From Candidatus Saccharimonadota bacterium (GTDB lineage Bacteria > Patescibacteriota > Saccharimonadia > Saccharimonadales > Saccharimonadaceae): DNA of 64,000 nucleotides. How positions within the stretch are numbered: the first letter of the stretch is position 1; each line of letters begins with the position of its first letter. A model generated the notes under the pieces. It ran no database searches. It was not told where the DNA came from and saw only the letters and a program-made list of their open reading frames with translations. The stretch covers positions 1 through 64,000 of the forward strand of contig JAFWSN010000002.1 in NCBI GenBank assembly GCA_017519305.1. The letters are read 5' to 3'. This document shows, piece by piece, positions 1 to 64,000 of this stretch. A program made the position numbers and the translations under genes.

Positions 1-356
1 AAACTCTCCATTAAAGATTTAAGTTTGCATCTTACGCAAGGAAGATTCCTTTTAACTCAAATAAAAAACTGACGATGAAATTGATAAATTAAATTTATCA
101 AATAAATTGCACAACTAAACTGTTAAAGTGTTTCTAAACACTACTAAAATATTACTCTCGCAGCAATTTAGACTGTTATCATCTTATCGCATTCGTTTAA
201 AAAAGTCAAGAGTTTTTTTTATGATTTTTCAACTTTTTTTGCCCCTAAACGCTCTTGACAACTCTTTCCCCTTATGTTAATCTGTTAGTAGAGTGTAAAG
301 TTTCTTGGCTAAGTGTTTAAATAAACACCAATAAAATACCAAAAAGAAGGTCAAAC
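1..356. other. Non-coding region upstream of the first surface-protein gene
   Basis: This A+T-rich stretch shows no gene. It holds a perfect inverted repeat at 81-101 (TTGATAAAT, TAA, ATTTATCAA) and two related short inverted repeats, GTGTTT-N2-AAACAC inside 127-142 and GTGTTT-N4-AAACAC at 313-328. The second lies between the promoter (255-282) and the start codon at 357, so it would be in the 5' leader. They could be operator sites or RNA hairpins; the sequence alone does not decide. Confidence 0.5.
255..282 (+). promoter_or_regulatory. Sigma70-type promoter for the BspA-like gene
   Basis: TTGACA at 255-260 matches the -35 consensus exactly. After a 16-base spacer comes TTAATC at 277-282 as a weaker -10. 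The predicted start near 289 leaves a leader of about 68 bases carrying a GTGTTT/AAACAC hairpin and the AGAAGG ribosome binding site just before the GTG at 357. Confidence 0.6.
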
Positions 357-3300
357 GTGTCAAAACAAACATTTTGTTTGAGAACCAATCGGATTTTCTC
401 GACCATTTTGTTCCCTGTCGCTAGCCTGGCGCTAGTGCTTTTTGGTACTCTAATATCCTTACCGTCCATATCACAAGAGGCGAATGCCGAGAATTCTACC
501 AGCGACGGCATCACCATTACTACCTCAAGTGATGGAATCAACGTCGATCCAGCTAGGCGCCTCAATATCGGCAAAAGTGTCGTCACGATTACCGCCAACC
601 CAGCCACTGGCTATGAGCTATTTATTTCCACCAATGAACAAACCATGTATCTGGATGGGGATAACACCAATGTTAACCACAAAATCTCCCCTACCTCTGG
701 TACTTATGAGTCACCAGTTGCAATTTATAACGAATCTTCCCCAGCCTGGGGCTATGCCATCGCCGGCCTAGACAACTTTAGTCCAAACTACAACACCGAA
801 AGCCCAAGCTCATCATCTAGATTCGCCGCTGTACCACTTACCGAACAGCTCATTGCCAGCACCGAATCCGCCATCACCACCGACACTGTTGACGTTTACT
901 ACGGTGTCAAAAACAACAACGAACTCCTAGCCGGCGATTACTCCACTACTGTTATGTACACCGCCATCGGCACTGCCGAACCATCAACTGCTAAAGCTAT
1001 CCTCAGCGCCAACAATAGCCTCGACTTCCGCTACGACAATCTAACCTACACCCAAAACCAAGCCTACACTGATGTCCAAAACAACAGCACCACCATCAGT
1101 CGCGTCTGGAACGTACCAGTCAATGCAACTTCTGCTGCGGATATCCCATGGAGAGATAACTGGAACATTACCACCGTAAACTTTGATTCTAGTTTCCAGG
1201 ATTTCGAACCAACTAGTATTGCCTACTGGTTCTATCGCCTTCAGGGCGCTGAGCAATATAATGGCATCGACACTTATCTTAATACTAGCGAAGTCACCAA
1301 TATGTCTTACGCATTTCATAGAGCTAGCTATAGTAAATCAATGAATATCGATCTTAGCAGCTGGGACACCAGCAAAGCAACTAATATGTCACACATGTTC
1401 GACAGTGCTCATGGTTACGGTTACAACAATGTTTCTTGGACTGTGGGTAACCTTGGCTACGTTGACGCCTTACATCCAGGCTGGGACACCAGCAATGTTA
1501 CGGATATGAGTTATATGTTCGACAATGCCGGTTATAAAGCCACCACTTGGAATATTGGTGATATTAGTAGTTGGAACACAGAAAAAGTCACCGATATGTC
1601 ATATATGTTCCGCAACGCAGGTTATACTACCGGTTCCTGGAGCCTTGGCGACATCGGCGAATGGGATGTTGGCGAAGTTAAGAATATGTCATATATGTTC
1701 TCCGGTGCTGGTTACAATGCTACCGCTTGGGACGTTGGCAACTTAGGCTATGTTAATAATAGTCATCTGGGTTGGGATACTAAAAACGTCGAAAATATGT
1801 CTTCCATGTTCGAAAATACAAGTAAAAAAGATATCGATTGGACCATTGGTAATATTGGCAGCTGGAATGTTGGCAAGGTAAAGAATATGTCCGCCATGTT
1901 TAAAAATACCGCCGGCGCAGCCATGGCTTCGTGGACAGTCGGCGATCTCAGTAGTTGGGATGTTAGCAAAGTCGAAGATATGTCTTCTATGTTCTATGGC
2001 GCCGGTCTTGACTCGTCAGCCTGGACCGTCGGCAACCTCGGTTATGTCGATGTAGACCACCCAGGCTGGAACACCGAGAACGTCCTTACCATGGAGAGCA
2101 TGTTCCAGAATACCGCCAAAAATAAGCCTATGTCTTCTTGGACCATCGGGAATATTGGTAGCTGGAACGTCAGCAAAGTCCAATCCTTCAAAAATATGTT
2201 CAACTGCGCCGGTTATTCCGCCAGCTCTTGGAGCATCGGCAACCTCGGTCGCATCGACAATAGCCACCCTGGATGGAACACTGTCAGCGCCAAAAATATG
2301 TACTATATGTTTTATAGCGCCGGTTACTCCGCCTCTAGCGTTGACCTTGGCGATATCAGCAGTTGGAACGTTGGTGAAGTCACCGATATGGGTGGTATGT
2401 TCTATTGGTTCGGGCATAATGCTACGGCCACATGGCATATCGGTAGTCTTTCCACCTGGAATACTGGCAAAGTCACAAATATGGGCGCAATGTTCTATGG
2501 CGCCGGTTATTCAATACCAAATTCATGGAGCATCGATGTAAGCAGTTGGAATGTTAGCAAAGTAATTTCTATGTCCCAGATGTTTAGGGAGGCCGGGTAC
2601 AAAGCTCAACAATCATTTGTCATAGACGTTTCCAATTGGCAAACCAATAGTGTTACTACGCTTAATGAAATGTTCCAAAAAGCCGGCTACACCGCCTCTA
2701 CCTGGAGCATTGGCACCCTCAACAACTGGAAAACCAACCAAGTTACCACTATGGCTTCCATGTTCTCTTCTGCTGGCTACACCACCAGATCTTGGAGTAT
2801 CGGCGATCTTAGCGGCTGGAACGTTAGCGCCGTCCAAAATTTTGAATCCATGTTTAATTCTGCCGGGTATAGCGCCAGCTCCTTTAGCCTCGGCAACATT
2901 GGCTATGCCGATAGCGACCACCAGGGCTGGCAAACCATTGCTGCCACCAACATGAAAAGCATGTTTTCGGCTTGTGGCCACGAAGCTAGCTCTTGGTACA
3001 TTGGTGACCTTAGTAGATGGAACCTTTCCAACGTTCAGTATGCGCACGGCATGCTTAGATATATCGCATATTCAGCTACCTCCTGGAGCATTGGCAACAT
3101 TAAAAATTGGAACACTAGCAAAATAACAGATATGAGCTATATGTTTGAGGAAGCCGGTTACAAAACTCAAAACTGGACCATTGACGTTTCGAACTGGGAC
3201 GTTGCCAATGTCACCAATTTTGAATGCATGTTCCAAAGAGCCGGCTACGAATCAGACTCTTGGTCTATCACCGGTATCGAAAATTGGAGATTTAGCACTA

Positions 3301-3644
3301 CATCGTCAGTCTCTTTTAAACTCATGTTCTACAAGGCGGGGTACGGGGCTGACGCCTGGAGTGTAGGCAATCTTAACGACTGGAATGTTGGCAAGGTAAC
3401 AAATATGCAGAGCATGTTTGCTGGCGCCGGACGTGAAGCCGATGCCTGGACTATCGGCGATATTGGTGGTTGGACGGTCAGTAGTGTAACAAATATGAAC
3501 ACCATGTTTAGTGAAGCCGGATACGATGCTGCCAATGCCAATTGGAGCATCGGTGATCTTAGTGGCTGGGCCGTCAACATCTCGAAGCCTAATAACTTCG
3601 TCGACGCCAATCGCAATGTCGCACTACCACCGTCTTGGCAATAA
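357..3644 (+). CDS. Secreted BspA-like (DUF285) repeat surface protein, 1095 aa
   Basis: A large exported protein likely displayed on the cell surface, where BspA-family proteins are usually thought to act in adhesion. Translation probably starts at GTG 357, preceded by AAAGAAGG. Residues 1 to about 44 form a long signal peptide: a basic stretch, a hydrophobic core, then small residues. Residues about 48-230 form a non-repeat domain shared with the protein at 47931-49592. From about residue 315 to the end I count 24 repeats of roughly 30-37 residues, each built around NMSxMF..AGY.A..WxIGDLxxWN, the DUF285 BspA-like signature. No LPXTG motif or C-terminal membrane segment is visible, so the mode of retention is unclear. 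The opposite-strand open frames here are shadows of the repeats. Confidence 0.88.
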   Translation: MSKQTFCLRTNRIFSTILFPVASLALVLFGTLISLPSISQEANAENSTSDGITITTSSDGINVDPARRLNIGKSVVTITANPATGYELFISTNEQTMYLDGDNTNVNHKISPTSGTYESPVAIYNESSPAWGYAIAGLDNFSPNYNTESPSSSSRFAAVPLTEQLIASTESAITTDTVDVYYGVKNNNELLAGDYSTTVMYTAIGTAEPSTAKAILSANNSLDFRYDNLTYTQNQAYTDVQNNSTTISRVWNVPVNATSAADIPWRDNWNITTVNFDSSFQDFEPTSIAYWFYRLQGAEQYNGIDTYLNTSEVTNMSYAFHRASYSKSMNIDLSSWDTSKATNMSHMFDSAHGYGYNNVSWTVGNLGYVDALHPGWDTSNVTDMSYMFDNAGYKATTWNIGDISSWNTEKVTDMSYMFRNAGYTTGSWSLGDIGEWDVGEVKNMSYMFSGAGYNATAWDVGNLGYVNNSHLGWDTKNVENMSSMFENTSKKDIDWTIGNIGSWNVGKVKNMSAMFKNTAGAAMASWTVGDLSSWDVSKVEDMSSMFYGAGLDSSAWTVGNLGYVDVDHPGWNTENVLTMESMFQNTAKNKPMSSWTIGNIGSWNVSKVQSFKNMFNCAGYSASSWSIGNLGRIDNSHPGWNTVSAKNMYYMFYSAGYSASSVDLGDISSWNVGEVTDMGGMFYWFGHNATATWHIGSLSTWNTGKVTNMGAMFYGAGYSIPNSWSIDVSSWNVSKVISMSQMFREAGYKAQQSFVIDVSNWQTNSVTTLNEMFQKAGYTASTWSIGTLNNWKTNQVTTMASMFSSAGYTTRSWSIGDLSGWNVSAVQNFESMFNSAGYSASSFSLGNIGYADSDHQGWQTIAATNMKSMFSACGHEASSWYIGDLSRWNLSNVQYAHGMLRYIAYSATSWSIGNIKNWNTSKITDMSYMFEEAGYKTQNWTIDVSNWDVANVTNFECMFQRAGYESDSWSITGIENWRFSTTSSVSFKLMFYKAGYGADAWSVGNLNDWNVGKVTNMQSMFAGAGREADAWTIGDIGGWTVSSVTNMNTMFSEAGYDAANANWSIGDLSGWAVNISKPNNFVDANRNVALPPSWQ

Positions 3645-3646
3645 AA

Positions 3647-3781
3647 TTACCTCTTTTCCCTACCGAAAAAATATATAAACACCCTATAAGACAACGCTAA
3701 TATCACTGCCATCCACCACGGAAATTTTTCTGGCGTACAAAGACTCGCTATCACAAGCGCCCCGTCCAGCAAGTAGGTCAT
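3647..3781 (-). CDS. Small hydrophobic membrane peptide, 44 aa
   Basis: This short gene was read directly from the sequence. ATG at 3781 is preceded by AAAGGAG at ideal spacing and the frame runs to TAA at 3647-3649. The peptide begins MTYLLDGALVIASLC, continues with an FPWWMAVILALSYRVFIYFF hydrophobic segment and ends in a basic GREKR tail, so it is likely a single-pass inner-membrane peptide with a cytoplasmic C-terminus. A plausible promoter lies upstream (TTGATT, 17 bases, TAAAGA). It sits tail to tail with the BspA-like gene, 2 bases apart. The function is unknown; no family is recognised. Confidence 0.5.
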   Translation of the reverse strand: MTYLLDGALVIASLCTPEKFPWWMAVILALSYRVFIYFFGREKR

Positions 3782-3853
3782 AGTTTCTCCTTTTTAACGG
3801 CTCCATCTTTAGCAAACCTCTACCAAAAATCAACCCCCATCAGGTTTCACCCC

Positions 3854-3892
3854 TATAAAAAGCGCCCCCTTCTCGGGAGCACTTTTTATTTT
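3854..3892 (-). terminator. Intrinsic terminator after gyrA
   Basis: On the minus strand a GTGCTCCC/GGGGGCGC stem with a short GAGAA loop is followed by TTTTTAT. It lies 17 bases past the gyrA stop and closes the gyrB-gyrA transcript. Confidence 0.75.
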
Positions 3893-3908
3893 TTTGCCTT
3901 TTAGCTTT

Positions 3909-6500
3909 TTAAGCTTCCGCTTTTTCTTCAGCCTTGTCAGCTAGCTTTTCGACCTTTTCGGCCTTCGCGTCAGCCTCTGCTGGAGCTTCGTCGTTCTCTT
4001 CCTCTGGCAAGACGATACCGATTGAAGCAACCGTATCACCTTCGGCCATTCTCATAATGCGAACACCTTGGGTAGCGCGACCAAGCGTTGGAATTTCTTT
4101 CATCGCTACGCGAATCGCTTGACCCTTAGTAGACATCATAATCACCTCTTTGGCGGCTTGGTCCAGAGTATGAACCGCAACAATTGGGCCAGTCTTATCT
4201 GTTACAGCAGCCACCTTGATGCCGACACCACCTCTCTTGTGTGGTGGGAAGTTCGAAACTAGCGTTGCTTTACCATAGCCGTTAGCTGAGATGGCGAGAA
4301 GTTTTTGCTTTGGATCGGTAATTACATCCATGCCAACGATCTCATCTCTTGGGCGGAGTCTCATACCAATCACACCTCTAGCAGAGCGGCCCATCGCACG
4401 GACTTCTTTCTCGTTAAAGCGGGTAGCCTGACCAGCTGAGGTAGAGATCACAATATCTTCTTCCCCGGTGGTTTCTTTCACCCACTTAAGTTCGTCACCG
4501 GCATCGAGCTTGATTGCAATCAAACCGTTTGAGCGAATATTGAAGAAGTCTTTGATGGCACTCTTCTTAATGGTACCCTTCTTGGTGGCCATAAAGAGGA
4601 AGCCGTTCTCGCTAGTTTCACCCTGTTTGATGATAGCGGTAATCTTCTCTTCTGGATGCATGTTGAGTAAGTTCACAGCGGCAGTACCCTTAGCAGCTAG
4701 AGATGCCTGTGGCACTTCGTAAGCTTTGAGCCTAAAGATGCGACCCTGGTTCGTGAAGAATAGCAAGAAGTCGTGTGAGTTGGCAGTAATAATCTGTGCA
4801 ATCACATCCTCTTCCTTAGTAGTCATACCGCGCTTACCCTTACCGCCTCTGTTCTGACGACGGAAGTCGTTTTGTGGTACACGTTTCATGTAGTTCTCAG
4901 TGGTGAGCAAGATGACACTTTCTTCTTCTGGGATCAATTCTTCCTCAGAGAATTTACCGACCTCATGATTGATAATCTTGGAGCGGCGAGGATCATCATA
5001 TTTCTCTTTGATAGCGATGAGCTCTTCCTTAACCACGCGGAGAACTTCGTTTTCATCAGCCAAGATAGCTTCGAGTTTCTTGATAAGTTCATGGAGCTCT
5101 TTGAGCTCTTCTTCAATCTTATCGCGCTCGAGACCTTGGAGACGGCGCAGTTGCATCTGAAGGATTGCATTAGCCTGAATCTCAGAGAGGCCAAACTTCT
5201 TCATGAGTTGCTTATCTGCATCGTCATAGGCAGCGCGAATAGTTTTAATCACCTCATCGATGTTATCAAGAGCAATCTTCAAACCTTCCAAGATATGAGC
5301 ACGTTCTTTAGCCTTGCGAAGATCAAACTCAGTCCTGCGGCGAATCACTTTCTGGCGGTGCTTGATGAACTCTGCCAAGATTTCCTTAAGGCCAAGGATA
5401 CGAGGTTGAATACCATCAATCAAAGCCAACATATTATAATGGAACGACGTTTGAAGTGGGGTCAACTTGTAAAGTTGGTTCAAAATCTTCTTCGGGAAAG
5501 CGTCTTTCTTAAGTTCAATCACCACGCGAACCTTACCACGAGCTGATTCATCACGGGCATCGGCGATATGGTCAAGTTTTTTAGCCAAGACCAAATCACG
5601 TACCTTATCGATGAAGTCTTCCTTGCTCATGCCATAAGGCACCTCTGTAATCACAATATTATAGCGACCATTCTTACGCTCTTCGATATTGGCAACGGCG
5701 CGAATTACAACCGAACCTTTACCAGTGGCGTAAGCCTCTTTCATTGGTTTGCCGCCATAAACCTCAGCTCCGGTTGGGAAGTCTGGGCCTTTGACGTATT
5801 TCATCAAACCTTCGAGATCGATATCTGGGTTATCAATCTGGGCGACGGTTGCGTCAACCAATTCACCAAGGTTGTGTGGTGGGATGTTGGTCGCCATACC
5901 GACGGCGATACCCATCTGACCGTTCAAGAGAATATTTGGCACAGCTGACGGAAGTACGGCCGGCTCTTTCTCTGTACCATCGAAGTTATCACGGAAATCA
6001 ACGGTTTCCTTCTCGATATCAGCAAGAAGTTCAGCACCAACTTTATCAAGACGAGCCTCGGTATAACGAGAAGCAGCTGGCTCATCACCATCCATCGAAC
6101 CGAAGTTACCCTGACCTTCGACTAGCGTATAACGCATCTTCCAAGGTTGGGCGAGGTTTACCATTGCGTCGTAAATCGACGAATCGCCGTGTGGGTGATA
6201 TTTACCCATGACTTCACCGACGATACGAGCAGATTTCACTGTTGCATGTGGGGCTTTCCAGCCGTTTTTGTTCATCGCATAGAGAATACGACGGTTTACT
6301 GGTTTAAGACCATCACGCACATCTGGGAGAGCGCGGTCCACAATCACAGAGAGTGAGTAGCGAAGGAAGTAATCCTCCATCGTGTTCTCAACGGTGCGGA
6401 ATTCAATACCAGGTTCAACCTGGACTTCAGTATTTTCGACAGGGGCTTCGATTGGTGTTTCCTCTGGCGTATTGTTCATTTTTTCATTTTCTTCTGCCAT
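3909..6500 (-). CDS. gyrA: DNA gyrase subunit A
   Basis: Breakage-reunion subunit of gyrase, which introduces negative supercoils with GyrB. The 863-aa length is typical. The winged-helix/tower core starts after an acidic N-terminal extension of about 30 residues. The catalytic tyrosine is Y146 in AASRYTEAR, and the quinolone-determining segment reads [11 protein letters not shown], with Ser107 and Asp111 as in sensitive enzymes. A GyrA box (QNRGGKG, one change from QRRGGKG) opens the C-terminal DNA-wrapping beta-pinwheel. The last 25 residues are an acidic, Ala/Glu/Lys-rich tail. The ATG at 6500 follows AAGGAGGA. The gene lies 9 bases after gyrB, so the two are surely co-transcribed. Confidence 0.97.
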
Positions 6501-6509
6501 AGTTCCTCC

Positions 6510-8504
6510 TTAGAAGTCCAAATCATCAAGGTCAACAGATGCTGCCCTTGCCTGAATAAAGTTTTTACGCATCTCCGCTTGGTCACCCATCAACTTCGTA
6601 AAGATGGCGTCGGCCTTTTCGGCATCTTCGATGTTGACACGGATTAATACACGATTTTCTGGGTTCATGGTCGTCTCCCAAAGTTGAGCGGCGTCCATTT
6701 CACCAAGACCTTTAAAGCGTTGCTGAGCGGTGTAGCCCGCCTGTTTAAAGCGTTCAGCGGTCTCATCAATCTTGGTCCCGGCAGCTTTTCTCTCTTCGAT
6801 CTTCTTGGTAAGAGTATCTTCGAGAGCTTGCTCATCATATATATAGTCGATCTTACGACCATTACCGGTACCCTTAATCAAACCAAATAGTGGTGGTTTA
6901 GCTAAATAAACGTGACCAGCCTTAATCACCTCTGGCATATAACGGAAGAAGAAGGTGAGAAGGAGGGTCGAAATGTGTGAACCATCGACATCGGCATCGG
7001 TCATAAACACAATCTTGTGATAGCGCAGACCTTCGATGTTGAATTGGTCACCAATTCCTACGCCAAGACCTTTAATCAAAGAGACAAGCTCGGCGTTGGC
7101 TAGCATCTTATCGAGACGAGCGCGCTCGGTGTTAAGCACCTTACCACGAAGTGGCAAGATGGCCTGAATCTTAGAATCGCGACCTTCCTTGGCTGAACCA
7201 GCTGCGGAGTTGCCCTCTACGATAAAGAGCTCACAATCCTCAGCGTTTCTAGAAGAACAGTCGGCGAGCTTCGAAGGCAAGTTCAAGCCTTCAAAGGCAC
7301 CTTTACGGATAACATTATCACGAGCGGCACGAGCTGCCTTGCGGGCACGTGCAGCCAAAGTAGCTTTACCGACAATCTTCTTAGCGATAGCTGGATTTTC
7401 TTCGAGGTAATAGCCAAAATACTCGGTCATAATCTTATCGACATAACCGCGTACCTCTGGGTTACCAAGTTTGTTCTTAGTCTGGCCTTCAAACTGTGGA
7501 TCTGGAAGCTTAACCAAGACCACCGCAGTAAGACCTTCTTTAATATCGTCACCGGTAAGATTGTCCTCTTTTTCTTTGAGGAGACCATTCTTACGAGCAT
7601 AATCGTTCACTGTACGGGTAAGACCAGTTCTAAAACCAACCACGTGCATACCGCCATCAGGGGTAAGAACGTTGTTAGCGAATGGTTTCAAAATTTCAGA
7701 GAAAGTATCATTATATTGAAGAGCGATTTCTACCTCTGAATCTTCAATCTTTTTCTCGACATAGAAAATATCGTCCGATAATAGTTCCTTGCCGTTATTG
7801 AGACGTTTAACGTAACTCTTGATACCGCCTTCAAAGTAGAAGGATTCATTCGCACCAGTGCGTTCATCTGCTACGGTAATCAAGATCCCCTTAGTAAGAT
7901 ATGCTTGGTGACGAGCGTAGTTTGAAACCCACTCATATTCGAAAGTGGTTGTTTCTTTAAAGATGGTCGGATCAGGATAGAACGTAATAGATGTACCGTG
8001 TTCTCTTGGGCATCCTTTGGTTACCTGAAGCTCAGAGGTTGGTTTACCGGTATCAAACTCAATATGGTGAGTTTTACCATCACGATAGACCTCAGCCACC
8101 ATATGGGTCGAGAGGGCATTCACTACTGATGAACCCACACCGTGAAGACCGGATGATACCTTATAGCCACCATCACCGAATTTACCACCGGCGTGGAGCA
8201 CTGTTAAGACCGTTTCAAGGGTCGATTTTTTAGTCTTTGGGTGGATGTCTACCGGAATACCGCGGCCGTTATCGTCGACTCTCACACCACCATCGTTAAG
8301 GATGGTGATGTCAATCTTGTTAGCATAGCCAGCAATCGCTTCATCAATCGAGTTGTCAGCAATCTCTTTGATGAGGTGATGAAGACCATCGTAACCAGTC
8401 GAACCGATATACATACCAGGACGCAAGCGTACTGGCTCCAAACCTTCGAGCACCCGAATCTCGGAGCTATCATAAGCCCCACCACCTGTTTGTTTTTCGG
8501 ACAT
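6510..8504 (-). CDS. gyrB: DNA gyrase subunit B
   Basis: ATPase subunit of gyrase. The 664-aa protein has the GHKL ATPase domain at the N-terminus (IADNSIDEAIAG with the catalytic Glu/Asn, VDDNGRGIPV, GLHGVGSSVVNALS). The Toprim domain follows (FIVEGNSAAGSAKEGRD, PLRGKVLNTE, MTDADVDGSHI), and the protein ends in the usual QARAASVDLDDLDF tail. It carries no large insertion of the type seen in E. coli GyrB. It is the first gene of a gyrB-gyrA operon driven by the promoter at 8538-8565; the leader of about 30 bases has a GAGGTAA element before ATG 8504. Confidence 0.97.
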   Translation of the reverse strand: MSEKQTGGGAYDSSEIRVLEGLEPVRLRPGMYIGSTGYDGLHHLIKEIADNSIDEAIAGYANKIDITILNDGGVRVDDNGRGIPVDIHPKTKKSTLETVLTVLHAGGKFGDGGYKVSSGLHGVGSSVVNALSTHMVAEVYRDGKTHHIEFDTGKPTSELQVTKGCPREHGTSITFYPDPTIFKETTTFEYEWVSNYARHQAYLTKGILITVADERTGANESFYFEGGIKSYVKRLNNGKELLSDDIFYVEKKIEDSEVEIALQYNDTFSEILKPFANNVLTPDGGMHVVGFRTGLTRTVNDYARKNGLLKEKEDNLTGDDIKEGLTAVVLVKLPDPQFEGQTKNKLGNPEVRGYVDKIMTEYFGYYLEENPAIAKKIVGKATLAARARKAARAARDNVIRKGAFEGLNLPSKLADCSSRNAEDCELFIVEGNSAAGSAKEGRDSKIQAILPLRGKVLNTERARLDKMLANAELVSLIKGLGVGIGDQFNIEGLRYHKIVFMTDADVDGSHISTLLLTFFFRYMPEVIKAGHVYLAKPPLFGLIKGTGNGRKIDYIYDEQALEDTLTKKIEERKAAGTKIDETAERFKQAGYTAQQRFKGLGEMDAAQLWETTMNPENRVLIRVNIEDAEKADAIFTKLMGDQAEMRKNFIQARAASVDLDDLDF

Positions 8505-8537
8505 AAGTTACCTCAACTTTATATTATATATGTATCT

Positions 8538-8565
8538 ATTATACACCTATAAGCAAAAAGTTCAA
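8538..8565 (-). promoter_or_regulatory. gyrBA promoter
   Basis: Minus-strand TTGAAC (8560-8565), a 16-base spacer and a perfect TATAAT (8538-8543) precede gyrB. Transcription should start near 8531. Confidence 0.8.
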
Positions 8566-8568
8566 GGT

Positions 8569-11397
8569 TTAGTGTAGAGAAATTTCGGCGGAATCGCCTT
8601 CTGACGCATTCTCAGGCGCGCTAGCAGGCGTCTGCGTTGCGGAACCTTCAACTACCGCGGAATTGTTTTGAACCGGCTCTACGGCCGTTTCAGGCGCTTC
8701 TACAGGCATTTCAGGTTGTGGCTCAGGCATAGCTACCGGCGACGGAACGGCGGCTGGAGCTTCTGGAGCGGCTACTGGAGCCTCCGGAGCAGCGCTTGCA
8801 GCTTCTCCCTGCCTCTTTTCCCACTTAGCCATAAAATTATCTCCTGACTCCTGATCTGGAGCTTCCATACCCGACGTCGCCGGAGCGCCCATCGCCCCGT
8901 CCGGTTCTGCCCCTGGCATCTGCGCCACAACCGGTGCCGCAGTTTCCTCTTTCGAAGCCGCATTCCAACGCTCGTTAATTTCCCTCTCCACCTCTTCACG
9001 TGTCTTACCAAACTTGGTCGCCGAGTAGACCTTAAGAGACTTCATTAATTCTTCATTCGGCTCACCCATCGGGGCTGGCAATTTCATCGTAAATGCCGTT
9101 GAAGGCATACCGAAAATCATCACCTTACAGATAGCTTCGTGGTTAGCCGTCTTAGTCAAATCTTCTGCTGTAAAGGTCGGAGTAAAGGCTTTCACCATCA
9201 AATCAGCATCTGTCACACCCACACGACCACAGATAATCGTACCCACGTTACCAAGGATTGCTTCCCTAATCTTATCAGTGAGCTGCGTCATAAACTGGTT
9301 GGCCACAATTAGGTTCAAACGATATTTACGGGCCTCAGATAGAATCGACTCAAAGCTCTCTGTTGCAAAGTTCTGGAACTCGTCTACGTAGAGACAGAAA
9401 TCCTGACGCTGATTCTCTGGCATATCAGCACGACTCATTGCTGCTTGCTGGAACTTCATCACGAAAATCATACCGAGAAGCCTTGCGTTAAGATCACCCA
9501 AACGACCTTTAGAAAGGTTCACTAGGAAGATCTTCTTATTGTCCATAATCTCACGGATATTGAAACCAGATTTAGTCTGGCCCAAGATATTGCGCATGAT
9601 GGTATTCGAAAGGAATGGGCCCCACTTAGAGGTAAACCACGTAATTACCTCGCCGGAATCGTTCGATTTAAGAGAAGCCGGGAACTCTTTTGTCCAATAA
9701 TCATAAACCGCTTTATCTGTTACATATCTCAATTTAGATTTCACAAACTCTGGGTCAGTAAAACATTGTGGAATATCGATAAAGGTTGCGCCATTCGGGT
9801 CTGCCATAAGAAGAAGGGCTGCATTACGGAACATATGCTGACCACGTGGACCAAAGAAGCCCTGGTTGGATGGATCGAACAGGCTCTGAAGCATATTAAT
9901 ACCCTCTTGTACGATAAAGTCTTTCTGGTCTGGATCGGTGAACTCAAACATGTTCATACCTACCGGATTTTCGATATCTGCCGGATCAAAGTAGATAATA
10001 TCGTCAATTCTCTCCTCTGGAACCAACTGCAATAGTTTTTCTACTGCGTCACCGTGCGGATCAATAAAGGCAAAGCCGCGCCCATCGCACATATCCTGGA
10101 AGGCAATATTCTCAAGGAATACAGATTTACCCATACCAGTTTGACCAATTACATACATATGGCGACGACGATCGTCATCATCGAGATAAATCTGTTTCTG
10201 TTCCCCGCGGAATTCATTGACACCGAGGAACACACCGGTCGTAGCCAATTTAGCCGGACCATCAACCTGTTTAGTCAGCTGACGCTCAACCTGAGAGTTT
10301 GGAATAGCGTTTTGTTCTGGTAAGTGGAAGATTGAGGCCAACTCCACACTGTTCAAAATATTTGATCGGGTCTTTAAGGGGAAAAAGCGGAAAACATAAT
10401 CCATCGCCAAGGTCTTTTCGTCTTTTAGATGGTTGACCTTAAAGCTGTTCATCTCTGCAGAATTAAACTGTGAAAATGCTGACACGATACCGGACAAAAT
10501 TCCGTCTGACCTAACTTTATTGTTCGAACTTGCAATCACCCTGATCAACGTTTCAAATGCCGGGTAACGCATTTTATTCATAATAGAATCGATCTCGTTC
10601 TGCTTGATGGTAGTAATTTGTTCAACTTTTTCTTCCTTTTTCGGATCGGCTGGTGGTTCGAATGGCGCCTTTAGAATATCCAGCAAATAATCACTGAAAT
10701 GGCTACCAAGAGTTACCTTGGTTTTGCCCTTTTGAGTTGTTTCAACATACTCTTTTGCTGGTTTAGCCCAGTCAACACTGGCCGGACGGAACAACACCTG
10801 AACCACTGCGCCCTCATTTTGGCCAACAGTAGAAAGCGCGTTCAAGATAGCCATGCTAGCATCACGCTTGGTTTCCTCATAAGTAGCAATCGGGAGATAT
10901 GATTTTTTCTTGAGATGAAGCTCTGCGCCGCTGATATTCTTAGCCGGATTGCCTGGGTTAAAGATATTCTCTGGTCGCTTCTCTTCGATTCTTGCCGTAG
11001 GATAGGCCGACTGGATAGCCTGCTTTGCCGTCTCTACCAATACTGACGGGACCACTGCGTAGTACTTAATCAAGCCGTCTTTGGCCTCAATTTCGAACGA
11101 AAAATGTCTCTGACCATAAATGCTAGCCCCCATACCCTTAGTCAAGGTAGATGAGAAAATTGAATACATCACCTGCGCTTGAGAAATTACTTCATTCGCC
11201 ACGTCGCGTTCATCCCTGCCACCCTGTTGGATGTCATCGGTGGATGGTGGCAAATGAATCAAAAGTGGGACCATCTTGAGACCACGTTCATATTTTTTCA
11301 AATCACGAGCATTCTTAATTCTAGAGTAAACCACAACAAAAGCCACCAAAATGACCACACAAACCGCTACGATAATTGCTACCACCCCGCCGTTCAT
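8569..11397 (-). CDS. Membrane-anchored TraG/VirB4-like (DUF87-type) ATPase, 942 aa
   Basis: Probably a DNA- or protein-translocation ATPase of the type IV secretion/conjugation class. An N-terminal transmembrane helix (residues 4-24) is followed by a basic linker, a mixed region to about 400, then a RecA-like motor. Walker A is GQTGMGKS at 418-425, IDPHGD follows near 445, and Walker B is LYVDEFQNFA near 669-678. From about 800 to the end the chain is Pro/Ala/Glu-rich and probably disordered. The start overlaps the stop of the upstream gene by one base (TAATG), indicating translational coupling. CPR genomes commonly carry type IV pilus/secretion ATPases of this kind; the rest of the apparatus is not in the window, so the exact role is open. 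Confidence 0.8.
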   Translation of the reverse strand: MNGGVVAIIVAVCVVILVAFVVVYSRIKNARDLKKYERGLKMVPLLIHLPPSTDDIQQGGRDERDVANEVISQAQVMYSIFSSTLTKGMGASIYGQRHFSFEIEAKDGLIKYYAVVPSVLVETAKQAIQSAYPTARIEEKRPENIFNPGNPAKNISGAELHLKKKSYLPIATYEETKRDASMAILNALSTVGQNEGAVVQVLFRPASVDWAKPAKEYVETTQKGKTKVTLGSHFSDYLLDILKAPFEPPADPKKEEKVEQITTIKQNEIDSIMNKMRYPAFETLIRVIASSNNKVRSDGILSGIVSAFSQFNSAEMNSFKVNHLKDEKTLAMDYVFRFFPLKTRSNILNSVELASIFHLPEQNAIPNSQVERQLTKQVDGPAKLATTGVFLGVNEFRGEQKQIYLDDDDRRRHMYVIGQTGMGKSVFLENIAFQDMCDGRGFAFIDPHGDAVEKLLQLVPEERIDDIIYFDPADIENPVGMNMFEFTDPDQKDFIVQEGINMLQSLFDPSNQGFFGPRGQHMFRNAALLLMADPNGATFIDIPQCFTDPEFVKSKLRYVTDKAVYDYWTKEFPASLKSNDSGEVITWFTSKWGPFLSNTIMRNILGQTKSGFNIREIMDNKKIFLVNLSKGRLGDLNARLLGMIFVMKFQQAAMSRADMPENQRQDFCLYVDEFQNFATESFESILSEARKYRLNLIVANQFMTQLTDKIREAILGNVGTIICGRVGVTDADLMVKAFTPTFTAEDLTKTANHEAICKVMIFGMPSTAFTMKLPAPMGEPNEELMKSLKVYSATKFGKTREEVEREINERWNAASKEETAAPVVAQMPGAEPDGAMGAPATSGMEAPDQESGDNFMAKWEKRQGEAASAAPEAPVAAPEAPAAVPSPVAMPEPQPEMPVEAPETAVEPVQNNSAVVEGSATQTPASAPENASEGDSAEISLH

Positions 11398-11912
11398 TAC
11401 GCCGCCCTATCCTTTGCTGGGTCGTCCCCAACAGAATACCCACGCAAATCTTTGAGAAAGTCATCTGAGACAACAGCAAACTCATCCGTTGCCCTAGCCG
11501 GATCTTTGCCAAAAATGTTTTCTAAGGCTTTAACCCTCTTCACCCCTTCCGGACTAATCGTGTTTCCCTTTATCATTCCGTCCGCCGGAGCCGCGGTTTC
11601 CGCCACATTGTTTCGTTCAGAAACCACTGGCATCTCATCTGGCATTAGCGGCGGCTTCTCTAGCTCCTCTACCTTAATTTCGTCATTGTCAGAATTCATC
11701 ACCTCTTCTAGCGAAGGTGCCTCTGGAGCAAAATTGCTCTCCCCCGTCAGAGAATCGGCATCGCTGCTCACTAAACGTCCGCCAAGCTCCCCCATATCAC
11801 GAGTTGGAGGCAAATACGGATTCTCTGCCCCATTAACTGGCGCAGCATTAGGAGTTTTTGGAGCCCCATTTGGGTCCAAGTTTGGATTTAGACTCTGACC
11901 TTGATAATCCAT
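11397..11912 (-). CDS. Acidic hypothetical protein coupled to the TraG-like ATPase
   Basis: A 171-aa, Pro/Asn/Glu-rich, mostly hydrophilic protein (MDYQGQSLNPNLDPNGAP...). It has no signal peptide or membrane helix and is probably largely disordered; the C-terminal third (LENIFGKDPARATDEFAVV...) could form helices. I recognise no family. Its TAA shares a base with the ATG of the 942-aa ATPase, so it is likely a partner or adaptor of that motor. A TGG-TAAAAT element (11919-11924) ends 6 bases before the start codon, predicting a leaderless message. Confidence 0.65.
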   Translation of the reverse strand: MDYQGQSLNPNLDPNGAPKTPNAAPVNGAENPYLPPTRDMGELGGRLVSSDADSLTGESNFAPEAPSLEEVMNSDNDEIKVEELEKPPLMPDEMPVVSERNNVAETAAPADGMIKGNTISPEGVKRVKALENIFGKDPARATDEFAVVSDDFLKDLRGYSVGDDPAKDRAA

Positions 11913-11929
11913 ATGCTTATTTTACCACA

Positions 11930-12283
11930 TCAAACCTTTTTGTATACCAAAAAACCCACCAAAAACAAGAAAATAAAAATCAACCCAACCGTCCAGATGC
12001 TAATTGCACCGAACGAACGTGCCATTAAAAGCATAATTGGGCCAAAAGTAATCACTGCCGCATAGAGATAATCTTTTCCTCCCATCTCTTTTTTGTGGCT
12101 CGTCATACGATAAAACACGCTCATCAAGAAACTAACTAGTCCAAAGATGACGATAAATAGTGTTGTAAAAAATAACAAAACCCCGAGCGGACCTGCTTCC
12201 GTCGGAGATGTCAAATTAAGCACAAGGATGAGTCCTGCGAGTCCGATCATACTTATGCTTAAAATAACTCGGTTACGTTTCAT
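11930..12283 (-). CDS. Four-helix integral membrane protein, 117 aa
   Basis: A small hydrophobic protein with four predicted membrane segments (about residues 7-24, 32-55, 72-90, 96-114), a short basic loop (MTSHKKEMGGKD) after the second and a KKV end. I do not recognise the family. It precedes the acidic protein and the TraG-like ATPase on the same strand with a 17-base gap. A perfect TATAAT (12290-12295) ends 6 bases before the ATG, so the message is either leaderless or has a very short leader; GAGG lies in those 6 bases. Confidence 0.65.
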   Translation of the reverse strand: MKRNRVILSISMIGLAGLILVLNLTSPTEAGPLGVLLFFTTLFIVIFGLVSFLMSVFYRMTSHKKEMGGKDYLYAAVITFGPIMLLMARSFGAISIWTVGLIFIFLFLVGFLVYKKV

Positions 12284-12329
12284 AACCTCATTATATCATG
12301 TTTATGGTTAATTCCCCCAAGTTTATATG

Positions 12330-12683
12330 GAGAAAGCGGGAGGCTATCCGGCACCTAAATCATTACTATTGACCGCAGCCTTGATCCCGCATTCCTCGTT
12401 TTGACCGCTTCACGTATAGTGAAGCATCGATCCTTGCTAGCTTTTTCTTTCATTCTTGTTTATGTTTCCCCAAAGGTGCTAATGAAAGATTTACTAACGC
12501 GCTCTACGCTTATCTTATGATAATCGGTTGGAAACCAATATCATAAGACTTAGCGGAGCTTGAGGTTATTCCTATGTTGTAATTTATGGCTAGAAATAAC
12601 CTGTTCGCCCGCTAAGTGCTTTTTATGGATTTCTCATGTTAATTTGCCTTTTATTTTTCGTTTTTGTTTTAGTCATCTCGACT
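12330..12683 (-). ncRNA. Candidate structured non-coding RNA, about 350 nt
   Basis: No coding frame fits this stretch, but it is dense in inverted repeats: CTTAGCGG/CCGCTAAG (12549-12556 with 12609-12616), AGGTTATT/AATAACCT, a long hairpin around a GGTTG-GAAA-CCAAT tip (about 12503-12560), TCTTTCATT/AATGAAAGA (12446-12489), GCTTCAC/GTGAAGC (12407-12425) and GCGGGA/TCCCGC (12336-12390). A good minus-strand promoter lies just upstream (12690-12718) and would start the RNA near 12683. Strand is inferred from that promoter; a TTTTT run at 12619 would equally fit a plus-strand terminator. It does not match tmRNA, RNase P, SRP, T-box or group I intron signatures that I know. Confidence 0.5.
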
Positions 12684-12689
12684 GTTTTC

Positions 12690-12718
12690 ATACTACCATA
12701 AAAATGGCAAAAGTTCAA
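12690..12718 (-). promoter_or_regulatory. Promoter for the candidate structured RNA
   Basis: On the minus strand TTGAAC (12713-12718), a 17-base spacer and TAGTAT (12690-12695) with a TGG just before the -10. The only thing downstream is the inverted-repeat-rich block 12330-12683; a 17-codon frame starting near 12675 has no convincing ribosome binding site. Confidence 0.6.
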
Positions 12719-12719
12719 T

Positions 12720-13328
12720 ACTGCTTTTGTATAAAAATGTTGTATTTTTTACATTGTGTTTCCCTGTTTTAACCTGTACAAATTTTTTATTGTTTTTATT
12801 GTATTTTTTACAACGATAGCTATATACTTACGCTTATTTTGGCCGTTTTCGTTGTATTCATTACAACAAAAAGGCCAGAATAAACTTTTTAACGATAAGT
12901 TTTTTGCCAACCGACCATATTTATGTCGTTTTTCTAAACGTTTTTATAAGCCGCAGCAAAATACGTTCTGCCATTTGCTTTTATTAAAAATGCCAAACCA
13001 ACATGCCGCCATACATTTTTAAAGTCGTATTGCCGTGTGTGCATTTTTAATATTTTGCGTTGCTTTTTAAAACACAAAAAGTGCCACATTTTATACACGA
13101 ATCAAAACGCGTTTTTTATATACATTCATGCACGCACGTTTTGTGTGAAAATTGCAGCCGCACCACACACAAAAAACTGCACATTATAAACAAAATCCTG
13201 CACGATCCATGCAAAATTACATAAGCCAAACCAGCTTTTAGTAGCATGGTCCCCATATATTTATTTTGTTCACCAAAAACCTGTGGAAAACTCCACAAAA
13301 AAATGTAAAAAATTGTTCAAAAAAACCA
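12720..13328. other. A+T-rich non-coding spacer with TTGTA/TACAA repeats
   Basis: I see no credible gene on either strand; the open frames present lack ribosome binding sites and have low-complexity translations. Between about 12738 and 12867 three copies of an imperfect inverted repeat occur, GTTGTA-N4/5-TACAAC-like (TGTTGTATTTTTTACATT, ATTGTATTTTTTACAACG, CGTTGTATTCATTACAAC). The spacing of about 50-60 bases is reminiscent of tandem operators. Several T-runs and GGCCGTTTT/AAAAGGCC pairing (12841-12875) may act as terminators. Confidence 0.45.
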
Positions 13329-13357
13329 TTGACATAAGCGTTTTTTCGCGATATTAT
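13329..13357 (+). promoter_or_regulatory. Near-consensus sigma70 promoter of the sRNA
   Basis: TTGACA at 13329-13334, exactly 17 bases, then TATTAT at 13352-13357. This is among the best promoters in the window and no protein gene follows it. Confidence 0.85.
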
Positions 13358-13363
13358 AGGGGT

Positions 13364-13522
13364 AGCTTTTGAGTAAAAAAGTTACTCATAAGCCAAAAAC
13401 AAACATCTTAGCCAAAACAAAACTTGCCGGGGCAATGTAAACCTGGCGAGCCAAAAAATAACTCCACACTCTACACAGAAAGACCGGTTTTCCTCGCAGT
13501 TACCGGTCTTTCACTTTGTTTT
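13364..13522 (+). ncRNA. Candidate small regulatory RNA, about 158 nt
   Basis: A complete promoter-to-terminator unit without a convincing reading frame. From the predicted start near 13364 the RNA has a hairpin GCTTTTGAGTAA/TTACTCATAAGC, then an A/C-rich unpaired linker. A second stem CTTGCC/GGCGAG follows with a GG/CC inner pair. A second linker carries the C-rich ACTCCACACTC segment, which could pair with Shine-Dalgarno sequences. The RNA ends in an 11-bp terminator (GAAAGACCGGT/ACCGGTCTTTC, 13478-13512) followed by ACTTTGTTTT. It is not 6S-like, since its ends do not pair. Abundant expression is expected from the promoter. Confidence 0.6.
13478..13522 (+). terminator. Terminator of the candidate sRNA
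   Basis: An 11-bp G+C-rich stem (GAAAGACCGGT with ACCGGTCTTTC) and a T-rich tail ACTTTGTTTT. Confidence 0.8.
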
Positions 13523-13608
13523 AAGACCATTACGACGCATCAAAAATTAGTGCAAAAAACTATGCACAAAATCACGCAAAAAACCACCAAATCACATACT
13601 AAAAACCA

Positions 13609-13636
13609 TACAAAAAATCGCCACATTGGGCGATTA
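13609..13636 (-). terminator. Terminator downstream of tmRNA
   Basis: On the minus strand AATCGCC-CAATGT-GGCGATT followed by TTTT, 16 bases beyond the tmRNA CCA end. Confidence 0.75.
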
Positions 13637-13651
13637 TTTTTGACTAAATGT

Positions 13652-14006
13652 TGGTGGAGCTGCCGGATACTGCCTCCGGGTCCGAAAAATCACTGGGATA
13701 CCATTCTACGTGCGTAGTTTTCTGTTTCAATCTCGGCTTATGCGATCAGCTGCAGATAACGAAACTGAGGGCCGCCATGACTGCGTTTTCGAGCCATCTC
13801 TCGTCAATTAGATAACCTTATTTCCGTTGTATGATAATCTCTGCCTTACGGAATCTTGGACAAAGACCAGCCTATTAAAATAGATTAGGCATAAGCTGGC
13901 ATGTAAGCAACATGCACAGATTCAGTGTTTTCACTTATTAATACTTACGGTATTCAATCGACACGCCTGGTATCTGTTAATAATTCGTCTAAGCTTTGTC
14001 AGCCCC
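13652..14006 (-). ncRNA. ssrA: Transfer-messenger RNA
   Basis: Rescues stalled ribosomes by acting as tRNA-Ala and then as mRNA for a degradation tag. The 5' end GGGGCTG (14000-14006) pairs with CAGCTCC of the 3' end, followed by ACCA (13652). The 3' tRNA-like T-arm region reads TTCGGACCCGGAGGCAG. Length is 355 nt. A frame closing at 13885-13887 inside a GCCTA/TAGGC hairpin would give a tag ending YMPAYA; another frame ends LMPNLF at tandem TAA TAG, so the tag is not certain. The usual TGGATTCGACGG near the 5' end is strongly diverged (CTTAGACGAATT). The promoter is TGGACT, 17 bases, TAAAAT with a TGG before the -10. Confidence 0.9.
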
Positions 14007-14114
14007 AACTATCTGTAATTTTACCACAACCGAGAAGAAAAGTCCACCCCTATTATTCAGGCACAAAAACCGTGGTGGGTTGTTTTTAAATTAATCTATG
14101 TTAATACTTCCAGC

Positions 14115-15668
14115 ATGATTTCCAAAATATACTCTGCTATACCCCACGGTTTTACCGGTCATATCATCGAGGTCGAAGGTGATATGAACCGTGGATTACC
14201 CGCCTTCAACATCGTTGGGATGGCCAATAAAACCATCAGCGAAGCCAGGGAGCGCGTTCGTAGTGCCCTAGTCAATTCCGGTTTTAGTTTTCCAGGATAC
14301 AAGGTCACTATCAATCTCGCCCCCGCCGACCTCAACAAGGATGGTTCTTATCTAGATCTGCCCATTGCGTTATCTGTTTTAGTTCTTTCAAAACAGCTCC
14401 GCGAAGAAGATATTAAAAACCGCTTATTCGTCGGTGAACTATCTCTGGATGGCAGGCTCAAACCGATCAAAGGCATCATCAATATCGTCGAAGCGGCCAG
14501 GGATGCCGGCATCACAGAAATCTTTTTGCCAGACGCAAATTTACCGCAAGCCACACTCATTAAAGGTCCCAGAATCTATGGCGTTAACACGCTTCAGAGC
14601 CTATTTTTGCACCTTAAAGGCCAAAAGTTGATAGATTTACCGTCTACGATTAAAACCCCGCCAGAATCGCCAAATTTGAGCCAGGATCAAACTTTGCTTG
14701 ACCACATCAGGGGTCAGCAGCTCGCCAAACGCGCTATCGAAATCGCCGTTGCCGGGCATCACAACATTCTCATCTCCGGTCCACCAGGAGCTGGCAAAAC
14801 CCTGCTTGCTAAAGCCGCTGCCAGTCTCTTGCCACCCCTTAGTTCCGAAGAAAAAATCTCTGTAACAAAAATTTATTCAATTGCCAATCTATCTACCGCT
14901 AAAGTCATCGCAAGTCGCCCCTTTAGAAGCCCACATCACACCTCCTCTCCCGCCTCAATCATCGGCGGTGGAGCCAATGCTACCCCTGGCGAAATATCCC
15001 TTGCCCACAGTGGTATTCTCTTCCTCGACGAACTCCCCGAGTTTCCCCGTCCAGTCCTAGAAGCACTCCGTCAGCCGCTAGAAGACAAAACTATCTCTGT
15101 TTCACGAACCAACCAAAAGGCGACCTACCCTGCCGATTTCATGTTAATCGCTACCATGAATCCCTGCCCTTGCGGCTATCTAGGTGACCATTCTCACGAG
15201 TGCACCTGCACCAACCAACAAATCCAAAGCTATCGCAAGAAACTCTCCGGCCCGCTCTTTGATCGCATTGACATATTCGTCAATGTCGACAAAGTAGATA
15301 ATGCCGAACTTATCAAAAAATCGTCCAAAAATACCCATCAACACAGTGTTGTAAAAAATACTATAACAGGGGGCATTTTGCGGCAGCACCTCCGTTATAA
15401 AAAACCAGGATTTTTTAACAGTTCTTTGTCGTCATACCAAGTCACTAAACTCATCAAACTTACGCCCGCAGCCGAAAAATTACTAGCCGACGCGTCCGAA
15501 AAACTCAGTCTTTCTGCCCGCTCATATTTTAAAATCATCAAAGTCGCCCGCACTATCGCCGATCTCGAAGCCGTCGAAAACTCCACGCACGAATCAAACG
15601 TCATAAAAGAAACTCCAATCGATACTCGCCACATCGCCGAAGCACTCAGTTTTCGCAGTCTAACATAG
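14115..15668 (+). CDS. comM: YifB/ComM family Mg-chelatase-like AAA+ ATPase
   Basis: Bacterial ComM is a hexameric helicase that promotes branch migration during integration of transforming DNA. The 517-aa chain has the N-terminal Lon-like domain (residues 1 to about 170), the AAA+ module with Walker A GPPGAGKT (222-229) and Walker B ILFLDELPEF (301-310), a Cys-rich insertion MNPCPCGYLGDHSHECTC near 350, and the Mg_chelatase_C helical domain at the end. The length is normal. The ATG at 14115 lacks a clear Shine-Dalgarno element. It stands alone, divergent from tmRNA. Its presence fits the natural competence reported for some oral Saccharibacteria; that link is inference. Confidence 0.92.
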   Translation: MISKIYSAIPHGFTGHIIEVEGDMNRGLPAFNIVGMANKTISEARERVRSALVNSGFSFPGYKVTINLAPADLNKDGSYLDLPIALSVLVLSKQLREEDIKNRLFVGELSLDGRLKPIKGIINIVEAARDAGITEIFLPDANLPQATLIKGPRIYGVNTLQSLFLHLKGQKLIDLPSTIKTPPESPNLSQDQTLLDHIRGQQLAKRAIEIAVAGHHNILISGPPGAGKTLLAKAAASLLPPLSSEEKISVTKIYSIANLSTAKVIASRPFRSPHHTSSPASIIGGGANATPGEISLAHSGILFLDELPEFPRPVLEALRQPLEDKTISVSRTNQKATYPADFMLIATMNPCPCGYLGDHSHECTCTNQQIQSYRKKLSGPLFDRIDIFVNVDKVDNAELIKKSSKNTHQHSVVKNTITGGILRQHLRYKKPGFFNSSLSSYQVTKLIKLTPAAEKLLADASEKLSLSARSYFKIIKVARTIADLEAVENSTHESNVIKETPIDTRHIAEALSFRSLT

Positions 15669-15705
15669 ACCCCAGCATAAGCCTTAAATAACCCCGAAAA
15701 AACCA

Positions 15706-15734
15706 TTGCTTTTTCTCTGCTTTTTTGATATAAT
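15706..15734 (+). promoter_or_regulatory. infC operon promoter
   Basis: TTGCTT (15706-15711), a 17-base spacer and a perfect TATAAT (15729-15734) predict a start near 15741, only about 28 bases before the ATC start of infC. This rules out the upstream TTG codon at 15706 as the protein start. Confidence 0.8.
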
Positions 15735-15768
15735 TCAAAACAGGTTAATTCAAGAGAAGGAGATCACC

Positions 15769-16290
15769 ATCAGTAATAATTTATCACGCACCAAACTTAA
15801 CGGAGATATCCGTTATCCTGAAGTTCGCGTAATTGGTACTAATGGTGAGCAGCTCGGTATTATGTCGAGCCGCGAGGCTCAGCTTCTCGCGAGAGAGCAA
15901 GGAGTAGACTTGGTAGAAATTGCTGCCAATGCTAATCCTCCCGTTGTCAAAATCATCGATTGGGGTAAATACCAATACCAAAAGATGAAAGAAGAGGCCA
16001 AGAATCGCAAAAAAGCCCGTGAAAAACAATCCGAGCTTAAGCAGATGAAAATTGGTCTAAAGATATCAGACAACGACCTTAACATTAAAATCCGTAAAAT
16101 CCGAGGCTTCCTCGAAGATGGTGATCGCGTCAAGATTATGATTATCTTCCGCGGCCGCGAGATGGCTCACAAAGAAATCGGTCAAGAACTTCTCGATCGT
16201 ATCTTAAACGAGCTCGGCGACGAAATCGTTGTCGAAGGCAAAGCCCAGTTCAACGGACGCAACCTAGCGGTCGGAATTCGGAAGAAGTAA
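15769..16290 (+). CDS. infC: Translation initiation factor IF-3 (ATC start)
   Basis: IF-3 binds the 30S subunit, blocks premature 50S joining and checks the start codon. The N-domain (NNLSRTKLNGDIRYPEVRVIG), the lysine-rich linker helix (MKEEAKNRKKAREKQSELKQMK) and the C-domain (KIGLKISDNDLNIKIRKIRGFLEDGDRVKIMIIFRGREMAH) are all present; about 173 aa. I place the start at ATC 15769, 6 bases after GGAG, rather than at a TTG that lies in the -35 box. ATC/ATT starts on infC are classic and allow autoregulation, because IF-3 discriminates against its own start codon. First gene of infC-rpmI-rplT-rpmB. Confidence 0.92.
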   Translation: MSNNLSRTKLNGDIRYPEVRVIGTNGEQLGIMSSREAQLLAREQGVDLVEIAANANPPVVKIIDWGKYQYQKMKEEAKNRKKAREKQSELKQMKIGLKISDNDLNIKIRKIRGFLEDGDRVKIMIIFRGREMAHKEIGQELLDRILNELGDEIVVEGKAQFNGRNLAVGIRKK

Positions 16291-16355
16291 TTTCCTACTT
16301 CCACGGTTCCCCGTTCGCACATTCAATATCAATCAATAATCAAAGGAAATAATTT

Positions 16356-16550
16356 ATGCCAAAGCTAAAGACGCATAAAGGTACCGCTAAGCGTATCAAA
16401 ATTACCGGCACTGGTAAATTGGTCCGCGAACGCGCCTACGGCAACCACATTCTTGCCAAGAAAAGCAAAGCCCGCAAACGCAACATGAAAACTGCTGCAG
16501 TTATCAACGGCAAAATCAAGAAAAACGTTAAGACTGCACTAGGAGTTTAA
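16356..16550 (+). CDS. rpmI: Ribosomal protein bL35
   Basis: A 64-aa basic protein with the bL35 hallmark [21 protein letters not shown] and a Lys/Arg-rich body. The 50S subunit protein is second in the infC-rpmI-rplT order conserved across bacteria. It is preceded by AAAGGAAATAATTT and followed after 2 bases by rplT. The intergenic 65 bases after infC show no strong attenuator hairpin, so no obvious L20 autoregulatory leader is visible. Confidence 0.95.
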
Positions 16551-16552
16551 TC

Positions 16553-16900
16553 ATGAGAGTAAAACGCGGCGTGGCTGCTCACGCAAAACACAAGAAGATT
16601 TTAACCGCTGCTAAAGGCATGCAACATGCCCGTACCCGCAGCTTCCGCTTAGGTAAACAAGGTGTAATCAAAGCTCTTCGCTATTCTTACCGCGATCGTC
16701 GCAACAAGAAACGCGACCTCAGAGCTCTCTGGATTACCCGTATTAACAACGCTTCCCGCAATCTTGGAGTTTCTTACTCTCAATTGATCGCTGGTATGAA
16801 GGCCAAAAACATCAACTTGGACCGCAAAGTTCTCGCTGATCTCGCTGTTAATAATCCAAAAGCTTTTGAACAAATTGTTAACATGGTAAAGGAGAAATAA
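16553..16900 (+). CDS. rplT: Ribosomal protein bL20
   Basis: 115-aa early-assembly 50S protein ([20 protein letters not shown]..., with [20 protein letters not shown]). Length is typical. It starts 2 bases after rpmI and ends 1 base before rpmB, so the three are translated from one message. The ribosome binding site AGGAGTTTAATC overlaps the rpmI stop. Confidence 0.96.
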
Positions 16901-16901
16901 T

Positions 16902-17111
16902 ATGGCTATCTGTGAAGTTACCGGCAAAGGTAAAATGTACGGCCACAACGTATCATTCTCCCAACGCCATACCCGCAAAGTTTTCAAACCAAACGTATCC
17001 AAGAAAACCCTTGTGATCAATGGTCAAAAGATTAAATGCAACGTTTCCGCCTCCGCTCTTCGTACTTTGAAGAAAAAAGGCCTCATTGAGTCAAAGAAAA
17101 CTAGCAAATAA
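16902..17111 (+). CDS. rpmB: Ribosomal protein bL28
   Basis: 69-aa 50S protein beginning MAICEVTGKGKMYGHNVSFS with the usual KKTLVINGQKIKCNVSASALRTLKKKGL end. AAAGGAGAAATAAT precedes the ATG. It is joined to the infC-rpmI-rplT operon, whereas in many bacteria rpmB sits elsewhere (with rpmG), so this arrangement is lineage-specific. A bidirectional terminator follows at 17122-17158. Confidence 0.95.
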   Translation: MAICEVTGKGKMYGHNVSFSQRHTRKVFKPNVSKKTLVINGQKIKCNVSASALRTLKKKGLIESKKTSK

Positions 17112-17121
17112 GCAGCTCGGC

Positions 17122-17158
17122 TGCTAACAAAAAGCCACCCCGCTCAGGGTGGTTTTTT
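17122..17158. terminator. Bidirectional terminator between rpmB and RNase P RNA
   Basis: AGCCACCC-CGCTCA-GGGTGG with a T6 run on the plus strand and T5 on the minus strand. It can end both the ribosomal-protein operon and the convergent RNase P RNA. Confidence 0.85.
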
Positions 17159-17162
17159 GATA

Positions 17163-17488
17163 ATGAGCTCTCAGTAAGCCGGGTTCTGTAGCCAAAAGGC
17201 CGACAATCATCTATCTAGGCCATAAATTGCTCTATGGCTCGAGCGGTAAACGTGCGTCCTCGAGTCAAGGCTAATAGCACTCCTTGCAACCGGTAGGGTT
17301 TGCCGCCAGAGCGTATCGCTACACCCTGCTGTGGGCTCTTACCCCACTCTTTTCACCATCGCCTGTAAAGGCAGTTTTGTTTCTGTGGTACTTTCCCTAT
17401 TCTTACGAACGGTCGCCGTTAGCGACTACCGTACTCTGTGTTGCCCGGACTTTCCTCTTCAAAAGAAGCGATTGTCTTTCGAGCTCCC
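17163..17488 (-). ncRNA. rnpB: RNase P RNA (catalytic RNA component)
   Basis: Catalytic RNA that removes 5' leaders from pre-tRNAs. Read on the minus strand it contains GAGGAAAGTCCGGGC (P4 5' strand), ACAGNN-like CCTTTACAGGCGATGG, and the distal ACAGAACCCGGCTTACTGAG. The GAGCTC ends pair to form P1. Length is about 325 nt. Its 5' end touches the stop codon of the Nudix/RNase H gene, so its promoter (TGATAATAT region near 17495-17505) lies inside that coding sequence, or the RNA is processed from read-through. Confidence 0.93.
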
Positions 17489-18373
17489 CTATATATTATC
17501 ATATTCTGCGCGATTTTTTAATACCCTGTCAATCGCGAGATTCGCCTCTTTATCAGCTGCTGCATTCTGAAGCCTTGGTACATGGGTAAACACTGCCACG
17601 TCAAATCTCTTAAGTAACTCTTTAATCTCGTCATAAATCACCGAAATATCTTTATTCTTCACCTTAAAAATGCCGTTCATCTGGTTCACTACCATTAAAC
17701 TATCCGAGACGAAACGCACAGATTTGAAGCCAAGCTCAATTGCCTGCTCGATTCCCTCTTTAAGTGCATAATATTCCGCCACGCGTGAAGTAGCAAAACC
17801 GATAAACTCGCCGCCTCTCTTAATCACCTGGCCGTCCTCGCCCACAATATAGTAACCAATACCGGCCGCCCCTGGATTGCCTCTGGACGAACCGTCCACA
17901 TAGACCGTAGCCGAATTAACGGCACCACGGATATCGCCCTTACGAGCACCAGCCACCACGTGTTCATCTTCAATCTCTAGCACCGAAAGCGTGGCCGCAT
18001 CAAGCTTAATACCGCTCCCGACGTAATCTTTCAGGAATTTATAAGCCGAATAGCGATCACGCGGCTCTGGTTTAATCACCGACCCTTCAGAGGCCACTAC
18101 TACTTCATAAACAATATATAGATTGCTTAGCTGCGATGCCCCCTCTGGCGCGAGGAACGTAATTGCATCTTTAATCTTAATCGAAGAAACTGTTAATCCA
18201 GCATATTCAGACAAAGTCCTTACCATTGCCTCTTCTGGCTGCTCGCCAAAAGCAATCTTGCCGGTAGGAAGCTCCCAAAAAACCGGGGCCTCACTACGAC
18301 CACGGTACTTCTTAAAAACCAACACCCCGTTGGCATTTCGAATTATTCCTACAACTCTGATTCGTTGTTTCAT
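17489..18373 (-). CDS. Fusion of a degenerate Nudix domain with RNase HI
   Basis: Residues 1 to about 140 form a Nudix fold, but the Nudix box (38-60, GKIAFGEQPEE...RTLSEYAGL) has Thr53 and Tyr57 where metal-binding glutamates are expected, so hydrolysis is doubtful. Residues about 153-294 are an RNase HI domain that cleaves RNA in RNA-DNA hybrids; the four carboxylates are present as D160 (VDGSSRGNPG), E200 (AEYYAL), D224 (VSDS) and D274 (ADKEAN). The likely job is removal of R-loops and Okazaki primers, with the Nudix part as a binding module. The stop codon abuts rnpB. ATG 18373 has GGTGGG 3 bases upstream. Confidence 0.85.
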   Translation of the reverse strand: MKQRIRVVGIIRNANGVLVFKKYRGRSEAPVFWELPTGKIAFGEQPEEAMVRTLSEYAGLTVSSIKIKDAITFLAPEGASQLSNLYIVYEVVVASEGSVIKPEPRDRYSAYKFLKDYVGSGIKLDAATLSVLEIEDEHVVAGARKGDIRGAVNSATVYVDGSSRGNPGAAGIGYYIVGEDGQVIKRGGEFIGFATSRVAEYYALKEGIEQAIELGFKSVRFVSDSLMVVNQMNGIFKVKNKDISVIYDEIKELLKRFDVAVFTHVPRLQNAAADKEANLAIDRVLKNRAEYDNI

Positions 18374-18394
18374 AGTCCCACCGTTTAGTCTAAG

Positions 18395-18536
18395 GAACCC
18401 TACCAGCCTGTTTTCCCCGTAATATATACAAGGTGGGTAAAATCTTATGCGCAGCTTCCTCGGAAGCTCACCACGAAATCCCTATAACATGATTATTCAG
18501 GAAAATCATGTTGCCGATAGGGCTACTTTTATTATA
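18395..18536 (-). ncRNA. Structured leader or small RNA upstream of the Nudix/RNase H gene
   Basis: A TGG-TATAAT element (18531-18536) would start an RNA near 18524. It opens with a CCCTAT...ATAGGG stem extended by AACATGATT/AATCATGTT around a CGGC bulge, and continues with an AGCTTCC/GGAAGCT hairpin (about 18450-18467) flanked by GTGG/CCAC. It runs into the leader of the gene at 18373. It may be a 5' regulatory leader or an independent RNA. The hairpin superficially resembles SRP domain IV but lacks its GGAA loop and AGCAGC side. Confidence 0.45.
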
Positions 18537-19152
18537 CCATACCGCCGCCGGTAATTATGATGAAGAAATCTAAAACTCCATTAATACCGCCGATCATAAT
18601 ATACGAGAAGAAATTACCCCCTACCAATATTAAAAGATACACCAACATAATGCCAAACGTCTCCATAGAGGTTAAAAATTCCCTCACCCCATCTGGAGAG
18701 ATTGCGTATAAGATTCTCGAGCCATCAAGCGGCGGAATTGGCAACAGATTGAAAATCATGAAACCCAGATTAATATGCGTAAATTTCAAAGCGATATCAT
18801 TGTACCCACCAAATCTAAAAATCAGAAAACCGATAAAAGCTAAGATAAAGTTCATTAGCGGACCAGCCAAAGCTACTAAAGCCATCCCCCACTCCTTGCC
18901 TTTTAGGTTTCTTGGATTAACTGGTACCGGCTTTGCCCCACCAAATACTGGCGCATTCATAAAATACAGCATCATCGGAAGCAATACAGACATAAATGGA
19001 TCTAAATGCTTCAACGGATTCAAGGTTAGACGACCATCTTCCTTAGCCGTTACATCGCCTAGCCAGTAAGCCATCACCCCGTGCGACAACTCATGCAAAA
19101 CCATCGAAAAAAGAATGATGACTAGCGTGATTACCGCACCCGTAATATTCAT
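18532..19152 (-). CDS. M50 (site-2 protease family) membrane metalloprotease
   Basis: A polytopic intramembrane zinc protease, 206 aa. HELSH at residues 20-24 sits in the first membrane helix; the second motif LLPIPPLDGSRIL near 135-147 supplies the third zinc ligand Asp. It lacks PDZ and CBS domains and belongs to the short Rip3/YwhC-like branch. Substrates are unknown; such enzymes cleave membrane-bound regulators or remnant signal peptides. It follows the MBL-like gene after 1 base, last in the thrS-miaA-wHTH-MBL-M50 run. Confidence 0.88.
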   Translation of the reverse strand: MNITGAVITLVIILFSMVLHELSHGVMAYWLGDVTAKEDGRLTLNPLKHLDPFMSVLLPMMLYFMNAPVFGGAKPVPVNPRNLKGKEWGMALVALAGPLMNFILAFIGFLIFRFGGYNDIALKFTHINLGFMIFNLLPIPPLDGSRILYAISPDGVREFLTSMETFGIMLVYLLILVGGNFFSYIMIGGINGVLDFFIIITGGGMV

Positions 19153-19153
19153 A

Positions 19154-19603
19154 TTAGTTTAAGACCACAACCTCTTTAGTGGCTGGCAAAGAATCAAGGC
19201 TCTTTACTTTGAGCTTCTTGTCCATACGGGCAGTGAGCTTAAGCTCAGAGACCATACCATCAACATTCCCCATCGAGACGATGAGCTTTGGCTCAATCTC
19301 ACGAATAGCGCGAACCGAAGAAGTACAAAGAATATCAGAAACACCGAGGTCATCGAGACCTTCCTCAATACCATCAACAATACCAACATGTACACCACCA
19401 ACTTCTACATCGTAAATGGTCTTGCCGCTCTCTGTAGCAATACCACGAATCGTAGCTTCGCCAATTTCGAATTCGCCTGGGCCGGTAATCTTGCCAATCT
19501 CGAGACCAGCGTCAATCACAGCGTCTGCCACATTAAAAGTAATGGCACGGCTCTTAGTAATAATAGTTATTTCGTCTTGCTTTTTGCTCTCAATCTCAAA
19601 CAT
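19154..19603 (-). CDS. MBL-fold-like protein without the metal-binding motif
   Basis: 149-aa protein whose strands and the GPGEFEIGEATIRGIATE segment resemble the beta-lactamase-superfamily proteins that are frequent in CPR genomes. The HxHxDH metal site is absent, so it is unlikely to be a hydrolase and may be a binding or structural protein. It lies between the winged-helix gene (2-base gap) and the M50 protease (1-base gap). AGGAGGTAA precedes ATG 19603. Family assignment is tentative. Confidence 0.6.
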   Translation of the reverse strand: MFEIESKKQDEITIITKSRAITFNVADAVIDAGLEIGKITGPGEFEIGEATIRGIATESGKTIYDVEVGGVHVGIVDGIEEGLDDLGVSDILCTSSVRAIREIEPKLIVSMGNVDGMVSELKLTARMDKKLKVKSLDSLPATKEVVVLN

Positions 19604-19605
19604 CT

Positions 19606-20217
19606 TTACCTCCTTTGTTTAATAATTCCATCTGGATCGACAATTTCGGCCACTTCCATCTCAAGCACATCCAAGATGAACCTGTCCCTCACACTCTTAC
19701 GATAAATGAAATCATCGCTCGAAATGATGGCATAGTTAAGTGGCTTGCCTTGTTTCTTTTCAACAATTTCAGCCCACCTGGACAACTTTTTTGTCTTGTC
19801 GTCACCAATAATTAAAAGATCCAAACCTTCTTGGCCCGGCAAACGATTCGTTACAACAAGGCCGCGCAAATATTTTTTCACTGGGCGAATATATTCTTCC
19901 CAAGTACTCTCGCGCACGTCTTTCTCCCTAGAAAGATCGACCTTCTTCGAGAAAATATCAGTCATTGGGCGATAAAAAGGATGCTTATTGTTAGCAGAAT
20001 AATAAACTTTATTATCAAAAGTTTCGTTTTTGATAATTCCAATACTCTCAAGATTTAGAAGTTCACGACGAACTGAATTAATTTGTTCTTCAATTACCCG
20101 TGTCATCTCACGCACATAAAACGATTTTCCCGGATTTTCAAAAAATAGTTTTAGTAGCTTTGCTCGGGTCTTTGAACCGAACAATTTTTCTACCGGCGTG
20201 CTATCTTCTCTGCTCAT
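19606..20217 (-). CDS. Winged-helix protein with a nucleotidyltransferase-like C-terminus
   Basis: 203 aa. Residues about 8-85 look like an ArsR-type winged helix (LFGSKTRAKLLKLFFENPGKSFYVREM, then VRRELLNLESIGIIKNE as recognition helix and wing). Residues about 110-195 resemble a minimal nucleotidyltransferase fold with a GLDLLIIGDD strand, but catalytic GS/DxD motifs are not clear. This wHTH plus NTase-like layout is recurrent in CPR and archaea, of unknown function; a transcriptional role is inferred. It overlaps the end of miaA by 17 bases. Confidence 0.65.
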   Translation of the reverse strand: MSREDSTPVEKLFGSKTRAKLLKLFFENPGKSFYVREMTRVIEEQINSVRRELLNLESIGIIKNETFDNKVYYSANNKHPFYRPMTDIFSKKVDLSREKDVRESTWEEYIRPVKKYLRGLVVTNRLPGQEGLDLLIIGDDKTKKLSRWAEIVEKKQGKPLNYAIISSDDFIYRKSVRDRFILDVLEMEVAEIVDPDGIIKQRR

Positions 20218-21007
20218 CTTGTATATATTTTATCACGTATGGATAAATTTTTTCAAGCGGCAGCCAATTTATTTCCGGAGTACGTTTAAACCAAGTAAGC
20301 TGACGTTTAGCTAAGTGCCAATCGTCGTACACAAATAATTCCTTAGCCCGCTCCAAACTGATCTCCCCTTCCAAATATTGCCAAACAAACTGATAGATAT
20401 TACTCTTCATCGCCTGGGATCCCCAACCGTATTTCGAGACAAGTTTTTTAGTCTCTTCATAAAGTTCCGGACAAAACATTTGTTCAGCCCTAAGTTTTAA
20501 TCTCTCTCTTAAAATGTCCGGCTCAGTTTTTACGCCAATCAATAAATAATTTGAACAAAGCTCCTTACGGTCCGTCATTTCCATTTCGTTGTCTTTGCGA
20601 TGATGCGGATTAACATCACTTCTCACACCATCATCCGGGCCAAAATGGTAATCGTAAACTAGGGCGTCGATATAGAGGCCAGTACCGCCCACAATCATCG
20701 GCACATGCCCACGCGCCTGAATCTCAGCGATTTTCTCTTCGGCATAAGCTTTCCAATCTGCCACCGTAAAACGTTCCCCTGGTTCCACCAAATCTATGCC
20801 AAAATGCGGCACACCATCTTGCTCCTCGAGAGAAGGCTTAGCAGTGCCAATATCCATCCCCTTATAAATCGCACGAGAGTCAGCCGAAATAATCTCGCCA
20901 CCAATCTCTTTGGCGATCTTAATCGACACACCAGTCTTGCCCGAGCCAGTCGGGCCAAGAATGACAATTACCTTATTTGAGGTTAAGGAGGTAGTTTTCG
21001 AGCTCAT
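20201..21007 (-). CDS. miaA: tRNA dimethylallyltransferase
   Basis: Transfers a dimethylallyl group to N6 of A37 in tRNAs that read UNN codons. P-loop GPTGSGKT at 18-25, then SADSRAIYKGMDIGTAKP and VPHFGIDLVEPGERFTVADW, with GGTGLYIDALVY (prenyl-tunnel region) near 106-117. At 268 aa it is shorter than the usual 300 or more, with the C-terminal part trimmed. It overlaps thrS by 35 bases and the next gene by 17, so translation is coupled. Confidence 0.93.
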   Translation of the reverse strand: MSSKTTSLTSNKVIVILGPTGSGKTGVSIKIAKEIGGEIISADSRAIYKGMDIGTAKPSLEEQDGVPHFGIDLVEPGERFTVADWKAYAEEKIAEIQARGHVPMIVGGTGLYIDALVYDYHFGPDDGVRSDVNPHHRKDNEMEMTDRKELCSNYLLIGVKTEPDILRERLKLRAEQMFCPELYEETKKLVSKYGWGSQAMKSNIYQFVWQYLEGEISLERAKELFVYDDWHLAKRQLTWFKRTPEINWLPLEKIYPYVIKYIQDEQRR

Positions 21008-22730
21008 CTAATTTAACTTTCTCCTCCTTATCACGTAGTCTTACCGACACCTCACCGTTTTCTGCATCTTTTGGACCAACAATCAGGAGTGCTGGAATCT
21101 TGTATTCGGTAGCACGCTTAATCTTCTTGCCAAGAGAATCAGCTGAATTATCAACTGAATACCTTAGCTCGCTATTCTTGATTGGATCGTTCAAAACAAT
21201 CTTCTTCAAGATTTCTTCAACCTTATCAGCATAATCATTGGCAGCTTCGTTCACAGTCAAGACTCTTACCTGTTCTGGAGCCATCCAGAATGGGAACCAA
21301 CCAGCCGTGTGTTCAATGTAAACGCTGAGGAAGCGCTCGATTGAACCAATCAAAGCACAGTGAATCATGATTGGAGTCTTCTTAGTGCCATCAGCAGCAG
21401 TGTACTCGAGGCCAAAACGCTCAGGCATAGCGTAATCAAGCTGTACCGTAGCAAGTTGCCATTCACGGCCCAAGGCATCCTCGGCCATAAAGTCCATTTT
21501 CGGACCATACATAGCAGCTTCACCGAGACCAATGAAATAATCCATCTTAAACTTCTCTGCCATCTTTTGGATCGAATTCTGAGCCTTCTCCCACATTTCT
21601 GGATCACCGATATAGCCATCGCCATCATCGCGAAACGACAACCTGAGTCTTAGCTTCATGCCAATACGAGAGTACAAATCTTTAGCCGATTCGATCAACT
21701 CACCAAACACACCTTCAACCTGTTCGTCAGTACAGAACACGTGTGAATCGTCCTGAGTGATTGAGCGTACACGAGAAAGGCCACCGAGCTCGCCCTTGCG
21801 TTCATCACGGTAGACCATCGTCGTCTCAAGATACTTGATTGGAAGTTCCTTATAAGAACGTGGCAAACTAGCAAAGATTTGGCTGTGATGTGGGCAGCTC
21901 ACCGGTTTTACGGCGAGTTCATCACCAGATTCTGAGCTGGTAAAGCGAAGTAATTCTGGGAATTTCTCAAAATGACCAGAGGTCTTGTAGAGGTCAACGT
22001 TAGCAATGTGTGGAATACAAACCTTCTTATAGCCACAGCGCAAGCGATAGCCCTGAGTAAAATCATTAAGCACATCGCGAAGAACCGTACCCCTAGGAGT
22101 AAAGAGCGGCAAACCAGCACCGACTAAGTCTGAGAAGCAGAACAAATCCATTTCCTTACCAAGTTTGCGGTGGTCACGAGCCTTAGCCTCTTCTTGTTGT
22201 TTGAGGTAAGCGTCTAGTTCTTCCTGGGTCTCAAAGGCTACGCCATAGATACGAGTGAGCATTTCGCGCTTCTCATCACCGCGCCAGTAAGCACCAGCTA
22301 CGCGGATGAGCTTAAACGCGCCAATCTCTTTCATTGATTCTACGTGTGGACCCTTGCAAAGGTCGGCAAAAAGCACCTTACCATCTGGGGTAACCATATC
22401 ATAAAAAGAGATTTGTTCACCTTCTGGCAAATCATTAATCAGCTCAACTTTATACTTTTGACCATTTTCCTTAGCCCAAGCAAGTGCATTCTCGCGGGAT
22501 TCTTTCCTGCGGACCATCTTGCAGCCCTGCGCAATAATACCGCGCATCTTTTTCTCAATCTTAGCTAAATCAGCATCAGAAACCTTGGTATCACCAAAAT
22601 CAATATCATAGTAAAAACCGTTGTCGATTGAAGGGCCTACCCCAAATGTTGTTGTAGGATAAAGCTCCCGTACCGCAGCAGCAAGTACATGACTAAGCGT
22701 ATGTCGCATTTTTTCTATTTTTTCTTCCAT
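20973..22730 (-). CDS. thrS: Threonyl-tRNA synthetase lacking the TGS domain
   Basis: Charges tRNA-Thr. The 585-aa chain begins directly at the second-additional (editing) domain (MRHTLSHVLAAAVRELYP), so the N-terminal TGS domain of about 60 residues is absent. The class II core is complete: zinc-site KPVSCPHHSQIF, motif 2 YRDERKGELGGLSRVRSITQDDSH, motif 3 region GSIERFLSVYIEH, and the anticodon-binding domain (residues about 480-585). A TGG-TATAAT promoter lies about 25 bases upstream and AAAGGATAAAGC precedes the ATG. No T-box is seen before it. Confidence 0.94.
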   Translation of the reverse strand: MEEKIEKMRHTLSHVLAAAVRELYPTTTFGVGPSIDNGFYYDIDFGDTKVSDADLAKIEKKMRGIIAQGCKMVRRKESRENALAWAKENGQKYKVELINDLPEGEQISFYDMVTPDGKVLFADLCKGPHVESMKEIGAFKLIRVAGAYWRGDEKREMLTRIYGVAFETQEELDAYLKQQEEAKARDHRKLGKEMDLFCFSDLVGAGLPLFTPRGTVLRDVLNDFTQGYRLRCGYKKVCIPHIANVDLYKTSGHFEKFPELLRFTSSESGDELAVKPVSCPHHSQIFASLPRSYKELPIKYLETTMVYRDERKGELGGLSRVRSITQDDSHVFCTDEQVEGVFGELIESAKDLYSRIGMKLRLRLSFRDDGDGYIGDPEMWEKAQNSIQKMAEKFKMDYFIGLGEAAMYGPKMDFMAEDALGREWQLATVQLDYAMPERFGLEYTAADGTKKTPIMIHCALIGSIERFLSVYIEHTAGWFPFWMAPEQVRVLTVNEAANDYADKVEEILKKIVLNDPIKNSELRYSVDNSADSLGKKIKRATEYKIPALLIVGPKDAENGEVSVRLRDKEEKVKLDELENYLLNLK

Positions 22731-22798
22731 GCTTTATCCTTTCTTTTTATCTGATAATTATACCACAATCTTGGCGTTCTCACAAAAATTGTCCCAAG

Positions 22799-22831
22799 AA
22801 AAAGAGCCCTACAACTGTAGGACTCTTTTAA
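22799..22831 (-). terminator. Terminator of the gene at 22841-23482
   Basis: Minus-strand AAGAGTCCTACA-GTTG-TAGGGCTCTT followed by TTTC. It closes a single-gene unit. Confidence 0.75.
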
Positions 22832-22840
22832 ATAGAAGCT

Positions 22841-23482
22841 TTACCAAGTCCGGTCGTAAAAGATTAGGCCCGATCGCCACAGAACAACTTTCGAGTCTCT
22901 TAGTACAACCCAACAAGACCGCCACGGTGCTCTTTCGTTTATTGCACGATTATATTCGCGCTTAGTAGCCTCCTCAAACAGGCGCATTGAACACTGTCGC
23001 GTAAATGACGATACGATGTATGCCAAAATCATGATACCCCATATCACATTGGCTGCTACAGCAAAACGATCCCCCCTGACATAACCGCTAACAACAAAGT
23101 ACACCGTCACGATTTCAATCAAACAGAGCACAGCCTTAATAAGGATATTCCATCTAAGCGCCCGACGCTTTGACTCCTTTAGCCGTTCCATTATAAACTC
23201 GGCCACCGTATCCATTTGTCCAGCACTAGCAGCGTCTAAAATGCTTTTTATTACATTTTCCCTCGTCTCATCATCAAAACAAATATCGCCGCCGCCATAA
23301 AACTTCAAAAGATAAGAAATCCTGTCCCGATCAGCATCCAGTTTTTTTCGGCGTCGCTTCACTTTCTTGATAATCGCATCAGCACTTTTGCCCTGTTTCA
23401 AGAGATCGTAAACCTCTTCAAAGTTAGCAGAGTATTGCTTGGAAATTCTCCTCGCCTGATCGATCTTGCTAATTTCCCCCAT
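22841..23482 (-). CDS. Orphan two-helix membrane protein with an N-terminal helical domain
   Basis: 213 aa from the ATG at 23482, chosen because GAGGTG lies 6 bases upstream; an ATG 9 bases earlier is too close to it. The first 50 residues are a charged helical domain (NFEEVYDLLKQGKSADAII, then KKVKRRRKKLD), related to the start of the next gene upstream. Two membrane helices follow near residues 105-125 and 130-150. I recognise no family. It stands alone between a promoter (TGGACT, 17 bases, TATAAT at 23552-23557) and a terminator. Confidence 0.65.
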   Translation of the reverse strand: MGEISKIDQARRISKQYSANFEEVYDLLKQGKSADAIIKKVKRRRKKLDADRDRISYLLKFYGGGDICFDDETRENVIKSILDAASAGQMDTVAEFIMERLKESKRRALRWNILIKAVLCLIEIVTVYFVVSGYVRGDRFAVAANVIWGIMILAYIVSSFTRQCSMRLFEEATKREYNRAINERAPWRSCWVVLRDSKVVLWRSGLIFYDRTW

Positions 23483-23551
23483 TTCATTCACCTCTTTTCT
23501 TAATTTGCGTTTTGGTTGAATAAAAAAATCACCAAAAAAATACTTACGTAT

Positions 23552-23580
23552 ATTATAACATAAAAACTATCAAAAGTCCA
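23552..23580 (-). promoter_or_regulatory. Extended -10 promoter of the 22841-23482 gene
   Basis: TGGACT (23575-23580), 17 bases, TATAAT (23552-23557), with TTTTTATGT immediately before the -10. The same TTTTTATGT-TATAAT element serves the genes at 24776 and 25541. Confidence 0.75.
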
Positions 23581-23587
23581 GACAAAA

Positions 23588-23620
23588 AGAGCCCCGCTCA
23601 TCTGAGCGGGGTCTCTCCAA
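23588..23620 (-). terminator. Terminator of the gene at 23630-24661
   Basis: Minus-strand ACCCCGCTCA-GAT-GAGCGGGGCT with TTTTTG; a strong 10-bp stem. Confidence 0.85.
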
Positions 23621-23629
23621 AGGTAAAGT

Positions 23630-24661
23630 TCAAGGTGACATCACATTCCGAATCGCATGACGACGACGCGAACGCCTCATGGCGTGTTCGAAACCGCGTA
23701 AATCATTCCAGATTAAGGCAAACGTAGCTCTGCAAAGGAAGCGCAGCCAAGCAAGCCAAAACAACATTAAGCCTGCAGCCTTAATCGATTCTTCAATGCG
23801 CACAAAATGAATGTAGAAACTTGTTACGGCAAGTCCAGTGGCAAAAGCAACGCCAAAAGCGACCACATAGCACCCATTCAGAAAACCATCCGTACGCCTT
23901 TTGACATACTCCGGGTCGCTATCGCCGTAATACATCCGTACAATTCGGCAATGCGATTCAACGCTGGCTTCCTTCTGCTCTGTCTTTTTTGAAGCCTGCA
24001 CTCTTTCTTTTTCGAGCTTCATCGCTGTTTTAGTGCCAAATATCCATTCCAACTTTTCATAACTCATACCCTTAGACCCATGCACATAGCATCGTTTAAC
24101 AAGCGCATTCACCAGTGGGCTAAAGATCACCTTCGGCACCGTCATCACATAGTCCCTCTCGTTTTTCATATCCTTACGAACCTCAACGGCAAGAAGGAAG
24201 CCCACACTAATCAAGGCAAGAAGAAACATCATGACTATTATGCTCAGGGACGACAAAAACGGCAAACACATAGACGCACTAAATCCGAAGAACATTGGCG
24301 GACAAAATAACACAGTTAGTACCGTAGTATTAAACACTCTCAGCAAATCGTCAGTGAAATATAAGTCGCCATAGCTCCTCATAATACGACGCCGACGCCG
24401 ATTCTCTTCGTTATACTTACGTGCACGCTCATTAAGTCTCGCCACATGCCTAGCCTTTTGACGACTAGACAATTCTTTGAACCACCTCGTAATCCTCTTG
24501 ACTATTCCCTCTGTTTCCGTTAGATTTACTTTCTTCTCTTTCTTCTTCAGTAGCCTTACTGTCTTCCCTGGACTAACTCCATAATCGAGTAGCTTCCGCA
24601 CGTCGTCAACATCGAAACCGTGATTATTCGCTAGCTCAGTCGCTAATTCATAGTTCTGCAA
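23630..24661 (-). CDS. Orphan four-helix membrane protein, 343 aa
   Basis: Start set at TTG 24661, 7 bases after AGGAGG; the GTG 9 bases upstream overlaps that site. The N-terminal 45 residues (FDVDDVRKLLDYGVSPGKTV, then RLLKKKEKK) align with those of the 22841-23482 protein. A basic segment follows, then two hydrophobic pairs (about residues 110-160 and 260-320) separated by a soluble, charged domain. The C-terminus is very basic (RRSRRRHAIRNV). No family is recognised. It is monocistronic with its own promoter (TATAAT at 24703-24708, preceded by TGA) and terminator. Confidence 0.65.
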   Translation of the reverse strand: MQNYELATELANNHGFDVDDVRKLLDYGVSPGKTVRLLKKKEKKVNLTETEGIVKRITRWFKELSSRQKARHVARLNERARKYNEENRRRRRIMRSYGDLYFTDDLLRVFNTTVLTVLFCPPMFFGFSASMCLPFLSSLSIIVMMFLLALISVGFLLAVEVRKDMKNERDYVMTVPKVIFSPLVNALVKRCYVHGSKGMSYEKLEWIFGTKTAMKLEKERVQASKKTEQKEASVESHCRIVRMYYGDSDPEYVKRRTDGFLNGCYVVAFGVAFATGLAVTSFYIHFVRIEESIKAAGLMLFWLAWLRFLCRATFALIWNDLRGFEHAMRRSRRRHAIRNVMSP

Positions 24662-24730
24662 AAAACTCACCTCCTATTTTTAAGGTACTAATATATGAGG
24701 ACATTATATCATTAAACCCCTTAAACAAGA

Positions 24731-24766
24731 AAAAGCCCGCTGGAAACCCAGCGAGCTTTAAAGGGA
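24731..24766 (-). terminator. Terminator of the gene at 24776-25402
   Basis: Minus-strand AGCTCGCTGG-GTTT-CCAGCGGGCT followed by TTTTC. Confidence 0.85.
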
Positions 24767-24775
24767 GTTTTTGAC

Positions 24776-25402
24776 TTATTTGTCTAGACCCAACTGCTTC
24801 CTGAACTCACCGATATAATCGGGGACTTCTTCTTTGTAATGGTAAATCCAACTGTACGGATTTGCCAGAAACGACATGATGAGCCCAGCGGCAACAGTCA
24901 CAACCAAAGCAATTACGGTCACCGCTATTTTCTCTTCCGATCTAATGACGCTAGCGGCGTCGAAATCTTCCCATTTTTCGTAATAAGATTTCAACATCGC
25001 ATACGATGTAGCGTCCTTTACCGTAAACGACACCGGTGCCGTCACGGTCATCCTTATTTCGTCATCAGTACTAAAAACGACCTCTTCTGGCGCAACGCCA
25101 GAAAGTTCCGGAGAGCTCTCGACGAGAAATTCTCGCACATACATGCGATCCTGTTCTGCCTTAGAGATTTCATCCCGGTATTGGCCACCTAATAACTTCT
25201 GGACAAGCATTCCGCCTCCCCAAAAAGCAATTAGTGTGACCGCTATTACTATCGGCGTTCCGATGATAATAGCCTTCTTTCGCCTCTTCTTCTCGTCCTC
25301 GTGCATAAACTCACTACAAAAATGAGGACAAGCATCATTGTGTCCAGCCCAAAGGACGCCTACCACAACAGCAATAGTTACCACAATACACGAAATAATC
25401 AT
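24776..25402 (-). CDS. Orphan membrane protein, PELxGxxPxxVVF family (copy 1)
   Basis: 208 aa from ATG 25402 (AGAGGTGGG upstream; a GTG 9 bases earlier is an alternative). Topology is helix (about 1-19), charged His/Cys-containing loop, helix (about 45-65), soluble domain, helix (about 160-182). The soluble domain holds YVREFLVESSPELSGVAPEE and VVFSTD, then a YYEKWEDFD motif. The same order of motifs occurs in the proteins at 25541 and 28381, so the three are divergent paralogues. Promoter TGTACA, 17 bases, TATAAT (25455-25460). Function unknown. Confidence 0.65.
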   Translation of the reverse strand: MIISCIVVTIAVVVGVLWAGHNDACPHFCSEFMHEDEKKRRKKAIIIGTPIVIAVTLIAFWGGGMLVQKLLGGQYRDEISKAEQDRMYVREFLVESSPELSGVAPEEVVFSTDDEIRMTVTAPVSFTVKDATSYAMLKSYYEKWEDFDAASVIRSEEKIAVTVIALVVTVAAGLIMSFLANPYSWIYHYKEEVPDYIGEFRKQLGLDK

Positions 25403-25454
25403 TAATCCCACCTCTTATTCTTTCTTAAATTTTTAAAATACTCCCTATTTTCAT

Positions 25455-25483
25455 ATTATAACATAAAAATGTCAGAATGTACA
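25455..25483 (-). promoter_or_regulatory. Promoter of the 24776-25402 gene
   Basis: TGTACA (25478-25483), 17 bases ending TTTTTATGT, TATAAT (25455-25460). The first transcribed bases include ATAGGGAGT and TTTTAAAAAT, shared with the neighbouring paralogue. Confidence 0.75.
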
Positions 25484-25501
25484 GAGTGCGCCACAAAAGA
25501 A

Positions 25502-25531
25502 AGGACCCCGCTTTTTCGCGGGGCCCAAGGG
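25502..25531 (-). terminator. Terminator of the gene at 25541-26197
   Basis: Minus-strand GGCCCCGC-GAAAAA-GCGGGGTCC followed by TTTC. Confidence 0.85.
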
Positions 25532-25540
25532 AGTCCTAAA

Positions 25541-26197
25541 TTAAGGAGCTGCGCTATCCGCAAGCGCGTCCTCCTCTTCTTTTCTTTTTCTCTTTTCCTC
25601 GCGTCGCCGTTCTAGACGTTTAGCTAATCTCAGTAGTCCAAGCGCTGGACCATCAATACAGCATACTACAAGAAGTGCGAGAAGGGACGATGCAAGAATC
25701 GAGCAGATACCTCGTAAAAAATCATACTCATCAAGCGCCGCCTTTGAATAATCAAATCTACCGTAATGAGCATAATAGTCATCGAGCGCATGATAAGCCA
25801 TTTCGTCCGTAATCATGACGTGCTTCGGCTCAATAACCTCAAATTTTACCGCTTTGCCCTTAGCAAAAACGACCTTAGAAGGGTCAACACCTTCTAACTC
25901 CGGAATACGGTGCGTAAGATAATCTTGTACAAAACAACGATCCTCCTCGCCTTCTTCCATTGCATCATTGTATGAACTTTTAAATGCGGCAGATGCGACG
26001 TAAAGCGATCCGATAAAGCCTCCAGCAATTGTAGCAGCCACTACAATTACCGTAATGGTGACGATAATCGCGGCGCGAATTTTGTTTCTTGCAAGCTCAT
26101 AACCTTCGCCATAAAGCTGGATACCTATCAGAATAGCCGCAACTACAGTCAGCACAGGAACAGTTATCATAGTTGCCAAATTTCCATACCCAATCAT
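25541..26197 (-). CDS. Orphan membrane protein, PELxGxxPxxVVF family (copy 2)
   Basis: 218 aa from ATG 26197, chosen over an ATG 39 bases upstream because GGAGGAATGAGG precedes it and the paralogues begin near their first membrane helix. Three membrane helices flank a soluble domain with FVQDYLTHRIPELEGVDPSK, VVFAKG, then YYAHYGRFDYSKA. The C-terminus is a long basic/acidic helix (RLERRREEKRKRKEEEDAL). Promoter TGTACA, 17 bases, TATAAT (26286-26291), nearly identical to that of copy 1. No annotated family is recognised. Confidence 0.65.
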   Translation of the reverse strand: MIGYGNLATMITVPVLTVVAAILIGIQLYGEGYELARNKIRAAIIVTITVIVVAATIAGGFIGSLYVASAAFKSSYNDAMEEGEEDRCFVQDYLTHRIPELEGVDPSKVVFAKGKAVKFEVIEPKHVMITDEMAYHALDDYYAHYGRFDYSKAALDEYDFLRGICSILASSLLALLVVCCIDGPALGLLRLAKRLERRREEKRKRKEEEDALADSAAP

Positions 26198-26285
26198 TTC
26201 CTCATTCCTCCATTCTTCTATACGTACTTTAAGCAAATATTGCGGATTTATTTACTCACATTTTTAAAGGACTCCCTATCTGTTT

Positions 26286-26314
26286 ATTATAACATAAAAA
26301 CCAGGGCTTGTACA
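26286..26314 (-). promoter_or_regulatory. Promoter of the 25541-26197 gene
   Basis: TGTACA (26309-26314), 17 bases ending TTTTTATGT, TATAAT (26286-26291). The leader begins with GATAGGGAGTCCTTTAAAA, closely matching the leaders of the genes at 24776 and 28381. Confidence 0.75.
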
Positions 26315-26334
26315 GGGTAAGCACCCTGCACCAC

Positions 26335-26372
26335 AAAAAACACCCTCTCCTTCTGGAGGGGGTGTTTTCTCT
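26335..26372 (-). terminator. Terminator downstream of the gene at 26380-26826
   Basis: Minus-strand AAAACACCCCCTCC-AGAA-GGAGAGGGTGTTTT followed by TTG. It sits just upstream of the next cassette's promoter. Confidence 0.8.
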
Positions 26373-26379
26373 TGCTTAA

Positions 26380-26826
26380 CTATTTCTCGTATTTTGCAGT
26401 AATCTTCGCAAAATTCTCATTGTGGTAAGGGATTGTATCATCTTCCACCTTTTGGTAAAGATAGAATTTCTTACCGTCGGCGGTTTTAATGATAATCTCT
26501 TTCCTCTTCTTATCGAGCAAAGCGAATTTCTTCACCTCAACACTCTCAATATCTTCATTCTTATAGAAGGTATAGGAGTCTTTATTTAGAACTAGCTTCT
26601 CAAGTGAAATCTTAAGTGAAAACTTTTGCTGTACTAAATGGAAAAAACCAATTCCCTCATCGGTAAAATCCATGACTAGACCGAAAAATGGATATTCTAT
26701 TCCGTTCAACATGCCGGAATATTTACGGCTATCGAGTAAAAGCACATCGTAAATATGTTCTTTACCCTTGCATCCTTTATCTTTGAACAATTTTGTTACT
26801 CGTTCGAGCGTATTGTATTCTTCCAT
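26380..26826 (-). CDS. Hypothetical soluble protein, PH-like
   Basis: 148 aa without signal peptide or membrane segments; strands alternate with charged turns, and KKRKEIIIKTADGKKFYLYQK recalls bacterial PH-like domains (inference, not a firm match). ATG 26826 follows AAGGAGTTTTT. It begins 9 bases after the secreted protein at 26836-27423, so the two are probably co-transcribed and may act together. Confidence 0.6.
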   Translation of the reverse strand: MEEYNTLERVTKLFKDKGCKGKEHIYDVLLLDSRKYSGMLNGIEYPFFGLVMDFTDEGIGFFHLVQQKFSLKISLEKLVLNKDSYTFYKNEDIESVEVKKFALLDKKRKEIIIKTADGKKFYLYQKVEDDTIPYHNENFAKITAKYEK

Positions 26827-26835
26827 AAAAACTCC

Positions 26836-27423
26836 TTAGAACCTACCAGTAGCCATCGTACACTTGCCGTCGTCATTGAAATAACCAGACAAGTATCCAC
26901 CATCAGCATTTTCCCATTCATAGGTCACGCTGGAGCTGCTTTTCTGCTTCATCACACCCTGAGTTCCGCCAACTAATTCGACAAATTCATCATAATACAA
27001 ATCTTCGCCGCCCCTAAGTTTGGATTGGATTTCAGTCCACCTCGAGAAATCTGAAGTCTTTGGCACTGCACTTGATGGATAGTTTGCCGAAATCGTTGCA
27101 GTATTATAGCTTGTCATAAATTGAGAACGAATTGAGGTGTCCTCAGTTAATTCCCATGAATAAGTTTTGTAAGATTCCTCATCGGTAACGAGTTCGCCCT
27201 CAAAGCCCATAATGTCGTTCATCTCGGCTAGAGTCATCTTACTGTTGAGTTTTTCGATGCACTCAAAAACACTACAATTGCCTTTTGATGCTTCTTGACC
27301 GGATTGTCCAGAATCACCATTTCCCCCGTTATTTCCTTTTACAATAAAGAATGTAGTTACGCCTGCCGCTACCATAACGACCAACGCCACCGCTGCGGTT
27401 ATAATCTTTTTATTGTTTTTCAT
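26836..27423 (-). CDS. Membrane-anchored protein with two BLIP/BamE-like modules
   Basis: 195 aa. Residues 6-28 form an uncleaved anchor or signal, then a Gly/Asn/Ser-rich linker. Two modules of about 65 residues follow, each with a helix (LNSKMTLAEMNDIMGFEGEL; LYYDEFVELVGGTQGVM) then an aromatic strand (KTYSWEL; VTYEWENADGGYLSGYF). This helix-then-YxW pattern is that of the DUF3862/beta-lactamase-inhibitor-like/SmpA fold, usually involved in protein binding at the cell envelope. AAAGGATATAG precedes the ATG. The partner is unknown. Confidence 0.7.
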   Translation of the reverse strand: MKNNKKIITAAVALVVMVAAGVTTFFIVKGNNGGNGDSGQSGQEASKGNCSVFECIEKLNSKMTLAEMNDIMGFEGELVTDEESYKTYSWELTEDTSIRSQFMTSYNTATISANYPSSAVPKTSDFSRWTEIQSKLRGGEDLYYDEFVELVGGTQGVMKQKSSSSVTYEWENADGGYLSGYFNDDGKCTMATGRF

Positions 27424-27461
27424 ACTCTATATCCTTTCTGGTTTAATTATAGCATGCGCCA

Positions 27462-28133
27462 CTATCTCTTTGACCCGACAATTACTTCGCCCTTTTTAGC
27501 GAGAATGTAATCTTCCCCGATCACCCTTAACGGCTCATCACCATTAATCACGATTGCAGCTTCATCAGAGAGTGCATAGACCGGTAAATCGGTAAACCCA
27601 GAAGCCTTCTTTACCTCTTCCTCACCAAACTTAAAGTGCCCGTGCAAATGCGGCAAAAAGACAATCGGAACAATATCAAGAAAACGCTCCGCTTCTCGTT
27701 TTTCCTTAAATACCGCCTTTTGGATTTCTTCAGATTCTTTATGGCAAAGCGTACAGGAACCAGCTGAACTACCCACCCAAACCTTCTTCTCCAGGATCTC
27801 TGGTATAAACTTGTCGAAGCCAGTCTTAAAGAAAGTATTAGCCAGATAATCCGTATTACCACCAAAACAATAAACCACATCAGCCTCAGCAATACGTTCT
27901 TTTACGTAACTCATCGGACGAACTTGAATATCTATAAATTCAAGGTTACCGCCAATCACACCGGTCAGATGCGTTAACTCTTCCGCAAACCAACGATGGT
28001 CCCCTGGCTCCCCGTTGATGGCTTCATTAATAATTGCTACGTCTATTTCCTTTCGACTTTTGCCGACCATCTCTTCGCAAGCCTTAATAATCGGTTCAGT
28101 AGAAAGCCCCCATGACCCAAGAATAATTTTCAT
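27462..28133 (-). CDS. Peptidase S51 family (peptidase E-like) protein
   Basis: A cytoplasmic serine peptidase of the S51 class, which cleaves Asp-X dipeptides in peptidase E. The 223-aa protein carries CFGGNTDYLANTF (oxyanion region) and the nucleophile motif VGSSAGSCTL near residue 105, with HLHGHFKFGEE and YALSDEAAIVI later. I start it at ATG 28133 (MKIILGSWGLSTEP); an upstream ATG would add 15 atypical residues and overlap the promoter. TGT-TATAAT (28140-28145) ends 6 bases before this ATG, so the message is predicted leaderless. Confidence 0.85.
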   Translation of the reverse strand: MKIILGSWGLSTEPIIKACEEMVGKSRKEIDVAIINEAINGEPGDHRWFAEELTHLTGVIGGNLEFIDIQVRPMSYVKERIAEADVVYCFGGNTDYLANTFFKTGFDKFIPEILEKKVWVGSSAGSCTLCHKESEEIQKAVFKEKREAERFLDIVPIVFLPHLHGHFKFGEEEVKKASGFTDLPVYALSDEAAIVINGDEPLRVIGEDYILAKKGEVIVGSKR

Positions 28134-28178
28134 ATCAACATTATAACATACCCTACCGAAGACCCACCCACTCAGCAC

Positions 28179-28300
28179 CCGGGCTACGGCATACCGGCAT
28201 TCATCTTTTAGCCTCGAGGCTACGCCGAGTTAGGCCACTGAGTTCCCCAGTCCGGCAATATCATTAGCATAGTCCAATTTTTTTACAACCCCCAACGGTT
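28179..28300 (-). other. G+C-rich inverted-repeat region, possible structured RNA
   Basis: No gene is visible. On the minus strand there are nested repeats: ACTCAG/CTGAGT closing about 65 bases, an AGCCTCGAGGCT palindrome (28218-28230 region), and CGGC/GCCG pairs. A weak TTGTAA, 16 bases, TAATGA promoter lies upstream, and the RNA would run toward the peptidase gene. It could be a small RNA or the scar of a mobile sequence. Confidence 0.3.
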
Positions 28301-28329
28301 TTTCTCTATTGCACTTGCGGTTTCAAGAC

Positions 28330-28372
28330 ATTAAAAAAGGCTTGCAAACATCAGTTCGCAAGCCTTAGGGGG
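28330..28372 (-). terminator. Terminator of the gene at 28381-28962
   Basis: Minus-strand AAGGCTTGCGAAC-TGAT-GTTTGCAAGCCTT followed by TTTT. Confidence 0.85.
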
Positions 28373-28380
28373 GAGTTAGT

Positions 28381-28962
28381 TCATAGCGTAATCTTCTTAC
28401 GCCTCGTACGGTCAGCCACCGATTCACGCCATTCTATTATTTTGTTTTGTATTACCAAAAATACGAATGTTATAACCATTGTAGCAAGAACCGTCGAAAG
28501 CTCGCGAAACAACCAAAACCGTTCTCTCAGATGCACTGCGTAGTCAAATTCATCATACAGTCTCTCGTAATCCCTTATCAAACTGAGAGCAGTATCGTCT
28601 TTGACTATGGTTTTAAGTTCATCATCAACGAAAACGGCGTCAGACTTTATTTCGCCATTGGCAAATACAATCTTAGAAGGGTCAATCCCTTCTAGCTCAG
28701 GAATATTTTTTACGAGATACTCCTGAATCTGGCGTTGATACATCTTCGCTTCCTTGCAATCATTCTGATATTCATCGTACTCCACAGTCCACGAGACTAA
28801 AAAAGAGCCAATATAAGCTATCGTAACAACAACGAAAATCATCAGAAGCGACGTTTCCCTATCGTAATAATCGACAACCACACGTGCAAATGCATAAAAC
28901 ACCACTGACAAAGTAAAAATCACAATCATCGAAACTAAAACAGTCGCAAAACTCTGTGCCAT
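28381..28962 (-). CDS. Orphan membrane protein, PELxGxxPxxVVF family (copy 3)
   Basis: 193 aa with the same plan as the genes at 24776 and 25541: two N-terminal membrane helices (about 5-28 and 37-58), a soluble domain with IQEYLVKNIPELEGIDPSK and IVFANG, a DYERLYDEFDYA motif, then a third helix (about 148-170) and a basic tail (RTRRKKITL). GGGAGGTG precedes ATG 28962. Promoter TTGATT, 17 bases, TATAAT (29009-29014). It is separated from the other two copies by three unrelated genes. Function unknown. Confidence 0.65.
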   Translation of the reverse strand: MAQSFATVLVSMIVIFTLSVVFYAFARVVVDYYDRETSLLMIFVVVTIAYIGSFLVSWTVEYDEYQNDCKEAKMYQRQIQEYLVKNIPELEGIDPSKIVFANGEIKSDAVFVDDELKTIVKDDTALSLIRDYERLYDEFDYAVHLRERFWLFRELSTVLATMVITFVFLVIQNKIIEWRESVADRTRRKKITL

Positions 28963-29008
28963 AAAATAACACCTCCCAATAACATTAAAGAACTCCCCTT
29001 ATCCTTAT

Positions 29009-29037
29009 ATTATAGCACAAAAAAGCATAAAAATCAA
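29009..29037 (-). promoter_or_regulatory. Promoter of the 28381-28962 gene
   Basis: TTGATT (29032-29037), 17 bases, TATAAT (29009-29014), followed by a leader containing GGGGAGTTCTTTAA, which resembles those of the paralogues. Confidence 0.75.
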
Positions 29038-29127
29038 GATATGCCCTTGAAAAACAGGGGGTGTCGCTCACGAGGCTCGCTCCATTTGAACTCCTTACGA
29101 GACAAACCAAGCTACGCTATAGAAATA

Positions 29128-29160
29128 AAAAAATAAGTCCCATTGGGACTTCTTTTTATT
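29128..29160 (-). terminator. Terminator of tRNA-Val
   Basis: Minus-strand AAGTCCCA-AT-GGGACTT followed by ATTTTTTTA, just past the tRNA CCA end. Confidence 0.75.
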
Positions 29161-29162
29161 TC

Positions 29163-29239
29163 TGGTGGGTCGCGAGGGGCTCGAACCCCCGACCTTCTCG
29201 GTGTAAACGAGACGCTCTAGCCAACTGAGCTAGCGACCC
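29163..29239 (-). tRNA. tRNA-Val (anticodon TAC), CCA encoded
   Basis: Acceptor GGGTCGC/GCGACCC, D-arm GCTCAGTTGGCTAGAGC, anticodon stem TCTCG/CGAGA with loop TTTACAC (anticodon TAC), T-arm GGGGGTTCGAGCCCCTC, discriminator A and a genomic CCA at 29163-29165. Confidence 0.95.
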
Positions 29240-29263
29240 AGACTTTTCCAATTATATCACCTT

Positions 29264-29842
29264 TTATTGAATTAAGCTATAGAATACTAGGTTAGCCAAA
29301 ATATAACCAGTCTCAAAGAAGAAAGTATTTGCCTTAAAGAAGTCCCAACCGCTCAAATATCCCCAAGAACAAAATGCCGCAAAAACCAACATCAGTACCC
29401 CGTAGATCATAAACGGTTTTCCCTTGTGCACCTCAATCAAAGTATCAACCGCTATCACAATCATACTCACAAACAACGTGTGAGAGAAGATATGGTGAAG
29501 GCTACTTACCGTACCATATTCACTCCATACCTTATCAAATAACCCCAGCGGACAACAACTCAGACCAAAATACGCCACAATCATCACGATCACGCCGATT
29601 AGCCAGAAAACAGACAGCTTATACTCACGACGTACGCCGAGTAAATATTTTAACATGAAGAAAATTACAATAAAATTCGCAATCGCAAACAGTATTGCAC
29701 TCCAGTAGTCCAAGCCCATATAGCGGCTAATAGACCAGCTCGGGTTGAAACCACGCTCAAAAACGACGGCATGCAACAATACAGCGACTAACTCCACACC
29801 ACAAAACATCGTAATTGCTGCCGAAATAAACCTCTTTTTCAT
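29264..29842 (-). CDS. Six-helix membrane protein next to a glycosyltransferase
   Basis: 192 aa with about six membrane segments (MFCGVELVAVLLHAVVF, SAILFAIANFIVIFFMLKYLL, VFWLIGVIVMIVAYFGLS, HIFSHTLFVSMIVIAV, FMIYGVLMLVFAAFC, ETGYILANLVFYSLI). The pattern is loosely DUF998-like; I cannot confirm it. Its ATG overlaps the stop of the glycosyltransferase gene by 4 bases (ATGA), so it is translated with it and may help assemble or export the same glycan. Confidence 0.65.
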   Translation of the reverse strand: MKKRFISAAITMFCGVELVAVLLHAVVFERGFNPSWSISRYMGLDYWSAILFAIANFIVIFFMLKYLLGVRREYKLSVFWLIGVIVMIVAYFGLSCCPLGLFDKVWSEYGTVSSLHHIFSHTLFVSMIVIAVDTLIEVHKGKPFMIYGVLMLVFAAFCSWGYLSGWDFFKANTFFFETGYILANLVFYSLIQ

Positions 29843-31464
29843 TTCTTTACTACCTTCTTAGTTACGTCAAACTTCTCCATGTAAAAGCCCGTCATCAACC
29901 TAATTTGCGCATAGAACGCTGCGATACTCTGATAAAGAATTGAGGTCACCGGCATCAAAATCCACTGCAGCACCATGAACAAACCTTTCCCCTTCTTGTA
30001 TTTTTTCGGGCGCTTCGGCAACATCTTAAGTGACACCAACACTGTAATCAAAAGGCCAATCGAGGCCACTGTCTGCACCACACTTACCACTGCCGGCAAG
30101 CTATGTGCTACCATTGCACGAGACGAGATATTCATAATCGCTGGCACCCAACCACCAAAGGCCACGATTGGCGCCATAATTGCAAGAGTGACATGTCCAT
30201 CCAAAAGACGCCAAAACTTTGCAAACAGTGGCCAAAAAGCCATACCGCGACGCTCTTTTTTAGAGAATAAACGCACGCCAACATAGGCCACATCACTTGC
30301 ACCATAATACCAGCGCCTCACCTGAATAAACTGCGCTTTCATCGTCTTAATCAAATTTTCATCTAGCACGGCATCTTGGTAAATCGGAACGCGGATTGGT
30401 AAAACGCCGTAATCACCGTCAAAGAAGAATAGGCTGCGCCAGAACTGGTGTCCATCCTCCACGATAGTACGCTTGCTCCAAAAATCCATCGCTTTAAGAG
30501 CTTGCAAAGGCTGCGAATGCGAAGCAAAATTACGAATCACGTGTGGACGCATCGTTGTAATCACATTAAAGAATGAGTTAGACACTGCAATCACGCGAGT
30601 TGGTGCCGGTGCGTCCCAAATATTATTCATGAACAAAGAGACTGGTTGGTAACTAAGCCTCTGCCTATTCGGGTGAACAATAAATTCATAAGCCACTACA
30701 TCGAGATATCCCTCAGCCATTCGGTTATCACTATCTAGTGAAGTTACAATTACATTCTCGATTGGGATATGTTTCTTCTCGACATACTCTGCCAATTTAG
30801 CGCCAGCATAGGTCAAGTTCGGACCCTTACCAACTACCTCATTTGGCAAATCTGCCGGATGTTTAGACAAGATAAAATCATGAAAAACACCCTTATACTG
30901 TTCACGTAATTTGTTCGCATTTTCTTCCATCTCTTCCCCACCGCGTTCCTCATAAGCAAACATAAAAATGATCTTTTCATTTGGAAAAGAAGTATTTTTG
31001 ACCGCTTCAATCGATGGCTTTAAAGTCTCTAGCCCTTCGTTGTAGGCCGTCATAATTACTGCGTGGTAAATTTTTGCTGGCGCCGGATACCCCTCACTCA
31101 TCGCCGCCATCATTCTAAGATTGCTCACGTGCTGTTCAAAATCGTATTCTTTCAAATCTTTATCACGCAATCTTTCGAAAGCTTCGTGCGGATTCTCTAA
31201 ATCCTCTATTCTTTTACGCCAATTTACGCTCTCGGCTCGCTTCATTACGTTATAACCTTGAACTGTACGGTAGGCCACACTTACCGCCTTCACCAAGGTC
31301 GTAGAAATCACAAAGAACAGGTAAATCGCGCCAAAAATCGGGTCGATAAATGACAATACAAAGAGTAATGCAATCGCAAAAATCGAAATTGCCCCAGGCA
31401 AAATTTCAAAAAAGCGATACAGCTTAGTACGCTTGCCCTGTGGAATTTCTAAGTTTTTTCTCAT
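29839..31464 (-). CDS. Processive family 2 glycosyltransferase, membrane-bound
   Basis: 541 aa. Two N-terminal membrane helices (about 20-60), a cytosolic GT-A domain and several C-terminal helices, as in cellulose/hyaluronan synthase-like enzymes. Visible motifs are VIMTAYNEGLETL, TSLDSDNRM (the DxD metal site), an EDGHQFWR acceptor motif and QVRRWYYGASD (the QxxRW motif of processive enzymes). It probably polymerises a surface polysaccharide from a nucleotide sugar; the product is unknown. It forms an operon with 31828, 31464 (one-base overlap) and 29264 (4-base overlap). Confidence 0.87.
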   Translation of the reverse strand: MRKNLEIPQGKRTKLYRFFEILPGAISIFAIALLFVLSFIDPIFGAIYLFFVISTTLVKAVSVAYRTVQGYNVMKRAESVNWRKRIEDLENPHEAFERLRDKDLKEYDFEQHVSNLRMMAAMSEGYPAPAKIYHAVIMTAYNEGLETLKPSIEAVKNTSFPNEKIIFMFAYEERGGEEMEENANKLREQYKGVFHDFILSKHPADLPNEVVGKGPNLTYAGAKLAEYVEKKHIPIENVIVTSLDSDNRMAEGYLDVVAYEFIVHPNRQRLSYQPVSLFMNNIWDAPAPTRVIAVSNSFFNVITTMRPHVIRNFASHSQPLQALKAMDFWSKRTIVEDGHQFWRSLFFFDGDYGVLPIRVPIYQDAVLDENLIKTMKAQFIQVRRWYYGASDVAYVGVRLFSKKERRGMAFWPLFAKFWRLLDGHVTLAIMAPIVAFGGWVPAIMNISSRAMVAHSLPAVVSVVQTVASIGLLITVLVSLKMLPKRPKKYKKGKGLFMVLQWILMPVTSILYQSIAAFYAQIRLMTGFYMEKFDVTKKVVKK

Positions 31465-31826
31465 TACCCCTCACTTGATAATCTAATTAGCACTATTAGT
31501 GCTCCGAAAATCAACATCAATGTCGTAATCAAGAAGAAGCGTGCCATGCTGACGCCACGTTTATCATAAACGCGCATCGCCAAGAAGTTATGCAGAACGC
31601 CAAATAACACCGCGAGTACCGGGAAAACAATTAAGTTAGACCAAGCGCCATCGCGATAACCACCGATGTCACCGTAACCAATCTTCACCACGGCCCTAGT
31701 CGCGTCAAGTCTAGTCAATGAGAAGATCAGAAGCCCCATAGCAAAGAGAAAAACCAACATCATCAACACTAAAAGCGAGCGGTTCTCGCGATAAATCTTA
31801 ATCAAAATTGTCTTGAAACTCTTCAT
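31464..31826 (-). CDS. Three-helix membrane protein of the glycosyltransferase operon
   Basis: 120 aa: hydrophobic segments near residues 17-36, 61-80 and 93-115, with a TRLDATRAVVKIGYGDIGGYRDGAWSN extracellular-type loop. No family is recognised. It starts 1 base after the DUF308 gene and its TAA shares a base with the ATG of the glycosyltransferase, so it is likely an accessory subunit. Confidence 0.65.
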   Translation of the reverse strand: MKSFKTILIKIYRENRSLLVLMMLVFLFAMGLLIFSLTRLDATRAVVKIGYGDIGGYRDGAWSNLIVFPVLAVLFGVLHNFLAMRVYDKRGVSMARFFLITTLMLIFGALIVLIRLSSEG

Positions 31827-31827
31827 G

Positions 31828-32442
31828 TTATTTTGCGTTGCCCTTTAATTTTTCCACCAAAGCATTTAGGTTCTGCATAAAGATCACATCGGACGTTAGC
31901 CCAATCAAACCAACTACAATCATAAGCCAGCCGATTAAGAATACTACTGCACCATCGAAGAACGTGATGAATACGCCAAATAACAACATGATGATAGACA
32001 TCGTAAGTACTGCGCTCCAAGTTGTTGAGTTAACGGTGCGGATTCTCATTGCGTTGCTCATACGAATTAACGCCTCATAGATAATCCAGATGCCAGCAAT
32101 TACGCGGAATACATCCAAAATCGCATCACCCATTACGAATATTACGGCACCCACAATAAAAGTCATAATGCCAACAATCAGCTCATTATTAAGCGCAGCG
32201 TTTTGCTGTTTTTCTAGCATATAGTTAATAATTTTGTAACCGCCCTTCACGAGCAAACATGCGCCTACTAGATAAGCTACGACTCGCACAATCGTATTTG
32301 GCCAAATCACCAAAAGAATACCGAGAGCAATAGTTACCACTGACTCGAATACCGCCGACCAAGCCGCTTTTTTCGGATTTGTTTTATTAAAATTAAAACG
32401 TTTTGCCGGACGTTTAATAATTTCCACCTTTTCTTTTTTCAT
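31828..32442 (-). CDS. DUF308 (HdeD-like) membrane protein
   Basis: 204 aa from ATG 32442, which follows AAAAGGAGTTATTTCTG; an upstream frame extension would start in the promoter. After a basic N-terminus there are about six helices arranged as the DUF308 repeat (GILLVIWPNTIVRVVAYLVGA..., later FVMGDAILDVFRVIAGIWIIYEALIRM). HdeD-like proteins are linked to acid resistance in enterobacteria, but the wider family is uncharacterised. First gene of the operon; TATAAT at 32464-32469 overlaps the divergent tRNA-Thr promoter. Confidence 0.75.
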   Translation of the reverse strand: MKKEKVEIIKRPAKRFNFNKTNPKKAAWSAVFESVVTIALGILLVIWPNTIVRVVAYLVGACLLVKGGYKIINYMLEKQQNAALNNELIVGIMTFIVGAVIFVMGDAILDVFRVIAGIWIIYEALIRMSNAMRIRTVNSTTWSAVLTMSIIMLLFGVFITFFDGAVVFLIGWLMIVVGLIGLTSDVIFMQNLNALVEKLKGNAK

Positions 32443-32463
32443 CAGAAATAACTCCTTTTCTCC

Positions 32464-32496
32464 ATTATACAACAGACCCAAATTTTGTGCTATAAT
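32464..32496. promoter_or_regulatory. Overlapping divergent promoters (DUF308 gene / tRNA-Thr)
   Basis: Minus-strand TATAAT at 32464-32469 serves the DUF308 operon; plus-strand TGC-TATAAT at 32491-32496 serves tRNA-Thr, with its -35 (TACAAC, 32468-32473) overlapping the other -10. Polymerase binding at the two should be mutually exclusive. Confidence 0.65.
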
Positions 32497-32505
32497 GACA
32501 AAGAC

Positions 32506-32581
32506 GCCGATGTAGCTCAGTTGGTAGAGCAGCTCATTCGTAACGAGCAGGTCACAGGTTCAAGCCCTGCCATCGGCTCCA
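32506..32581 (+). tRNA. tRNA-Thr (anticodon CGT), CCA encoded
   Basis: Acceptor GCCGATG/CATCGGC, D-arm GCTCAGTTGGTAGAGC, anticodon loop TTCGTAA (CGT) on a GCTCA/CGAGC stem with one A-C mismatch at its loop end, T-arm CAGGTTCAAGCCCTG, discriminator T and CCA at 32579-32581. Confidence 0.95.
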
Positions 32582-32596
32582 TTTTTTTACAAAAAA

Positions 32597-32848
32597 TTAC
32601 TTTTTGGCTTTTAATTTCACTAAGATAAACGAGATCAATCCAACCAGGACAGCTAATTGAATAGCGACTATTCCAGAAATAAGAACTAAGAAAGCGCCAC
32701 CGTCATAATTTCCATAAGTTGGGTTACTCTGAACAACGGCAAATACAAAAATACAAACGCCAACAACACCGGCCGCAAGTATTGCCCAAATAATGTTTCT
32801 AACTTTGTAGACCTTTGCTTTGAAGGCTTCTGTCTCTTTTTTGTTCAT
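32597..32848 (-). CDS. Small two-helix membrane protein, 83 aa
   Basis: MNKKETEAFKAKVYKVRN, then helices near residues 17-36 and 52-75, ending KLKAKK. AAAGGAGGAAAAA precedes the ATG, an excellent ribosome binding site. It follows rel by 11 bases on the same strand and is probably co-transcribed with parA-parB-rel. Function unknown. Confidence 0.65.
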   Translation of the reverse strand: MNKKETEAFKAKVYKVRNIIWAILAAGVVGVCIFVFAVVQSNPTYGNYDGGAFLVLISGIVAIQLAVLVGLISFILVKLKAKK

Positions 32849-32859
32849 TTTTTCCTCCT

Positions 32860-34320
32860 TTACTTTTTCTTCGGCGGAACAACACTAGTGCCGTCCTGGT
32901 TCAAGCGACGCATTAATTTTGCGCGCGCGTGTGATGTAAAAATTTTACTCAACCAAGAACTCTTTGGCGTTTGGTTTTTTGACGTCAAAATCTCTACAAT
33001 ATCAAAATTCTCAAGCGGTTTATTCAAGTTCGAAATCTTGCCGTTAATCTTTACGCCCACCACGTGATCACCAATTTCCGAGTGCAGACGATAGGCAAAG
33101 TCTAGCGGAAGTGACCCTTTAGGCAAATCTACAATATCGCCTTTCGGAGTATAAACGAAGATCTTATCGGCAAACAGATTAAGTTTTAGCTTATCAAGAT
33201 CCACCTTCTTCCCTTCGCGAAGAGCCGCTGCCGTCATCTGAAGCTCCGTAATCCAAAGCAAGTTCATCGGCAAGTGCTCAATCTTGCCCTTCTTATAGTT
33301 CTCTGTTACCTTCTGCTCATTATAATAGAAGCTCGCCGCAAGACCACGTTCAGCATACTCATGCATTTCTTTAGTACGAATCTGGAATTCCACCACGCGC
33401 TTATCAGACGTAATTACCGTCGTATGGATAGACTGATAACCATTATGCTTCGGCATTGCGATGTAATCCTTAATACGACCTGCCATTGGCGTATAAAGCG
33501 AATGGATAATGCCAAGCACCAGGTAACAAGTCGTCACGTCCTCTACAATGATGCGTAGCGCCGTTAAATCATAAATCTCATTGATGTTTTGATTGTGTTT
33601 GGCCATTTTCTTGTGAAGCGAATAAATCGACTTCACGCGACCAGAGATTTCAAAATCAATCTTCTCTTTTTTAAGGGCTTCAGTAATCTCACCTTCAATC
33701 TTTTTCAAACTCTTGCTTGCCGAACGGTTATACTTCTCAATCAAATCTTTCAAATATTCATAACGCTTCGGGTCAACATACTTAAATGCCAAATCAGCAA
33801 GCTCTACGCGGAGAAGACCCATGTTTAACCTATCTGCCAGCGGCGCAAATACTTCAAGGGTTTCCTTAGCGATCTTTTTCTGTTTATCCGGCGTCAAAGC
33901 CGACAGTGTACGTAAATTATGTAGACGGTCAGCGAGTTTAATGATAAGAACCCTAATGTCATCCCCAAGCGCAATCATCAAGCGCAAAAAGTTATTGCGC
34001 GTCTCTGGGAGATACGTATCAATATCACGCATGCCAGCGCGTGCGGTCGAAAGTTTCGTCACACCGTCCACGAGAAACGCCACCGATTCACCAAACTCAT
34101 TGCGGACATCATCGAGCGTCACCTCAGTATCTTCTACTACATCATGCAAAACTCCGGCAATAATCGTATCTTCATCCATTCCCCATTCTTCAAGAATCTT
34201 CTTTACGGCCAAAGGATGCACAATATAAGGCTCGCCAGTCTTTCTTAGCTGACCCTCGTGCGCCTTTTTAGCCATCGCGACGGCTTTTTCAATTCGCTCA
34301 GAGTCTTTTTTCTTGTCCAT
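32860..34320 (-). CDS. Bifunctional (p)ppGpp synthetase/hydrolase, short form
   Basis: Makes and degrades the alarmone (p)ppGpp. The HD hydrolase domain is intact (LHDVVEDT with HD at 59-60; ADRLHNLRT), the synthetase domain has RIKDYIAMPKHNGYQSIHTTV, and a TGS domain follows (IFVYTPKGDIVDLPKGSLPLDFAY). It stops at 486 aa, after TGS, without the helical, zinc-finger and ACT domains of full-length Rel (about 730 aa), so ribosome-based regulation is probably altered. It starts 1 base after parB; no Shine-Dalgarno is evident, suggesting coupling. Confidence 0.92.
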   Translation of the reverse strand: MDKKKDSERIEKAVAMAKKAHEGQLRKTGEPYIVHPLAVKKILEEWGMDEDTIIAGVLHDVVEDTEVTLDDVRNEFGESVAFLVDGVTKLSTARAGMRDIDTYLPETRNNFLRLMIALGDDIRVLIIKLADRLHNLRTLSALTPDKQKKIAKETLEVFAPLADRLNMGLLRVELADLAFKYVDPKRYEYLKDLIEKYNRSASKSLKKIEGEITEALKKEKIDFEISGRVKSIYSLHKKMAKHNQNINEIYDLTALRIIVEDVTTCYLVLGIIHSLYTPMAGRIKDYIAMPKHNGYQSIHTTVITSDKRVVEFQIRTKEMHEYAERGLAASFYYNEQKVTENYKKGKIEHLPMNLLWITELQMTAAALREGKKVDLDKLKLNLFADKIFVYTPKGDIVDLPKGSLPLDFAYRLHSEIGDHVVGVKINGKISNLNKPLENFDIVEILTSKNQTPKSSWLSKIFTSHARAKLMRRLNQDGTSVVPPKKK

Positions 34321-34321
34321 A

Positions 34322-35164
34322 TTATAGTTTTGAAATTAAATCTTTTAGCTCGGCTTCGTTTTTGCATTTAAAAGTTAAGCTGCGACCAGCCACCTTTACC
34401 ACTGCACCATATTTTGCCGACAAAGCATCTTCTTCTCTGCGATAAGTATCTTTCTTTACTAAGCTTGCTGAAGATTTTTTCTTGTTCTCAGACATGTAAC
34501 GCTCAACTTTGCGTGCCGTCCAACCTTCTTCGATAATCTTCGGCAAAACTTTGTTCACGAGTTCCGGATCAGCAGTTACGAGCGGGCGCATCACGCCCTC
34601 AGATAACTTCTCTTTTACGATCGTTTGTTTAATTTCATCCGAAAAATTCAAAAGCCTCATCGTGTTAAAGACAGATGATTCACTCTTGCCCACACGCGCT
34701 GCAATCTCTTTGGCGGTCAAGTTAAACTGAGATTTAAGCTTGGCATAAGCCGTAGCGAGTTCAATCGCGTTTAGATCTTCACGCTGAGCGTTCTCAATAA
34801 TTGCCAACTCCAAACGCTTTTGCAAATCAATCGAACGTACAATCGCCGGAATCTTATCAAGGCCAGCCAACTTAGAAGCACGCCAACGGCGTTCACCAGC
34901 AACAATTTTGTACTTACCCTCTTCTTTGGTAACGACAATTGGTTGCAATACGCCATGCTCTTTAATCGACGCTGCAAGAGCTTCAATGGCTTCTTTGTTA
35001 AACTCTTTGCGCGGCTGCTCATCGTCGCGAATAATATCGTCTAAAGGGATTTCTTTGAGTTCGCTACCAGCCTTATCTTCTTTGGCCGTTAAATCAAACT
35101 CATCGCTGAACATAACGTCAGTCGGAATTAAACTATCAAACCCACGCCCTAAGCCACTTTTCAT
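34322..35164 (-). CDS. parB: Chromosome partitioning protein ParB
   Basis: 280-aa Spo0J/ParB: the N-terminal CTPase domain (IPLDDIIRDDEQPRKEFNKE..., with the GERRWRASKLAGLDKIPAIV motif), a helix-turn-helix that binds parS (NLTAKEIAARVGKSESSVFNTMRLL), and a C-terminal dimerisation region. It overlaps parA by 4 bases (ATGA). I did not find a classical parS sequence (GTTTCACGTGAAAC-like) in the window. Confidence 0.94.
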   Translation of the reverse strand: MKSGLGRGFDSLIPTDVMFSDEFDLTAKEDKAGSELKEIPLDDIIRDDEQPRKEFNKEAIEALAASIKEHGVLQPIVVTKEEGKYKIVAGERRWRASKLAGLDKIPAIVRSIDLQKRLELAIIENAQREDLNAIELATAYAKLKSQFNLTAKEIAARVGKSESSVFNTMRLLNFSDEIKQTIVKEKLSEGVMRPLVTADPELVNKVLPKIIEEGWTARKVERYMSENKKKSSASLVKKDTYRREEDALSAKYGAVVKVAGRSLTFKCKNEAELKDLISKL

Positions 35165-35934
35165 TTGGTCCTTGCCTCCAATTCTTTAGTGAAATCGCGA
35201 TATGCCCTAGCCCCTTTTGAAAACTTGTCATAATCCCCCACTGGCACACCATGGCTTGGTGCCTCAGCCACACGTACGTTACGCGGAATAGTCGTCTTGA
35301 ATGTCAAATCCTTGAAATATTTACGGATCTCTTCATAAACTTGCGTTGAGAGCGAAGTACGCTTGTCATACATCGTAGCGAGCACGCCAATTAGTTGTAG
35401 TTTTGGATTAGCTTGCTTCATCACTAGTTTCATGCTCTCTAAAAGCTGCGCAACGCCTTCTAGGGCGTAAAATTCGGTCTGTACTGGCAACAACAAATAA
35501 TCCGCGGCAATCATGCCATTTACCGTCAGAAGCGACAAGGAAGGCGGCAAATCGATAATCACATAGTCATAATTATCTGCTACCTTACGCACCGCATCGC
35601 GTAGCCTTACAAACTTGCGTTGCATACTGGTAATTTCTACCTCGGCGTTAGCAAGTTCTGGGGTAGCTGGTGCTAAATCGAAATTCTTGTACTTGGTTGG
35701 GCGAATCGCCTCGGACATCTCTGCTGTGCCGAGCACCACTTCCGTCATCGTCATACCAAGAGCTTCCGTGTCAGCCTTATCGATGCCAAGACCAGACGTT
35801 GCATTGCCCTGCGGGTCAAAATCAATCAAAAGTGTTCTAAACTTATCCTTTGCTAGGTAATAAGCCAAATTAACTGCGGTAGTGGTTTTCCCAACTCCGC
35901 CTTTCTGATTCGTTACACATATTACCTTCACCAT
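35161..35934 (-). CDS. parA: Chromosome partitioning ATPase ParA
   Basis: 257-aa Walker-type ATPase that forms DNA-bound gradients to move ParB-parS complexes. The deviant Walker A is KGGVGKTT at 11-18; Walker A' and B follow as FDPQGNATSGLG and DYVIIDLPPSLSLL. The ATG at 35934 lies 9 bases after TGG-TATAAT (35944-35949), so the message has almost no leader. The promoter's upstream part overlaps the rplU terminator. Confidence 0.95.
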   Translation of the reverse strand: MVKVICVTNQKGGVGKTTTAVNLAYYLAKDKFRTLLIDFDPQGNATSGLGIDKADTEALGMTMTEVVLGTAEMSEAIRPTKYKNFDLAPATPELANAEVEITSMQRKFVRLRDAVRKVADNYDYVIIDLPPSLSLLTVNGMIAADYLLLPVQTEFYALEGVAQLLESMKLVMKQANPKLQLIGVLATMYDKRTSLSTQVYEEIRKYFKDLTFKTTIPRNVRVAEAPSHGVPVGDYDKFSKGARAYRDFTKELEARTK

Positions 35935-35949
35935 AATATATATATTATA

Positions 35950-35978
35950 CCATTAAAAAACGGGCGCTTGGCCCGTTT
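35950..35978 (-). terminator. Terminator of rplU, overlapping the parA promoter
   Basis: AAAAACGGGC-GCTTG-GCCCGTTTTT, T-runs on both strands. It ends the rplU transcript immediately before the parA -10. Confidence 0.85.
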
Positions 35979-35980
35979 TT

Positions 35981-36289
35981 TTAAGCAATCTTCGTGATTT
36001 GGATTTCCGAGTATTTCTGGCGATGACCAGTTTCGGTGTGAACACGTTTCTTTGAATGATAACGGATGACACGAACTTTTTCGCCGGCAACCTTTGGTTC
36101 CACCACTTTTGCTGAAACCTTCACGCCCTTAACGGTTGGAGTGCCGACTGTAGTCGTATCACCATCGATAAGAAGCAAAGCGTCAGTTTCGAGCTCTTTA
36201 GTGCCTTCCGGGAGGAGGTCCACCCGTAGGGTCTCTTTCTCTTCGACGAGATATTGCTTCCCGCCAACGAGGATAACTGCTTTCTTCAT
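35981..36289 (-). CDS. rplU: Ribosomal protein bL21
   Basis: 102-aa 50S protein with MKKAVILVGGKQYLVEEKETLRVDLL at the start and VRVIRYHSKKRVHTETGHRQKYSEIQI at the end. AAGGATTAAT precedes the ATG. It is transcribed alone; the usual neighbour rpmA (bL27) is not adjacent. Confidence 0.95.
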   Translation of the reverse strand: MKKAVILVGGKQYLVEEKETLRVDLLPEGTKELETDALLLIDGDTTTVGTPTVKGVKVSAKVVEPKVAGEKVRVIRYHSKKRVHTETGHRQKYSEIQITKIA

Positions 36290-36346
36290 ATTAATCCTTA
36301 ATTAGTTCCCTGTATTTTATCATACTTTTCGCGAATTGCCAAGCCC

Positions 36347-37300
36347 CTACGGATGGCGCTCCGCGTTTATTTTCCAAAACTTCTTAATCCCTTCAGGATC
36401 ACCATGCTCTCTGATGTATTCTTTCAAATCATCTATATTCTTTTTCTGTTTTGCGGTCACTTCATCTATTTTCGCCAACATCCCCTTATCAAACATATTC
36501 CTATAGCGCTCCAAACGACTCTCTCTTTCCTTCTGGTTTACAGTAAACACATCTATCAACATCATCTGGTTTGCATAAAACTTCTCGCTACTTATTGGCA
36601 CCTTCGGGATATCACGATACAAATGACCAACATAAAAATCTCTTAAGATTAAACATTTCCCACCCAAATACCAAGTCTTAAGCGACATAAATGGTTCTTC
36701 AAATCCATAACCAGCCAAACCAGAAAGACCTCTAATCTCTTCCCAGAAACTCTTTTTAAAGGCGTAAAAAGCCCCCAATACACAAGGCACTTCCATCAAC
36801 TCACCTTCAAAATCCTTCATATCGACAGACCACAGAGCGTTATATTCGGAACCCGGTTCGTCGTTTATCTTGATGCAGGCCGCAGAATTCCCCCTATTTT
36901 CCTCTTCTTTTCCAGGCACGATATTGGTTGTCCCAGAACACAAAATTATCCTAGGATTCTCGTCTAGAATTTTACAAACACGCTTGTTCCAATCTTGATC
37001 GAAAAAGCGCATATGCCCATCAATAAAAACAAACTTATCGGTTTTGCACCACCTTGCCCCCATCGTACGCGCAATGGCCGGACCTACTGACTTTGGATAC
37101 TTATGATATTCGCAATCATACTTCTCAGCGACCGCTTTGTAATCAACACCATCGTCACTGCCGTCATCCATCAAAATAATCGGTACCAAACTCTCGTCGG
37201 TAGTATCACGCACCGATTGTACGGTCTTTTCAACTTCATCGCCTTCATTTCTGAAGGCGATGATAACTGTCAATTTATTCTTTTCCGGCGTCGCCAGCAT
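36347..37300 (-). CDS. Family 2 glycosyltransferase (GalNAc-transferase-like)
   Basis: About 317 aa from ATG 37300 (MLATPEKNKLTVIIAFRNEG); an upstream ATG would overlap the preceding gene by 62 bases instead of 26. The GT-A domain has VIIAFRNEGDEVEKTV, MDDGSDDG and the FIDGHMRFF metal motif, recalling polypeptide N-acetylgalactosaminyltransferase-type enzymes. There are no membrane helices. Its coupling to the LPKTG-anchored protein and the Thr-rich 1845-aa protein makes glycosylation of surface Thr/Pro repeats an attractive but unproven role. Confidence 0.8.
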   Translation of the reverse strand: MLATPEKNKLTVIIAFRNEGDEVEKTVQSVRDTTDESLVPIILMDDGSDDGVDYKAVAEKYDCEYHKYPKSVGPAIARTMGARWCKTDKFVFIDGHMRFFDQDWNKRVCKILDENPRIILCSGTTNIVPGKEEENRGNSAACIKINDEPGSEYNALWSVDMKDFEGELMEVPCVLGAFYAFKKSFWEEIRGLSGLAGYGFEEPFMSLKTWYLGGKCLILRDFYVGHLYRDIPKVPISSEKFYANQMMLIDVFTVNQKERESRLERYRNMFDKGMLAKIDEVTAKQKKNIDDLKEYIREHGDPEGIKKFWKINAERHP

Positions 37301-38135
37301 TGTCGTGTTTATCCTGATCGATTTCTTTTGGTTCATTGACCGTCATATCGACAGGCTCGTTCATGACGCTAGCCGTGGTTTTCTTTAGAGCACGCCTTGT
37401 GCGATAAAGATAAAATGCGCCACCACAAATGCCCACCACGATTGCTACGGCCATTATAGCCTCAGCTGGACCAGTCTTAGGAAGTTCTTCTGGAATTTCT
37501 TCTTTGTAGACTTTGAATCTATAGATGACGTAGCCAGAGAATTCTGCACAACCATAGACCGTACCATTAGCTTCATTCACGCCAATTAAAGCGCCTTCAG
37601 CAGTGAATAGTGATGCTGGAAGCTCTGTACCATCTAGATCCCAGTCGTTGTGAATCAACGCCGTGCCAGGAATGTACTCAATTTTAAGATCTTCCTTTGC
37701 GGTAATATATGCTTCATCCCAAACCGAGTGAGGTTCGGCGGTATCGGACAAAATCTTTGCATAAATTGTACCCTTTTCGCCAGCAGCAATCTGCTTTGGG
37801 AAATCGGTTACAACTCTTGTATTTTTCGAAATGCCTTCGCCGGTCTCATTGGTTGAGCTAGCGGCATCGTTGTGATAGCCGATATAGACCATATAGATCT
37901 TTCCGTCTTCGAGTTCGACTTCGTTAGCGTAAGTGCCATCGTCCTCAGCAACTCTTACAAAATCACGCTCATCACCCAAAATCGGGTTATCGGTAATTGA
38001 GTTAAATGTAGCGTGCGGAGCTGGAGACTCCATTGTATATGTTTGGCGTTCTGGCCCCCAAGCCATCACCGCCGGCGACCATACCGTCGCAAGCCCCACC
38101 GCAAATGCTGCTACTATTATTTTTAGTTTTTTCAT
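37275..38135 (-). CDS. Secreted protein with an LPKTG sorting-like motif
   Basis: 286 aa. Signal peptide about 1-25 (MKKLKIIVAAFAVGLATVWS...AMA-like cut), an extracellular beta-rich domain (residues about 30-210), then EELPKTGP (LPKTG at 218-222), a membrane helix (about 225-243) and a basic YRTRRALKK stop. This is the arrangement of sortase substrates, although here about 40 further polar residues follow the helix. No sortase gene is in the window. AAAGGAGGCAAATG gives a strong ribosome binding site. It follows the 1845-aa gene by 15 bases. Confidence 0.78.
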   Translation of the reverse strand: MKKLKIIVAAFAVGLATVWSPAVMAWGPERQTYTMESPAPHATFNSITDNPILGDERDFVRVAEDDGTYANEVELEDGKIYMVYIGYHNDAASSTNETGEGISKNTRVVTDFPKQIAAGEKGTIYAKILSDTAEPHSVWDEAYITAKEDLKIEYIPGTALIHNDWDLDGTELPASLFTAEGALIGVNEANGTVYGCAEFSGYVIYRFKVYKEEIPEELPKTGPAEAIMAVAIVVGICGGAFYLYRTRRALKKTTASVMNEPVDMTVNEPKEIDQDKHDNAGDAGKE

Positions 38136-38150
38136 TTGCCTCCTTTATTA

Positions 38151-41100
38151 TTATTGTTGTTGTCTACTTCTTATTAATCTTAGATACTCGTCGATGTCTT
38201 CATCAGTCACCGGAACGGTTGTCGTTGGAACGTATGGAACTCCCGGCTCTTCAGTGATTGGTCCAGGCGCCGTCGTAGGCTGGCCAGGCACCGTTGGGGT
38301 AGGAGTTGGCAACTTACCATCACCAGGATTATTTCCAGGATCCATCGGAGTCGGTGTGACCTTCGGTGGTAACGTCGTTGGCAACGTAGTCGTAATGATT
38401 GGAGTTGTCGTTGGCAACGTAGTCGTAATGATTGGAGTTGTCGTTGGCAACGTAGTTGTAATCCTTGGCGTTGTTGTTGGCATCGTAGTCGTAATCCTTG
38501 GCGTTGTCGTCGGCATCGTAGTCGTAATTCTTGGTGTTGTTGTTGGCATCGTAGTCGTAATCCTTGGCGTTGTCGTCGGCATCGTAGTCGTAATTCTTGG
38601 TGTTGTTGTCGGCATCGTAGTTGTAATCACTGGAGTCGTCTTAATCATAGTCGTCGTGATGACCGGGGTAGTCCTAATTACTGGAGTCGTTGTGATAACT
38701 GGAGTAGTCCTGATTATCGTCGGGGTTGTTGTAGTAATCCTTGGTGGTCTCTTACCCTTCTGTTCACAAGCGAGAATGTCATAGGCAGGCTCTTTATTAT
38801 CTTTGCCATACATGAAGCCCTTGTTGCCAATATAGACCTTCTGGCCATCTACCATCTTGTAGTAGGTTACGGCTGTACGGTTCCTAGAAGCGTGAATGAA
38901 ATCAAGTGAGTTTTCATTGTTCAAATAGGTAGCCGTGCGGTCACCAAGTGTAACCATTTCAAGCTCAGCGCCAGCGAGATCGGTTCTCATCGTACCGAGT
39001 GTTCTATTGACCAACTTGTCGTACCAGTCAGCGTTCTCAGACAACTTCAACTTCTCGAGGAAGGCATTGAGTTCTTCCATAGTATCGATCTGACCATCCA
39101 CAATGCCGAATCTATTAGCAAGAACTTCTTGTGTAAAGCCAAGGTCAGTCATTACATCAGGCTCAAGCACGCCATAGGCCGAGGCATTCTGCATCAAGAC
39201 ATATGGGTTAGTTGCCGTTCTTACGAACATCTGATTGATGTAAGCTGCGCTCTCAGTAGAATCGATGAGACCATCGCCATTCACATCCAAGGTCATTGGT
39301 GTACCAACATAGGTAGCTTTTTCCTTGAACATGTAGTTCAAGCTGGCATCAAACTTCTCTTGGTAACCACCGGAGTAGGTATATTCTTTGATTTCTGCGC
39401 CATCCGCAAGCGTAATAGCACCAGCGCCACCAGTAGTTGTTTCCTTCATCATGTAAGGTACACGATCTGAGACATTAGTAGCGCGACCATTAAACGTTTC
39501 GGAAAGGTTACTAACGGTGTGGCCATTACCATCTACCGCAGCTTGGTTAATAATCTCATCTGGTTGTCCATTCTCGCCGTGTTTGATAACCGAGATGGCA
39601 TAGCCAGGGTGATCAACCTTTGAATTGATGACTGAGTCACCAGACAAAACCTTACCAGTATTAGTTGTGTAAGAAATGAACTGGTTGTCCTCAATCTTAG
39701 CTACGCGAACCGTACCAAGGAGCTTGGCGGTACCACCAGTACCAACGCGAGATGTATCAAGCACGCTAGCCGGAACGATTGCCTTACCGTTTACGATTTC
39801 GTACTCGAGTGGAGCACCTGGGCCATCACCATCAAGATCGATGTAAAGCTTAGCGCCACTTGGAATCTTGCCATCAACTGGCACTTCGTAGAGCTCCATA
39901 CCATCGTTTGGATGGACGACGATGTCTCGCTCAATACTGACTAGCTGTTGACTCTTATTCCAGTTAACATTATTAATGTTGATACCCTTTACCGCATTAG
40001 ATTGGCTATTAACATATTCAGATACGCTTACCGGAACATTCTTTTGACCAAATGTAGGGTCACGGGTCAACTCTACGCCGTATTGGCTCAATTTTGCGTT
40101 AGCCGTCTCAAAGTCAGCGTCATTTGCCAAATTCACACCGCGTTCTCTGCCACCACCAATGAGATACTCGCCTTCGTCAAGCTTACCGTTCTTGTTCACG
40201 TCAAAGCCAACACTCTGACCGCCGTTGTTGCTTTCCTCGATGAGCACCTGGCTATTAGCGCGTTGCCTATCGATTTCCATTTGTTCTGGCGTTCTAGTGT
40301 CTTTGATTTCTTCTTTAACTACTGGTTGCTGATTAACCGTTTCTTCAACCACAGCACCACCAACAGCCGCACTCTCAACATCGACAACGTTCAAACCAGA
40401 GAATTTCTTTCTGCCTTGTGCCAAATCGCGAATTTCTTCCTCGAGTTTATTGCCTCTGAATTTATCCATCACAATCGTGGCAGTAGCAGCAGTAAGACCA
40501 GCCAATGCGCCAGTCATAGCACCTCGGCCCATACGCCATGCAAATTGGTTACGCGCAATCTTGCCATAAACCTTGCTCAAATCGCTAAACTGTTCAGCTC
40601 TGCTTGTTGCAATTAGTTCTTCGACATTTTCGACGCCACCAGCTTTAAGCGCTTCAATAGCATCATTCATTGCCTTGAACATATCAGCTTTACCACGTTC
40701 AATTTTATCTCTACCGTTGTAAACAAATAGGTTTACCTTGCCAGCATGTTTTTCTTGAAGATCGAGTCGAGCCAAAATGCTAGCAATATCTTTAATCTTG
40801 GCTTGCTTTGCTTCTTCGCCCATATTACCAATATCACTCTTCAAATCCTCGATAGCCCCATCAACATTCAACATCAACTCAGTGAAGTCTCTGCCAAGCT
40901 TGCGACGCATACCTTCGTTCTTACCCTGCTTTTCTAGACCAAGTGCAGCATCGATATTTTCTTTAACCTGCTCTTTCTTAGCCCTAGAATATCCTCTTTG
41001 GAAACCAACACCAGTAGCGATAACTACTTTCATGCCAGCCATCACGATTTGCGAGTTGGTAATATGTTGAATCACGGCGCTCTTTGCTAAACCAACGGCC

Positions 41101-43688
41101 ATGCTGCTACCTAAACCAACTGCAATACCAGTAAACAGGTTCGTTTTGAGAGTAAGAACATCCGTCCATTTGGCCTTAGCCCTTCCTTCGTCCACTGCCA
41201 AACCGGTGTCTGTCACCTTAAACTTATCAAAGTGGAAGTGTTTATCAATATATTCATCGATTGCCGCAATCGCTTCTTTATGAGCTTCTTCGCCCTTAGC
41301 CCCATTTAGCTCCTCAGTCAACGTACCGCTCAAGTTGCGCTCAATCATTCTTACGACTTCAGCAGCGTTATTAACACCGCCGCCAAGGCTTTTGTTGATA
41401 GCTTCCGTAACGGCTTTTCTTGCAGCGTCACGTTTTGCCATTTCCTTGTTGAAGTCTTCCCTAGAAATTTCCGTATCGGTATCGACACTCTTGTCGTAAC
41501 TGGCAACTTCTTTTGCAAATGTCTTAATAGCTTGCTGGAGTGGGCTATCCATTTCGCCCTTAAACTCAACGCCTTTGTCCATATTCAAGGCACCAGCGCG
41601 ACGAGCTTGGACCGCGCGATCGAGCATAGCTTTGTCCGGATCAATTACGCCACCGTATTTCTCAAGCGCATAATCATCAGACAATGGGTTGAATACCCTC
41701 TCGTCCAAATTGCCGTTGACATCTTTGGAGGCTGCATCGACAACTTCTTCTCGACGCTCACGCCTGCTCTTCACACCAGCAAAGGTGTCACGAGCATCGC
41801 TACGCACCTGTTCGGCAAAACGCCCAAGCCTAGACTTGCCCGTAAGATCGGCTTTATCTTGTGCCTCTAGCTGGTTCGTAAGTTCAACTGCAGTTTTACC
41901 AGCCGAACCCCTACCAGTCTTTTTAATTGCCGCTAAAGCTGTCTTATAATAATTCTTTACCGCAATCGTGCGCTTAACCGTACCAATGGTCCTATCATAA
42001 AAACCAGTTGGAATACCTTTAATTACTCTAGTCAAGAAGCCACCAGGTTTCTTACCTTGTTCAATCAATTTTTGAGCCTTAGCAGCATCCTTGGCATCTC
42101 TTTCGGCCTTGACCCTTTCGTCATAAGCCACCATAGCTTGATAGGCAATGCTTGCGGCTTCTTTCTCGGCTTCTTTTCCGGTAAGACCTTCGGTAGCCAC
42201 CAAGTAAACATCTTCAGCAGCACCCAAGACTTTACCGCCACGCTCTTTAATCTTTTCGCGGATATTTTCTTGTACCTGCTTCTCCATTCTCTCTTGCGCG
42301 GCAGCAGAAGGTTTAGCCGTGCCACCAGTATTTGGGTTATTTTCTGGTGATGGAACTGGCTTTGCCGTGCCGCCAGTGTTTGGATTGTTCTCAGGTGAAG
42401 GCATCGGTTTAGCCGTACCGCCAGTGTTCGGGTTGTTCTTTTCTGAAGGCATCGGTTTAGCCGTACCACCATCTTTTGGATTAGGAACACTGCTCGTTGC
42501 TTCTGGCTTCTCAGCTGGCTTAGCTTCTGAACTTGCAGCTGGTTTTTCCACCGAAACTGGTTTCGGTGTTGGCACAGGCTTCACTCCACTACCATCTTTT
42601 GGATTATTCTCTGGCGAAGGAGTTGGTTTGGCCGTTCCGCCATCTTTTGGATTATTCTCTGGCAAAGGAGTCGGTTTAACAGTATTACCCTTATTAGGAT
42701 CACTGCTTGGAACTGGCTTAGCGTTGCCACCATCCTTTGCAGTAATTTCTACTGGCTTCGTAGCATTAATTACACCGTCAGCATTCGTATCGGCTTTTTT
42801 CTCTGCATTAGCACGACGCAATTCTTCCGCTGTTGGAATTGGTTCAACTGCATCTTTCGCTTCAGAGAAAGGTTTTCGCTCTCCTTTTTTGTCGGTTGGA
42901 TCATTAATAATACTTTGTGATTCCTTGCTAGCTTCAGATTTAGCCGAAGGCGTTGTTGTTGGTTTGTTCCCCTCAGGTTTTTTGCCCTTAAAGAATCCAA
43001 CAACACTCTCAACAAAAGAAGGTTTCCTCTCCGCCTCTGCTTGTGCTAGCTCTGTTGCTTTGCGTCTTTCTTCTAGCGCCTTGAGATTTGCTTGGCCTTT
43101 TTTAAAGTAGCTACTGTCATGTGGGTCGTAATCGGCTTCGGCTGCCAAGGTCTCCTCTTTGGCTGCCGGTTCAGGCTTAGCTACAATAGTTTCTACTGGC
43201 TTAGCAGAAATTACTGGTTCTTCTTCCACGAGTGGTTTAAACACCGGCCTTCCATCATCCGTCAACAAAACTTTTGAAGGTGGCAAAACCTTCTCTTCTT
43301 TTTCGGGCATTTCAATTTTGGCGTGACCGCCATCAAGAGGTGAGGTCTCGCTCAATTTTTCTGTTTCTGGTGTTGGGAACTCTTTTATCTCACCGGTAAC
43401 ATCTCTAGTAAAGTATGGTCGGTGGCCAACGCCATCTGGAGTGTCAACAATGTCATTAGAATCCTGACCAAATATAAAGTCTTTTTTAGGCTTGCCATCA
43501 ACACGCGACACGCTTTTTACTGGACCAGATTTATCGGTTTCGGTTTGTCCCAATACCCAGGAGTCTTTTCCATCAACAACCACCGGGCCCGGCTCGTATG
43601 GTGTGCCGTCCGAATTAGTAACCGCCTTTGCCCAATTGGCAGCAACAGCTCCGTTCCCTCCAGATCCGCTGTTTAATTCTCCCGCCAT
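38151..43688 (-). CDS. Giant repeat-rich protein with EF-hand-like loops, 1845 aa
   Basis: The largest gene of the window; I recognise no family. No signal peptide is visible at the N-terminus. Residues about 330-460 hold a 16-residue repeat (GGTAKPMPSPENNPNT-like). A long charged helical part follows, then two hydrophobic stretches (about 840-890 and 1050-1070). Calcium-loop-like segments DTNADGVIN (near 300), DVNKNGKLDEGE (near 1160) and DVNGDGLIDSTE (near 1465) are seen. From about 1640 a Thr/Pro-rich region contains an 11-residue repeat TTTPRITTTMP, ending DEYLRLIRSRQQQ. It is probably a surface or envelope-spanning protein; export route unclear. Operon with 43692-44087 upstream. Confidence 0.75.
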   Translation of the reverse strand: MAGELNSGSGGNGAVAANWAKAVTNSDGTPYEPGPVVVDGKDSWVLGQTETDKSGPVKSVSRVDGKPKKDFIFGQDSNDIVDTPDGVGHRPYFTRDVTGEIKEFPTPETEKLSETSPLDGGHAKIEMPEKEEKVLPPSKVLLTDDGRPVFKPLVEEEPVISAKPVETIVAKPEPAAKEETLAAEADYDPHDSSYFKKGQANLKALEERRKATELAQAEAERKPSFVESVVGFFKGKKPEGNKPTTTPSAKSEASKESQSIINDPTDKKGERKPFSEAKDAVEPIPTAEELRRANAEKKADTNADGVINATKPVEITAKDGGNAKPVPSSDPNKGNTVKPTPLPENNPKDGGTAKPTPSPENNPKDGSGVKPVPTPKPVSVEKPAASSEAKPAEKPEATSSVPNPKDGGTAKPMPSEKNNPNTGGTAKPMPSPENNPNTGGTAKPVPSPENNPNTGGTAKPSAAAQERMEKQVQENIREKIKERGGKVLGAAEDVYLVATEGLTGKEAEKEAASIAYQAMVAYDERVKAERDAKDAAKAQKLIEQGKKPGGFLTRVIKGIPTGFYDRTIGTVKRTIAVKNYYKTALAAIKKTGRGSAGKTAVELTNQLEAQDKADLTGKSRLGRFAEQVRSDARDTFAGVKSRRERREEVVDAASKDVNGNLDERVFNPLSDDYALEKYGGVIDPDKAMLDRAVQARRAGALNMDKGVEFKGEMDSPLQQAIKTFAKEVASYDKSVDTDTEISREDFNKEMAKRDAARKAVTEAINKSLGGGVNNAAEVVRMIERNLSGTLTEELNGAKGEEAHKEAIAAIDEYIDKHFHFDKFKVTDTGLAVDEGRAKAKWTDVLTLKTNLFTGIAVGLGSSMAVGLAKSAVIQHITNSQIVMAGMKVVIATGVGFQRGYSRAKKEQVKENIDAALGLEKQGKNEGMRRKLGRDFTELMLNVDGAIEDLKSDIGNMGEEAKQAKIKDIASILARLDLQEKHAGKVNLFVYNGRDKIERGKADMFKAMNDAIEALKAGGVENVEELIATSRAEQFSDLSKVYGKIARNQFAWRMGRGAMTGALAGLTAATATIVMDKFRGNKLEEEIRDLAQGRKKFSGLNVVDVESAAVGGAVVEETVNQQPVVKEEIKDTRTPEQMEIDRQRANSQVLIEESNNGGQSVGFDVNKNGKLDEGEYLIGGGRERGVNLANDADFETANAKLSQYGVELTRDPTFGQKNVPVSVSEYVNSQSNAVKGININNVNWNKSQQLVSIERDIVVHPNDGMELYEVPVDGKIPSGAKLYIDLDGDGPGAPLEYEIVNGKAIVPASVLDTSRVGTGGTAKLLGTVRVAKIEDNQFISYTTNTGKVLSGDSVINSKVDHPGYAISVIKHGENGQPDEIINQAAVDGNGHTVSNLSETFNGRATNVSDRVPYMMKETTTGGAGAITLADGAEIKEYTYSGGYQEKFDASLNYMFKEKATYVGTPMTLDVNGDGLIDSTESAAYINQMFVRTATNPYVLMQNASAYGVLEPDVMTDLGFTQEVLANRFGIVDGQIDTMEELNAFLEKLKLSENADWYDKLVNRTLGTMRTDLAGAELEMVTLGDRTATYLNNENSLDFIHASRNRTAVTYYKMVDGQKVYIGNKGFMYGKDNKEPAYDILACEQKGKRPPRITTTTPTIIRTTPVITTTPVIRTTPVITTTMIKTTPVITTTMPTTTPRITTTMPTTTPRITTTMPTTTPRITTTMPTTTPRITTTMPTTTPRITTTLPTTTPIITTTLPTTTPIITTTLPTTLPPKVTPTPMDPGNNPGDGKLPTPTPTVPGQPTTAPGPITEEPGVPYVPTTTVPVTDEDIDEYLRLIRSRQQQ
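38373..38640. repeat. 33-bp tandem repeat encoding Thr/Pro-rich 11-mers
   Basis: About eight direct copies of a 33-base unit (of the type GGCATCGTAGTCGTAATCCT plus TGGCGTTGTCGTC) within the 3' part of the giant gene. Adjacent copies differ mostly at third positions, and pairs of units alternate, suggesting duplication of 66-base blocks. Copy number is likely variable between strains. Confidence 0.85.
42310..42700. repeat. 48-bp tandem repeats encoding Pro/Asn/Gly-rich 16-mers
   Basis: Imperfect 48-base units in the 5' half of the giant gene encode KPMPSPENNPNTGGTA-type 16-mers, about six copies in two blocks separated by a Pro/Ala/Glu-rich stretch. Confidence 0.8.
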
Positions 43689-43691
43689 CTT

Positions 43692-44087
43692 TTATTCCTC
43701 TTTTGCGTCTTCGCCTAAGTATAGTTCACGGAATTTTTTCAAAGCTTCATCGGTAATCTTTCCGGCATCAATTCCGGCTTCTTCGATTGCAGCATTCATC
43801 AAGGCTTCACCATCCTCGCCTTGTTCAATCTTGCTAGACAATTCTTCAGCCTTACCCTCTGGCAAAGCATCGATAATCGAGTAGTTGATCAAATCGACGG
43901 CGCGTTCCTTCATTTCGGAAATCATTTTTTCCCTAGTCTCATCATCCAAATCAGCCAAGCCTTTTTCGATGAGTAGACTTTCCATGTAAACGCTCAAAAC
44001 CTCGTCGTCCGACAAGCTATTAAGCTGTTGATTTAGTTCTTCGTCGGTCATAACCTGACCGCCGTCTTGATAATTAGAATTGTCCAT
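43692..44087 (-). CDS. Small acidic protein (DUF5663-like) upstream of the giant gene
   Basis: 131 aa from ATG 44087, which has AAAGGT 7 bases upstream; a longer frame would start at ATG 44129 near the promoter. The protein is acidic and helical (MTDEELNQQLNSLSDDEVLSVY...EKMISEMKERAVDLINYSIIDALPE), resembling the DUF5663 family of CPR proteins. It ends 3 bases before the giant gene, so the two are co-expressed, perhaps as chaperone and client (inference). Confidence 0.65.
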   Translation of the reverse strand: MDNSNYQDGGQVMTDEELNQQLNSLSDDEVLSVYMESLLIEKGLADLDDETREKMISEMKERAVDLINYSIIDALPEGKAEELSSKIEQGEDGEALMNAAIEEAGIDAGKITDEALKKFRELYLGEDAKEE

Positions 44088-44132
44088 GTGGAGACCTTTC
44101 TTTTTTCTTGTTATATGCCCTTTTCTCATTTA

Positions 44133-44161
44133 AGATTAGCATAAACTTTTTTGTAGGTCAA
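44133..44161 (-). promoter_or_regulatory. Promoter of the giant-protein operon
   Basis: TTGACC (44156-44161), exactly 17 bases, TAATCT (44133-44138). Confidence 0.75.
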
Positions 44162-44221
44162 CAAAATGCTCACGGTTTTCGCACAAAAATCAACACGAAA
44201 AACGTGTCCAAAACTACGCCA

Positions 44222-44264
44222 AAGACAACCTACTAAAAAACCGAACGGACTGTTCGGTTTTTTA
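44222..44264. terminator. Bidirectional terminator
   Basis: AAAAAACCGAAC-GGACT-GTTCGGTTTTTT, symmetric T-runs. On the minus strand it would end the small transcript that starts near 44619. Confidence 0.8.
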
Positions 44265-44369
44265 GGTAATTTATGGTGTCTAATCTATAAAGTTCCCTCT
44301 TTTAAGTTCTTTTGTTGTTTTTGTTTTATATTTTTACGTTACATTGGAGTATTTTACCTTTCTGCATCT

Positions 44370-44510
44370 CTAGATGCCTAATATATCGCCAACCTTTTTA
44401 CCAAACTTCCTTGCCCTGAATGCATCGATCCTATTCTGTGCGTCCTCGCTAGCAAAAGTTACATTGTTAGCTTTGCCTTCATTTTTACTTATTTCGTATT
44501 GCAATCGCAT
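44370..44510 (-). CDS. Candidate 46-aa basic protein in its own transcription unit
   Basis: ATG at 44510 with CAGGGA 6 bases upstream; frame MRLQYEISKNEGKANNVTFA...RIDAFRARKFGKKVGDILGI to TAG at 44370-44372. It ends in an amphipathic basic segment. It is embedded in a transcript with an excellent promoter (44626-44654) and a terminator (44222-44264). The 115-base leader can form GTTAGA/TCTAAC and CCGGA/TCCGG hairpins, the latter hiding an AGGAG. The frame stays open upstream for 27 codons without a standard start. It may be a small regulatory protein or a dual-function RNA. Confidence 0.5.
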   Translation of the reverse strand: MRLQYEISKNEGKANNVTFASEDAQNRIDAFRARKFGKKVGDILGI

Positions 44511-44625
44511 TTTATTTCCCTGTTTATTTTTGTTTTTGCTAGCTCCGGATGCTCCTTTCTGTGTATTCCGGGTGTTTATTTTTATTATTTGTTAGATTTT
44601 TTATTTTATTGTCTAACTGCTTTTT

Positions 44626-44654
44626 ATATTAGCACACTTTGCCAAAAAAGTCAA
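44626..44654 (-). promoter_or_regulatory. Promoter of the 46-aa gene / small RNA
   Basis: TTGACT (44649-44654), exactly 17 bases, TAATAT (44626-44631). Predicted start near 44619. Confidence 0.75.
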
Positions 44655-44710
44655 TACTACTTATGCTTATTTTTTATCATCTTGTCAAATTAACAGAGAT
44701 AAAATCGCAC

Positions 44711-44735
44711 AAAAATAGGCCCGAAGGCCTATTTT
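44711..44735 (-). terminator. Terminator of ileS
   Basis: Minus-strand AATAGGCC-TTCG-GGCCTATT followed by TTTG, 8 bases after the stop codon. Confidence 0.85.
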
Positions 44736-44742
44736 GTATATG

Positions 44743-47694
44743 TTATGCTTTCTCGAGCGAAATCGTTACGTTTTCACCATTGACCTTAGCAATCTCATCA
44801 TAGCTATAGTTCCCCGCCACCTCAACGCTATCAGCGAGCACCTCAGCCTTAAACATCTCGGCAAAGTCAGCCGGCACCTCACAAGACAAAGACAATTTAA
44901 TATGGTCACCTACGTTAAGCCCAGCCTTCTTGCGAGCAGCTTGGACCGAACGAACGAGCTCACGCACAAAACCTTCTTCCAAAAGTTCCGGCGTTAAGGT
45001 TTTGTTCAAATAATTTTCCGCACCCTGGGTAACTTTTTTAACGTTCACTTCGTCGGCGATGATACCTTCATAGAACTCGGAAAGCTTCTCGCCACCGTAA
45101 ATCATCTCTGATAGAGGCTGGCGAACCTTAATTTGTTCCTCTGTTTCAGACTTATTCATACGCATTGCGAGACCATCGGTAATAATTTCGCGCGTACGAG
45201 CCATTTCCTCGAGTATATCAGTATCGATCACGCCAGCGGCTGGCCAATCCAAAAGATGTACAGATTCATTAAAGCCAGTCATTTTTTGATACAGCTCTTC
45301 AGCCAAGAACGGCACAAACGGTGCAAGAATTTTACTCAAATAAACCAGTGCAAAGTAAAGGGTGCCGTAAGCTTCCGTTTTGTCTGCCTCATCTTCTGCC
45401 TTAAAGAAGCGGCGACGTGAACGACGCACGAACCAGTTCGATAAATCATCCACAAATGGCAACACGCCTGCCAAGGCTTCTGGCAAATCATATTTTTCCA
45501 TACCAGCAGTAATCTCATCACGTAATTGATATACTCTTGAAACAATCCACTTATCCAAATCATTCACGAGACCCTCTGGTTTAAATACCGCCAAATCATC
45601 CGAATCTACCCCATCCACCGCAGCATAAGTCGTGAAGAAGTCGTAAACGTTCCAAATCATAGATAACTTGCGTGCCACATCAGAGACGTCCTTGTCGAGC
45701 AAGGCAAAGTCTTCCCCGGCAAGCACTGGTGATGACAAAAGCAAGAAGCGCAAAGAGTCTGCCGAATATTGATCCATCAAGATATTTGGGTCGGTATAGT
45801 TACCAAGCGACTTGCTCATCTTGCGACCATCGTTACCAGCGAGGGTGCCAGTCGTAATCACGTTCTTATAGGCATTCTTTGGGCCATTCTTAGCCTTTTC
45901 GCCAAAGGCGCCAATCGATGCTAGCGCAGTGTTTACGCAGTGCACATAGTAGAACCACGCGCGTACCTGACCAACATATTCTACGATAAAGTCTGCTGGG
46001 TAATTGCTTTCAAACTTCTCTTTATTCTCAAACGGATAGTGCATCTGAGCAAACGGCATCGAACCAGACTCAAACCAACAGTCCAAGACCTTTTCAATGC
46101 GTTTAAAATGCTCACCATCGATATCAAACTCAATTTCATCCACCCATGGACGGTGATAATCCTCTAGACGTTTACCAGAAAGCTCATAAAGTTCATCATA
46201 AGAGCCAATTACCTTCACGGTTCCCTTGTCGCCTTTCCAGACCGGCATAGCAGTAGCCCAGAAACGATCACGAGAGAGGTTCCAATCTGGTGCTGCCTCA
46301 ATGTTTTTAGCAAAACGACCGTGTTTCAAATACTCTGGGAACCAGTTGATATTCTCATTCTCTTCGAGCATCATCTGCTTCTGGCCTTCTACATCAAAGA
46401 ACCAGCTTGGGAAAGCACGGTAGATAATACGTTCCTTAGAACGTGGGTTAAACGGATACTCGTGTTGAATATATTCAATCTTATAAATAATACCCTTTTC
46501 CTCTAGGCATTTAGCAATAAACTTGTTGCCAGCCCAAACCTGAATACCATTTTCATCTGTATCGCGCACGCCAAGTTCGTGAAGCTTCTCGGCCATCTCT
46601 GGGAGATAGTAGCCATTTTCATCAAGCACGTCAGCGAAATCTACCTCGTACTTCTGGCAAATTGCGTAGTCATCTTCACCATAAGCCGGCGCGATATGAA
46701 CGATACCAGTACCATCTTCGGCCGACACAAAATCACCCGCAAGCACCGTATAAGTATCTTTGCGACGCACCGTGCCATCCTGGCCATCAGTGCCAAGATC
46801 AAATAGTCCATCAGCAACTTCGATAATTGACTTATATTTCTTGCCTACAAGAGCTTCGCCACGTACAGCTTTTGTTGGTTTTAGCTCTGGGAATAATACC
46901 TTAGCGCGCTCCAAAGCTACCACCAAAGTCGTACCATCTACGTCATAATAACCATATTCAAGCTTTGGGCTCACCGCAAGCGCCATGTTGGCCGGCAAAG
47001 TCCAAGGCGTAGTTGTCCAAGCTAAGAAATAGGCGTCCTCATCAAGCATCTTAAACTTTACGTAAGCACTTGGGTCGGTCACCACCTGATAAGCATCGTT
47101 GTCCATAGTCACTTCAGCCTTCGAAACTGGAGTCGCAAACTTCGTATCGTACATCAAAACCTTGCGGCCTTCGTAAATCTTCCCTGCTTCGTAAAGCTGT
47201 TTAAAGGCCCACCATACCGATTCCATAAAATCTTTGTTCATGGTGCGATAGCAGTTATCAAAATCCACCCAACGACCGATACGGTCAATCGTACTGCGCC
47301 AAGTTTCGGAGTTTGCCACCATCGACTCACGTGCCTTAATAATGTAATCCTCAAGAGACCATTTAGTGCCAATTTCGCGGCGATCGGTAATGCCAAGCTG
47401 CTTTTCCACAAAGTTTTCAGCAGGGAGACCATGGCAATCCCAACCCCAACGACGCTCGACGTGTTTGCCGTTCATCGTCCAAAAACGCGGCACTGCATCC
47501 TTCACGATAGAAGAAAGCAACGTACCGTGGTGCGGGTTACCAGTAATAAACGGAGGACCGTCGTAAAAGACATACGAATTATCAATCGGACGATTCTCGA
47601 CCGACTTCTCAAAGGTTTTGTTCTCTTTCCACCACTCCACGAGTGCTTTTTCGTACTCGATAGCGCGGCGACGTTCACCTGCTTTATATTTCAT
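44743..47694 (-). CDS. ileS: Isoleucyl-tRNA synthetase
   Basis: Class I synthetase charging tRNA-Ile, 983 aa. The HIGH motif is GNPHHGTLL (about residues 52-60), the CP1 editing domain follows (ACCTTTP-type TTTPWTLPANMALAVSP), and the KMSKS loop is GRKMSKSLGNY. The anticodon-binding domain and a short C-terminal region complete it; no C-terminal zinc finger is visible, which with the sequence style suggests the eukaryote-like type 2 enzyme that is often mupirocin-insensitive (inference). Expression is controlled by a T-box leader at 47695-47877. Confidence 0.95.
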   Translation of the reverse strand: MKYKAGERRRAIEYEKALVEWWKENKTFEKSVENRPIDNSYVFYDGPPFITGNPHHGTLLSSIVKDAVPRFWTMNGKHVERRWGWDCHGLPAENFVEKQLGITDRREIGTKWSLEDYIIKARESMVANSETWRSTIDRIGRWVDFDNCYRTMNKDFMESVWWAFKQLYEAGKIYEGRKVLMYDTKFATPVSKAEVTMDNDAYQVVTDPSAYVKFKMLDEDAYFLAWTTTPWTLPANMALAVSPKLEYGYYDVDGTTLVVALERAKVLFPELKPTKAVRGEALVGKKYKSIIEVADGLFDLGTDGQDGTVRRKDTYTVLAGDFVSAEDGTGIVHIAPAYGEDDYAICQKYEVDFADVLDENGYYLPEMAEKLHELGVRDTDENGIQVWAGNKFIAKCLEEKGIIYKIEYIQHEYPFNPRSKERIIYRAFPSWFFDVEGQKQMMLEENENINWFPEYLKHGRFAKNIEAAPDWNLSRDRFWATAMPVWKGDKGTVKVIGSYDELYELSGKRLEDYHRPWVDEIEFDIDGEHFKRIEKVLDCWFESGSMPFAQMHYPFENKEKFESNYPADFIVEYVGQVRAWFYYVHCVNTALASIGAFGEKAKNGPKNAYKNVITTGTLAGNDGRKMSKSLGNYTDPNILMDQYSADSLRFLLLSSPVLAGEDFALLDKDVSDVARKLSMIWNVYDFFTTYAAVDGVDSDDLAVFKPEGLVNDLDKWIVSRVYQLRDEITAGMEKYDLPEALAGVLPFVDDLSNWFVRRSRRRFFKAEDEADKTEAYGTLYFALVYLSKILAPFVPFLAEELYQKMTGFNESVHLLDWPAAGVIDTDILEEMARTREIITDGLAMRMNKSETEEQIKVRQPLSEMIYGGEKLSEFYEGIIADEVNVKKVTQGAENYLNKTLTPELLEEGFVRELVRSVQAARKKAGLNVGDHIKLSLSCEVPADFAEMFKAEVLADSVEVAGNYSYDEIAKVNGENVTISLEKA

Positions 47695-47877
47695 GGTTGC
47701 TCCTTTATATTAAAAAATCCAATGTTTTACCATTGGAACTCCTCGGAGCGGTACCATCCAATTTCCAAGACTTGCTTGGCTCTCAATTAATCTCTTACGC
47801 GGATTCACGGATGGTTCTACTCAGTTTCCCTTTCTTCCATCAGCTCGCAGGTGATAGCTGCTTCAACGCTTTTAAAC
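47695..47877 (-). promoter_or_regulatory. T-box riboswitch (isoleucine) upstream of ileS
   Basis: On the minus strand the leader holds the T-box sequence ATGGTACCGCTCC (47745-47757), whose UGGN can pair with the CCA end of uncharged tRNA. It is followed by a terminator hairpin CCAATG-GTAAAA-CATTGG and T6 (47711-47738), then AAAGGAG and the ileS start. An upstream stem CAGCT/AGCTG presents an ATC triplet (47853-47855), the expected isoleucine specifier. A -10 TATGAT preceded by TGG (47878-47883) starts the RNA. Antitermination when tRNA-Ile is uncharged is the known mode for this class. Stem I looks short. Confidence 0.82.
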
Positions 47878-47916
47878 ATCATACCATATTTATTCTATAA
47901 AATAAATTGCTTATGC

Positions 47917-47930
47917 TATAATTAAACGAG
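47917..47930 (+). promoter_or_regulatory. -10 element directly before the second BspA-like gene
   Basis: TGC-TATAAT at 47917-47922, 8 bases before ATG 47931. No good -35 is seen. Transcription would begin 1-2 bases before the ATG. Confidence 0.6.
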
Positions 47931-49592
47931 ATGAAGGGCTATATGAAAAACAGAGGCAATTTTAGCAGTATTTTGACTATACTTCCAGCCGCAATTATCA
48001 TACTTTTTGCTTTCGCAATCATACTCCCAGTAGTTCCAGAATCTACACATGCTGAAGGCGACGACCCAAATGAAGGCATTACAATCACGATCTCCCCTGA
48101 AATTAATGCAAACCTTATCTCTTCCGAAAATGGTGACTACAAAATCGTAAAAGATACTGTCACGATTGGTACTGACGCACTCAACGGTTATACTCTTTAT
48201 ATTTCAACTGACACCCCGAACCATCAAACATTATATTTGAATGGCGACACATCAAATGAATACAGAATCAATGGCACTACCGGCACCTACGAATCGCCAA
48301 AGACCTTAGGTGATTATGAATGGGGCTTCGCCGTACCAGGCGTTGGGCACTTCGACAATTCCTATGATGTGGAAAACCCAAATGAAAATTCCAAATTTGC
48401 TATTCTCCCAACCGAAAACAAGATCATTAGCGACTATACTGCTGCTACATCTGAAGATGCAACCGAAGTTTACTATGGCTTCAAGCTGGGCGGTACAATT
48501 GAGCCAGGGGCTTACGAAACCACCTTTATTTATACTGCTATTCCGGCCACTCAGCCACTAACGGCCAAGGCTATTTTTACTATTAACGGTAATCTTGATT
48601 TTGTCTACGACCGTAATGTCTACACTGCCTGGAGCACCTATACGTACAATGTTACAGGCGAAACACCAATCCAGTCTACTATTAAGAACATTTTCAACGT
48701 TCCGATAAGATCAAACGTTGAGCAACCAGGATGGGAGGACTATAGTATTCGTAGCAATATTTTATCTGTCAATTTTGAGCCATCGTTTTATAACTTCAAA
48801 CCAACCAGCCTGTCTAGCTGGTTTTCAGGGACTTCTTATCTTGCTTCGCTTACCAACCCAAACAATCTTAATACGAGCAGCGTAACAGACATGGGTACTA
48901 TGTTCCTCGATGCTGGATTTTATGCCACTACTTTTGATATTGGTGACCTTAGTAGTTGGGATACAAGCAACGTAACGAATATGAGGAGTATGTTTAGTTC
49001 TGCCGGTCGAAGAGTTGCTAATTTTGAGATAAAAGGTATTGGAAGTTGGGACACTAGTAAAGTGACACATATGGACAGGATGTTTAACTCCGCGGGATAT
49101 TCTTCCCACACCTGGAATATTGGCGATATTGGCGGCTGGGATACTAGCAGTGTTGTAAGTATGAACCATATGTTTTATAACGCTGGCTACAATGCCGATA
49201 CTTGGAACATCGGCAATCTCGATAACTGGAAAACTGGCAGTGTGACGGATATGAGCTGGATGTTCGCTTCTGCTGGAAGTAATGCTGCTACTACCTGGAA
49301 TATTGGCGACATTGGCGGCTGGGATACTGGCAATGTGACGAATATGAATGCCATGTTCAATAATGCTGGTCGTAATGCCGATACTTGGAACATCGGCAAT
49401 CTCGATGACTGGAAAACCGGCAGTGTGACGGATATGAGCCACGCGTTCTCTTATGCCGGTTATAATGCTGCTACTTGGAATATCGGAGATATTCATGCCT
49501 GGAACGTGTCCAACGTGACAGAACGCACCGGCTTCGTAAACTGGAGTCAAGCCAACATCGACACCTCCAAACTCCCATGGCAATCCGACTAA
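47931..49592 (+). CDS. Secreted BspA-like (DUF285) repeat surface protein, 553 aa
   Basis: A shorter paralogue of the protein at 357-3644. ATG 47931 would be almost leaderless; ATG 47943 with AAGGG 4 bases upstream is an alternative giving a typical MKNRGNFSS signal peptide. After the signal (to about residue 40) comes a domain of about 180 residues shared with the larger paralogue (TVTIGTDALNGYTLYISTD, GTTGTYESP, DATEVYYGFK). A linker follows, then seven repeats of about 30 residues (MFxxAGYNADTWNIGDIGGWDT). No cell-wall anchor is seen. Repeats within this gene are very alike at the DNA level. Confidence 0.87.
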   Translation: MKGYMKNRGNFSSILTILPAAIIILFAFAIILPVVPESTHAEGDDPNEGITITISPEINANLISSENGDYKIVKDTVTIGTDALNGYTLYISTDTPNHQTLYLNGDTSNEYRINGTTGTYESPKTLGDYEWGFAVPGVGHFDNSYDVENPNENSKFAILPTENKIISDYTAATSEDATEVYYGFKLGGTIEPGAYETTFIYTAIPATQPLTAKAIFTINGNLDFVYDRNVYTAWSTYTYNVTGETPIQSTIKNIFNVPIRSNVEQPGWEDYSIRSNILSVNFEPSFYNFKPTSLSSWFSGTSYLASLTNPNNLNTSSVTDMGTMFLDAGFYATTFDIGDLSSWDTSNVTNMRSMFSSAGRRVANFEIKGIGSWDTSKVTHMDRMFNSAGYSSHTWNIGDIGGWDTSSVVSMNHMFYNAGYNADTWNIGNLDNWKTGSVTDMSWMFASAGSNAATTWNIGDIGGWDTGNVTNMNAMFNNAGRNADTWNIGNLDDWKTGSVTDMSHAFSYAGYNAATWNIGDIHAWNVSNVTERTGFVNWSQANIDTSKLPWQSD

Positions 49593-49597
49593 TAAAC

Positions 49598-49626
49598 AAC
49601 AAAAAGCGCTCCACGGGCGCCTTTTT
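49598..49626. terminator. Bidirectional terminator between the BspA-like gene and the nrdR operon
   Basis: AAAAAGCGC-TCCACG-GGCGCCTTTTT works for both converging genes. Confidence 0.75.
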
Positions 49627-49885
49627 ACATCATATAATATAGCACTTCATTAATTAGTGGCATCGCCTTGCCCCGCCACAGCGCGCGCACGTCGCCGTTT
49701 GGGCCTAGTGCCACAATAGATGGATATTCCACGATGTCATAAGTCTCACAAAATCCGGTATCAACGTCCGGGTCCAAAACCTCAATCTCGCGCCCAGTCT
49801 GGCGACGAAAATTCTCCAACCACTCAAAAACTGTTCTAGAATAATCCTGATCATCACGAAAAACACATACCACCCGAGGAGACAT
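49625..49885 (-). CDS. Thioredoxin-fold-like small protein without CXXC
   Basis: 86 aa: MSPRVVCVFRDDQDYSRTVFEWLENF, a strand EIEVLDPD, then FCETYDIVEYPSIVAL, where YPS corresponds to the cis-proline of thioredoxins. The active-site CXXC is absent. It may be a binding protein rather than a reductase. Its ATG shares one base with the nrdR stop (TAATG), so the pair is coupled, perhaps reflecting a redox or ribonucleotide-reductase link (inference). Confidence 0.6.
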   Translation of the reverse strand: MSPRVVCVFRDDQDYSRTVFEWLENFRRQTGREIEVLDPDVDTGFCETYDIVEYPSIVALGPNGDVRALWRGKAMPLINEVLYYMM

Positions 49886-50340
49886 TATTTATTCCTCTTT
49901 TTCTTTTGCTCTTTCAAAATCTCTTCGAAATCGTCCAAAGTCTTGAATTCCTGGAACACGCTAGCAAAACGCACGTAAGCCACTTCGTTAATCTCTGCTA
50001 AAACATCCAGGACGGCTTCACCGATCTGTTTAGATTGAACTTCATCCGTACCGAGGCCATATAAAGAATCGATTACGCGGTTGATTACGTTCTCTACTTC
50101 AAGCTCAGAGTTGAAGAATTTGCCGACACTGCGTTTTACCGCATGCATCAACTTATCACGGTCAAAAATCTCTTTATTACCATTGCGTTTAATCACCGTT
50201 AACGCTGGCATTTCAATACGCTCATAAGTAGTAAAACGATGCCCATCCGACGTCTCACGGCGCCTTCTGATCATTTTTCCATCGACTGTCTCGCGGCTCT
50301 CCAAGACTTTGCTGTCACCAATTCGATATTTCGGTTCCAT
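49885..50340 (-). CDS. nrdR: NrdR-like regulator with a degenerate zinc ribbon
   Basis: NrdR represses ribonucleotide reductase genes in response to ATP/dATP bound by its ATP-cone. The 151-aa length and the ATP-cone (LTVIKRNGNKEIFDRDKLMHAVKRSV...) are normal. The N-terminal zinc ribbon keeps the frame of the family (DSKVLESRETVDGKMIRRRRE, RFTTYERIE), but all four cysteines are replaced: EPKY where CPxC is expected and TSDG where CxxC is expected. DNA binding or its metal dependence must therefore differ. It lies between ftsZ (14-base gap) and the thioredoxin-like gene. Confidence 0.85.
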   Translation of the reverse strand: MEPKYRIGDSKVLESRETVDGKMIRRRRETSDGHRFTTYERIEMPALTVIKRNGNKEIFDRDKLMHAVKRSVGKFFNSELEVENVINRVIDSLYGLGTDEVQSKQIGEAVLDVLAEINEVAYVRFASVFQEFKTLDDFEEILKEQKKKRNK

Positions 50341-50354
50341 CCGCGACCGCCTTT

Positions 50355-51533
50355 CTAGTTTTTCTTCTTCCTGCCCAAGAATCTTTCTCTTAGTGAAGGT
50401 GGTACATCCATCTCATCGTCATCTGGAGTTGGCTCCGCTTCTGGTTCGGCTGGTGCCTCATCTTTGATTGAATCCCACATGTTAGTCTTCGTATCAATTG
50501 CGAAATCTTTTTCTTCAGCTTCTGGTTTTTCGTCTTCCATTGAAGTTGCCGGTTTTTCGTCCTTTGCTTCAACTGGTTCTTGACGATAATCCGAATCAAA
50601 ACCGGTAGCAACTACGGTTACCACGATTTCATCCTCAAGCTCTGGGCGAATTGACGCACCAAAGATGATGTTTGCATCTGGAGAAACTGAACCAGTAATT
50701 ACCTCAGCAGCTTCTTGAATCTCAGACATTGACATATCATAGCCACCAGCGACTGAGAAGAGCACGCCACGTGCACCTTCGATACGAACTTCAATAAGCG
50801 GCGACTCAACTGCTTGTTGTGCAGCGAGTACAGCACGATTTTCGCCTGAAGCACGGCCAATACCCATGAGTGCTGAACCAGCATTCTTCATGATAGCCTT
50901 CACATCGGCAAAGTCTAGGTTAATGAGCGAGTGCTCGGTAATAAGTTCGGAAATACCCTGAACACCTTGACGAAGTACATCGTCTGCAATCTTGAAAGTC
51001 TCAAGAAGCGGCGTACGTGGATCAATCGTTTGAAGTAAACGGTCATTAGGAATAGTAATAAGCGCATCGACTTGGTGTGCAAGTTTATCAATTGCGAGTT
51101 CTGCGTTGTCGCGGCGTTTTGCACCTTCGAACGTGAATGGTTTAGTTGCAACACCAACAGTAAGGATATCTTTTTTGCGAGCTTCTTCGGCCACAATTGG
51201 ACCAGCACCAGAACCAGTACCACCACCAGCACCAAGCGTAATGAATACCATATCGGCACCGTCGAGAGCTTTATCAATCTCTTCGCGGCTTTCGTCTGCT
51301 GCTTCGCGACCTTTTTCTGGGTCACCACCGGCACCAAGACCTTTACCAATGTGTACCTTTACGTCAGCTGATGAATGATGCAATGCTTGTGCATCGGTGT
51401 TAACTGCTACAAATTCCACGCCAGAAAGCCCAACCTCTTTCATGCGATCTACTGCCGAACCACCAGCGCCACCGACACCGACGACCTTAATGCTTGCTGT
51501 ACTCTCCACCTCAGTTGGTTTAATTTCAGGCAT
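50355..51533 (-). CDS. ftsZ: Cell division protein FtsZ
   Basis: Tubulin-like GTPase that forms the division ring. The start is ATG 51533 ([12 protein letters not shown]), with GAGGAA 7 bases upstream. The GTPase domain holds [15 protein letters not shown], the tubulin signature GGGTGSG (103-109), and [11 protein letters not shown] in the C-subdomain. A disordered acidic linker (about residues 320-380) leads to a basic end [11 protein letters not shown] instead of the usual conserved FtsA-binding peptide. A TATACT element upstream suggests its own promoter, 86 bases after ftsA. Confidence 0.95.
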
Positions 51534-51619
51534 AATTTTTTCCTCGCTTTTAGAATATCTTTTTTCTAGTATATCATAAAAAACCAAAAAACAACTCTAA
51601 AAACTCTCCATAAAACAGA

Positions 51620-52858
51620 TTAAAACTTTGAGAAGATTTTCTTAATGAAAGATGGGCCAGATTTCTTAGTTTTTGGCTTCTTGGCGGCCTTTTTCTTTGG
51701 GGTATTATTCTGAATCGGGTTATCTTCCGTTGCCATCATGGCAAGACCAACCGCAGCAGCATATTCAGGTTTTTCAATATCGCCAGCTACTCCGCCTAGT
51801 CCCCTTGGCATACCAATCTTAGCCGAAGCTTCGAGGGCTTCTTTAGCAAACACTTCGATATCGCGCATTTTGGCACCACCACCAACCAGTACGACGCCCT
51901 CTGGCAACCTCTGGTCGTATTTAGCAGTCTTTAGTTTCTTACGGACTTCGCCGAAAATCTCATCCAGACGAGCCTTAGCTACCGTCTCGACTTCTTTCCT
52001 GTCGAATACACGTTCTTCTTTGCCTCTGTTAATCCTAATCACATTAGTCTTATCAGCACTCATATTGCCAGTAATGAAGCGGGTCTTAATTTCCTCAGCA
52101 AGCTCTGGCTCAATTGCAAGAACAATCGCCAAATCATTGGTGATATTATTAGAGCCAGCTGGCACTACACCAACATATTGCAAGTCGCCTTCTTCGTAAA
52201 CCGCAATCGAAGTCGTAGCTGCACCAAGGTCAATCACGGCTACACCGTTTTCCATCTGTTTTTCAGATAGTACAGCCTTAGCCGCTGCCACTACACTTGG
52301 CACAATACGCTCAGCCGCAACATCAGCATTCTCAGTAGCTTTCCTCAAGTTTTCAATATTTGGAGTCAAAGCCGAAATTACGCAAGCACGCATCTCGAGA
52401 CGCGTACCAGACATACCAAGTGGATCTTTAATACCACCTTGACCATCAATTGCATATTCAAGTGGCACTACATCAAGCACCTCACGGTTTGCCGGGATTC
52501 TTCCTACAACCGCTACGTCTTCGACGCGTGCCAAATCTTCTTCGTCAATCTCATGATCTACCACACCTACGGCAATCATGCCTTCGGTATTGGTAGTCAA
52601 AATTTGTGAACCATTCGTAGAAACGTAAGCCGAGTCAACGTTGCGACCGCACATGTGTTCAACTTCGCCGAGCATTTTATCAATTGCGCCAGCCGGGCCA
52701 GCCAAATTGGCCACCACACCTTTACGCATACCAACAGATTTGCCCTCGTTATAACCAACGACAGCAAGTTCCCCACTTTTAGAAACAGATAGCACTACCG
52801 CACGAACGTTCTCGGTTCCGACGTCTAGTCCTACTGCATAACGGCTTACTTCATCCAT
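51620..52858 (-). CDS. ftsA: Cell division protein FtsA
   Basis: Actin-like ATPase that tethers FtsZ to the membrane. 412 aa with AVGLDVGTENVRAVV (phosphate 1), VIDLGAATTSIAVYEEGDL (phosphate 2), VLVGGGAKMRDIEVFA (adenosine motif). A C-terminal basic amphipathic helix (SGPSFIKKIFSKF) is the membrane-targeting sequence. TTGCCA, 17 bases, TATAAT (52866-52871) ends 7 bases before the ATG, so the mRNA is predicted to start at or next to the start codon. Confidence 0.94.
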   Translation of the reverse strand: MDEVSRYAVGLDVGTENVRAVVLSVSKSGELAVVGYNEGKSVGMRKGVVANLAGPAGAIDKMLGEVEHMCGRNVDSAYVSTNGSQILTTNTEGMIAVGVVDHEIDEEDLARVEDVAVVGRIPANREVLDVVPLEYAIDGQGGIKDPLGMSGTRLEMRACVISALTPNIENLRKATENADVAAERIVPSVVAAAKAVLSEKQMENGVAVIDLGAATTSIAVYEEGDLQYVGVVPAGSNNITNDLAIVLAIEPELAEEIKTRFITGNMSADKTNVIRINRGKEERVFDRKEVETVAKARLDEIFGEVRKKLKTAKYDQRLPEGVVLVGGGAKMRDIEVFAKEALEASAKIGMPRGLGGVAGDIEKPEYAAAVGLAMMATEDNPIQNNTPKKKAAKKPKTKKSGPSFIKKIFSKF

Positions 52859-52865
52859 AAGCTTT

Positions 52866-52894
52866 ATTATACACGCTATTTGCTATTTTGGCAA
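52866..52894 (-). promoter_or_regulatory. ftsA promoter producing a leaderless mRNA
   Basis: TTGCCA (52889-52894), 17-base spacer, TATAAT (52866-52871), 7 bases before ATG 52858. Confidence 0.75.
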
Positions 52895-53629
52895 AGTTAA
52901 AACCTCGTAGCCATCTTCGGTCACCAAAATCGTGTGCTCACAGTGACAGCCAATCGAGCCATCTTTCATTTTTACAGACCAGCCATCATCTTTATCGACA
53001 TAATTGGCCGGCTTGCCAAGACAAGACATTGGCTCAATACAAATCGTATCCCCCACCTTTAGAACATAGCCAGTTCCCTTGCGTCCGTAATTCGGCACCT
53101 CTGGGGCTTCGTGCATCGTTTTGCCAATACCATGCCCAATATAATTCTCAATTACACCGAGATGACCAGCTCTTAGAACCTTTTCTACGGCATGGCCAAT
53201 ATCACCAATGTGCGCACCAGGCCTTACCTGCTCAATCCCATCCCAAAGTGAAGATTCTGTTACGCTAATCATCTTTTTAACTGCTGGATTTCCCTTACCA
53301 CCCACCAACATAGTGAAGGCCGAATCAGTAAAGTAACCCTTATAGGAAATCACTAAATCAAACGAAACCTTATCGCCCTCTTCGAGCGGTTCATCTTTTG
53401 GTGCACCATGTACCAACTGATCATTAACCGAAATACAGATCGCGCCCGGGAATTTCTCTTCTAGCGTATCGTATGCCACCCCAGCACCACGCGCAATAAT
53501 CTCTTTGCGCACCCAAGCATCGACCTCTTTACCAGTCATGCCCGGTTTTACGTATTCTTTCAAATCGGCAAGCAAGTGGCCCAAAATTTGGCCACCTTCA
53601 CGCATCGCCGTTAGTTTATCATTCGCCAT
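52883..53629 (-). CDS. map: Methionine aminopeptidase, type I
   Basis: Removes the initiator methionine from nascent proteins. About 248 aa in the pita-bread fold. Metal ligands are the Asp pair (SFDLVISYKGYFTDSAFT), His in YIGHGIGKTMHEAPEVPNYG, Glu in CIEPMS and Glu in CEHTILVTEDG. The start is set at ATG 53629 (MANDKLTAM) inside the end of adk; a GTG 21 bases upstream is possible. It overlaps adk by 11 bases, as in many adk-map pairs. Confidence 0.93.
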   Translation of the reverse strand: MANDKLTAMREGGQILGHLLADLKEYVKPGMTGKEVDAWVRKEIIARGAGVAYDTLEEKFPGAICISVNDQLVHGAPKDEPLEEGDKVSFDLVISYKGYFTDSAFTMLVGGKGNPAVKKMISVTESSLWDGIEQVRPGAHIGDIGHAVEKVLRAGHLGVIENYIGHGIGKTMHEAPEVPNYGRKGTGYVLKVGDTICIEPMSCLGKPANYVDKDDGWSVKMKDGSIGCHCEHTILVTEDGYEVLTLPK

Positions 53630-54212
53630 AACTACGCTCGATTTCTCCACCGTTTACATCAGCCGTTTGCACACGTGCACCCGGCACCATTTCTTTCACT
53701 ACATCGACCAAACGATTGGTCACTTCTTCGACTGAGCCAACGCCATTGACCTTACGAATTTCAATATTTTTAGCCTCTAACAGATTAAAAATTGAATAAA
53801 AATTTTGTTCAGCAATCTCAAAACGACGGTCGATGCTTTCTTTGCTCATGTCGTCATCGCGTCCACGTAAAGCCAAACGTTCGTACAATTCTTCCTTTGG
53901 CACTTCTAACAAAATTGCTCCATCAATCTTCTCCGCAAACTTATCCATAAACCATTCTGCTTGATATTCATCACGTGGATAACCATCTAGGATCACATCG
54001 TAGCCTTCAGCCTCAGTTTTTTCGATTTGCATACCCATCAAACGGTTCACGTCGTCATCTTCAACGAGTTCACCACGATTCATGATTTCTGCATACTCAC
54101 CAGTCTCCCTTAGTACCTGTCCAACCGAAATCCAACGCCAACCAAAAATCTCCGAAAGGGCCTTCCCTTGCGTCCCTTTACCAGAACCAGCCAAACCGAA
54201 CAATATGATCAT
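53619..54212 (-). CDS. adk: Adenylate kinase (short LID form)
   Basis: Interconverts AMP, ADP and ATP. 197 aa with the P-loop GLAGSGKGTQ (residues 6-15), an NMP-binding part (GELVEDDDVNRLM), ILDGYPRDEYQAEWF and the arginine motif RLALRGRDDD...IDRRF. The LID is reduced to a few residues, so no zinc site exists. AAAGGAGAAAC precedes ATG 54212. The rpsU terminator lies just upstream, so adk-map start a new transcript. Confidence 0.9.
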   Translation of the reverse strand: MIILFGLAGSGKGTQGKALSEIFGWRWISVGQVLRETGEYAEIMNRGELVEDDDVNRLMGMQIEKTEAEGYDVILDGYPRDEYQAEWFMDKFAEKIDGAILLEVPKEELYERLALRGRDDDMSKESIDRRFEIAEQNFYSIFNLLEAKNIEIRKVNGVGSVEEVTNRLVDVVKEMVPGARVQTADVNGGEIERSYGE

Positions 54213-54244
54213 AGTTTCTCCTTTTAATTCCCTATTATTATATC

Positions 54245-54275
54245 AAAAATACCTCCCGAAGGAGGTATTTTTTAT
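54245..54275 (-). terminator. Terminator of rpsU
   Basis: Minus-strand AATACCTCC-TTCG-GGAGGTATT followed by TTTG. It overlaps the final codon(s) of rpsU. Confidence 0.85.
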
Positions 54276-54490
54276 TTAAGACCTAATTTGATGCGTTCAG
54301 TCTTTTCAGCTTTACGCTGTTCACGAATGATTGCTTTAAGACGGCGCTCACGTTTTGAAATTGGCTTATGAAAACGCATTTGATCCTTCTTGAGAGGCAT
54401 TACACCACTCTGAAGAACTTTGCGATTGAAACGACGAATAATGTTCTCATTCGCTTCACCTTGGTCTTTTCTAGTAACTTTGATTGCCAT
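54272..54490 (-). CDS. rpsU: Ribosomal protein bS21
   Basis: 72 aa from ATG 54490: MAIKVTRKDQGEANENIIRRFNRKV...KRERRLKAIIREQRKAEK, a 30S protein next to the anti-Shine-Dalgarno region of 16S rRNA. TTGTTT (54524-54529), 17 bases, TGG-TATAAT (54501-54506) ends 10 bases before the ATG, leaving a leader of only 3-4 bases and no Shine-Dalgarno site. A link between bS21 and leaderless start selection is tempting but unproven. Confidence 0.93.
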   Translation of the reverse strand: MAIKVTRKDQGEANENIIRRFNRKVLQSGVMPLKKDQMRFHKPISKRERRLKAIIREQRKAEKTERIKLGLK

Positions 54491-54535
54491 ATTGGGATAA
54501 ATTATACCACCTGTAAGGTAAAAAAACAACCCCCG

Positions 54536-54625
54536 AAAATAAGAGGCGCTTGTCGAGACTCGAGCTCGAGCGTTGCTGAGACTCGAAATCGAGCGCAGCG
54601 AGATCCGAGTCTCTCTTTTTTGAGT
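54536..54625. repeat. GAGACTCGA repeats downstream of tRNA-Asp
   Basis: Copies GAGACTCGAGCTCGAGCG and GAGACTCGAAATCGAGCG, plus an inverted CGAGTCTC, lie within 90 bases of the tRNA-Asp gene, whose T-arm strand reads GAGACTCGAACTCGCG. The inverted pair can form a long hairpin followed by a T-run on the plus strand and may double as a terminator. Confidence 0.5.
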
Positions 54626-54643
54626 TTTTTATTGCATAAAAAA

Positions 54644-54720
54644 TGGCGGACACGACGAGACTCGAACTCGCGACCTCCGCCGTGACAGGGCGGCGCTCTA
54701 ACCAACTGAGCTACGTGTCC
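54644..54720 (-). tRNA. tRNA-Asp (anticodon GTC), CCA encoded
   Basis: Acceptor GGACACG/CGTGTCC, D-arm GCTCAGTTGGTTAGAGC, anticodon stem CCGCC/GGCGG with loop CTGTCAC (GTC), T-arm GCGAGTTCGAGTCTCGT, discriminator G and CCA at 54644-54646. Confidence 0.95.
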
Positions 54721-54747
54721 ACGTTCACAATTATATCTAATTTAAAC

Positions 54748-54787
54748 AAAAACTTCAACCCCTAATCTTTTAAAGGTTGAAGTTTTC
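54748..54787 (-). terminator. Terminator of the DHH-like gene
   Basis: Minus-strand AACTTCAACC...GGTTGAAGTT stem with an A+T-rich loop and TTTTTG. Confidence 0.75.
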
Positions 54788-54790
54788 TAT

Positions 54791-56500
54791 TTACATTCCA
54801 GGAATACGGAAGGCAGTTGGGTCGTTCGCTGGTGCGGTATAAATCTGATCCTGCATTATTGGCTGTTCACCAAGTGGTTGCGGTTCTGGCGCCGCCACTG
54901 GTTGCGCTGGCGCAATCGGCTGAGCTGGCTGGGCTGGTTGCTGAACGACTGGATCAATTGGGGCTACCGGTTGTTCCACTGGAGCCACCTGTTGCTCTAC
55001 TGGAGCCGAAGCTACTGGCTGCATCTCTGGAATTGGCGCCGGAGCCGAAGTGAATTCTGGCTCTGGTGCTACTTGCACTGGAGCTACTGGTTGTGCTTCA
55101 ATCGCTGGCGCAGCCGACAAGTCAACTACTGGCGCTGGAGGTGGCGGCAAAATACCGTCGCTAGTAGCATTTACTGGCGTTTCTACTGCACTATAATCCA
55201 TCTCGACATTCGGAACTTCTGAATCAACTGAAACGATTGGAGCAACTGCAGCGGCCGGATTGTTGTCGCCGGTTAAGGCTTCCGCCATCATATCACCATA
55301 TTTACTGCTTTCGCTGTCTAAGTTTTCACTACTTAGCTCCACCGGTGGTACAATCGTTAACTCTGGTTTGCCACTAATCAAACTCTCTTCCGGCATTGGC
55401 CTTGGATCTTCTGGTCTTACTACCGGCAATTCGTTCGTTGGCAATGCTTTTGCCTCAAACACTGGTTCAGCTGCCGGTCCAGCAGTTTCCTCGGCCGAAG
55501 CCTCAGCTTCTACTTCTTTGAAAGAATCTTCAATATCTTTAAGATCAATCAAGCCATCATCAGCTTTTGGCTCATCTGTAGTTGCTTCTTCTTCTGGATT
55601 AGTCTTTGGTGGTAATTCTTCTTCATTCGTATCATCAACCACCTCAGCATGAGTGACGCCGATATTTTCTTTGTCTTGTTCAGTCATCAAATTCTGGAAC
55701 AAAGCATTGTCTGTCTCAGAGGTAATATTCTTAGCAATCAATTGCTGATCGGCGCCAGAACGCATCAATTTGGAAGCCACCAACATCGTTGATGGTGTAG
55801 TTTGTGCGTTCGAGAAACGATCCGTAGCGGCCACAATACCGGTAAGATAAGCGGTTGCTTCGTCTTGTTCGACTGGGAAATCACCGCCAAAGGCATACGA
55901 AAGCTCAGCTGCCATCTCGGAAATTGAGCTAAAGGACGGCTCGCTCCATTCGATCTCGCCAAACTTACCAGGTTGGTTTGTCGAAATATTAACAATCGTT
56001 GCATCGTGCATGATTCTACCGTGTTCACGCAAGGCATCATCAAGGTCAATACCATTCGCCACATCAAGAGCAATTACGAGATCAACATTGTAATCACCAT
56101 AAGAAAATTCTAGGTCGTCTTCGCCAATTTTTGTGCCATACGGAGTAATGTAAACTTTCACATAGTTGCCATCAACTTTATAGCGCAAGTGGTCCGCCTT
56201 GTCCTTGTTGATTGCCACTACGAAGTCCTGAAGCGTATCAGTCGAACTCACCAGATTCTCTTCTGGCTTCAAAAACTCCAAAGCATTTGGCGTCGCACCA
56301 GAATAAATAGCCGTCGCACGTTTCCCCATTTTGTCGAAAAAGATTGACATACCAATCGCGGCCGCAAGATCGTCCACAGATGGGTCAGAAGACAATGCGA
56401 TCAAAATATTCTTAGCATCGTAAATTTTATCAATAATGTCATCAACGACGTTTCTCTCGTTGACTTCAGGGGTATTTTGAGTTGTTTGTTCGTTTGGCAT
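54791..56500 (-). CDS. DHH-phosphoesterase-like protein with a Pro/Ala-rich tail
   Basis: 569 aa. Residues about 15-275 follow the DHH/RecJ-like fold (ILIALSSDPSVDDLAAAIGMSIFF, then VDLVIALDVANGIDLDD, an IVNISTNQPGKFG segment, SSISEMAAELSYAFGGDFP, and YLTGIVAATDRFSN). The catalytic signatures are eroded: DHH is replaced by IST and the first HxDxD by SSDPSVDD, so nuclease or cyclic-dinucleotide cleavage is unlikely. The rest is acidic, then Pro/Ala/Gln/Val-rich and probably disordered, ending FRIPGM. Role unknown; a nucleotide-sensing scaffold is one idea. Confidence 0.72.
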   Translation of the reverse strand: MPNEQTTQNTPEVNERNVVDDIIDKIYDAKNILIALSSDPSVDDLAAAIGMSIFFDKMGKRATAIYSGATPNALEFLKPEENLVSSTDTLQDFVVAINKDKADHLRYKVDGNYVKVYITPYGTKIGEDDLEFSYGDYNVDLVIALDVANGIDLDDALREHGRIMHDATIVNISTNQPGKFGEIEWSEPSFSSISEMAAELSYAFGGDFPVEQDEATAYLTGIVAATDRFSNAQTTPSTMLVASKLMRSGADQQLIAKNITSETDNALFQNLMTEQDKENIGVTHAEVVDDTNEEELPPKTNPEEEATTDEPKADDGLIDLKDIEDSFKEVEAEASAEETAGPAAEPVFEAKALPTNELPVVRPEDPRPMPEESLISGKPELTIVPPVELSSENLDSESSKYGDMMAEALTGDNNPAAAVAPIVSVDSEVPNVEMDYSAVETPVNATSDGILPPPPAPVVDLSAAPAIEAQPVAPVQVAPEPEFTSAPAPIPEMQPVASAPVEQQVAPVEQPVAPIDPVVQQPAQPAQPIAPAQPVAAPEPQPLGEQPIMQDQIYTAPANDPTAFRIPGM

Positions 56501-56657
56501 TTTTATTTTGGACCTATTTACTCCACCATCTTAGCATAAGCTGTTCGATTTGTAAAGAGGCTTCAGGGAGAAAAAATCTCATGTCTTTACTTTTCTTTAA
56601 AAATAAGATATAATACTTCGAAAGTTATTAATTTTTAATCTAAATAGGAATTTCTAA

Positions 56658-57047
56658 ATGCCGATTATTAAATCCGCAAAAAAGGCCGCTCGCCAAGCTA
56701 CTAAGCGTACTGAGCACAATGTCGAAATCAAGAAATCTATTAAGGCTGCTCTTAAAGCTTTCAAAGCCAAACCAACTGCAGAAAATCTTGCTAAGGCTCA
56801 AAGCGAATACGACAAAGCCGTCAAAAAAGATCTCATGAAGAAAAACACTGCCAGCCGCCGCAAAGCTGCTCTTGTCAAAATTGCCAAGAACGCCGGCGTC
56901 AAACCAGCTGCTGCCAAGAAAGCCGCTAAACCAGCCGCTAAGCCAGCTGCCAAAACTGCCGCCAAACCAGCTGCTAAAAAAGCTACTACAGCGAAGAAAC
57001 CTGCAGCAAAAAAGACTTCAGCAAAGAAAACGGCTGAATCGAAGTAG
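56658..57047 (+). CDS. rpsT: Ribosomal protein bS20 with a histone-H1-like tail
   Basis: Residues 1-80 are bS20 (MPIIKSAKKAARQATKRTEHN..., LMKKNTASRRKAALVKIAK), a 30S protein binding 16S rRNA. A further 49 residues are almost only Ala/Lys/Pro (AAKKAAKPAAKPAAKTAAK-like), making it 129 aa rather than about 85-90. Such tails resemble histone H1/HU extensions and could add RNA or DNA binding. TTTACT, 17 bases, TATAAT lies upstream; AGGAATTTCTA precedes the ATG. The last 62 bases overlap holA on the other strand. Confidence 0.92.
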   Translation: MPIIKSAKKAARQATKRTEHNVEIKKSIKAALKAFKAKPTAENLAKAQSEYDKAVKKDLMKKNTASRRKAALVKIAKNAGVKPAAAKKAAKPAAKPAAKTAAKPAAKKATTAKKPAAKKTSAKKTAESK

Positions 57048-57591
57048 ATTTCATCTTCATATCAAGTTTAGAGAGCTCCGCAAGGACTCTCTTTTCTTTT
57101 GCTCCCTGACGATATTCAAAATCTTTAGTTGCCTGCGAAGCGATTAAACCCACCATCATGTACGGGTCTTGCGTAGTTTCAATCTTTTCAAGCATTTCTA
57201 CAGCCTTCTTACCATCGCGCTTCGCTACTTTAAAAATATCGAACACCAAATTCATATCGACATTTTCCGGCATCTTAAATTCCTGGATTTTTACCTGGTC
57301 TTTCAGGCTCTTATAGGTCGCTGAACGTTTGTCCAACTTCGTCTCAAACAAAATCACCTCGTGTGGTGTATTCAAATACTCCGGCAGCTTCGTAAAAACC
57401 TCTTTGTTTTCACCCATATCCTTAATTAAAATCTTGCGCTCATCAGCAAACAGCGAACCCCCAAGGAAAATACTCGGAAGATCCGTCGCTTCTAATTCCA
57501 CGCCCTCAAGAACTTCATAATCCGCACCAAAAATCTTCTTGATTTCTCGTTCAATTTTAATGCGATCGTCTCCGTAAAAAATCCTAATCAT
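56986..57591 (-). CDS. holA: DNA polymerase III delta subunit (clamp loader), HolA-like
   Basis: About 201 aa from ATG 57591 (MIRIFYGDDRIKIEREIKKIFG), fixed by a 4-base ATGA overlap with mutM; an upstream ATG is less likely. It matches the short HolA-type proteins of CPR: an N-terminal strand-helix start, FGGSLF-like FLGGSLFADERKILIKD, then the C-terminal collar-like ELSKLDMKMKSTSIQPFSLL. It lacks about 130 residues of E. coli delta. It loads the sliding clamp with other subunits not in this window. Its 3' end overlaps rpsT by 62 bases, tail to tail. Confidence 0.78.
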   Translation of the reverse strand: MIRIFYGDDRIKIEREIKKIFGADYEVLEGVELEATDLPSIFLGGSLFADERKILIKDMGENKEVFTKLPEYLNTPHEVILFETKLDKRSATYKSLKDQVKIQEFKMPENVDMNLVFDIFKVAKRDGKKAVEMLEKIETTQDPYMMVGLIASQATKDFEYRQGAKEKRVLAELSKLDMKMKSTSIQPFSLLKSFLLQVSSL

Positions 57592-58433
57592 TTTTGGCAC
57601 TCCGGACAAATGTGGGTTCCCCGCCCCGCCACACGTATCTTTTTAATCATTGTACCGCACTTCGGGCACGGCGTCCCCTCTTTGCGAAAAACCTGCGCAA
57701 ACTTCTCGAGATAATCACCCCTCGTGCCATCGGCTTTCACGTAAGTCGCCATTGTCGAGCCACCAGAGTCAATCGATTCTTGCATCACTTTTCTCGCCCC
57801 CTCCAAAATCTTTTTTGCCTCCACCTCACTAATTGTCCCCGCCCTTCTTTCCGGATGCACACCGGCAAAAAATAGTGTTTCGTCAGCATAAATATTACCT
57901 AATCCACAGATAATAGACTGGTCTAAAAGCACCGCTTTTACTACCGAATTCTTATGTCTTTTAAACTGCTCGACCAATTCTTCTACGCCCATCACCCACG
58001 GCTCTTTGGCAAGTTTTTTGATAAACTCATCCTTCTCCACCTCAGAAGAATCCATCGCCTTACAGAAACCAAACTTCCTCTGGTCGTTAAAGAACAGCTT
58101 GCCATCTTCAAATTCAAACACCACTCTCGTCTGTTTATTCGGCAGCTCCGCCACAAAATTCTCGCTCGGATGCCCCGCCGCATAGCGTTCTTTACCTTGC
58201 CAAATCAGCTGCCCCGTCATCCTCAGGTGAATCATGACGGATTTCTCCCCCTCAAAATCAATCACCAAAGCCTTACCAAAACGCCTTAACTCCATCACCT
58301 TTTTACCAATTACGACCGCTTTATCTCCTACAAACGACTTCTCACACAAAACTTCTACCTTCACCAGTTTTTTCTTCAAAATAAACTTCGAAAGTCCTCT
58401 TCTAATCGTCTCGACTTCAGGTAATTCCGGCAT
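57588..58433 (-). CDS. mutM: Formamidopyrimidine-DNA glycosylase
   Basis: Excises 8-oxoguanine and nicks abasic sites. 281 aa with the catalytic Pro1-Glu2 start MPELPEVETIRRGL, the helix-two-turn-helix region (VKAVLLDQSIICGLGNIYADE) and a C-terminal zinc finger of two cysteine pairs (CPKCGTMIKKIRVAGRGTHIC then PEC). The stop overlaps holA by 4 bases and its start lies 2 bases after the RhuM-Fic gene, so it belongs to a polA-RhuM/Fic-mutM-holA operon. Confidence 0.95.
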   Translation of the reverse strand: MPELPEVETIRRGLSKFILKKKLVKVEVLCEKSFVGDKAVVIGKKVMELRRFGKALVIDFEGEKSVMIHLRMTGQLIWQGKERYAAGHPSENFVAELPNKQTRVVFEFEDGKLFFNDQRKFGFCKAMDSSEVEKDEFIKKLAKEPWVMGVEELVEQFKRHKNSVVKAVLLDQSIICGLGNIYADETLFFAGVHPERRAGTISEVEAKKILEGARKVMQESIDSGGSTMATYVKADGTRGDYLEKFAQVFRKEGTPCPKCGTMIKKIRVAGRGTHICPECQK

Positions 58434-58435
58434 CT

Positions 58436-59419
58436 CTAGTTCTCCAACAGCTTACAAATTAACGCAATAATCAGTTCTTTTTCGGCTGGATTACTTTCAG
58501 CAATTAAGAGCGCCAAAGCCGTCAATGCCCTATCCGAAATCTTTGTCTCACCATCCTTGGTCAAATGGTAATTATTAATCGTAAGGAACACCACAAAAAG
58601 CAGCGCGCCGATTCTCTTATTGCCATCGTAAAACGGGTGGTCCTTAATCACGAGGTACAGCAGGTTGGCTGCCTTCTCTGCCAAAGTTTTGTACATGTCC
58701 TGGTCTTCAAAGGTCTGACAAATCGCCCCAAGCGACGCCTTAAAGGAATCGCCCCTCTGTTCACCGAAATATTCATCGCCCTTGATGTTCTTCTTGAGAC
58801 TAGCGATAATCTTAAAACACTCTTCCTCATCTAGCATTTTTACTGCGCGCGGCGACTTTGATTTAAAGGAAATGTGGCCTTCGTCGTACTCCTTAAGTGC
58901 CTTAAAACTTGGTGTGTACTTTGAAATTACCTCTAGAATACCGTTAGCCTCCATGGTCGAAAGTTCATTTTCGGCCACCAAGCGCTTCACGATTCCTAGC
59001 GCCCCTTCAATCTCGCGTAACTTCTTAAAATCAAGTTCTTCGAGGCGTTTTTCATTTACTGCCACCCCAGAAACAACATAGGTTTTCAGTACTTTAGTTG
59101 CCCAAATACGAAAATCTGTCGCCTTACGCGAATTCACCCTGTACCCTACCGAAATAATCGCATCGAGATTATAGCTCCTCACCTCACGTTTAACCTGGCG
59201 ATTACCCTCCATGCGAACTTGTGCATTTTTTGCACAAGTTGCCTGCTCATCCAGCTCACCTTCCCTGTAAATGTTGCGAATATGACGGTTAATAACCGAA
59301 CGATCTACACCAAAAAGCTGCGAGATTTGTTCCTCGGTCGCCCACAAAGTATCACCGGTGACGTTAAAAACTACCTCACCCTCGTGAATCTTATAAATCT
59401 CAAGCTGATTATTCTCCAA
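58436..59419 (-). CDS. RhuM-Fic fusion protein
   Basis: 327 aa. Residues about 10-130 match the RhuM/virulence-protein domain (TLWATEEQISQLFGVDRSVINRHI, NLDAIISVGYRVNSRKATDFRIWA), a likely DNA-binding part. Residues about 150-327 form a Fic/Doc domain with the core HPFYDGNKR (261-269), including the catalytic His and the phosphate-binding loop; Fic enzymes transfer AMP or phosphate to target proteins. No antitoxin is apparent next to it. Start TTG 59419, 8 bases after GGGGAGAG. It is squeezed between polA (1-base gap) and mutM (2-base gap), an odd place for a toxin-like gene. Confidence 0.85.
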   Translation of the reverse strand: MENNQLEIYKIHEGEVVFNVTGDTLWATEEQISQLFGVDRSVINRHIRNIYREGELDEQATCAKNAQVRMEGNRQVKREVRSYNLDAIISVGYRVNSRKATDFRIWATKVLKTYVVSGVAVNEKRLEELDFKKLREIEGALGIVKRLVAENELSTMEANGILEVISKYTPSFKALKEYDEGHISFKSKSPRAVKMLDEEECFKIIASLKKNIKGDEYFGEQRGDSFKASLGAICQTFEDQDMYKTLAEKAANLLYLVIKDHPFYDGNKRIGALLFVVFLTINNYHLTKDGETKISDRALTALALLIAESNPAEKELIIALICKLLEN

Positions 59420-59420
59420 A

Positions 59421-61766
59421 CTACAACTCTCCCCAGTTGTGGCCCACCGTTACATCAACCGCTAACTTAATCTTTAGCTCTGGCGCAATACCTTCCATCG
59501 TTTCTTGCAAAATTGTTTTTACCTCTTCGGCGAGGCCTTCGTCGCATTCTACAATCAGAGAGTCATGCACCTGCATAATCAGTTCTGCGCCCTTTGGTAA
59601 CTTCTTGTCCACCTCTACCATAGCACGCTTCATCAAATCCGCCTCTGTTCCCTGAATTGGCATGTTTTGAGCTGCACGCTCCGCCGCCGCCCTTACCAAG
59701 AAGTTAGACGACTTCACATCAGGGGTCGGACGACGACGCCCAAAGAACGTCTCAACATAACCCTTTTCCCTAGCTTGTTTCAAAATCTCCTCTAGTTTCT
59801 TCTTAATTGGCGCACGTAATTCAAAATATTTCTCAATAAAGGCCTTCGCATCACCGATGCTCATTCCGGCCGCATCTGCCAAACCTTTCACGCTCATTCC
59901 ATAAAGCACACCGAAGTTAATTACCTTGGCTGCTCGCCTCTGAGCCTTCGTTACCTGATCAAGTGGCACACCAAACGCCTCTGAGGCCGTCTTGGTATGA
60001 ATGTCAATTCCGGCGTTAAAGTCTGCAATTAGTGCCTCATCTCCAGATAGCACTGCTGCCAACCTCAATTCAAACTGTGAATAATCAGCCGAAACCAAAA
60101 CCCTTCCCTCTGGTGCCACGAATCCTTCTCTAATACGCTTACCCTCCTCTGTTCTTACAGGGATATTCTGCAAATTCGGATTAAGAGACGACAAACGTCC
60201 CGTCGCCGTAACATTCTGAGTAAACGTTGTGTGAATGCGCCCCTCAGCATCAGCCAACTCCGGCATAGGGGTGATATAAGTAGAAAGCAGCTTCGCCGCC
60301 TCGCGATATTCCATCAATTTCTCAATAAGTGGGTGCTCGTTCCTTAGTTTATCGAGCTCTTTCGCCCCTGTCGAATAGCCTCTTGAGGTCTTCTTAATCC
60401 CTTTGGTCGGCAGCCCCATCTTATCAAACAACACCTCAGATAGTTGCACTGGTGAGTTTACATTAAAGTCGACCCCTGCCATTAGCTGAATTTCACGCTC
60501 TTTTCTAGTCACTTCCTCAGTGTATTCGGCCTTCAATTTAGCAAAATACTCTCGATCAATCAGCATACCCTTCTTTTCCATTTTGTAGAGAACCGGAATT
60601 AACGGCAAGTCAAATTGAACAAATATTTTATACAGCTCTGACCCCTGTGAAAAGGCCTGTTTCTGTGCTGAGTAAGCTACTCGCTCATCTTTTTGCTCAA
60701 CTTCACGCGCCAAAGGATTCAAAAGAAAAGCACCCTGCGACAAGTCCCAAAATGGCGCACCCATCAAGATTTTAGTTGCTACAGCCGTATCCTCGTGCAT
60801 CAAAGTCTTCACATCCCAAGCCACCACGGTGTCTTTTGGCAGTTCTTCTACTTTAACCGGTTCTACCTCTGGAGCACTCAATCCAGCATCAAGCAAACCA
60901 AACTTTCTAATCAGCGAATTAAATTCCAATTTCTTTAATCTTTCAACTACTCGTTCCCTATTTAGCTCAAATTCTGGCACACTTTTAAGCGATACTGGCG
61001 CATCGAACATAATCTCTGCCAACTTCAAAGACATATAAGCCGAATCCTTACCGGCCACCAATTTATCCCTAGTAGAGCCCTTAATTTCATCGATATGTTC
61101 ATAGATGCCGTCTACGCTGCCATACTCGTTTAAAAGCCTCACGGCAGTCTTCTCGCCAACTCCTGGCACCCCTGGAATATTATCTGAATTATCGCCCTTA
61201 AGAGCCTTCAAATCCAGGAATTGCGACTTCAAGATCCCATATTTGGCTTCCACCTCTTTTACATCAATCTCTTCGATATCTGAAAAGCCCTTCAAAATAC
61301 GATACATCTTGGTATTATCATCAACAATCTGCAGCATATCAAGATCCGAAGACACGATATAAGTCTCGTATTCGCACCTGCCATCAGCCCCGAGCGTCTC
61401 ATCCGCCTGTTTAGATAGCGTGCCGATAATATCATCAGCTTCATACTCATCTACCTCTATAAATTCCCAACCAAGATCAATGATAAGCTCCTTTAAAAGC
61501 GGAATTTGTGCATAAAAATCGTCGCCTGGTTTTACCCTGCCAGCCTTATAATCAGCAAAAATCGCTTTACGCTTAGCAGTAGAAGTCTTCGAATCCCAAG
61601 CCACTACTACCTGACTAGGGTTCAACCTCTTTACAATCTCCATTGCAATCGCCGCAAAACCATAGATTCCCCCAGTTGGCGTACCATCGGAAAGCGCCAG
61701 ATTCCCCATCGCATAATACCCGCGATAAAAAACTGATTTTCCGTCTATAATTACCAACCTTCTCAT
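59421..61766 (-). CDS. polA: DNA polymerase I with a vestigial proofreading domain
   Basis: 781 aa. The 5'-3' nuclease domain (residues 1 to about 290) has the usual acidic sites (IDGKSVFYRGYYA, DEYEADDIIGTL, KGDNSDNIPGVPGVGEKTA). Only about 120 residues separate it from the polymerase domain, and no DxE exonuclease site is visible, so proofreading is lost. The polymerase motifs are SADYSQFELRLAAVLSGD (A), RRAAKVINFGVLYGMS (B) and QVHDSLIVEC (C). TGG-TAGAAT (61773-61778) ends 6 bases before the ATG: a predicted leaderless message. Confidence 0.95.
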   Translation of the reverse strand: MRRLVIIDGKSVFYRGYYAMGNLALSDGTPTGGIYGFAAIAMEIVKRLNPSQVVVAWDSKTSTAKRKAIFADYKAGRVKPGDDFYAQIPLLKELIIDLGWEFIEVDEYEADDIIGTLSKQADETLGADGRCEYETYIVSSDLDMLQIVDDNTKMYRILKGFSDIEEIDVKEVEAKYGILKSQFLDLKALKGDNSDNIPGVPGVGEKTAVRLLNEYGSVDGIYEHIDEIKGSTRDKLVAGKDSAYMSLKLAEIMFDAPVSLKSVPEFELNRERVVERLKKLEFNSLIRKFGLLDAGLSAPEVEPVKVEELPKDTVVAWDVKTLMHEDTAVATKILMGAPFWDLSQGAFLLNPLAREVEQKDERVAYSAQKQAFSQGSELYKIFVQFDLPLIPVLYKMEKKGMLIDREYFAKLKAEYTEEVTRKEREIQLMAGVDFNVNSPVQLSEVLFDKMGLPTKGIKKTSRGYSTGAKELDKLRNEHPLIEKLMEYREAAKLLSTYITPMPELADAEGRIHTTFTQNVTATGRLSSLNPNLQNIPVRTEEGKRIREGFVAPEGRVLVSADYSQFELRLAAVLSGDEALIADFNAGIDIHTKTASEAFGVPLDQVTKAQRRAAKVINFGVLYGMSVKGLADAAGMSIGDAKAFIEKYFELRAPIKKKLEEILKQAREKGYVETFFGRRRPTPDVKSSNFLVRAAAERAAQNMPIQGTEADLMKRAMVEVDKKLPKGAELIMQVHDSLIVECDEGLAEEVKTILQETMEGIAPELKIKLAVDVTVGHNWGEL

Positions 61767-61772
61767 ATCTTT

Positions 61773-61778
61773 ATTCTA
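61773..61778 (-). promoter_or_regulatory. Extended -10 element of polA
   Basis: TGG followed by TAGAAT, 6 bases before ATG 61766. The -35 position falls in the pnp terminator and shows no TTGACA-like sequence. Confidence 0.65.
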
Positions 61779-61782
61779 CCAT

Positions 61783-61813
61783 AAAAAATAGAGCTCCCCA
61801 GGCTCTATTTTTA
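61783..61813 (-). terminator. Terminator of pnp
   Basis: Minus-strand AAATAGAGC-CTGGG-GAGCTCTATTT followed by TTT, immediately upstream of the polA promoter. Confidence 0.8.
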
Positions 61814-61819
61814 GGCTTG

Positions 61820-63997
61820 TTAATCGAGATTGCGCATCGAGAGCGACAAGCGACCTTTGTCGTCGATTGCTACGAGGCGAACGCGAATCTTATCACCTTC
61901 GTGAAGGGCGTCAGTGACCTTCTCGAGGCGTTTATCAGAGATTTGCGAGATATGAAGCATACCGTCCACCCCTGGGAGAATGTTCACAAATGCACCGAAG
62001 TCTTTAATAGTGACGACCGTACCTTCATAAATCTTACCTACCTCTGGTTCCTCAGTAAGGCCACGAATCCAATCAAGAGCTTTCTTGATTTTCTCTGGGT
62101 CATTACCAGAAACAGTCACAAGACCAGAATCTTCGATATCAACTTCAGCACCAGTTTCAGAGGTAATCTTGTTGATCATCTCGCCACCCTTGCCGATCAC
62201 AGCACCAATCTTATCTGGGCTAATCATCAATTTCTCAATCTGTGGAGCGTACTTCGAAATCTCCTTACGTGGACCATCGAGAACAGAGAGCATGTGCTCC
62301 AAAATGAACATGCGGCCATCATGAGATTGTTTCAAAGCTTTTTCCATGATTTCAACAGGGAGACCATGAACTTTCATATCCATCTGAAGAGCGGTAATAC
62401 CCTCGGTGGTACCAGTAACCTTAAAGTCCATATCACCAGCAAAGTCCTCAGCATCCATCAAATCGGTCAAGACATAGGCCTTATCGATGTCAGCAGGGGT
62501 AATTTCCTGGCCTTTTGGCACATCAACCATGAGACCCATAGCCACGCCAGAAACTGGGCGAACTAGAGGCACACCAGCGTCCATAAGAGCGAGACATGAA
62601 GAACAGGTAGCAGCCATTGAGGTTGAGCCGTTCTGAGACATAATCTCAGTCACGCTGCGGATAGCATATGGGAAATCTTCCTCTGTTGGAAGCACCGGCA
62701 TCAAAGCGCGTTCAGCCAAGTAGCCGTGGCCAACCTCACGACGTCCTGGAGAGCCAAGACGGCCACATTCGCCAACAGTGTAAGATGGTGCATTGTAGTG
62801 ATGCATATAGCGGCGCTTGCCGTTTGTTACTTCCATCGTATCAACATCTTGTGAGTAAGAAAGTGGAGCCAAGGTTACGATGTTCATAGCCTGAGTAAGA
62901 CCACGGGTGAACAGAGATGAACCATGGGTGCGTGGCAAAATGCCAACTTGAGATGAAAGTGGACGTACCTCTGTAAGTTTGCGACCGTCTGGACGAGTGC
63001 CCTCTTCGATGATGGCGCGACGTACTTCATGGTTGCGAGCTAGCTCAAAGGCACCAGAGTAATCAGCCTTAAGATTGGCTTCGTAGTCAGCAATTTTCTC
63101 TTCATCGGTCTCGCCAGCACCAAGCTCTAGAGCGAACTCGGCGTGCATTTTATCTTCGTATTCTTTCAAAATCTGGCTGCGCTCAAGCACATTACCACGA
63201 GCCTTGTGGCCAAGATCTTCTTTGGCCCAGAAAGCATCAACTTTCTCTTGAATTTCCTCTTTTGGCAAGATTAATTCGTATTCCTGAGCAGCGGCAGCTA
63301 CCTTCTCGGCAAGCTCACGTTGCAAATCAAGAGCTGGTTTAACATTTTCAACTGCCCAGTGCATAGCTTCAATCACGGTAGCTTCTGGGACCTCTTTAGC
63401 ACCAGCTTCAACCATCATGATTTTGCCATCTTTACAGGCAACTACGAGATCAAGTGGAGATGCATCACGTTCCTCTGGAGTAAGGAAGGCTTTGAATTCA
63501 CCACCAAGGCGGCCAATACGAAGACCAGCGATTGGGCCATCAAATGGCACACCAGCGTTCATAAGGGCTGCAGAAGCGGCAAGCATAGCCACACAGTCTG
63601 GACGGAAGGCTGGATCCATCGAAAGCACAGTGGTAACCACCTGCACCTCTTGGCGATAGCCTTTCGGGAAGAGTGGACGAATTGGGCGGTCAATCAAACG
63701 ACCAACGAGAATAGCCTCATCAGCTGGTTTGCCTTCACGCTTAATAAATTTACTACCACTGATTTTGCCTGCAGCATAGAACTTTTCTTCATAATCAATA
63801 GAGAGTGGGAAGAAATCCTGTACTACTGGTTTTTGGCCAACCACAACAGAGGCTAAAATCACGGTTTCGCCATAAGTAACAAGCACAGATGACGTAGTAC
63901 GAAAACCGACACGGTTAACTTCGAGAGTCAACTTGCGGCCAAGCCAATCAGTCGACACCTGAAGGGTCTGTTTTCCGTTTGGATTAATAATATCCAT
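61820..63997 (-). CDS. pnp: Polyribonucleotide nucleotidyltransferase (PNPase)
   Basis: Phosphorolytic 3'-5' exoribonuclease, 725 aa, complete. Two RNase PH domains (about 12-230 with KISGSKFIKREGKP and RLIDRPIRPLFP; about 320-545 with RPDGRKLTEVRPL, GSSLFTRG, GSTSMAATCSSCLALMDAG and DLMDAEDFAGDMDFKVTGT) flank a helical linker. A KH domain (IGAVIGKGGEMINKITSETG) and an S1 domain (GKIYEGTVVTIKDFGAFVNIL) follow. The promoter and ribosome binding site lie beyond the window edge, 3 bases upstream. Confidence 0.96.
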   Translation of the reverse strand: MDIINPNGKQTLQVSTDWLGRKLTLEVNRVGFRTTSSVLVTYGETVILASVVVGQKPVVQDFFPLSIDYEEKFYAAGKISGSKFIKREGKPADEAILVGRLIDRPIRPLFPKGYRQEVQVVTTVLSMDPAFRPDCVAMLAASAALMNAGVPFDGPIAGLRIGRLGGEFKAFLTPEERDASPLDLVVACKDGKIMMVEAGAKEVPEATVIEAMHWAVENVKPALDLQRELAEKVAAAAQEYELILPKEEIQEKVDAFWAKEDLGHKARGNVLERSQILKEYEDKMHAEFALELGAGETDEEKIADYEANLKADYSGAFELARNHEVRRAIIEEGTRPDGRKLTEVRPLSSQVGILPRTHGSSLFTRGLTQAMNIVTLAPLSYSQDVDTMEVTNGKRRYMHHYNAPSYTVGECGRLGSPGRREVGHGYLAERALMPVLPTEEDFPYAIRSVTEIMSQNGSTSMAATCSSCLALMDAGVPLVRPVSGVAMGLMVDVPKGQEITPADIDKAYVLTDLMDAEDFAGDMDFKVTGTTEGITALQMDMKVHGLPVEIMEKALKQSHDGRMFILEHMLSVLDGPRKEISKYAPQIEKLMISPDKIGAVIGKGGEMINKITSETGAEVDIEDSGLVTVSGNDPEKIKKALDWIRGLTEEPEVGKIYEGTVVTIKDFGAFVNILPGVDGMLHISQISDKRLEKVTDALHEGDKIRVRLVAIDDKGRLSLSMRNLD

Positions 63998-64000
63998 GAA

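Follow-up and report, generated by a model that had tools for sequence, protein, structure and literature searches.

A structured RNA of about 370 nt, encoded on the minus strand of the window (the whole stretch of 64,000 nucleotides that was analysed), is conserved in its genus and in its family of Saccharibacteria, and we regard it as certain that this is a real structured RNA. It is a single-copy element flanked by tmRNA and by a gene that encodes a small membrane protein of four helices (Table 1). Saccharibacteria are ultra-small and parasitic; they belong to a vast and poorly understood bacterial radiation of which few other members can be cultivated, and to our knowledge their RNA biology is almost unexplored. 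The first-pass annotation of this DNA had proposed a structured RNA here, about 350 nt long, of no recognised family and with a promoter of its own; its coordinates proved right, and the fold, the covariation and the Rfam searches agree with it. The promoter, the fold, the covariation and the conservation of a mini-ORF in the 5′ part of the RNA were established by computation; that the RNA is actually transcribed and acts as a separate molecule is our inference. Our tentative reading, possible although we would not call it probable, is that it represents a new RNA family of Saccharibacteria, made as its own transcript and gated by the ribosome.

Table 1. Features of the RNA locus and its surroundings in the window
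Feature	Coordinates	Strand	Remarks
Structured RNA	12312..12684	-	predicted ends: 5′ ~12684, 3′ ~12312
Predicted RNA promoter	12690..12718	-	TTGAAC 12718-12713, 17 nt, TAGTAT 12695-12690; from sequence
Palindromes TTGTANNNNNTACAA (TTGTA-N5-TACAA)	12738..12868	.	12740-12754, 12799-12813, 12852-12866; upstream of promoter
5′ hairpin AGUCGAGAUGACU	12671..12683	-	relatives GUCGAAAGAC or AAGCUUUU...AAAAAGC; weak alone in window
Shine-Dalgarno-like AAAAGGCA	12645..12652	-	precedes mini-ORF
Mini-ORF AUG AGA AAU CCA UAA	12623..12637	-	MRNP-stop
P1 5′ strand CUUAGCGG	12609..12616	-	6 nt past mini-ORF stop
P2 hairpin AGGUUAUUUCUA/UAGGAAUAACCU	12563..12602	-	loop CUAGCCAUAAAUUACA almost invariant
P1 3′ strand CCGCUAAG	12549..12556	-	12556-12553 also used by P3
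Lineage-specific hairpin UCUUAUGAUA...UAUCAUAAGA	12513..12548	-	not conserved
P3, pseudoknot with P1	12501..12559	-	GCUC 12559-12556 / GAGC 12504-12501
P3 extension	12555-12553 / 12509-12507	-	CGC / GCG
P4 (GUUAGU/GCUAGC) around P5 (UCUUUCAUU/AAUGAAAGA)	12436..12498	-	
P6	12403..12433	-	GAU/GUC plus hairpin GCUUCAC/GUGAAGC, then near-invariant GGUCA
P7	12336..12390	-	outer GCGGG/CCCGC; inner GGCU/AGCC and CGG/CCG; bulge GAU; loop CAAUAGU
3′ hairpin UUUCUCCA/UGGGGGAA with CUUGGGGG element	12312..12335	-	without U-tract
117-aa four-helix membrane-protein gene	11930..12283	-	-10 box TATAAT 12295-12290 next to ATG
tmRNA	13652-14006	-	Rfam match
RNase P RNA	17160-17487		Rfam match
Second small RNA gene	13329-13520	+	TTGACA-17-TATTAT promoter
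TTGTGGAAAACT	13280-13299		upstream of second small RNA

The minus strand of 12290-12690 folds at −114.7 kcal/mol, against −77.6 ± 4.7 for shuffled sequences (z −7.85), and the plus strand of the block folds less strongly (z −4.06). Compensatory changes in relatives, which the first-pass annotation had set as the test of its proposal, were looked for and found. A MAFFT alignment of 28 genus copies, made with no structural input, yields 30 consensus pairs, 21 of them compensated on both sides, and the count becomes 24 of 30 when more distant relatives are added. Across a wider set of 36 distinct sequences, 95.1% of cells pair as against 32–50% when the partners are slid by one to three columns, and 219 cells are changed on both sides as against 61 in shuffles, no shuffle equalling any of the five measures; the alignment of this wider set was fitted to R1, a covariance model of the 3′ domain, and so leans toward the structure, whereas the MAFFT-based count is unfitted. 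All 9 pairs counted in P4 and P5 carry both-side changes, as do 9 of 10 inner pairs of P7.

The 8-bp helix P1, which is the CTTAGCGG/CCGCTAAG stem that had been noticed at first pass and is located at 12616-12609/12556-12549, is maintained through many both-side changes. The hairpin capped by GGAAAC that had been singled out with it is indeed present, but as a lineage-specific insert: the gap between the conserved elements on its two sides ranges from overlap to 473 nt across relatives, which places it outside the conserved core. A tertiary pairing of CCUU with AAGG, from the P5 loop to the P6 flank, was dropped, being lost in several aligned relatives.

The named close relatives are Saccharibacteria assemblies, chiefly from the animal digestive tract. 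A plain DNA search detects the RNA in most of 35 same-genus genomes, the misses being low-completeness assemblies, and in one of 24 genomes from other families, there by a 27-base match only. (The short match in genome G046 from the first DNA search was discarded; the expected core motif is absent from its sequence.) Model R1 misses only two of the sampled genus genomes and also detects the RNA in roughly a dozen other genera of the same family, the only family in which it matched when scanned phylum-wide. A further model, R2, retained 5 pairs only because MAFFT had misaligned the core, and it was replaced by R3, a model of the P6-P7 core with the structure given by hand. R3 matches 275 of 392 Saccharibacteria genomes in 85 of 152 genera, some of these sequences having served to build it. 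Matches outside the family have for the most part low significance (E 1e-7 to 0.01) and are provisional, yet their number far exceeds the chance expectation of about one in a hundred at this threshold. By eye, the upstream regions of family genomes positive for the membrane protein mostly have the layout of the window, namely promoter, 5′ hairpin, P1/P2 element, GGAGCGGUCAGU hairpin and P7 element with its GAU bulge, and locus L250, from another family, holds a compact version of the RNA with a protein homolog behind it. We consider it probable that the same structured RNA occurs across the whole Saccharibacteria class. A DNA search of phage records gave no match to the RNA, and five matches to the conserved loop in viral contigs fell in unrelated stretches and were put down to chance. 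Two assemblies hold two differing copies each (L151 and L152 in one, L153 and L154 in the other), with a separate membrane-protein copy beside each of L151 and L152; these are probably two mixed strains per assembly.

The covariance search that had been asked for at first pass returned nothing on the RNA: no family of Rfam 15 overlaps it in the window, either at gathering thresholds or at E ≤ 5, and in 33 distant-homolog loci Rfam reports nothing but tmRNA and one IS128 match under threshold, both outside the RNA. No description was found in the literature, as searched mostly outside subscription journals. A conserved, complex fold whose biochemical function is not established is a trait shared with the raiA-motif RNA (ModT), ROOL, GOLLD and other orphans, but the RNA matches none of their Rfam models. 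The RNA might be a very divergent version of a housekeeping RNA that has gone unrecognised in this group, SRP RNA for instance, which would fit its probable class-wide occurrence and the silence of the SRP models in this genome (RF00169) and in 40 relatives (RF01854). The same models, however, miss 3 of 14 (RF00169) and 8 of 14 (RF01854) control genomes, so that their silence is weak evidence; neither matches the locus or the distant homologs (at E ≤ 5 and E ≤ 0.05), the RNA has no SRP-like apical loop, its P6 loop is variable, and RNase P RNA and tmRNA each have a gene of their own. The SRP identity was dropped after this test, and we hold a divergent housekeeping RNA to be very improbable.

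A second tmRNA was likewise rejected. The hallmarks of tmRNA are tRNA-like 5′ and 3′ ends with CCA and a tag frame that has no start codon. The RNA resembles it in being pseudoknotted, in having a short frame that ends by a helix and in lying next to it in the genome, but it has an AUG with a Shine-Dalgarno sequence, lacks tRNA-like ends and matches no tmRNA model, and the normal tmRNA is a separate gene.

The TTGAAC-17-TAGTAT promoter read at first pass scores under the cut-off of a consensus scanner, yet a sigma-70-like −35/−10 pair recurs in the promoter stretch of 73 of 91 relatives, as against a mean of 16.8 in shuffles. Upstream of it lie two of the genome's 8 exact palindrome sites together with two one-mismatch sites, and such palindromes precede the RNA promoter in relatives as well; their clustering suggests that a transcription factor acts there. 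The same operator is seen at locus L126 (~1501-1647), where the palindrome TTGTAAAATTTACAA directly precedes a promoter; the gene behind it begins, judged by eye, like an anaerobic ribonucleotide reductase (an ATP-cone-like N-terminus). At the other end of the RNA, the CUUGGGGG element that closes the 3′ hairpin is found in 77 of 85 genus relatives, and in most members no terminator defines the 3′ end.

The first-pass annotation saw no coding frame in the block, a view that the relatives contradict. An AUG followed by a frame of 4–12 codons, and usually preceded by AGG or GGA as a Shine-Dalgarno sequence, is present in the 5′ part of 78 of 90 distinct genus copies, and such a mini-ORF occurs in 44 of 53 copies against a mean of 1.1 when the 5′ region is shuffled (counts that ignore kinship). 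This conservation suggests that the mini-ORF is translated. Its peptides take the forms MK...KP-stop, MK..KT-stop and MKYK-stop, among them MKRKKPKARNKP, MKVKTKP, MKHYKT and MKYK, with MRNP in the window. With kinship again ignored (n = 78), the last residue is Pro in 38, Lys in 22, Thr in 16 and Glu in 2, and the stop codon is UAA in 51 and UAG in 27 and never UGA, in contrast to the long frames of the window, 11 of 53 of which end in UGA. Nearly all the Lys endings belong to the MKYK-type group; the other members end nearly always in Pro or Thr. Inefficient or stalled termination in bacteria has been linked to Pro at the C terminus and, depending on context, to Thr there, although in a direct test in Mycoplasma neither residue affected expression (PMC7246954). 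The residues found ahead of the stop are only suggestive of a ribosome pause at the stop codon.

The position of the stop is more constant than the length of the frame. Despite the variation from 4 to 12 codons, it lies 16 nt from the P2 anchor in 42 of 78 copies (the mode), which puts it 2–3 nt before P1; this is the distance in most relatives, the window has 6 nt, and some stops in the MKYK-type group are farther away. The 3′ strand of P1, in turn, is contested. In 53 of 53 copies GCUY beside that strand pairs with a downstream RAGC (or GAGU) to form the core of P3, several of the copies carrying pair-keeping changes. Three further pairs extend P3 at the expense of P1 3′-strand bases, so that P1 and the extended P3 as predicted cannot both form completely. 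All three extension pairs can form in 46 of the 53 copies, where 1000 shuffles of partners gave a mean of 40.9 and a maximum of 45; with kinship ignored, the excess is modest.

Judged by the known footprint of bacterial ribosomes, one that holds the stop codon of the mini-ORF in the A site would cover most of the P1 5′ strand and thereby favour extended P3. Because of this footprint and of the competition between P1 and extended P3, we propose that the ribosome gates the fold. An RNA of about 370 nt, present in single copy, would be made from its own promoter, and in the window's genus it would also serve as a tiny message. A ribosome would load at the 5′ Shine-Dalgarno, read 4–12 mostly basic codons and reach the stop just ahead of P1, where a last codon for Pro or Thr in most lineages would be expected to slow termination. 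While there it would mask the P1 5′ strand, and the freed 3′ strand could extend P3 with the downstream GCG..GAGC; with no ribosome in place P1 would re-form. The RNA would in this way read ribosome or termination state and switch shape, and its output may be a trans effect on ribosomes or mRNAs, or one at the membrane that involves the neighbouring protein. Such a ribosome-gated switch explains most economically both the genus-specific mini-ORF and the competing helices, and we put it forward with some reserve, the pausing, the switching and the output all being conjectural. The mini-ORF is absent from 12 of 90 genus members, and none was consistently seen in the other genera inspected, which means that ribosome gating is not the universal role of the RNA.

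A mini-ORF followed by mutually exclusive helices is also the usual anatomy of a cis-acting leader. Under that reading the RNA would be the 5′ leader of the membrane protein or of a TraG-like operon, with mini-ORF translation controlling read-through or expression as in attenuation. TnaC-type leader switches, which arrest the ribosome at termination, likewise have a short 5′ ORF, often with a C-terminal Pro, that stops just before alternative helices, an arrangement that is conserved here. Downstream of the RNA and in its orientation, a homolog of the protein gene is found in the genus, in the other inspected genera and wherever the distant loci can be read, and a U-tract terminator after the RNA, between it and the gene, is rare (8 of 85 genus members). 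Against this, no more than about ten bases separate the −10 box of the protein gene from the start codon in nearly all relatives, and its closeness indicates that the membrane-protein message is probably leaderless and separately transcribed. The RNA and the gene lie anywhere from about 35 to 600 nt apart, in one further genus (locus L106) a U-tract terminator intervenes, and no conserved terminator/antiterminator pair precedes a gene of the same transcript. From TnaC-type leaders the RNA differs further in its use of UAA and UAG only and in a far larger structure that is conserved beyond the switch. Linkage to the gene may be plain synteny, since tmRNA is as strictly linked on the other side, lying upstream on the same strand in all 16 distant loci examined (one copy clipped by the end of the stretch). 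We judge a leader somewhat unlikely, while counting it, with a membrane ribonucleoprotein, as a live rival to the ribosome-gated switch.

The second of these rivals would pair the RNA with the adjacent protein at the membrane, by analogy with OLE RNA and OapA, and leave the mini-ORF merely to protect or position the RNA. The 117-aa protein has four predicted helices and conserved basic residues, and it co-occurs with the RNA across the family, homologs being found in the genus and in 16 of 17 further family genomes tested, most of them missed by R1. OLE, too, is a large bacterial RNA that is structured, has conserved loops and adjoins a gene encoding a small membrane protein with four helices, and it was the colocalisation of OLE with oapA that gave an early hint of OapA binding (PMC12265935). 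OLE, however, is some 600 nt long and belongs to another phylum. The OLE covariance model does not match the RNA, the neighbouring protein has no detectable relation to OapA, and a mini-ORF is present here, with a Pro/Thr-stop pattern that a membrane ribonucleoprotein leaves unexplained. The protein itself has no Pfam or NCBIfam family above cut-off (EMC6_arch of Pfam matches weakly, below it) and no significant match in a fold search of the PDB. We consider such a complex quite unlikely.

Other RNA genes are found close by. The tmRNA is divergent, scoring 77.7 bits with Rfam and escaping ARAGORN. Between it and the RNA, on the opposite strand, is a second conserved small RNA gene, whose promoter agrees with the consensus at 11 of 12 bases and whose orientation relative to tmRNA flips among genomes. 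It consists of a 5′ hairpin, the invariant unpaired segment AACUCCACACUCUAC and a hairpin at the 3′ end whose loop reads UUUUCCUCGCAGUU; its 15-mer is exact in 151 of 280 loci, other genera included, and no Rfam family matches it above cut-off. Its CUCCAC and UCCUC look like anti-Shine-Dalgarno seeds. Upstream of it, most relatives have the TTGTGGAAAACT element, which contains a DnaA-box-like TTTTCCACA.

Extended to the class, the ribosome-gated switch would become a core RNA beside tmRNA that reads ribosome state, with a Pro/Thr-stop pause flipping the pseudoknot in some lineages so as to regulate translation or membrane targeting in trans; in this wide form we think it unlikely. A class-wide structured RNA with a Pro/Thr-stop mini-ORF beside competing helices would nonetheless be a concrete case of the ribosome controlling an RNA fold, and if the proposal is true, a trans-acting pseudoknot switch set by a paused ribosome would constitute a ribosome-gated regulatory RNA of an undescribed kind.
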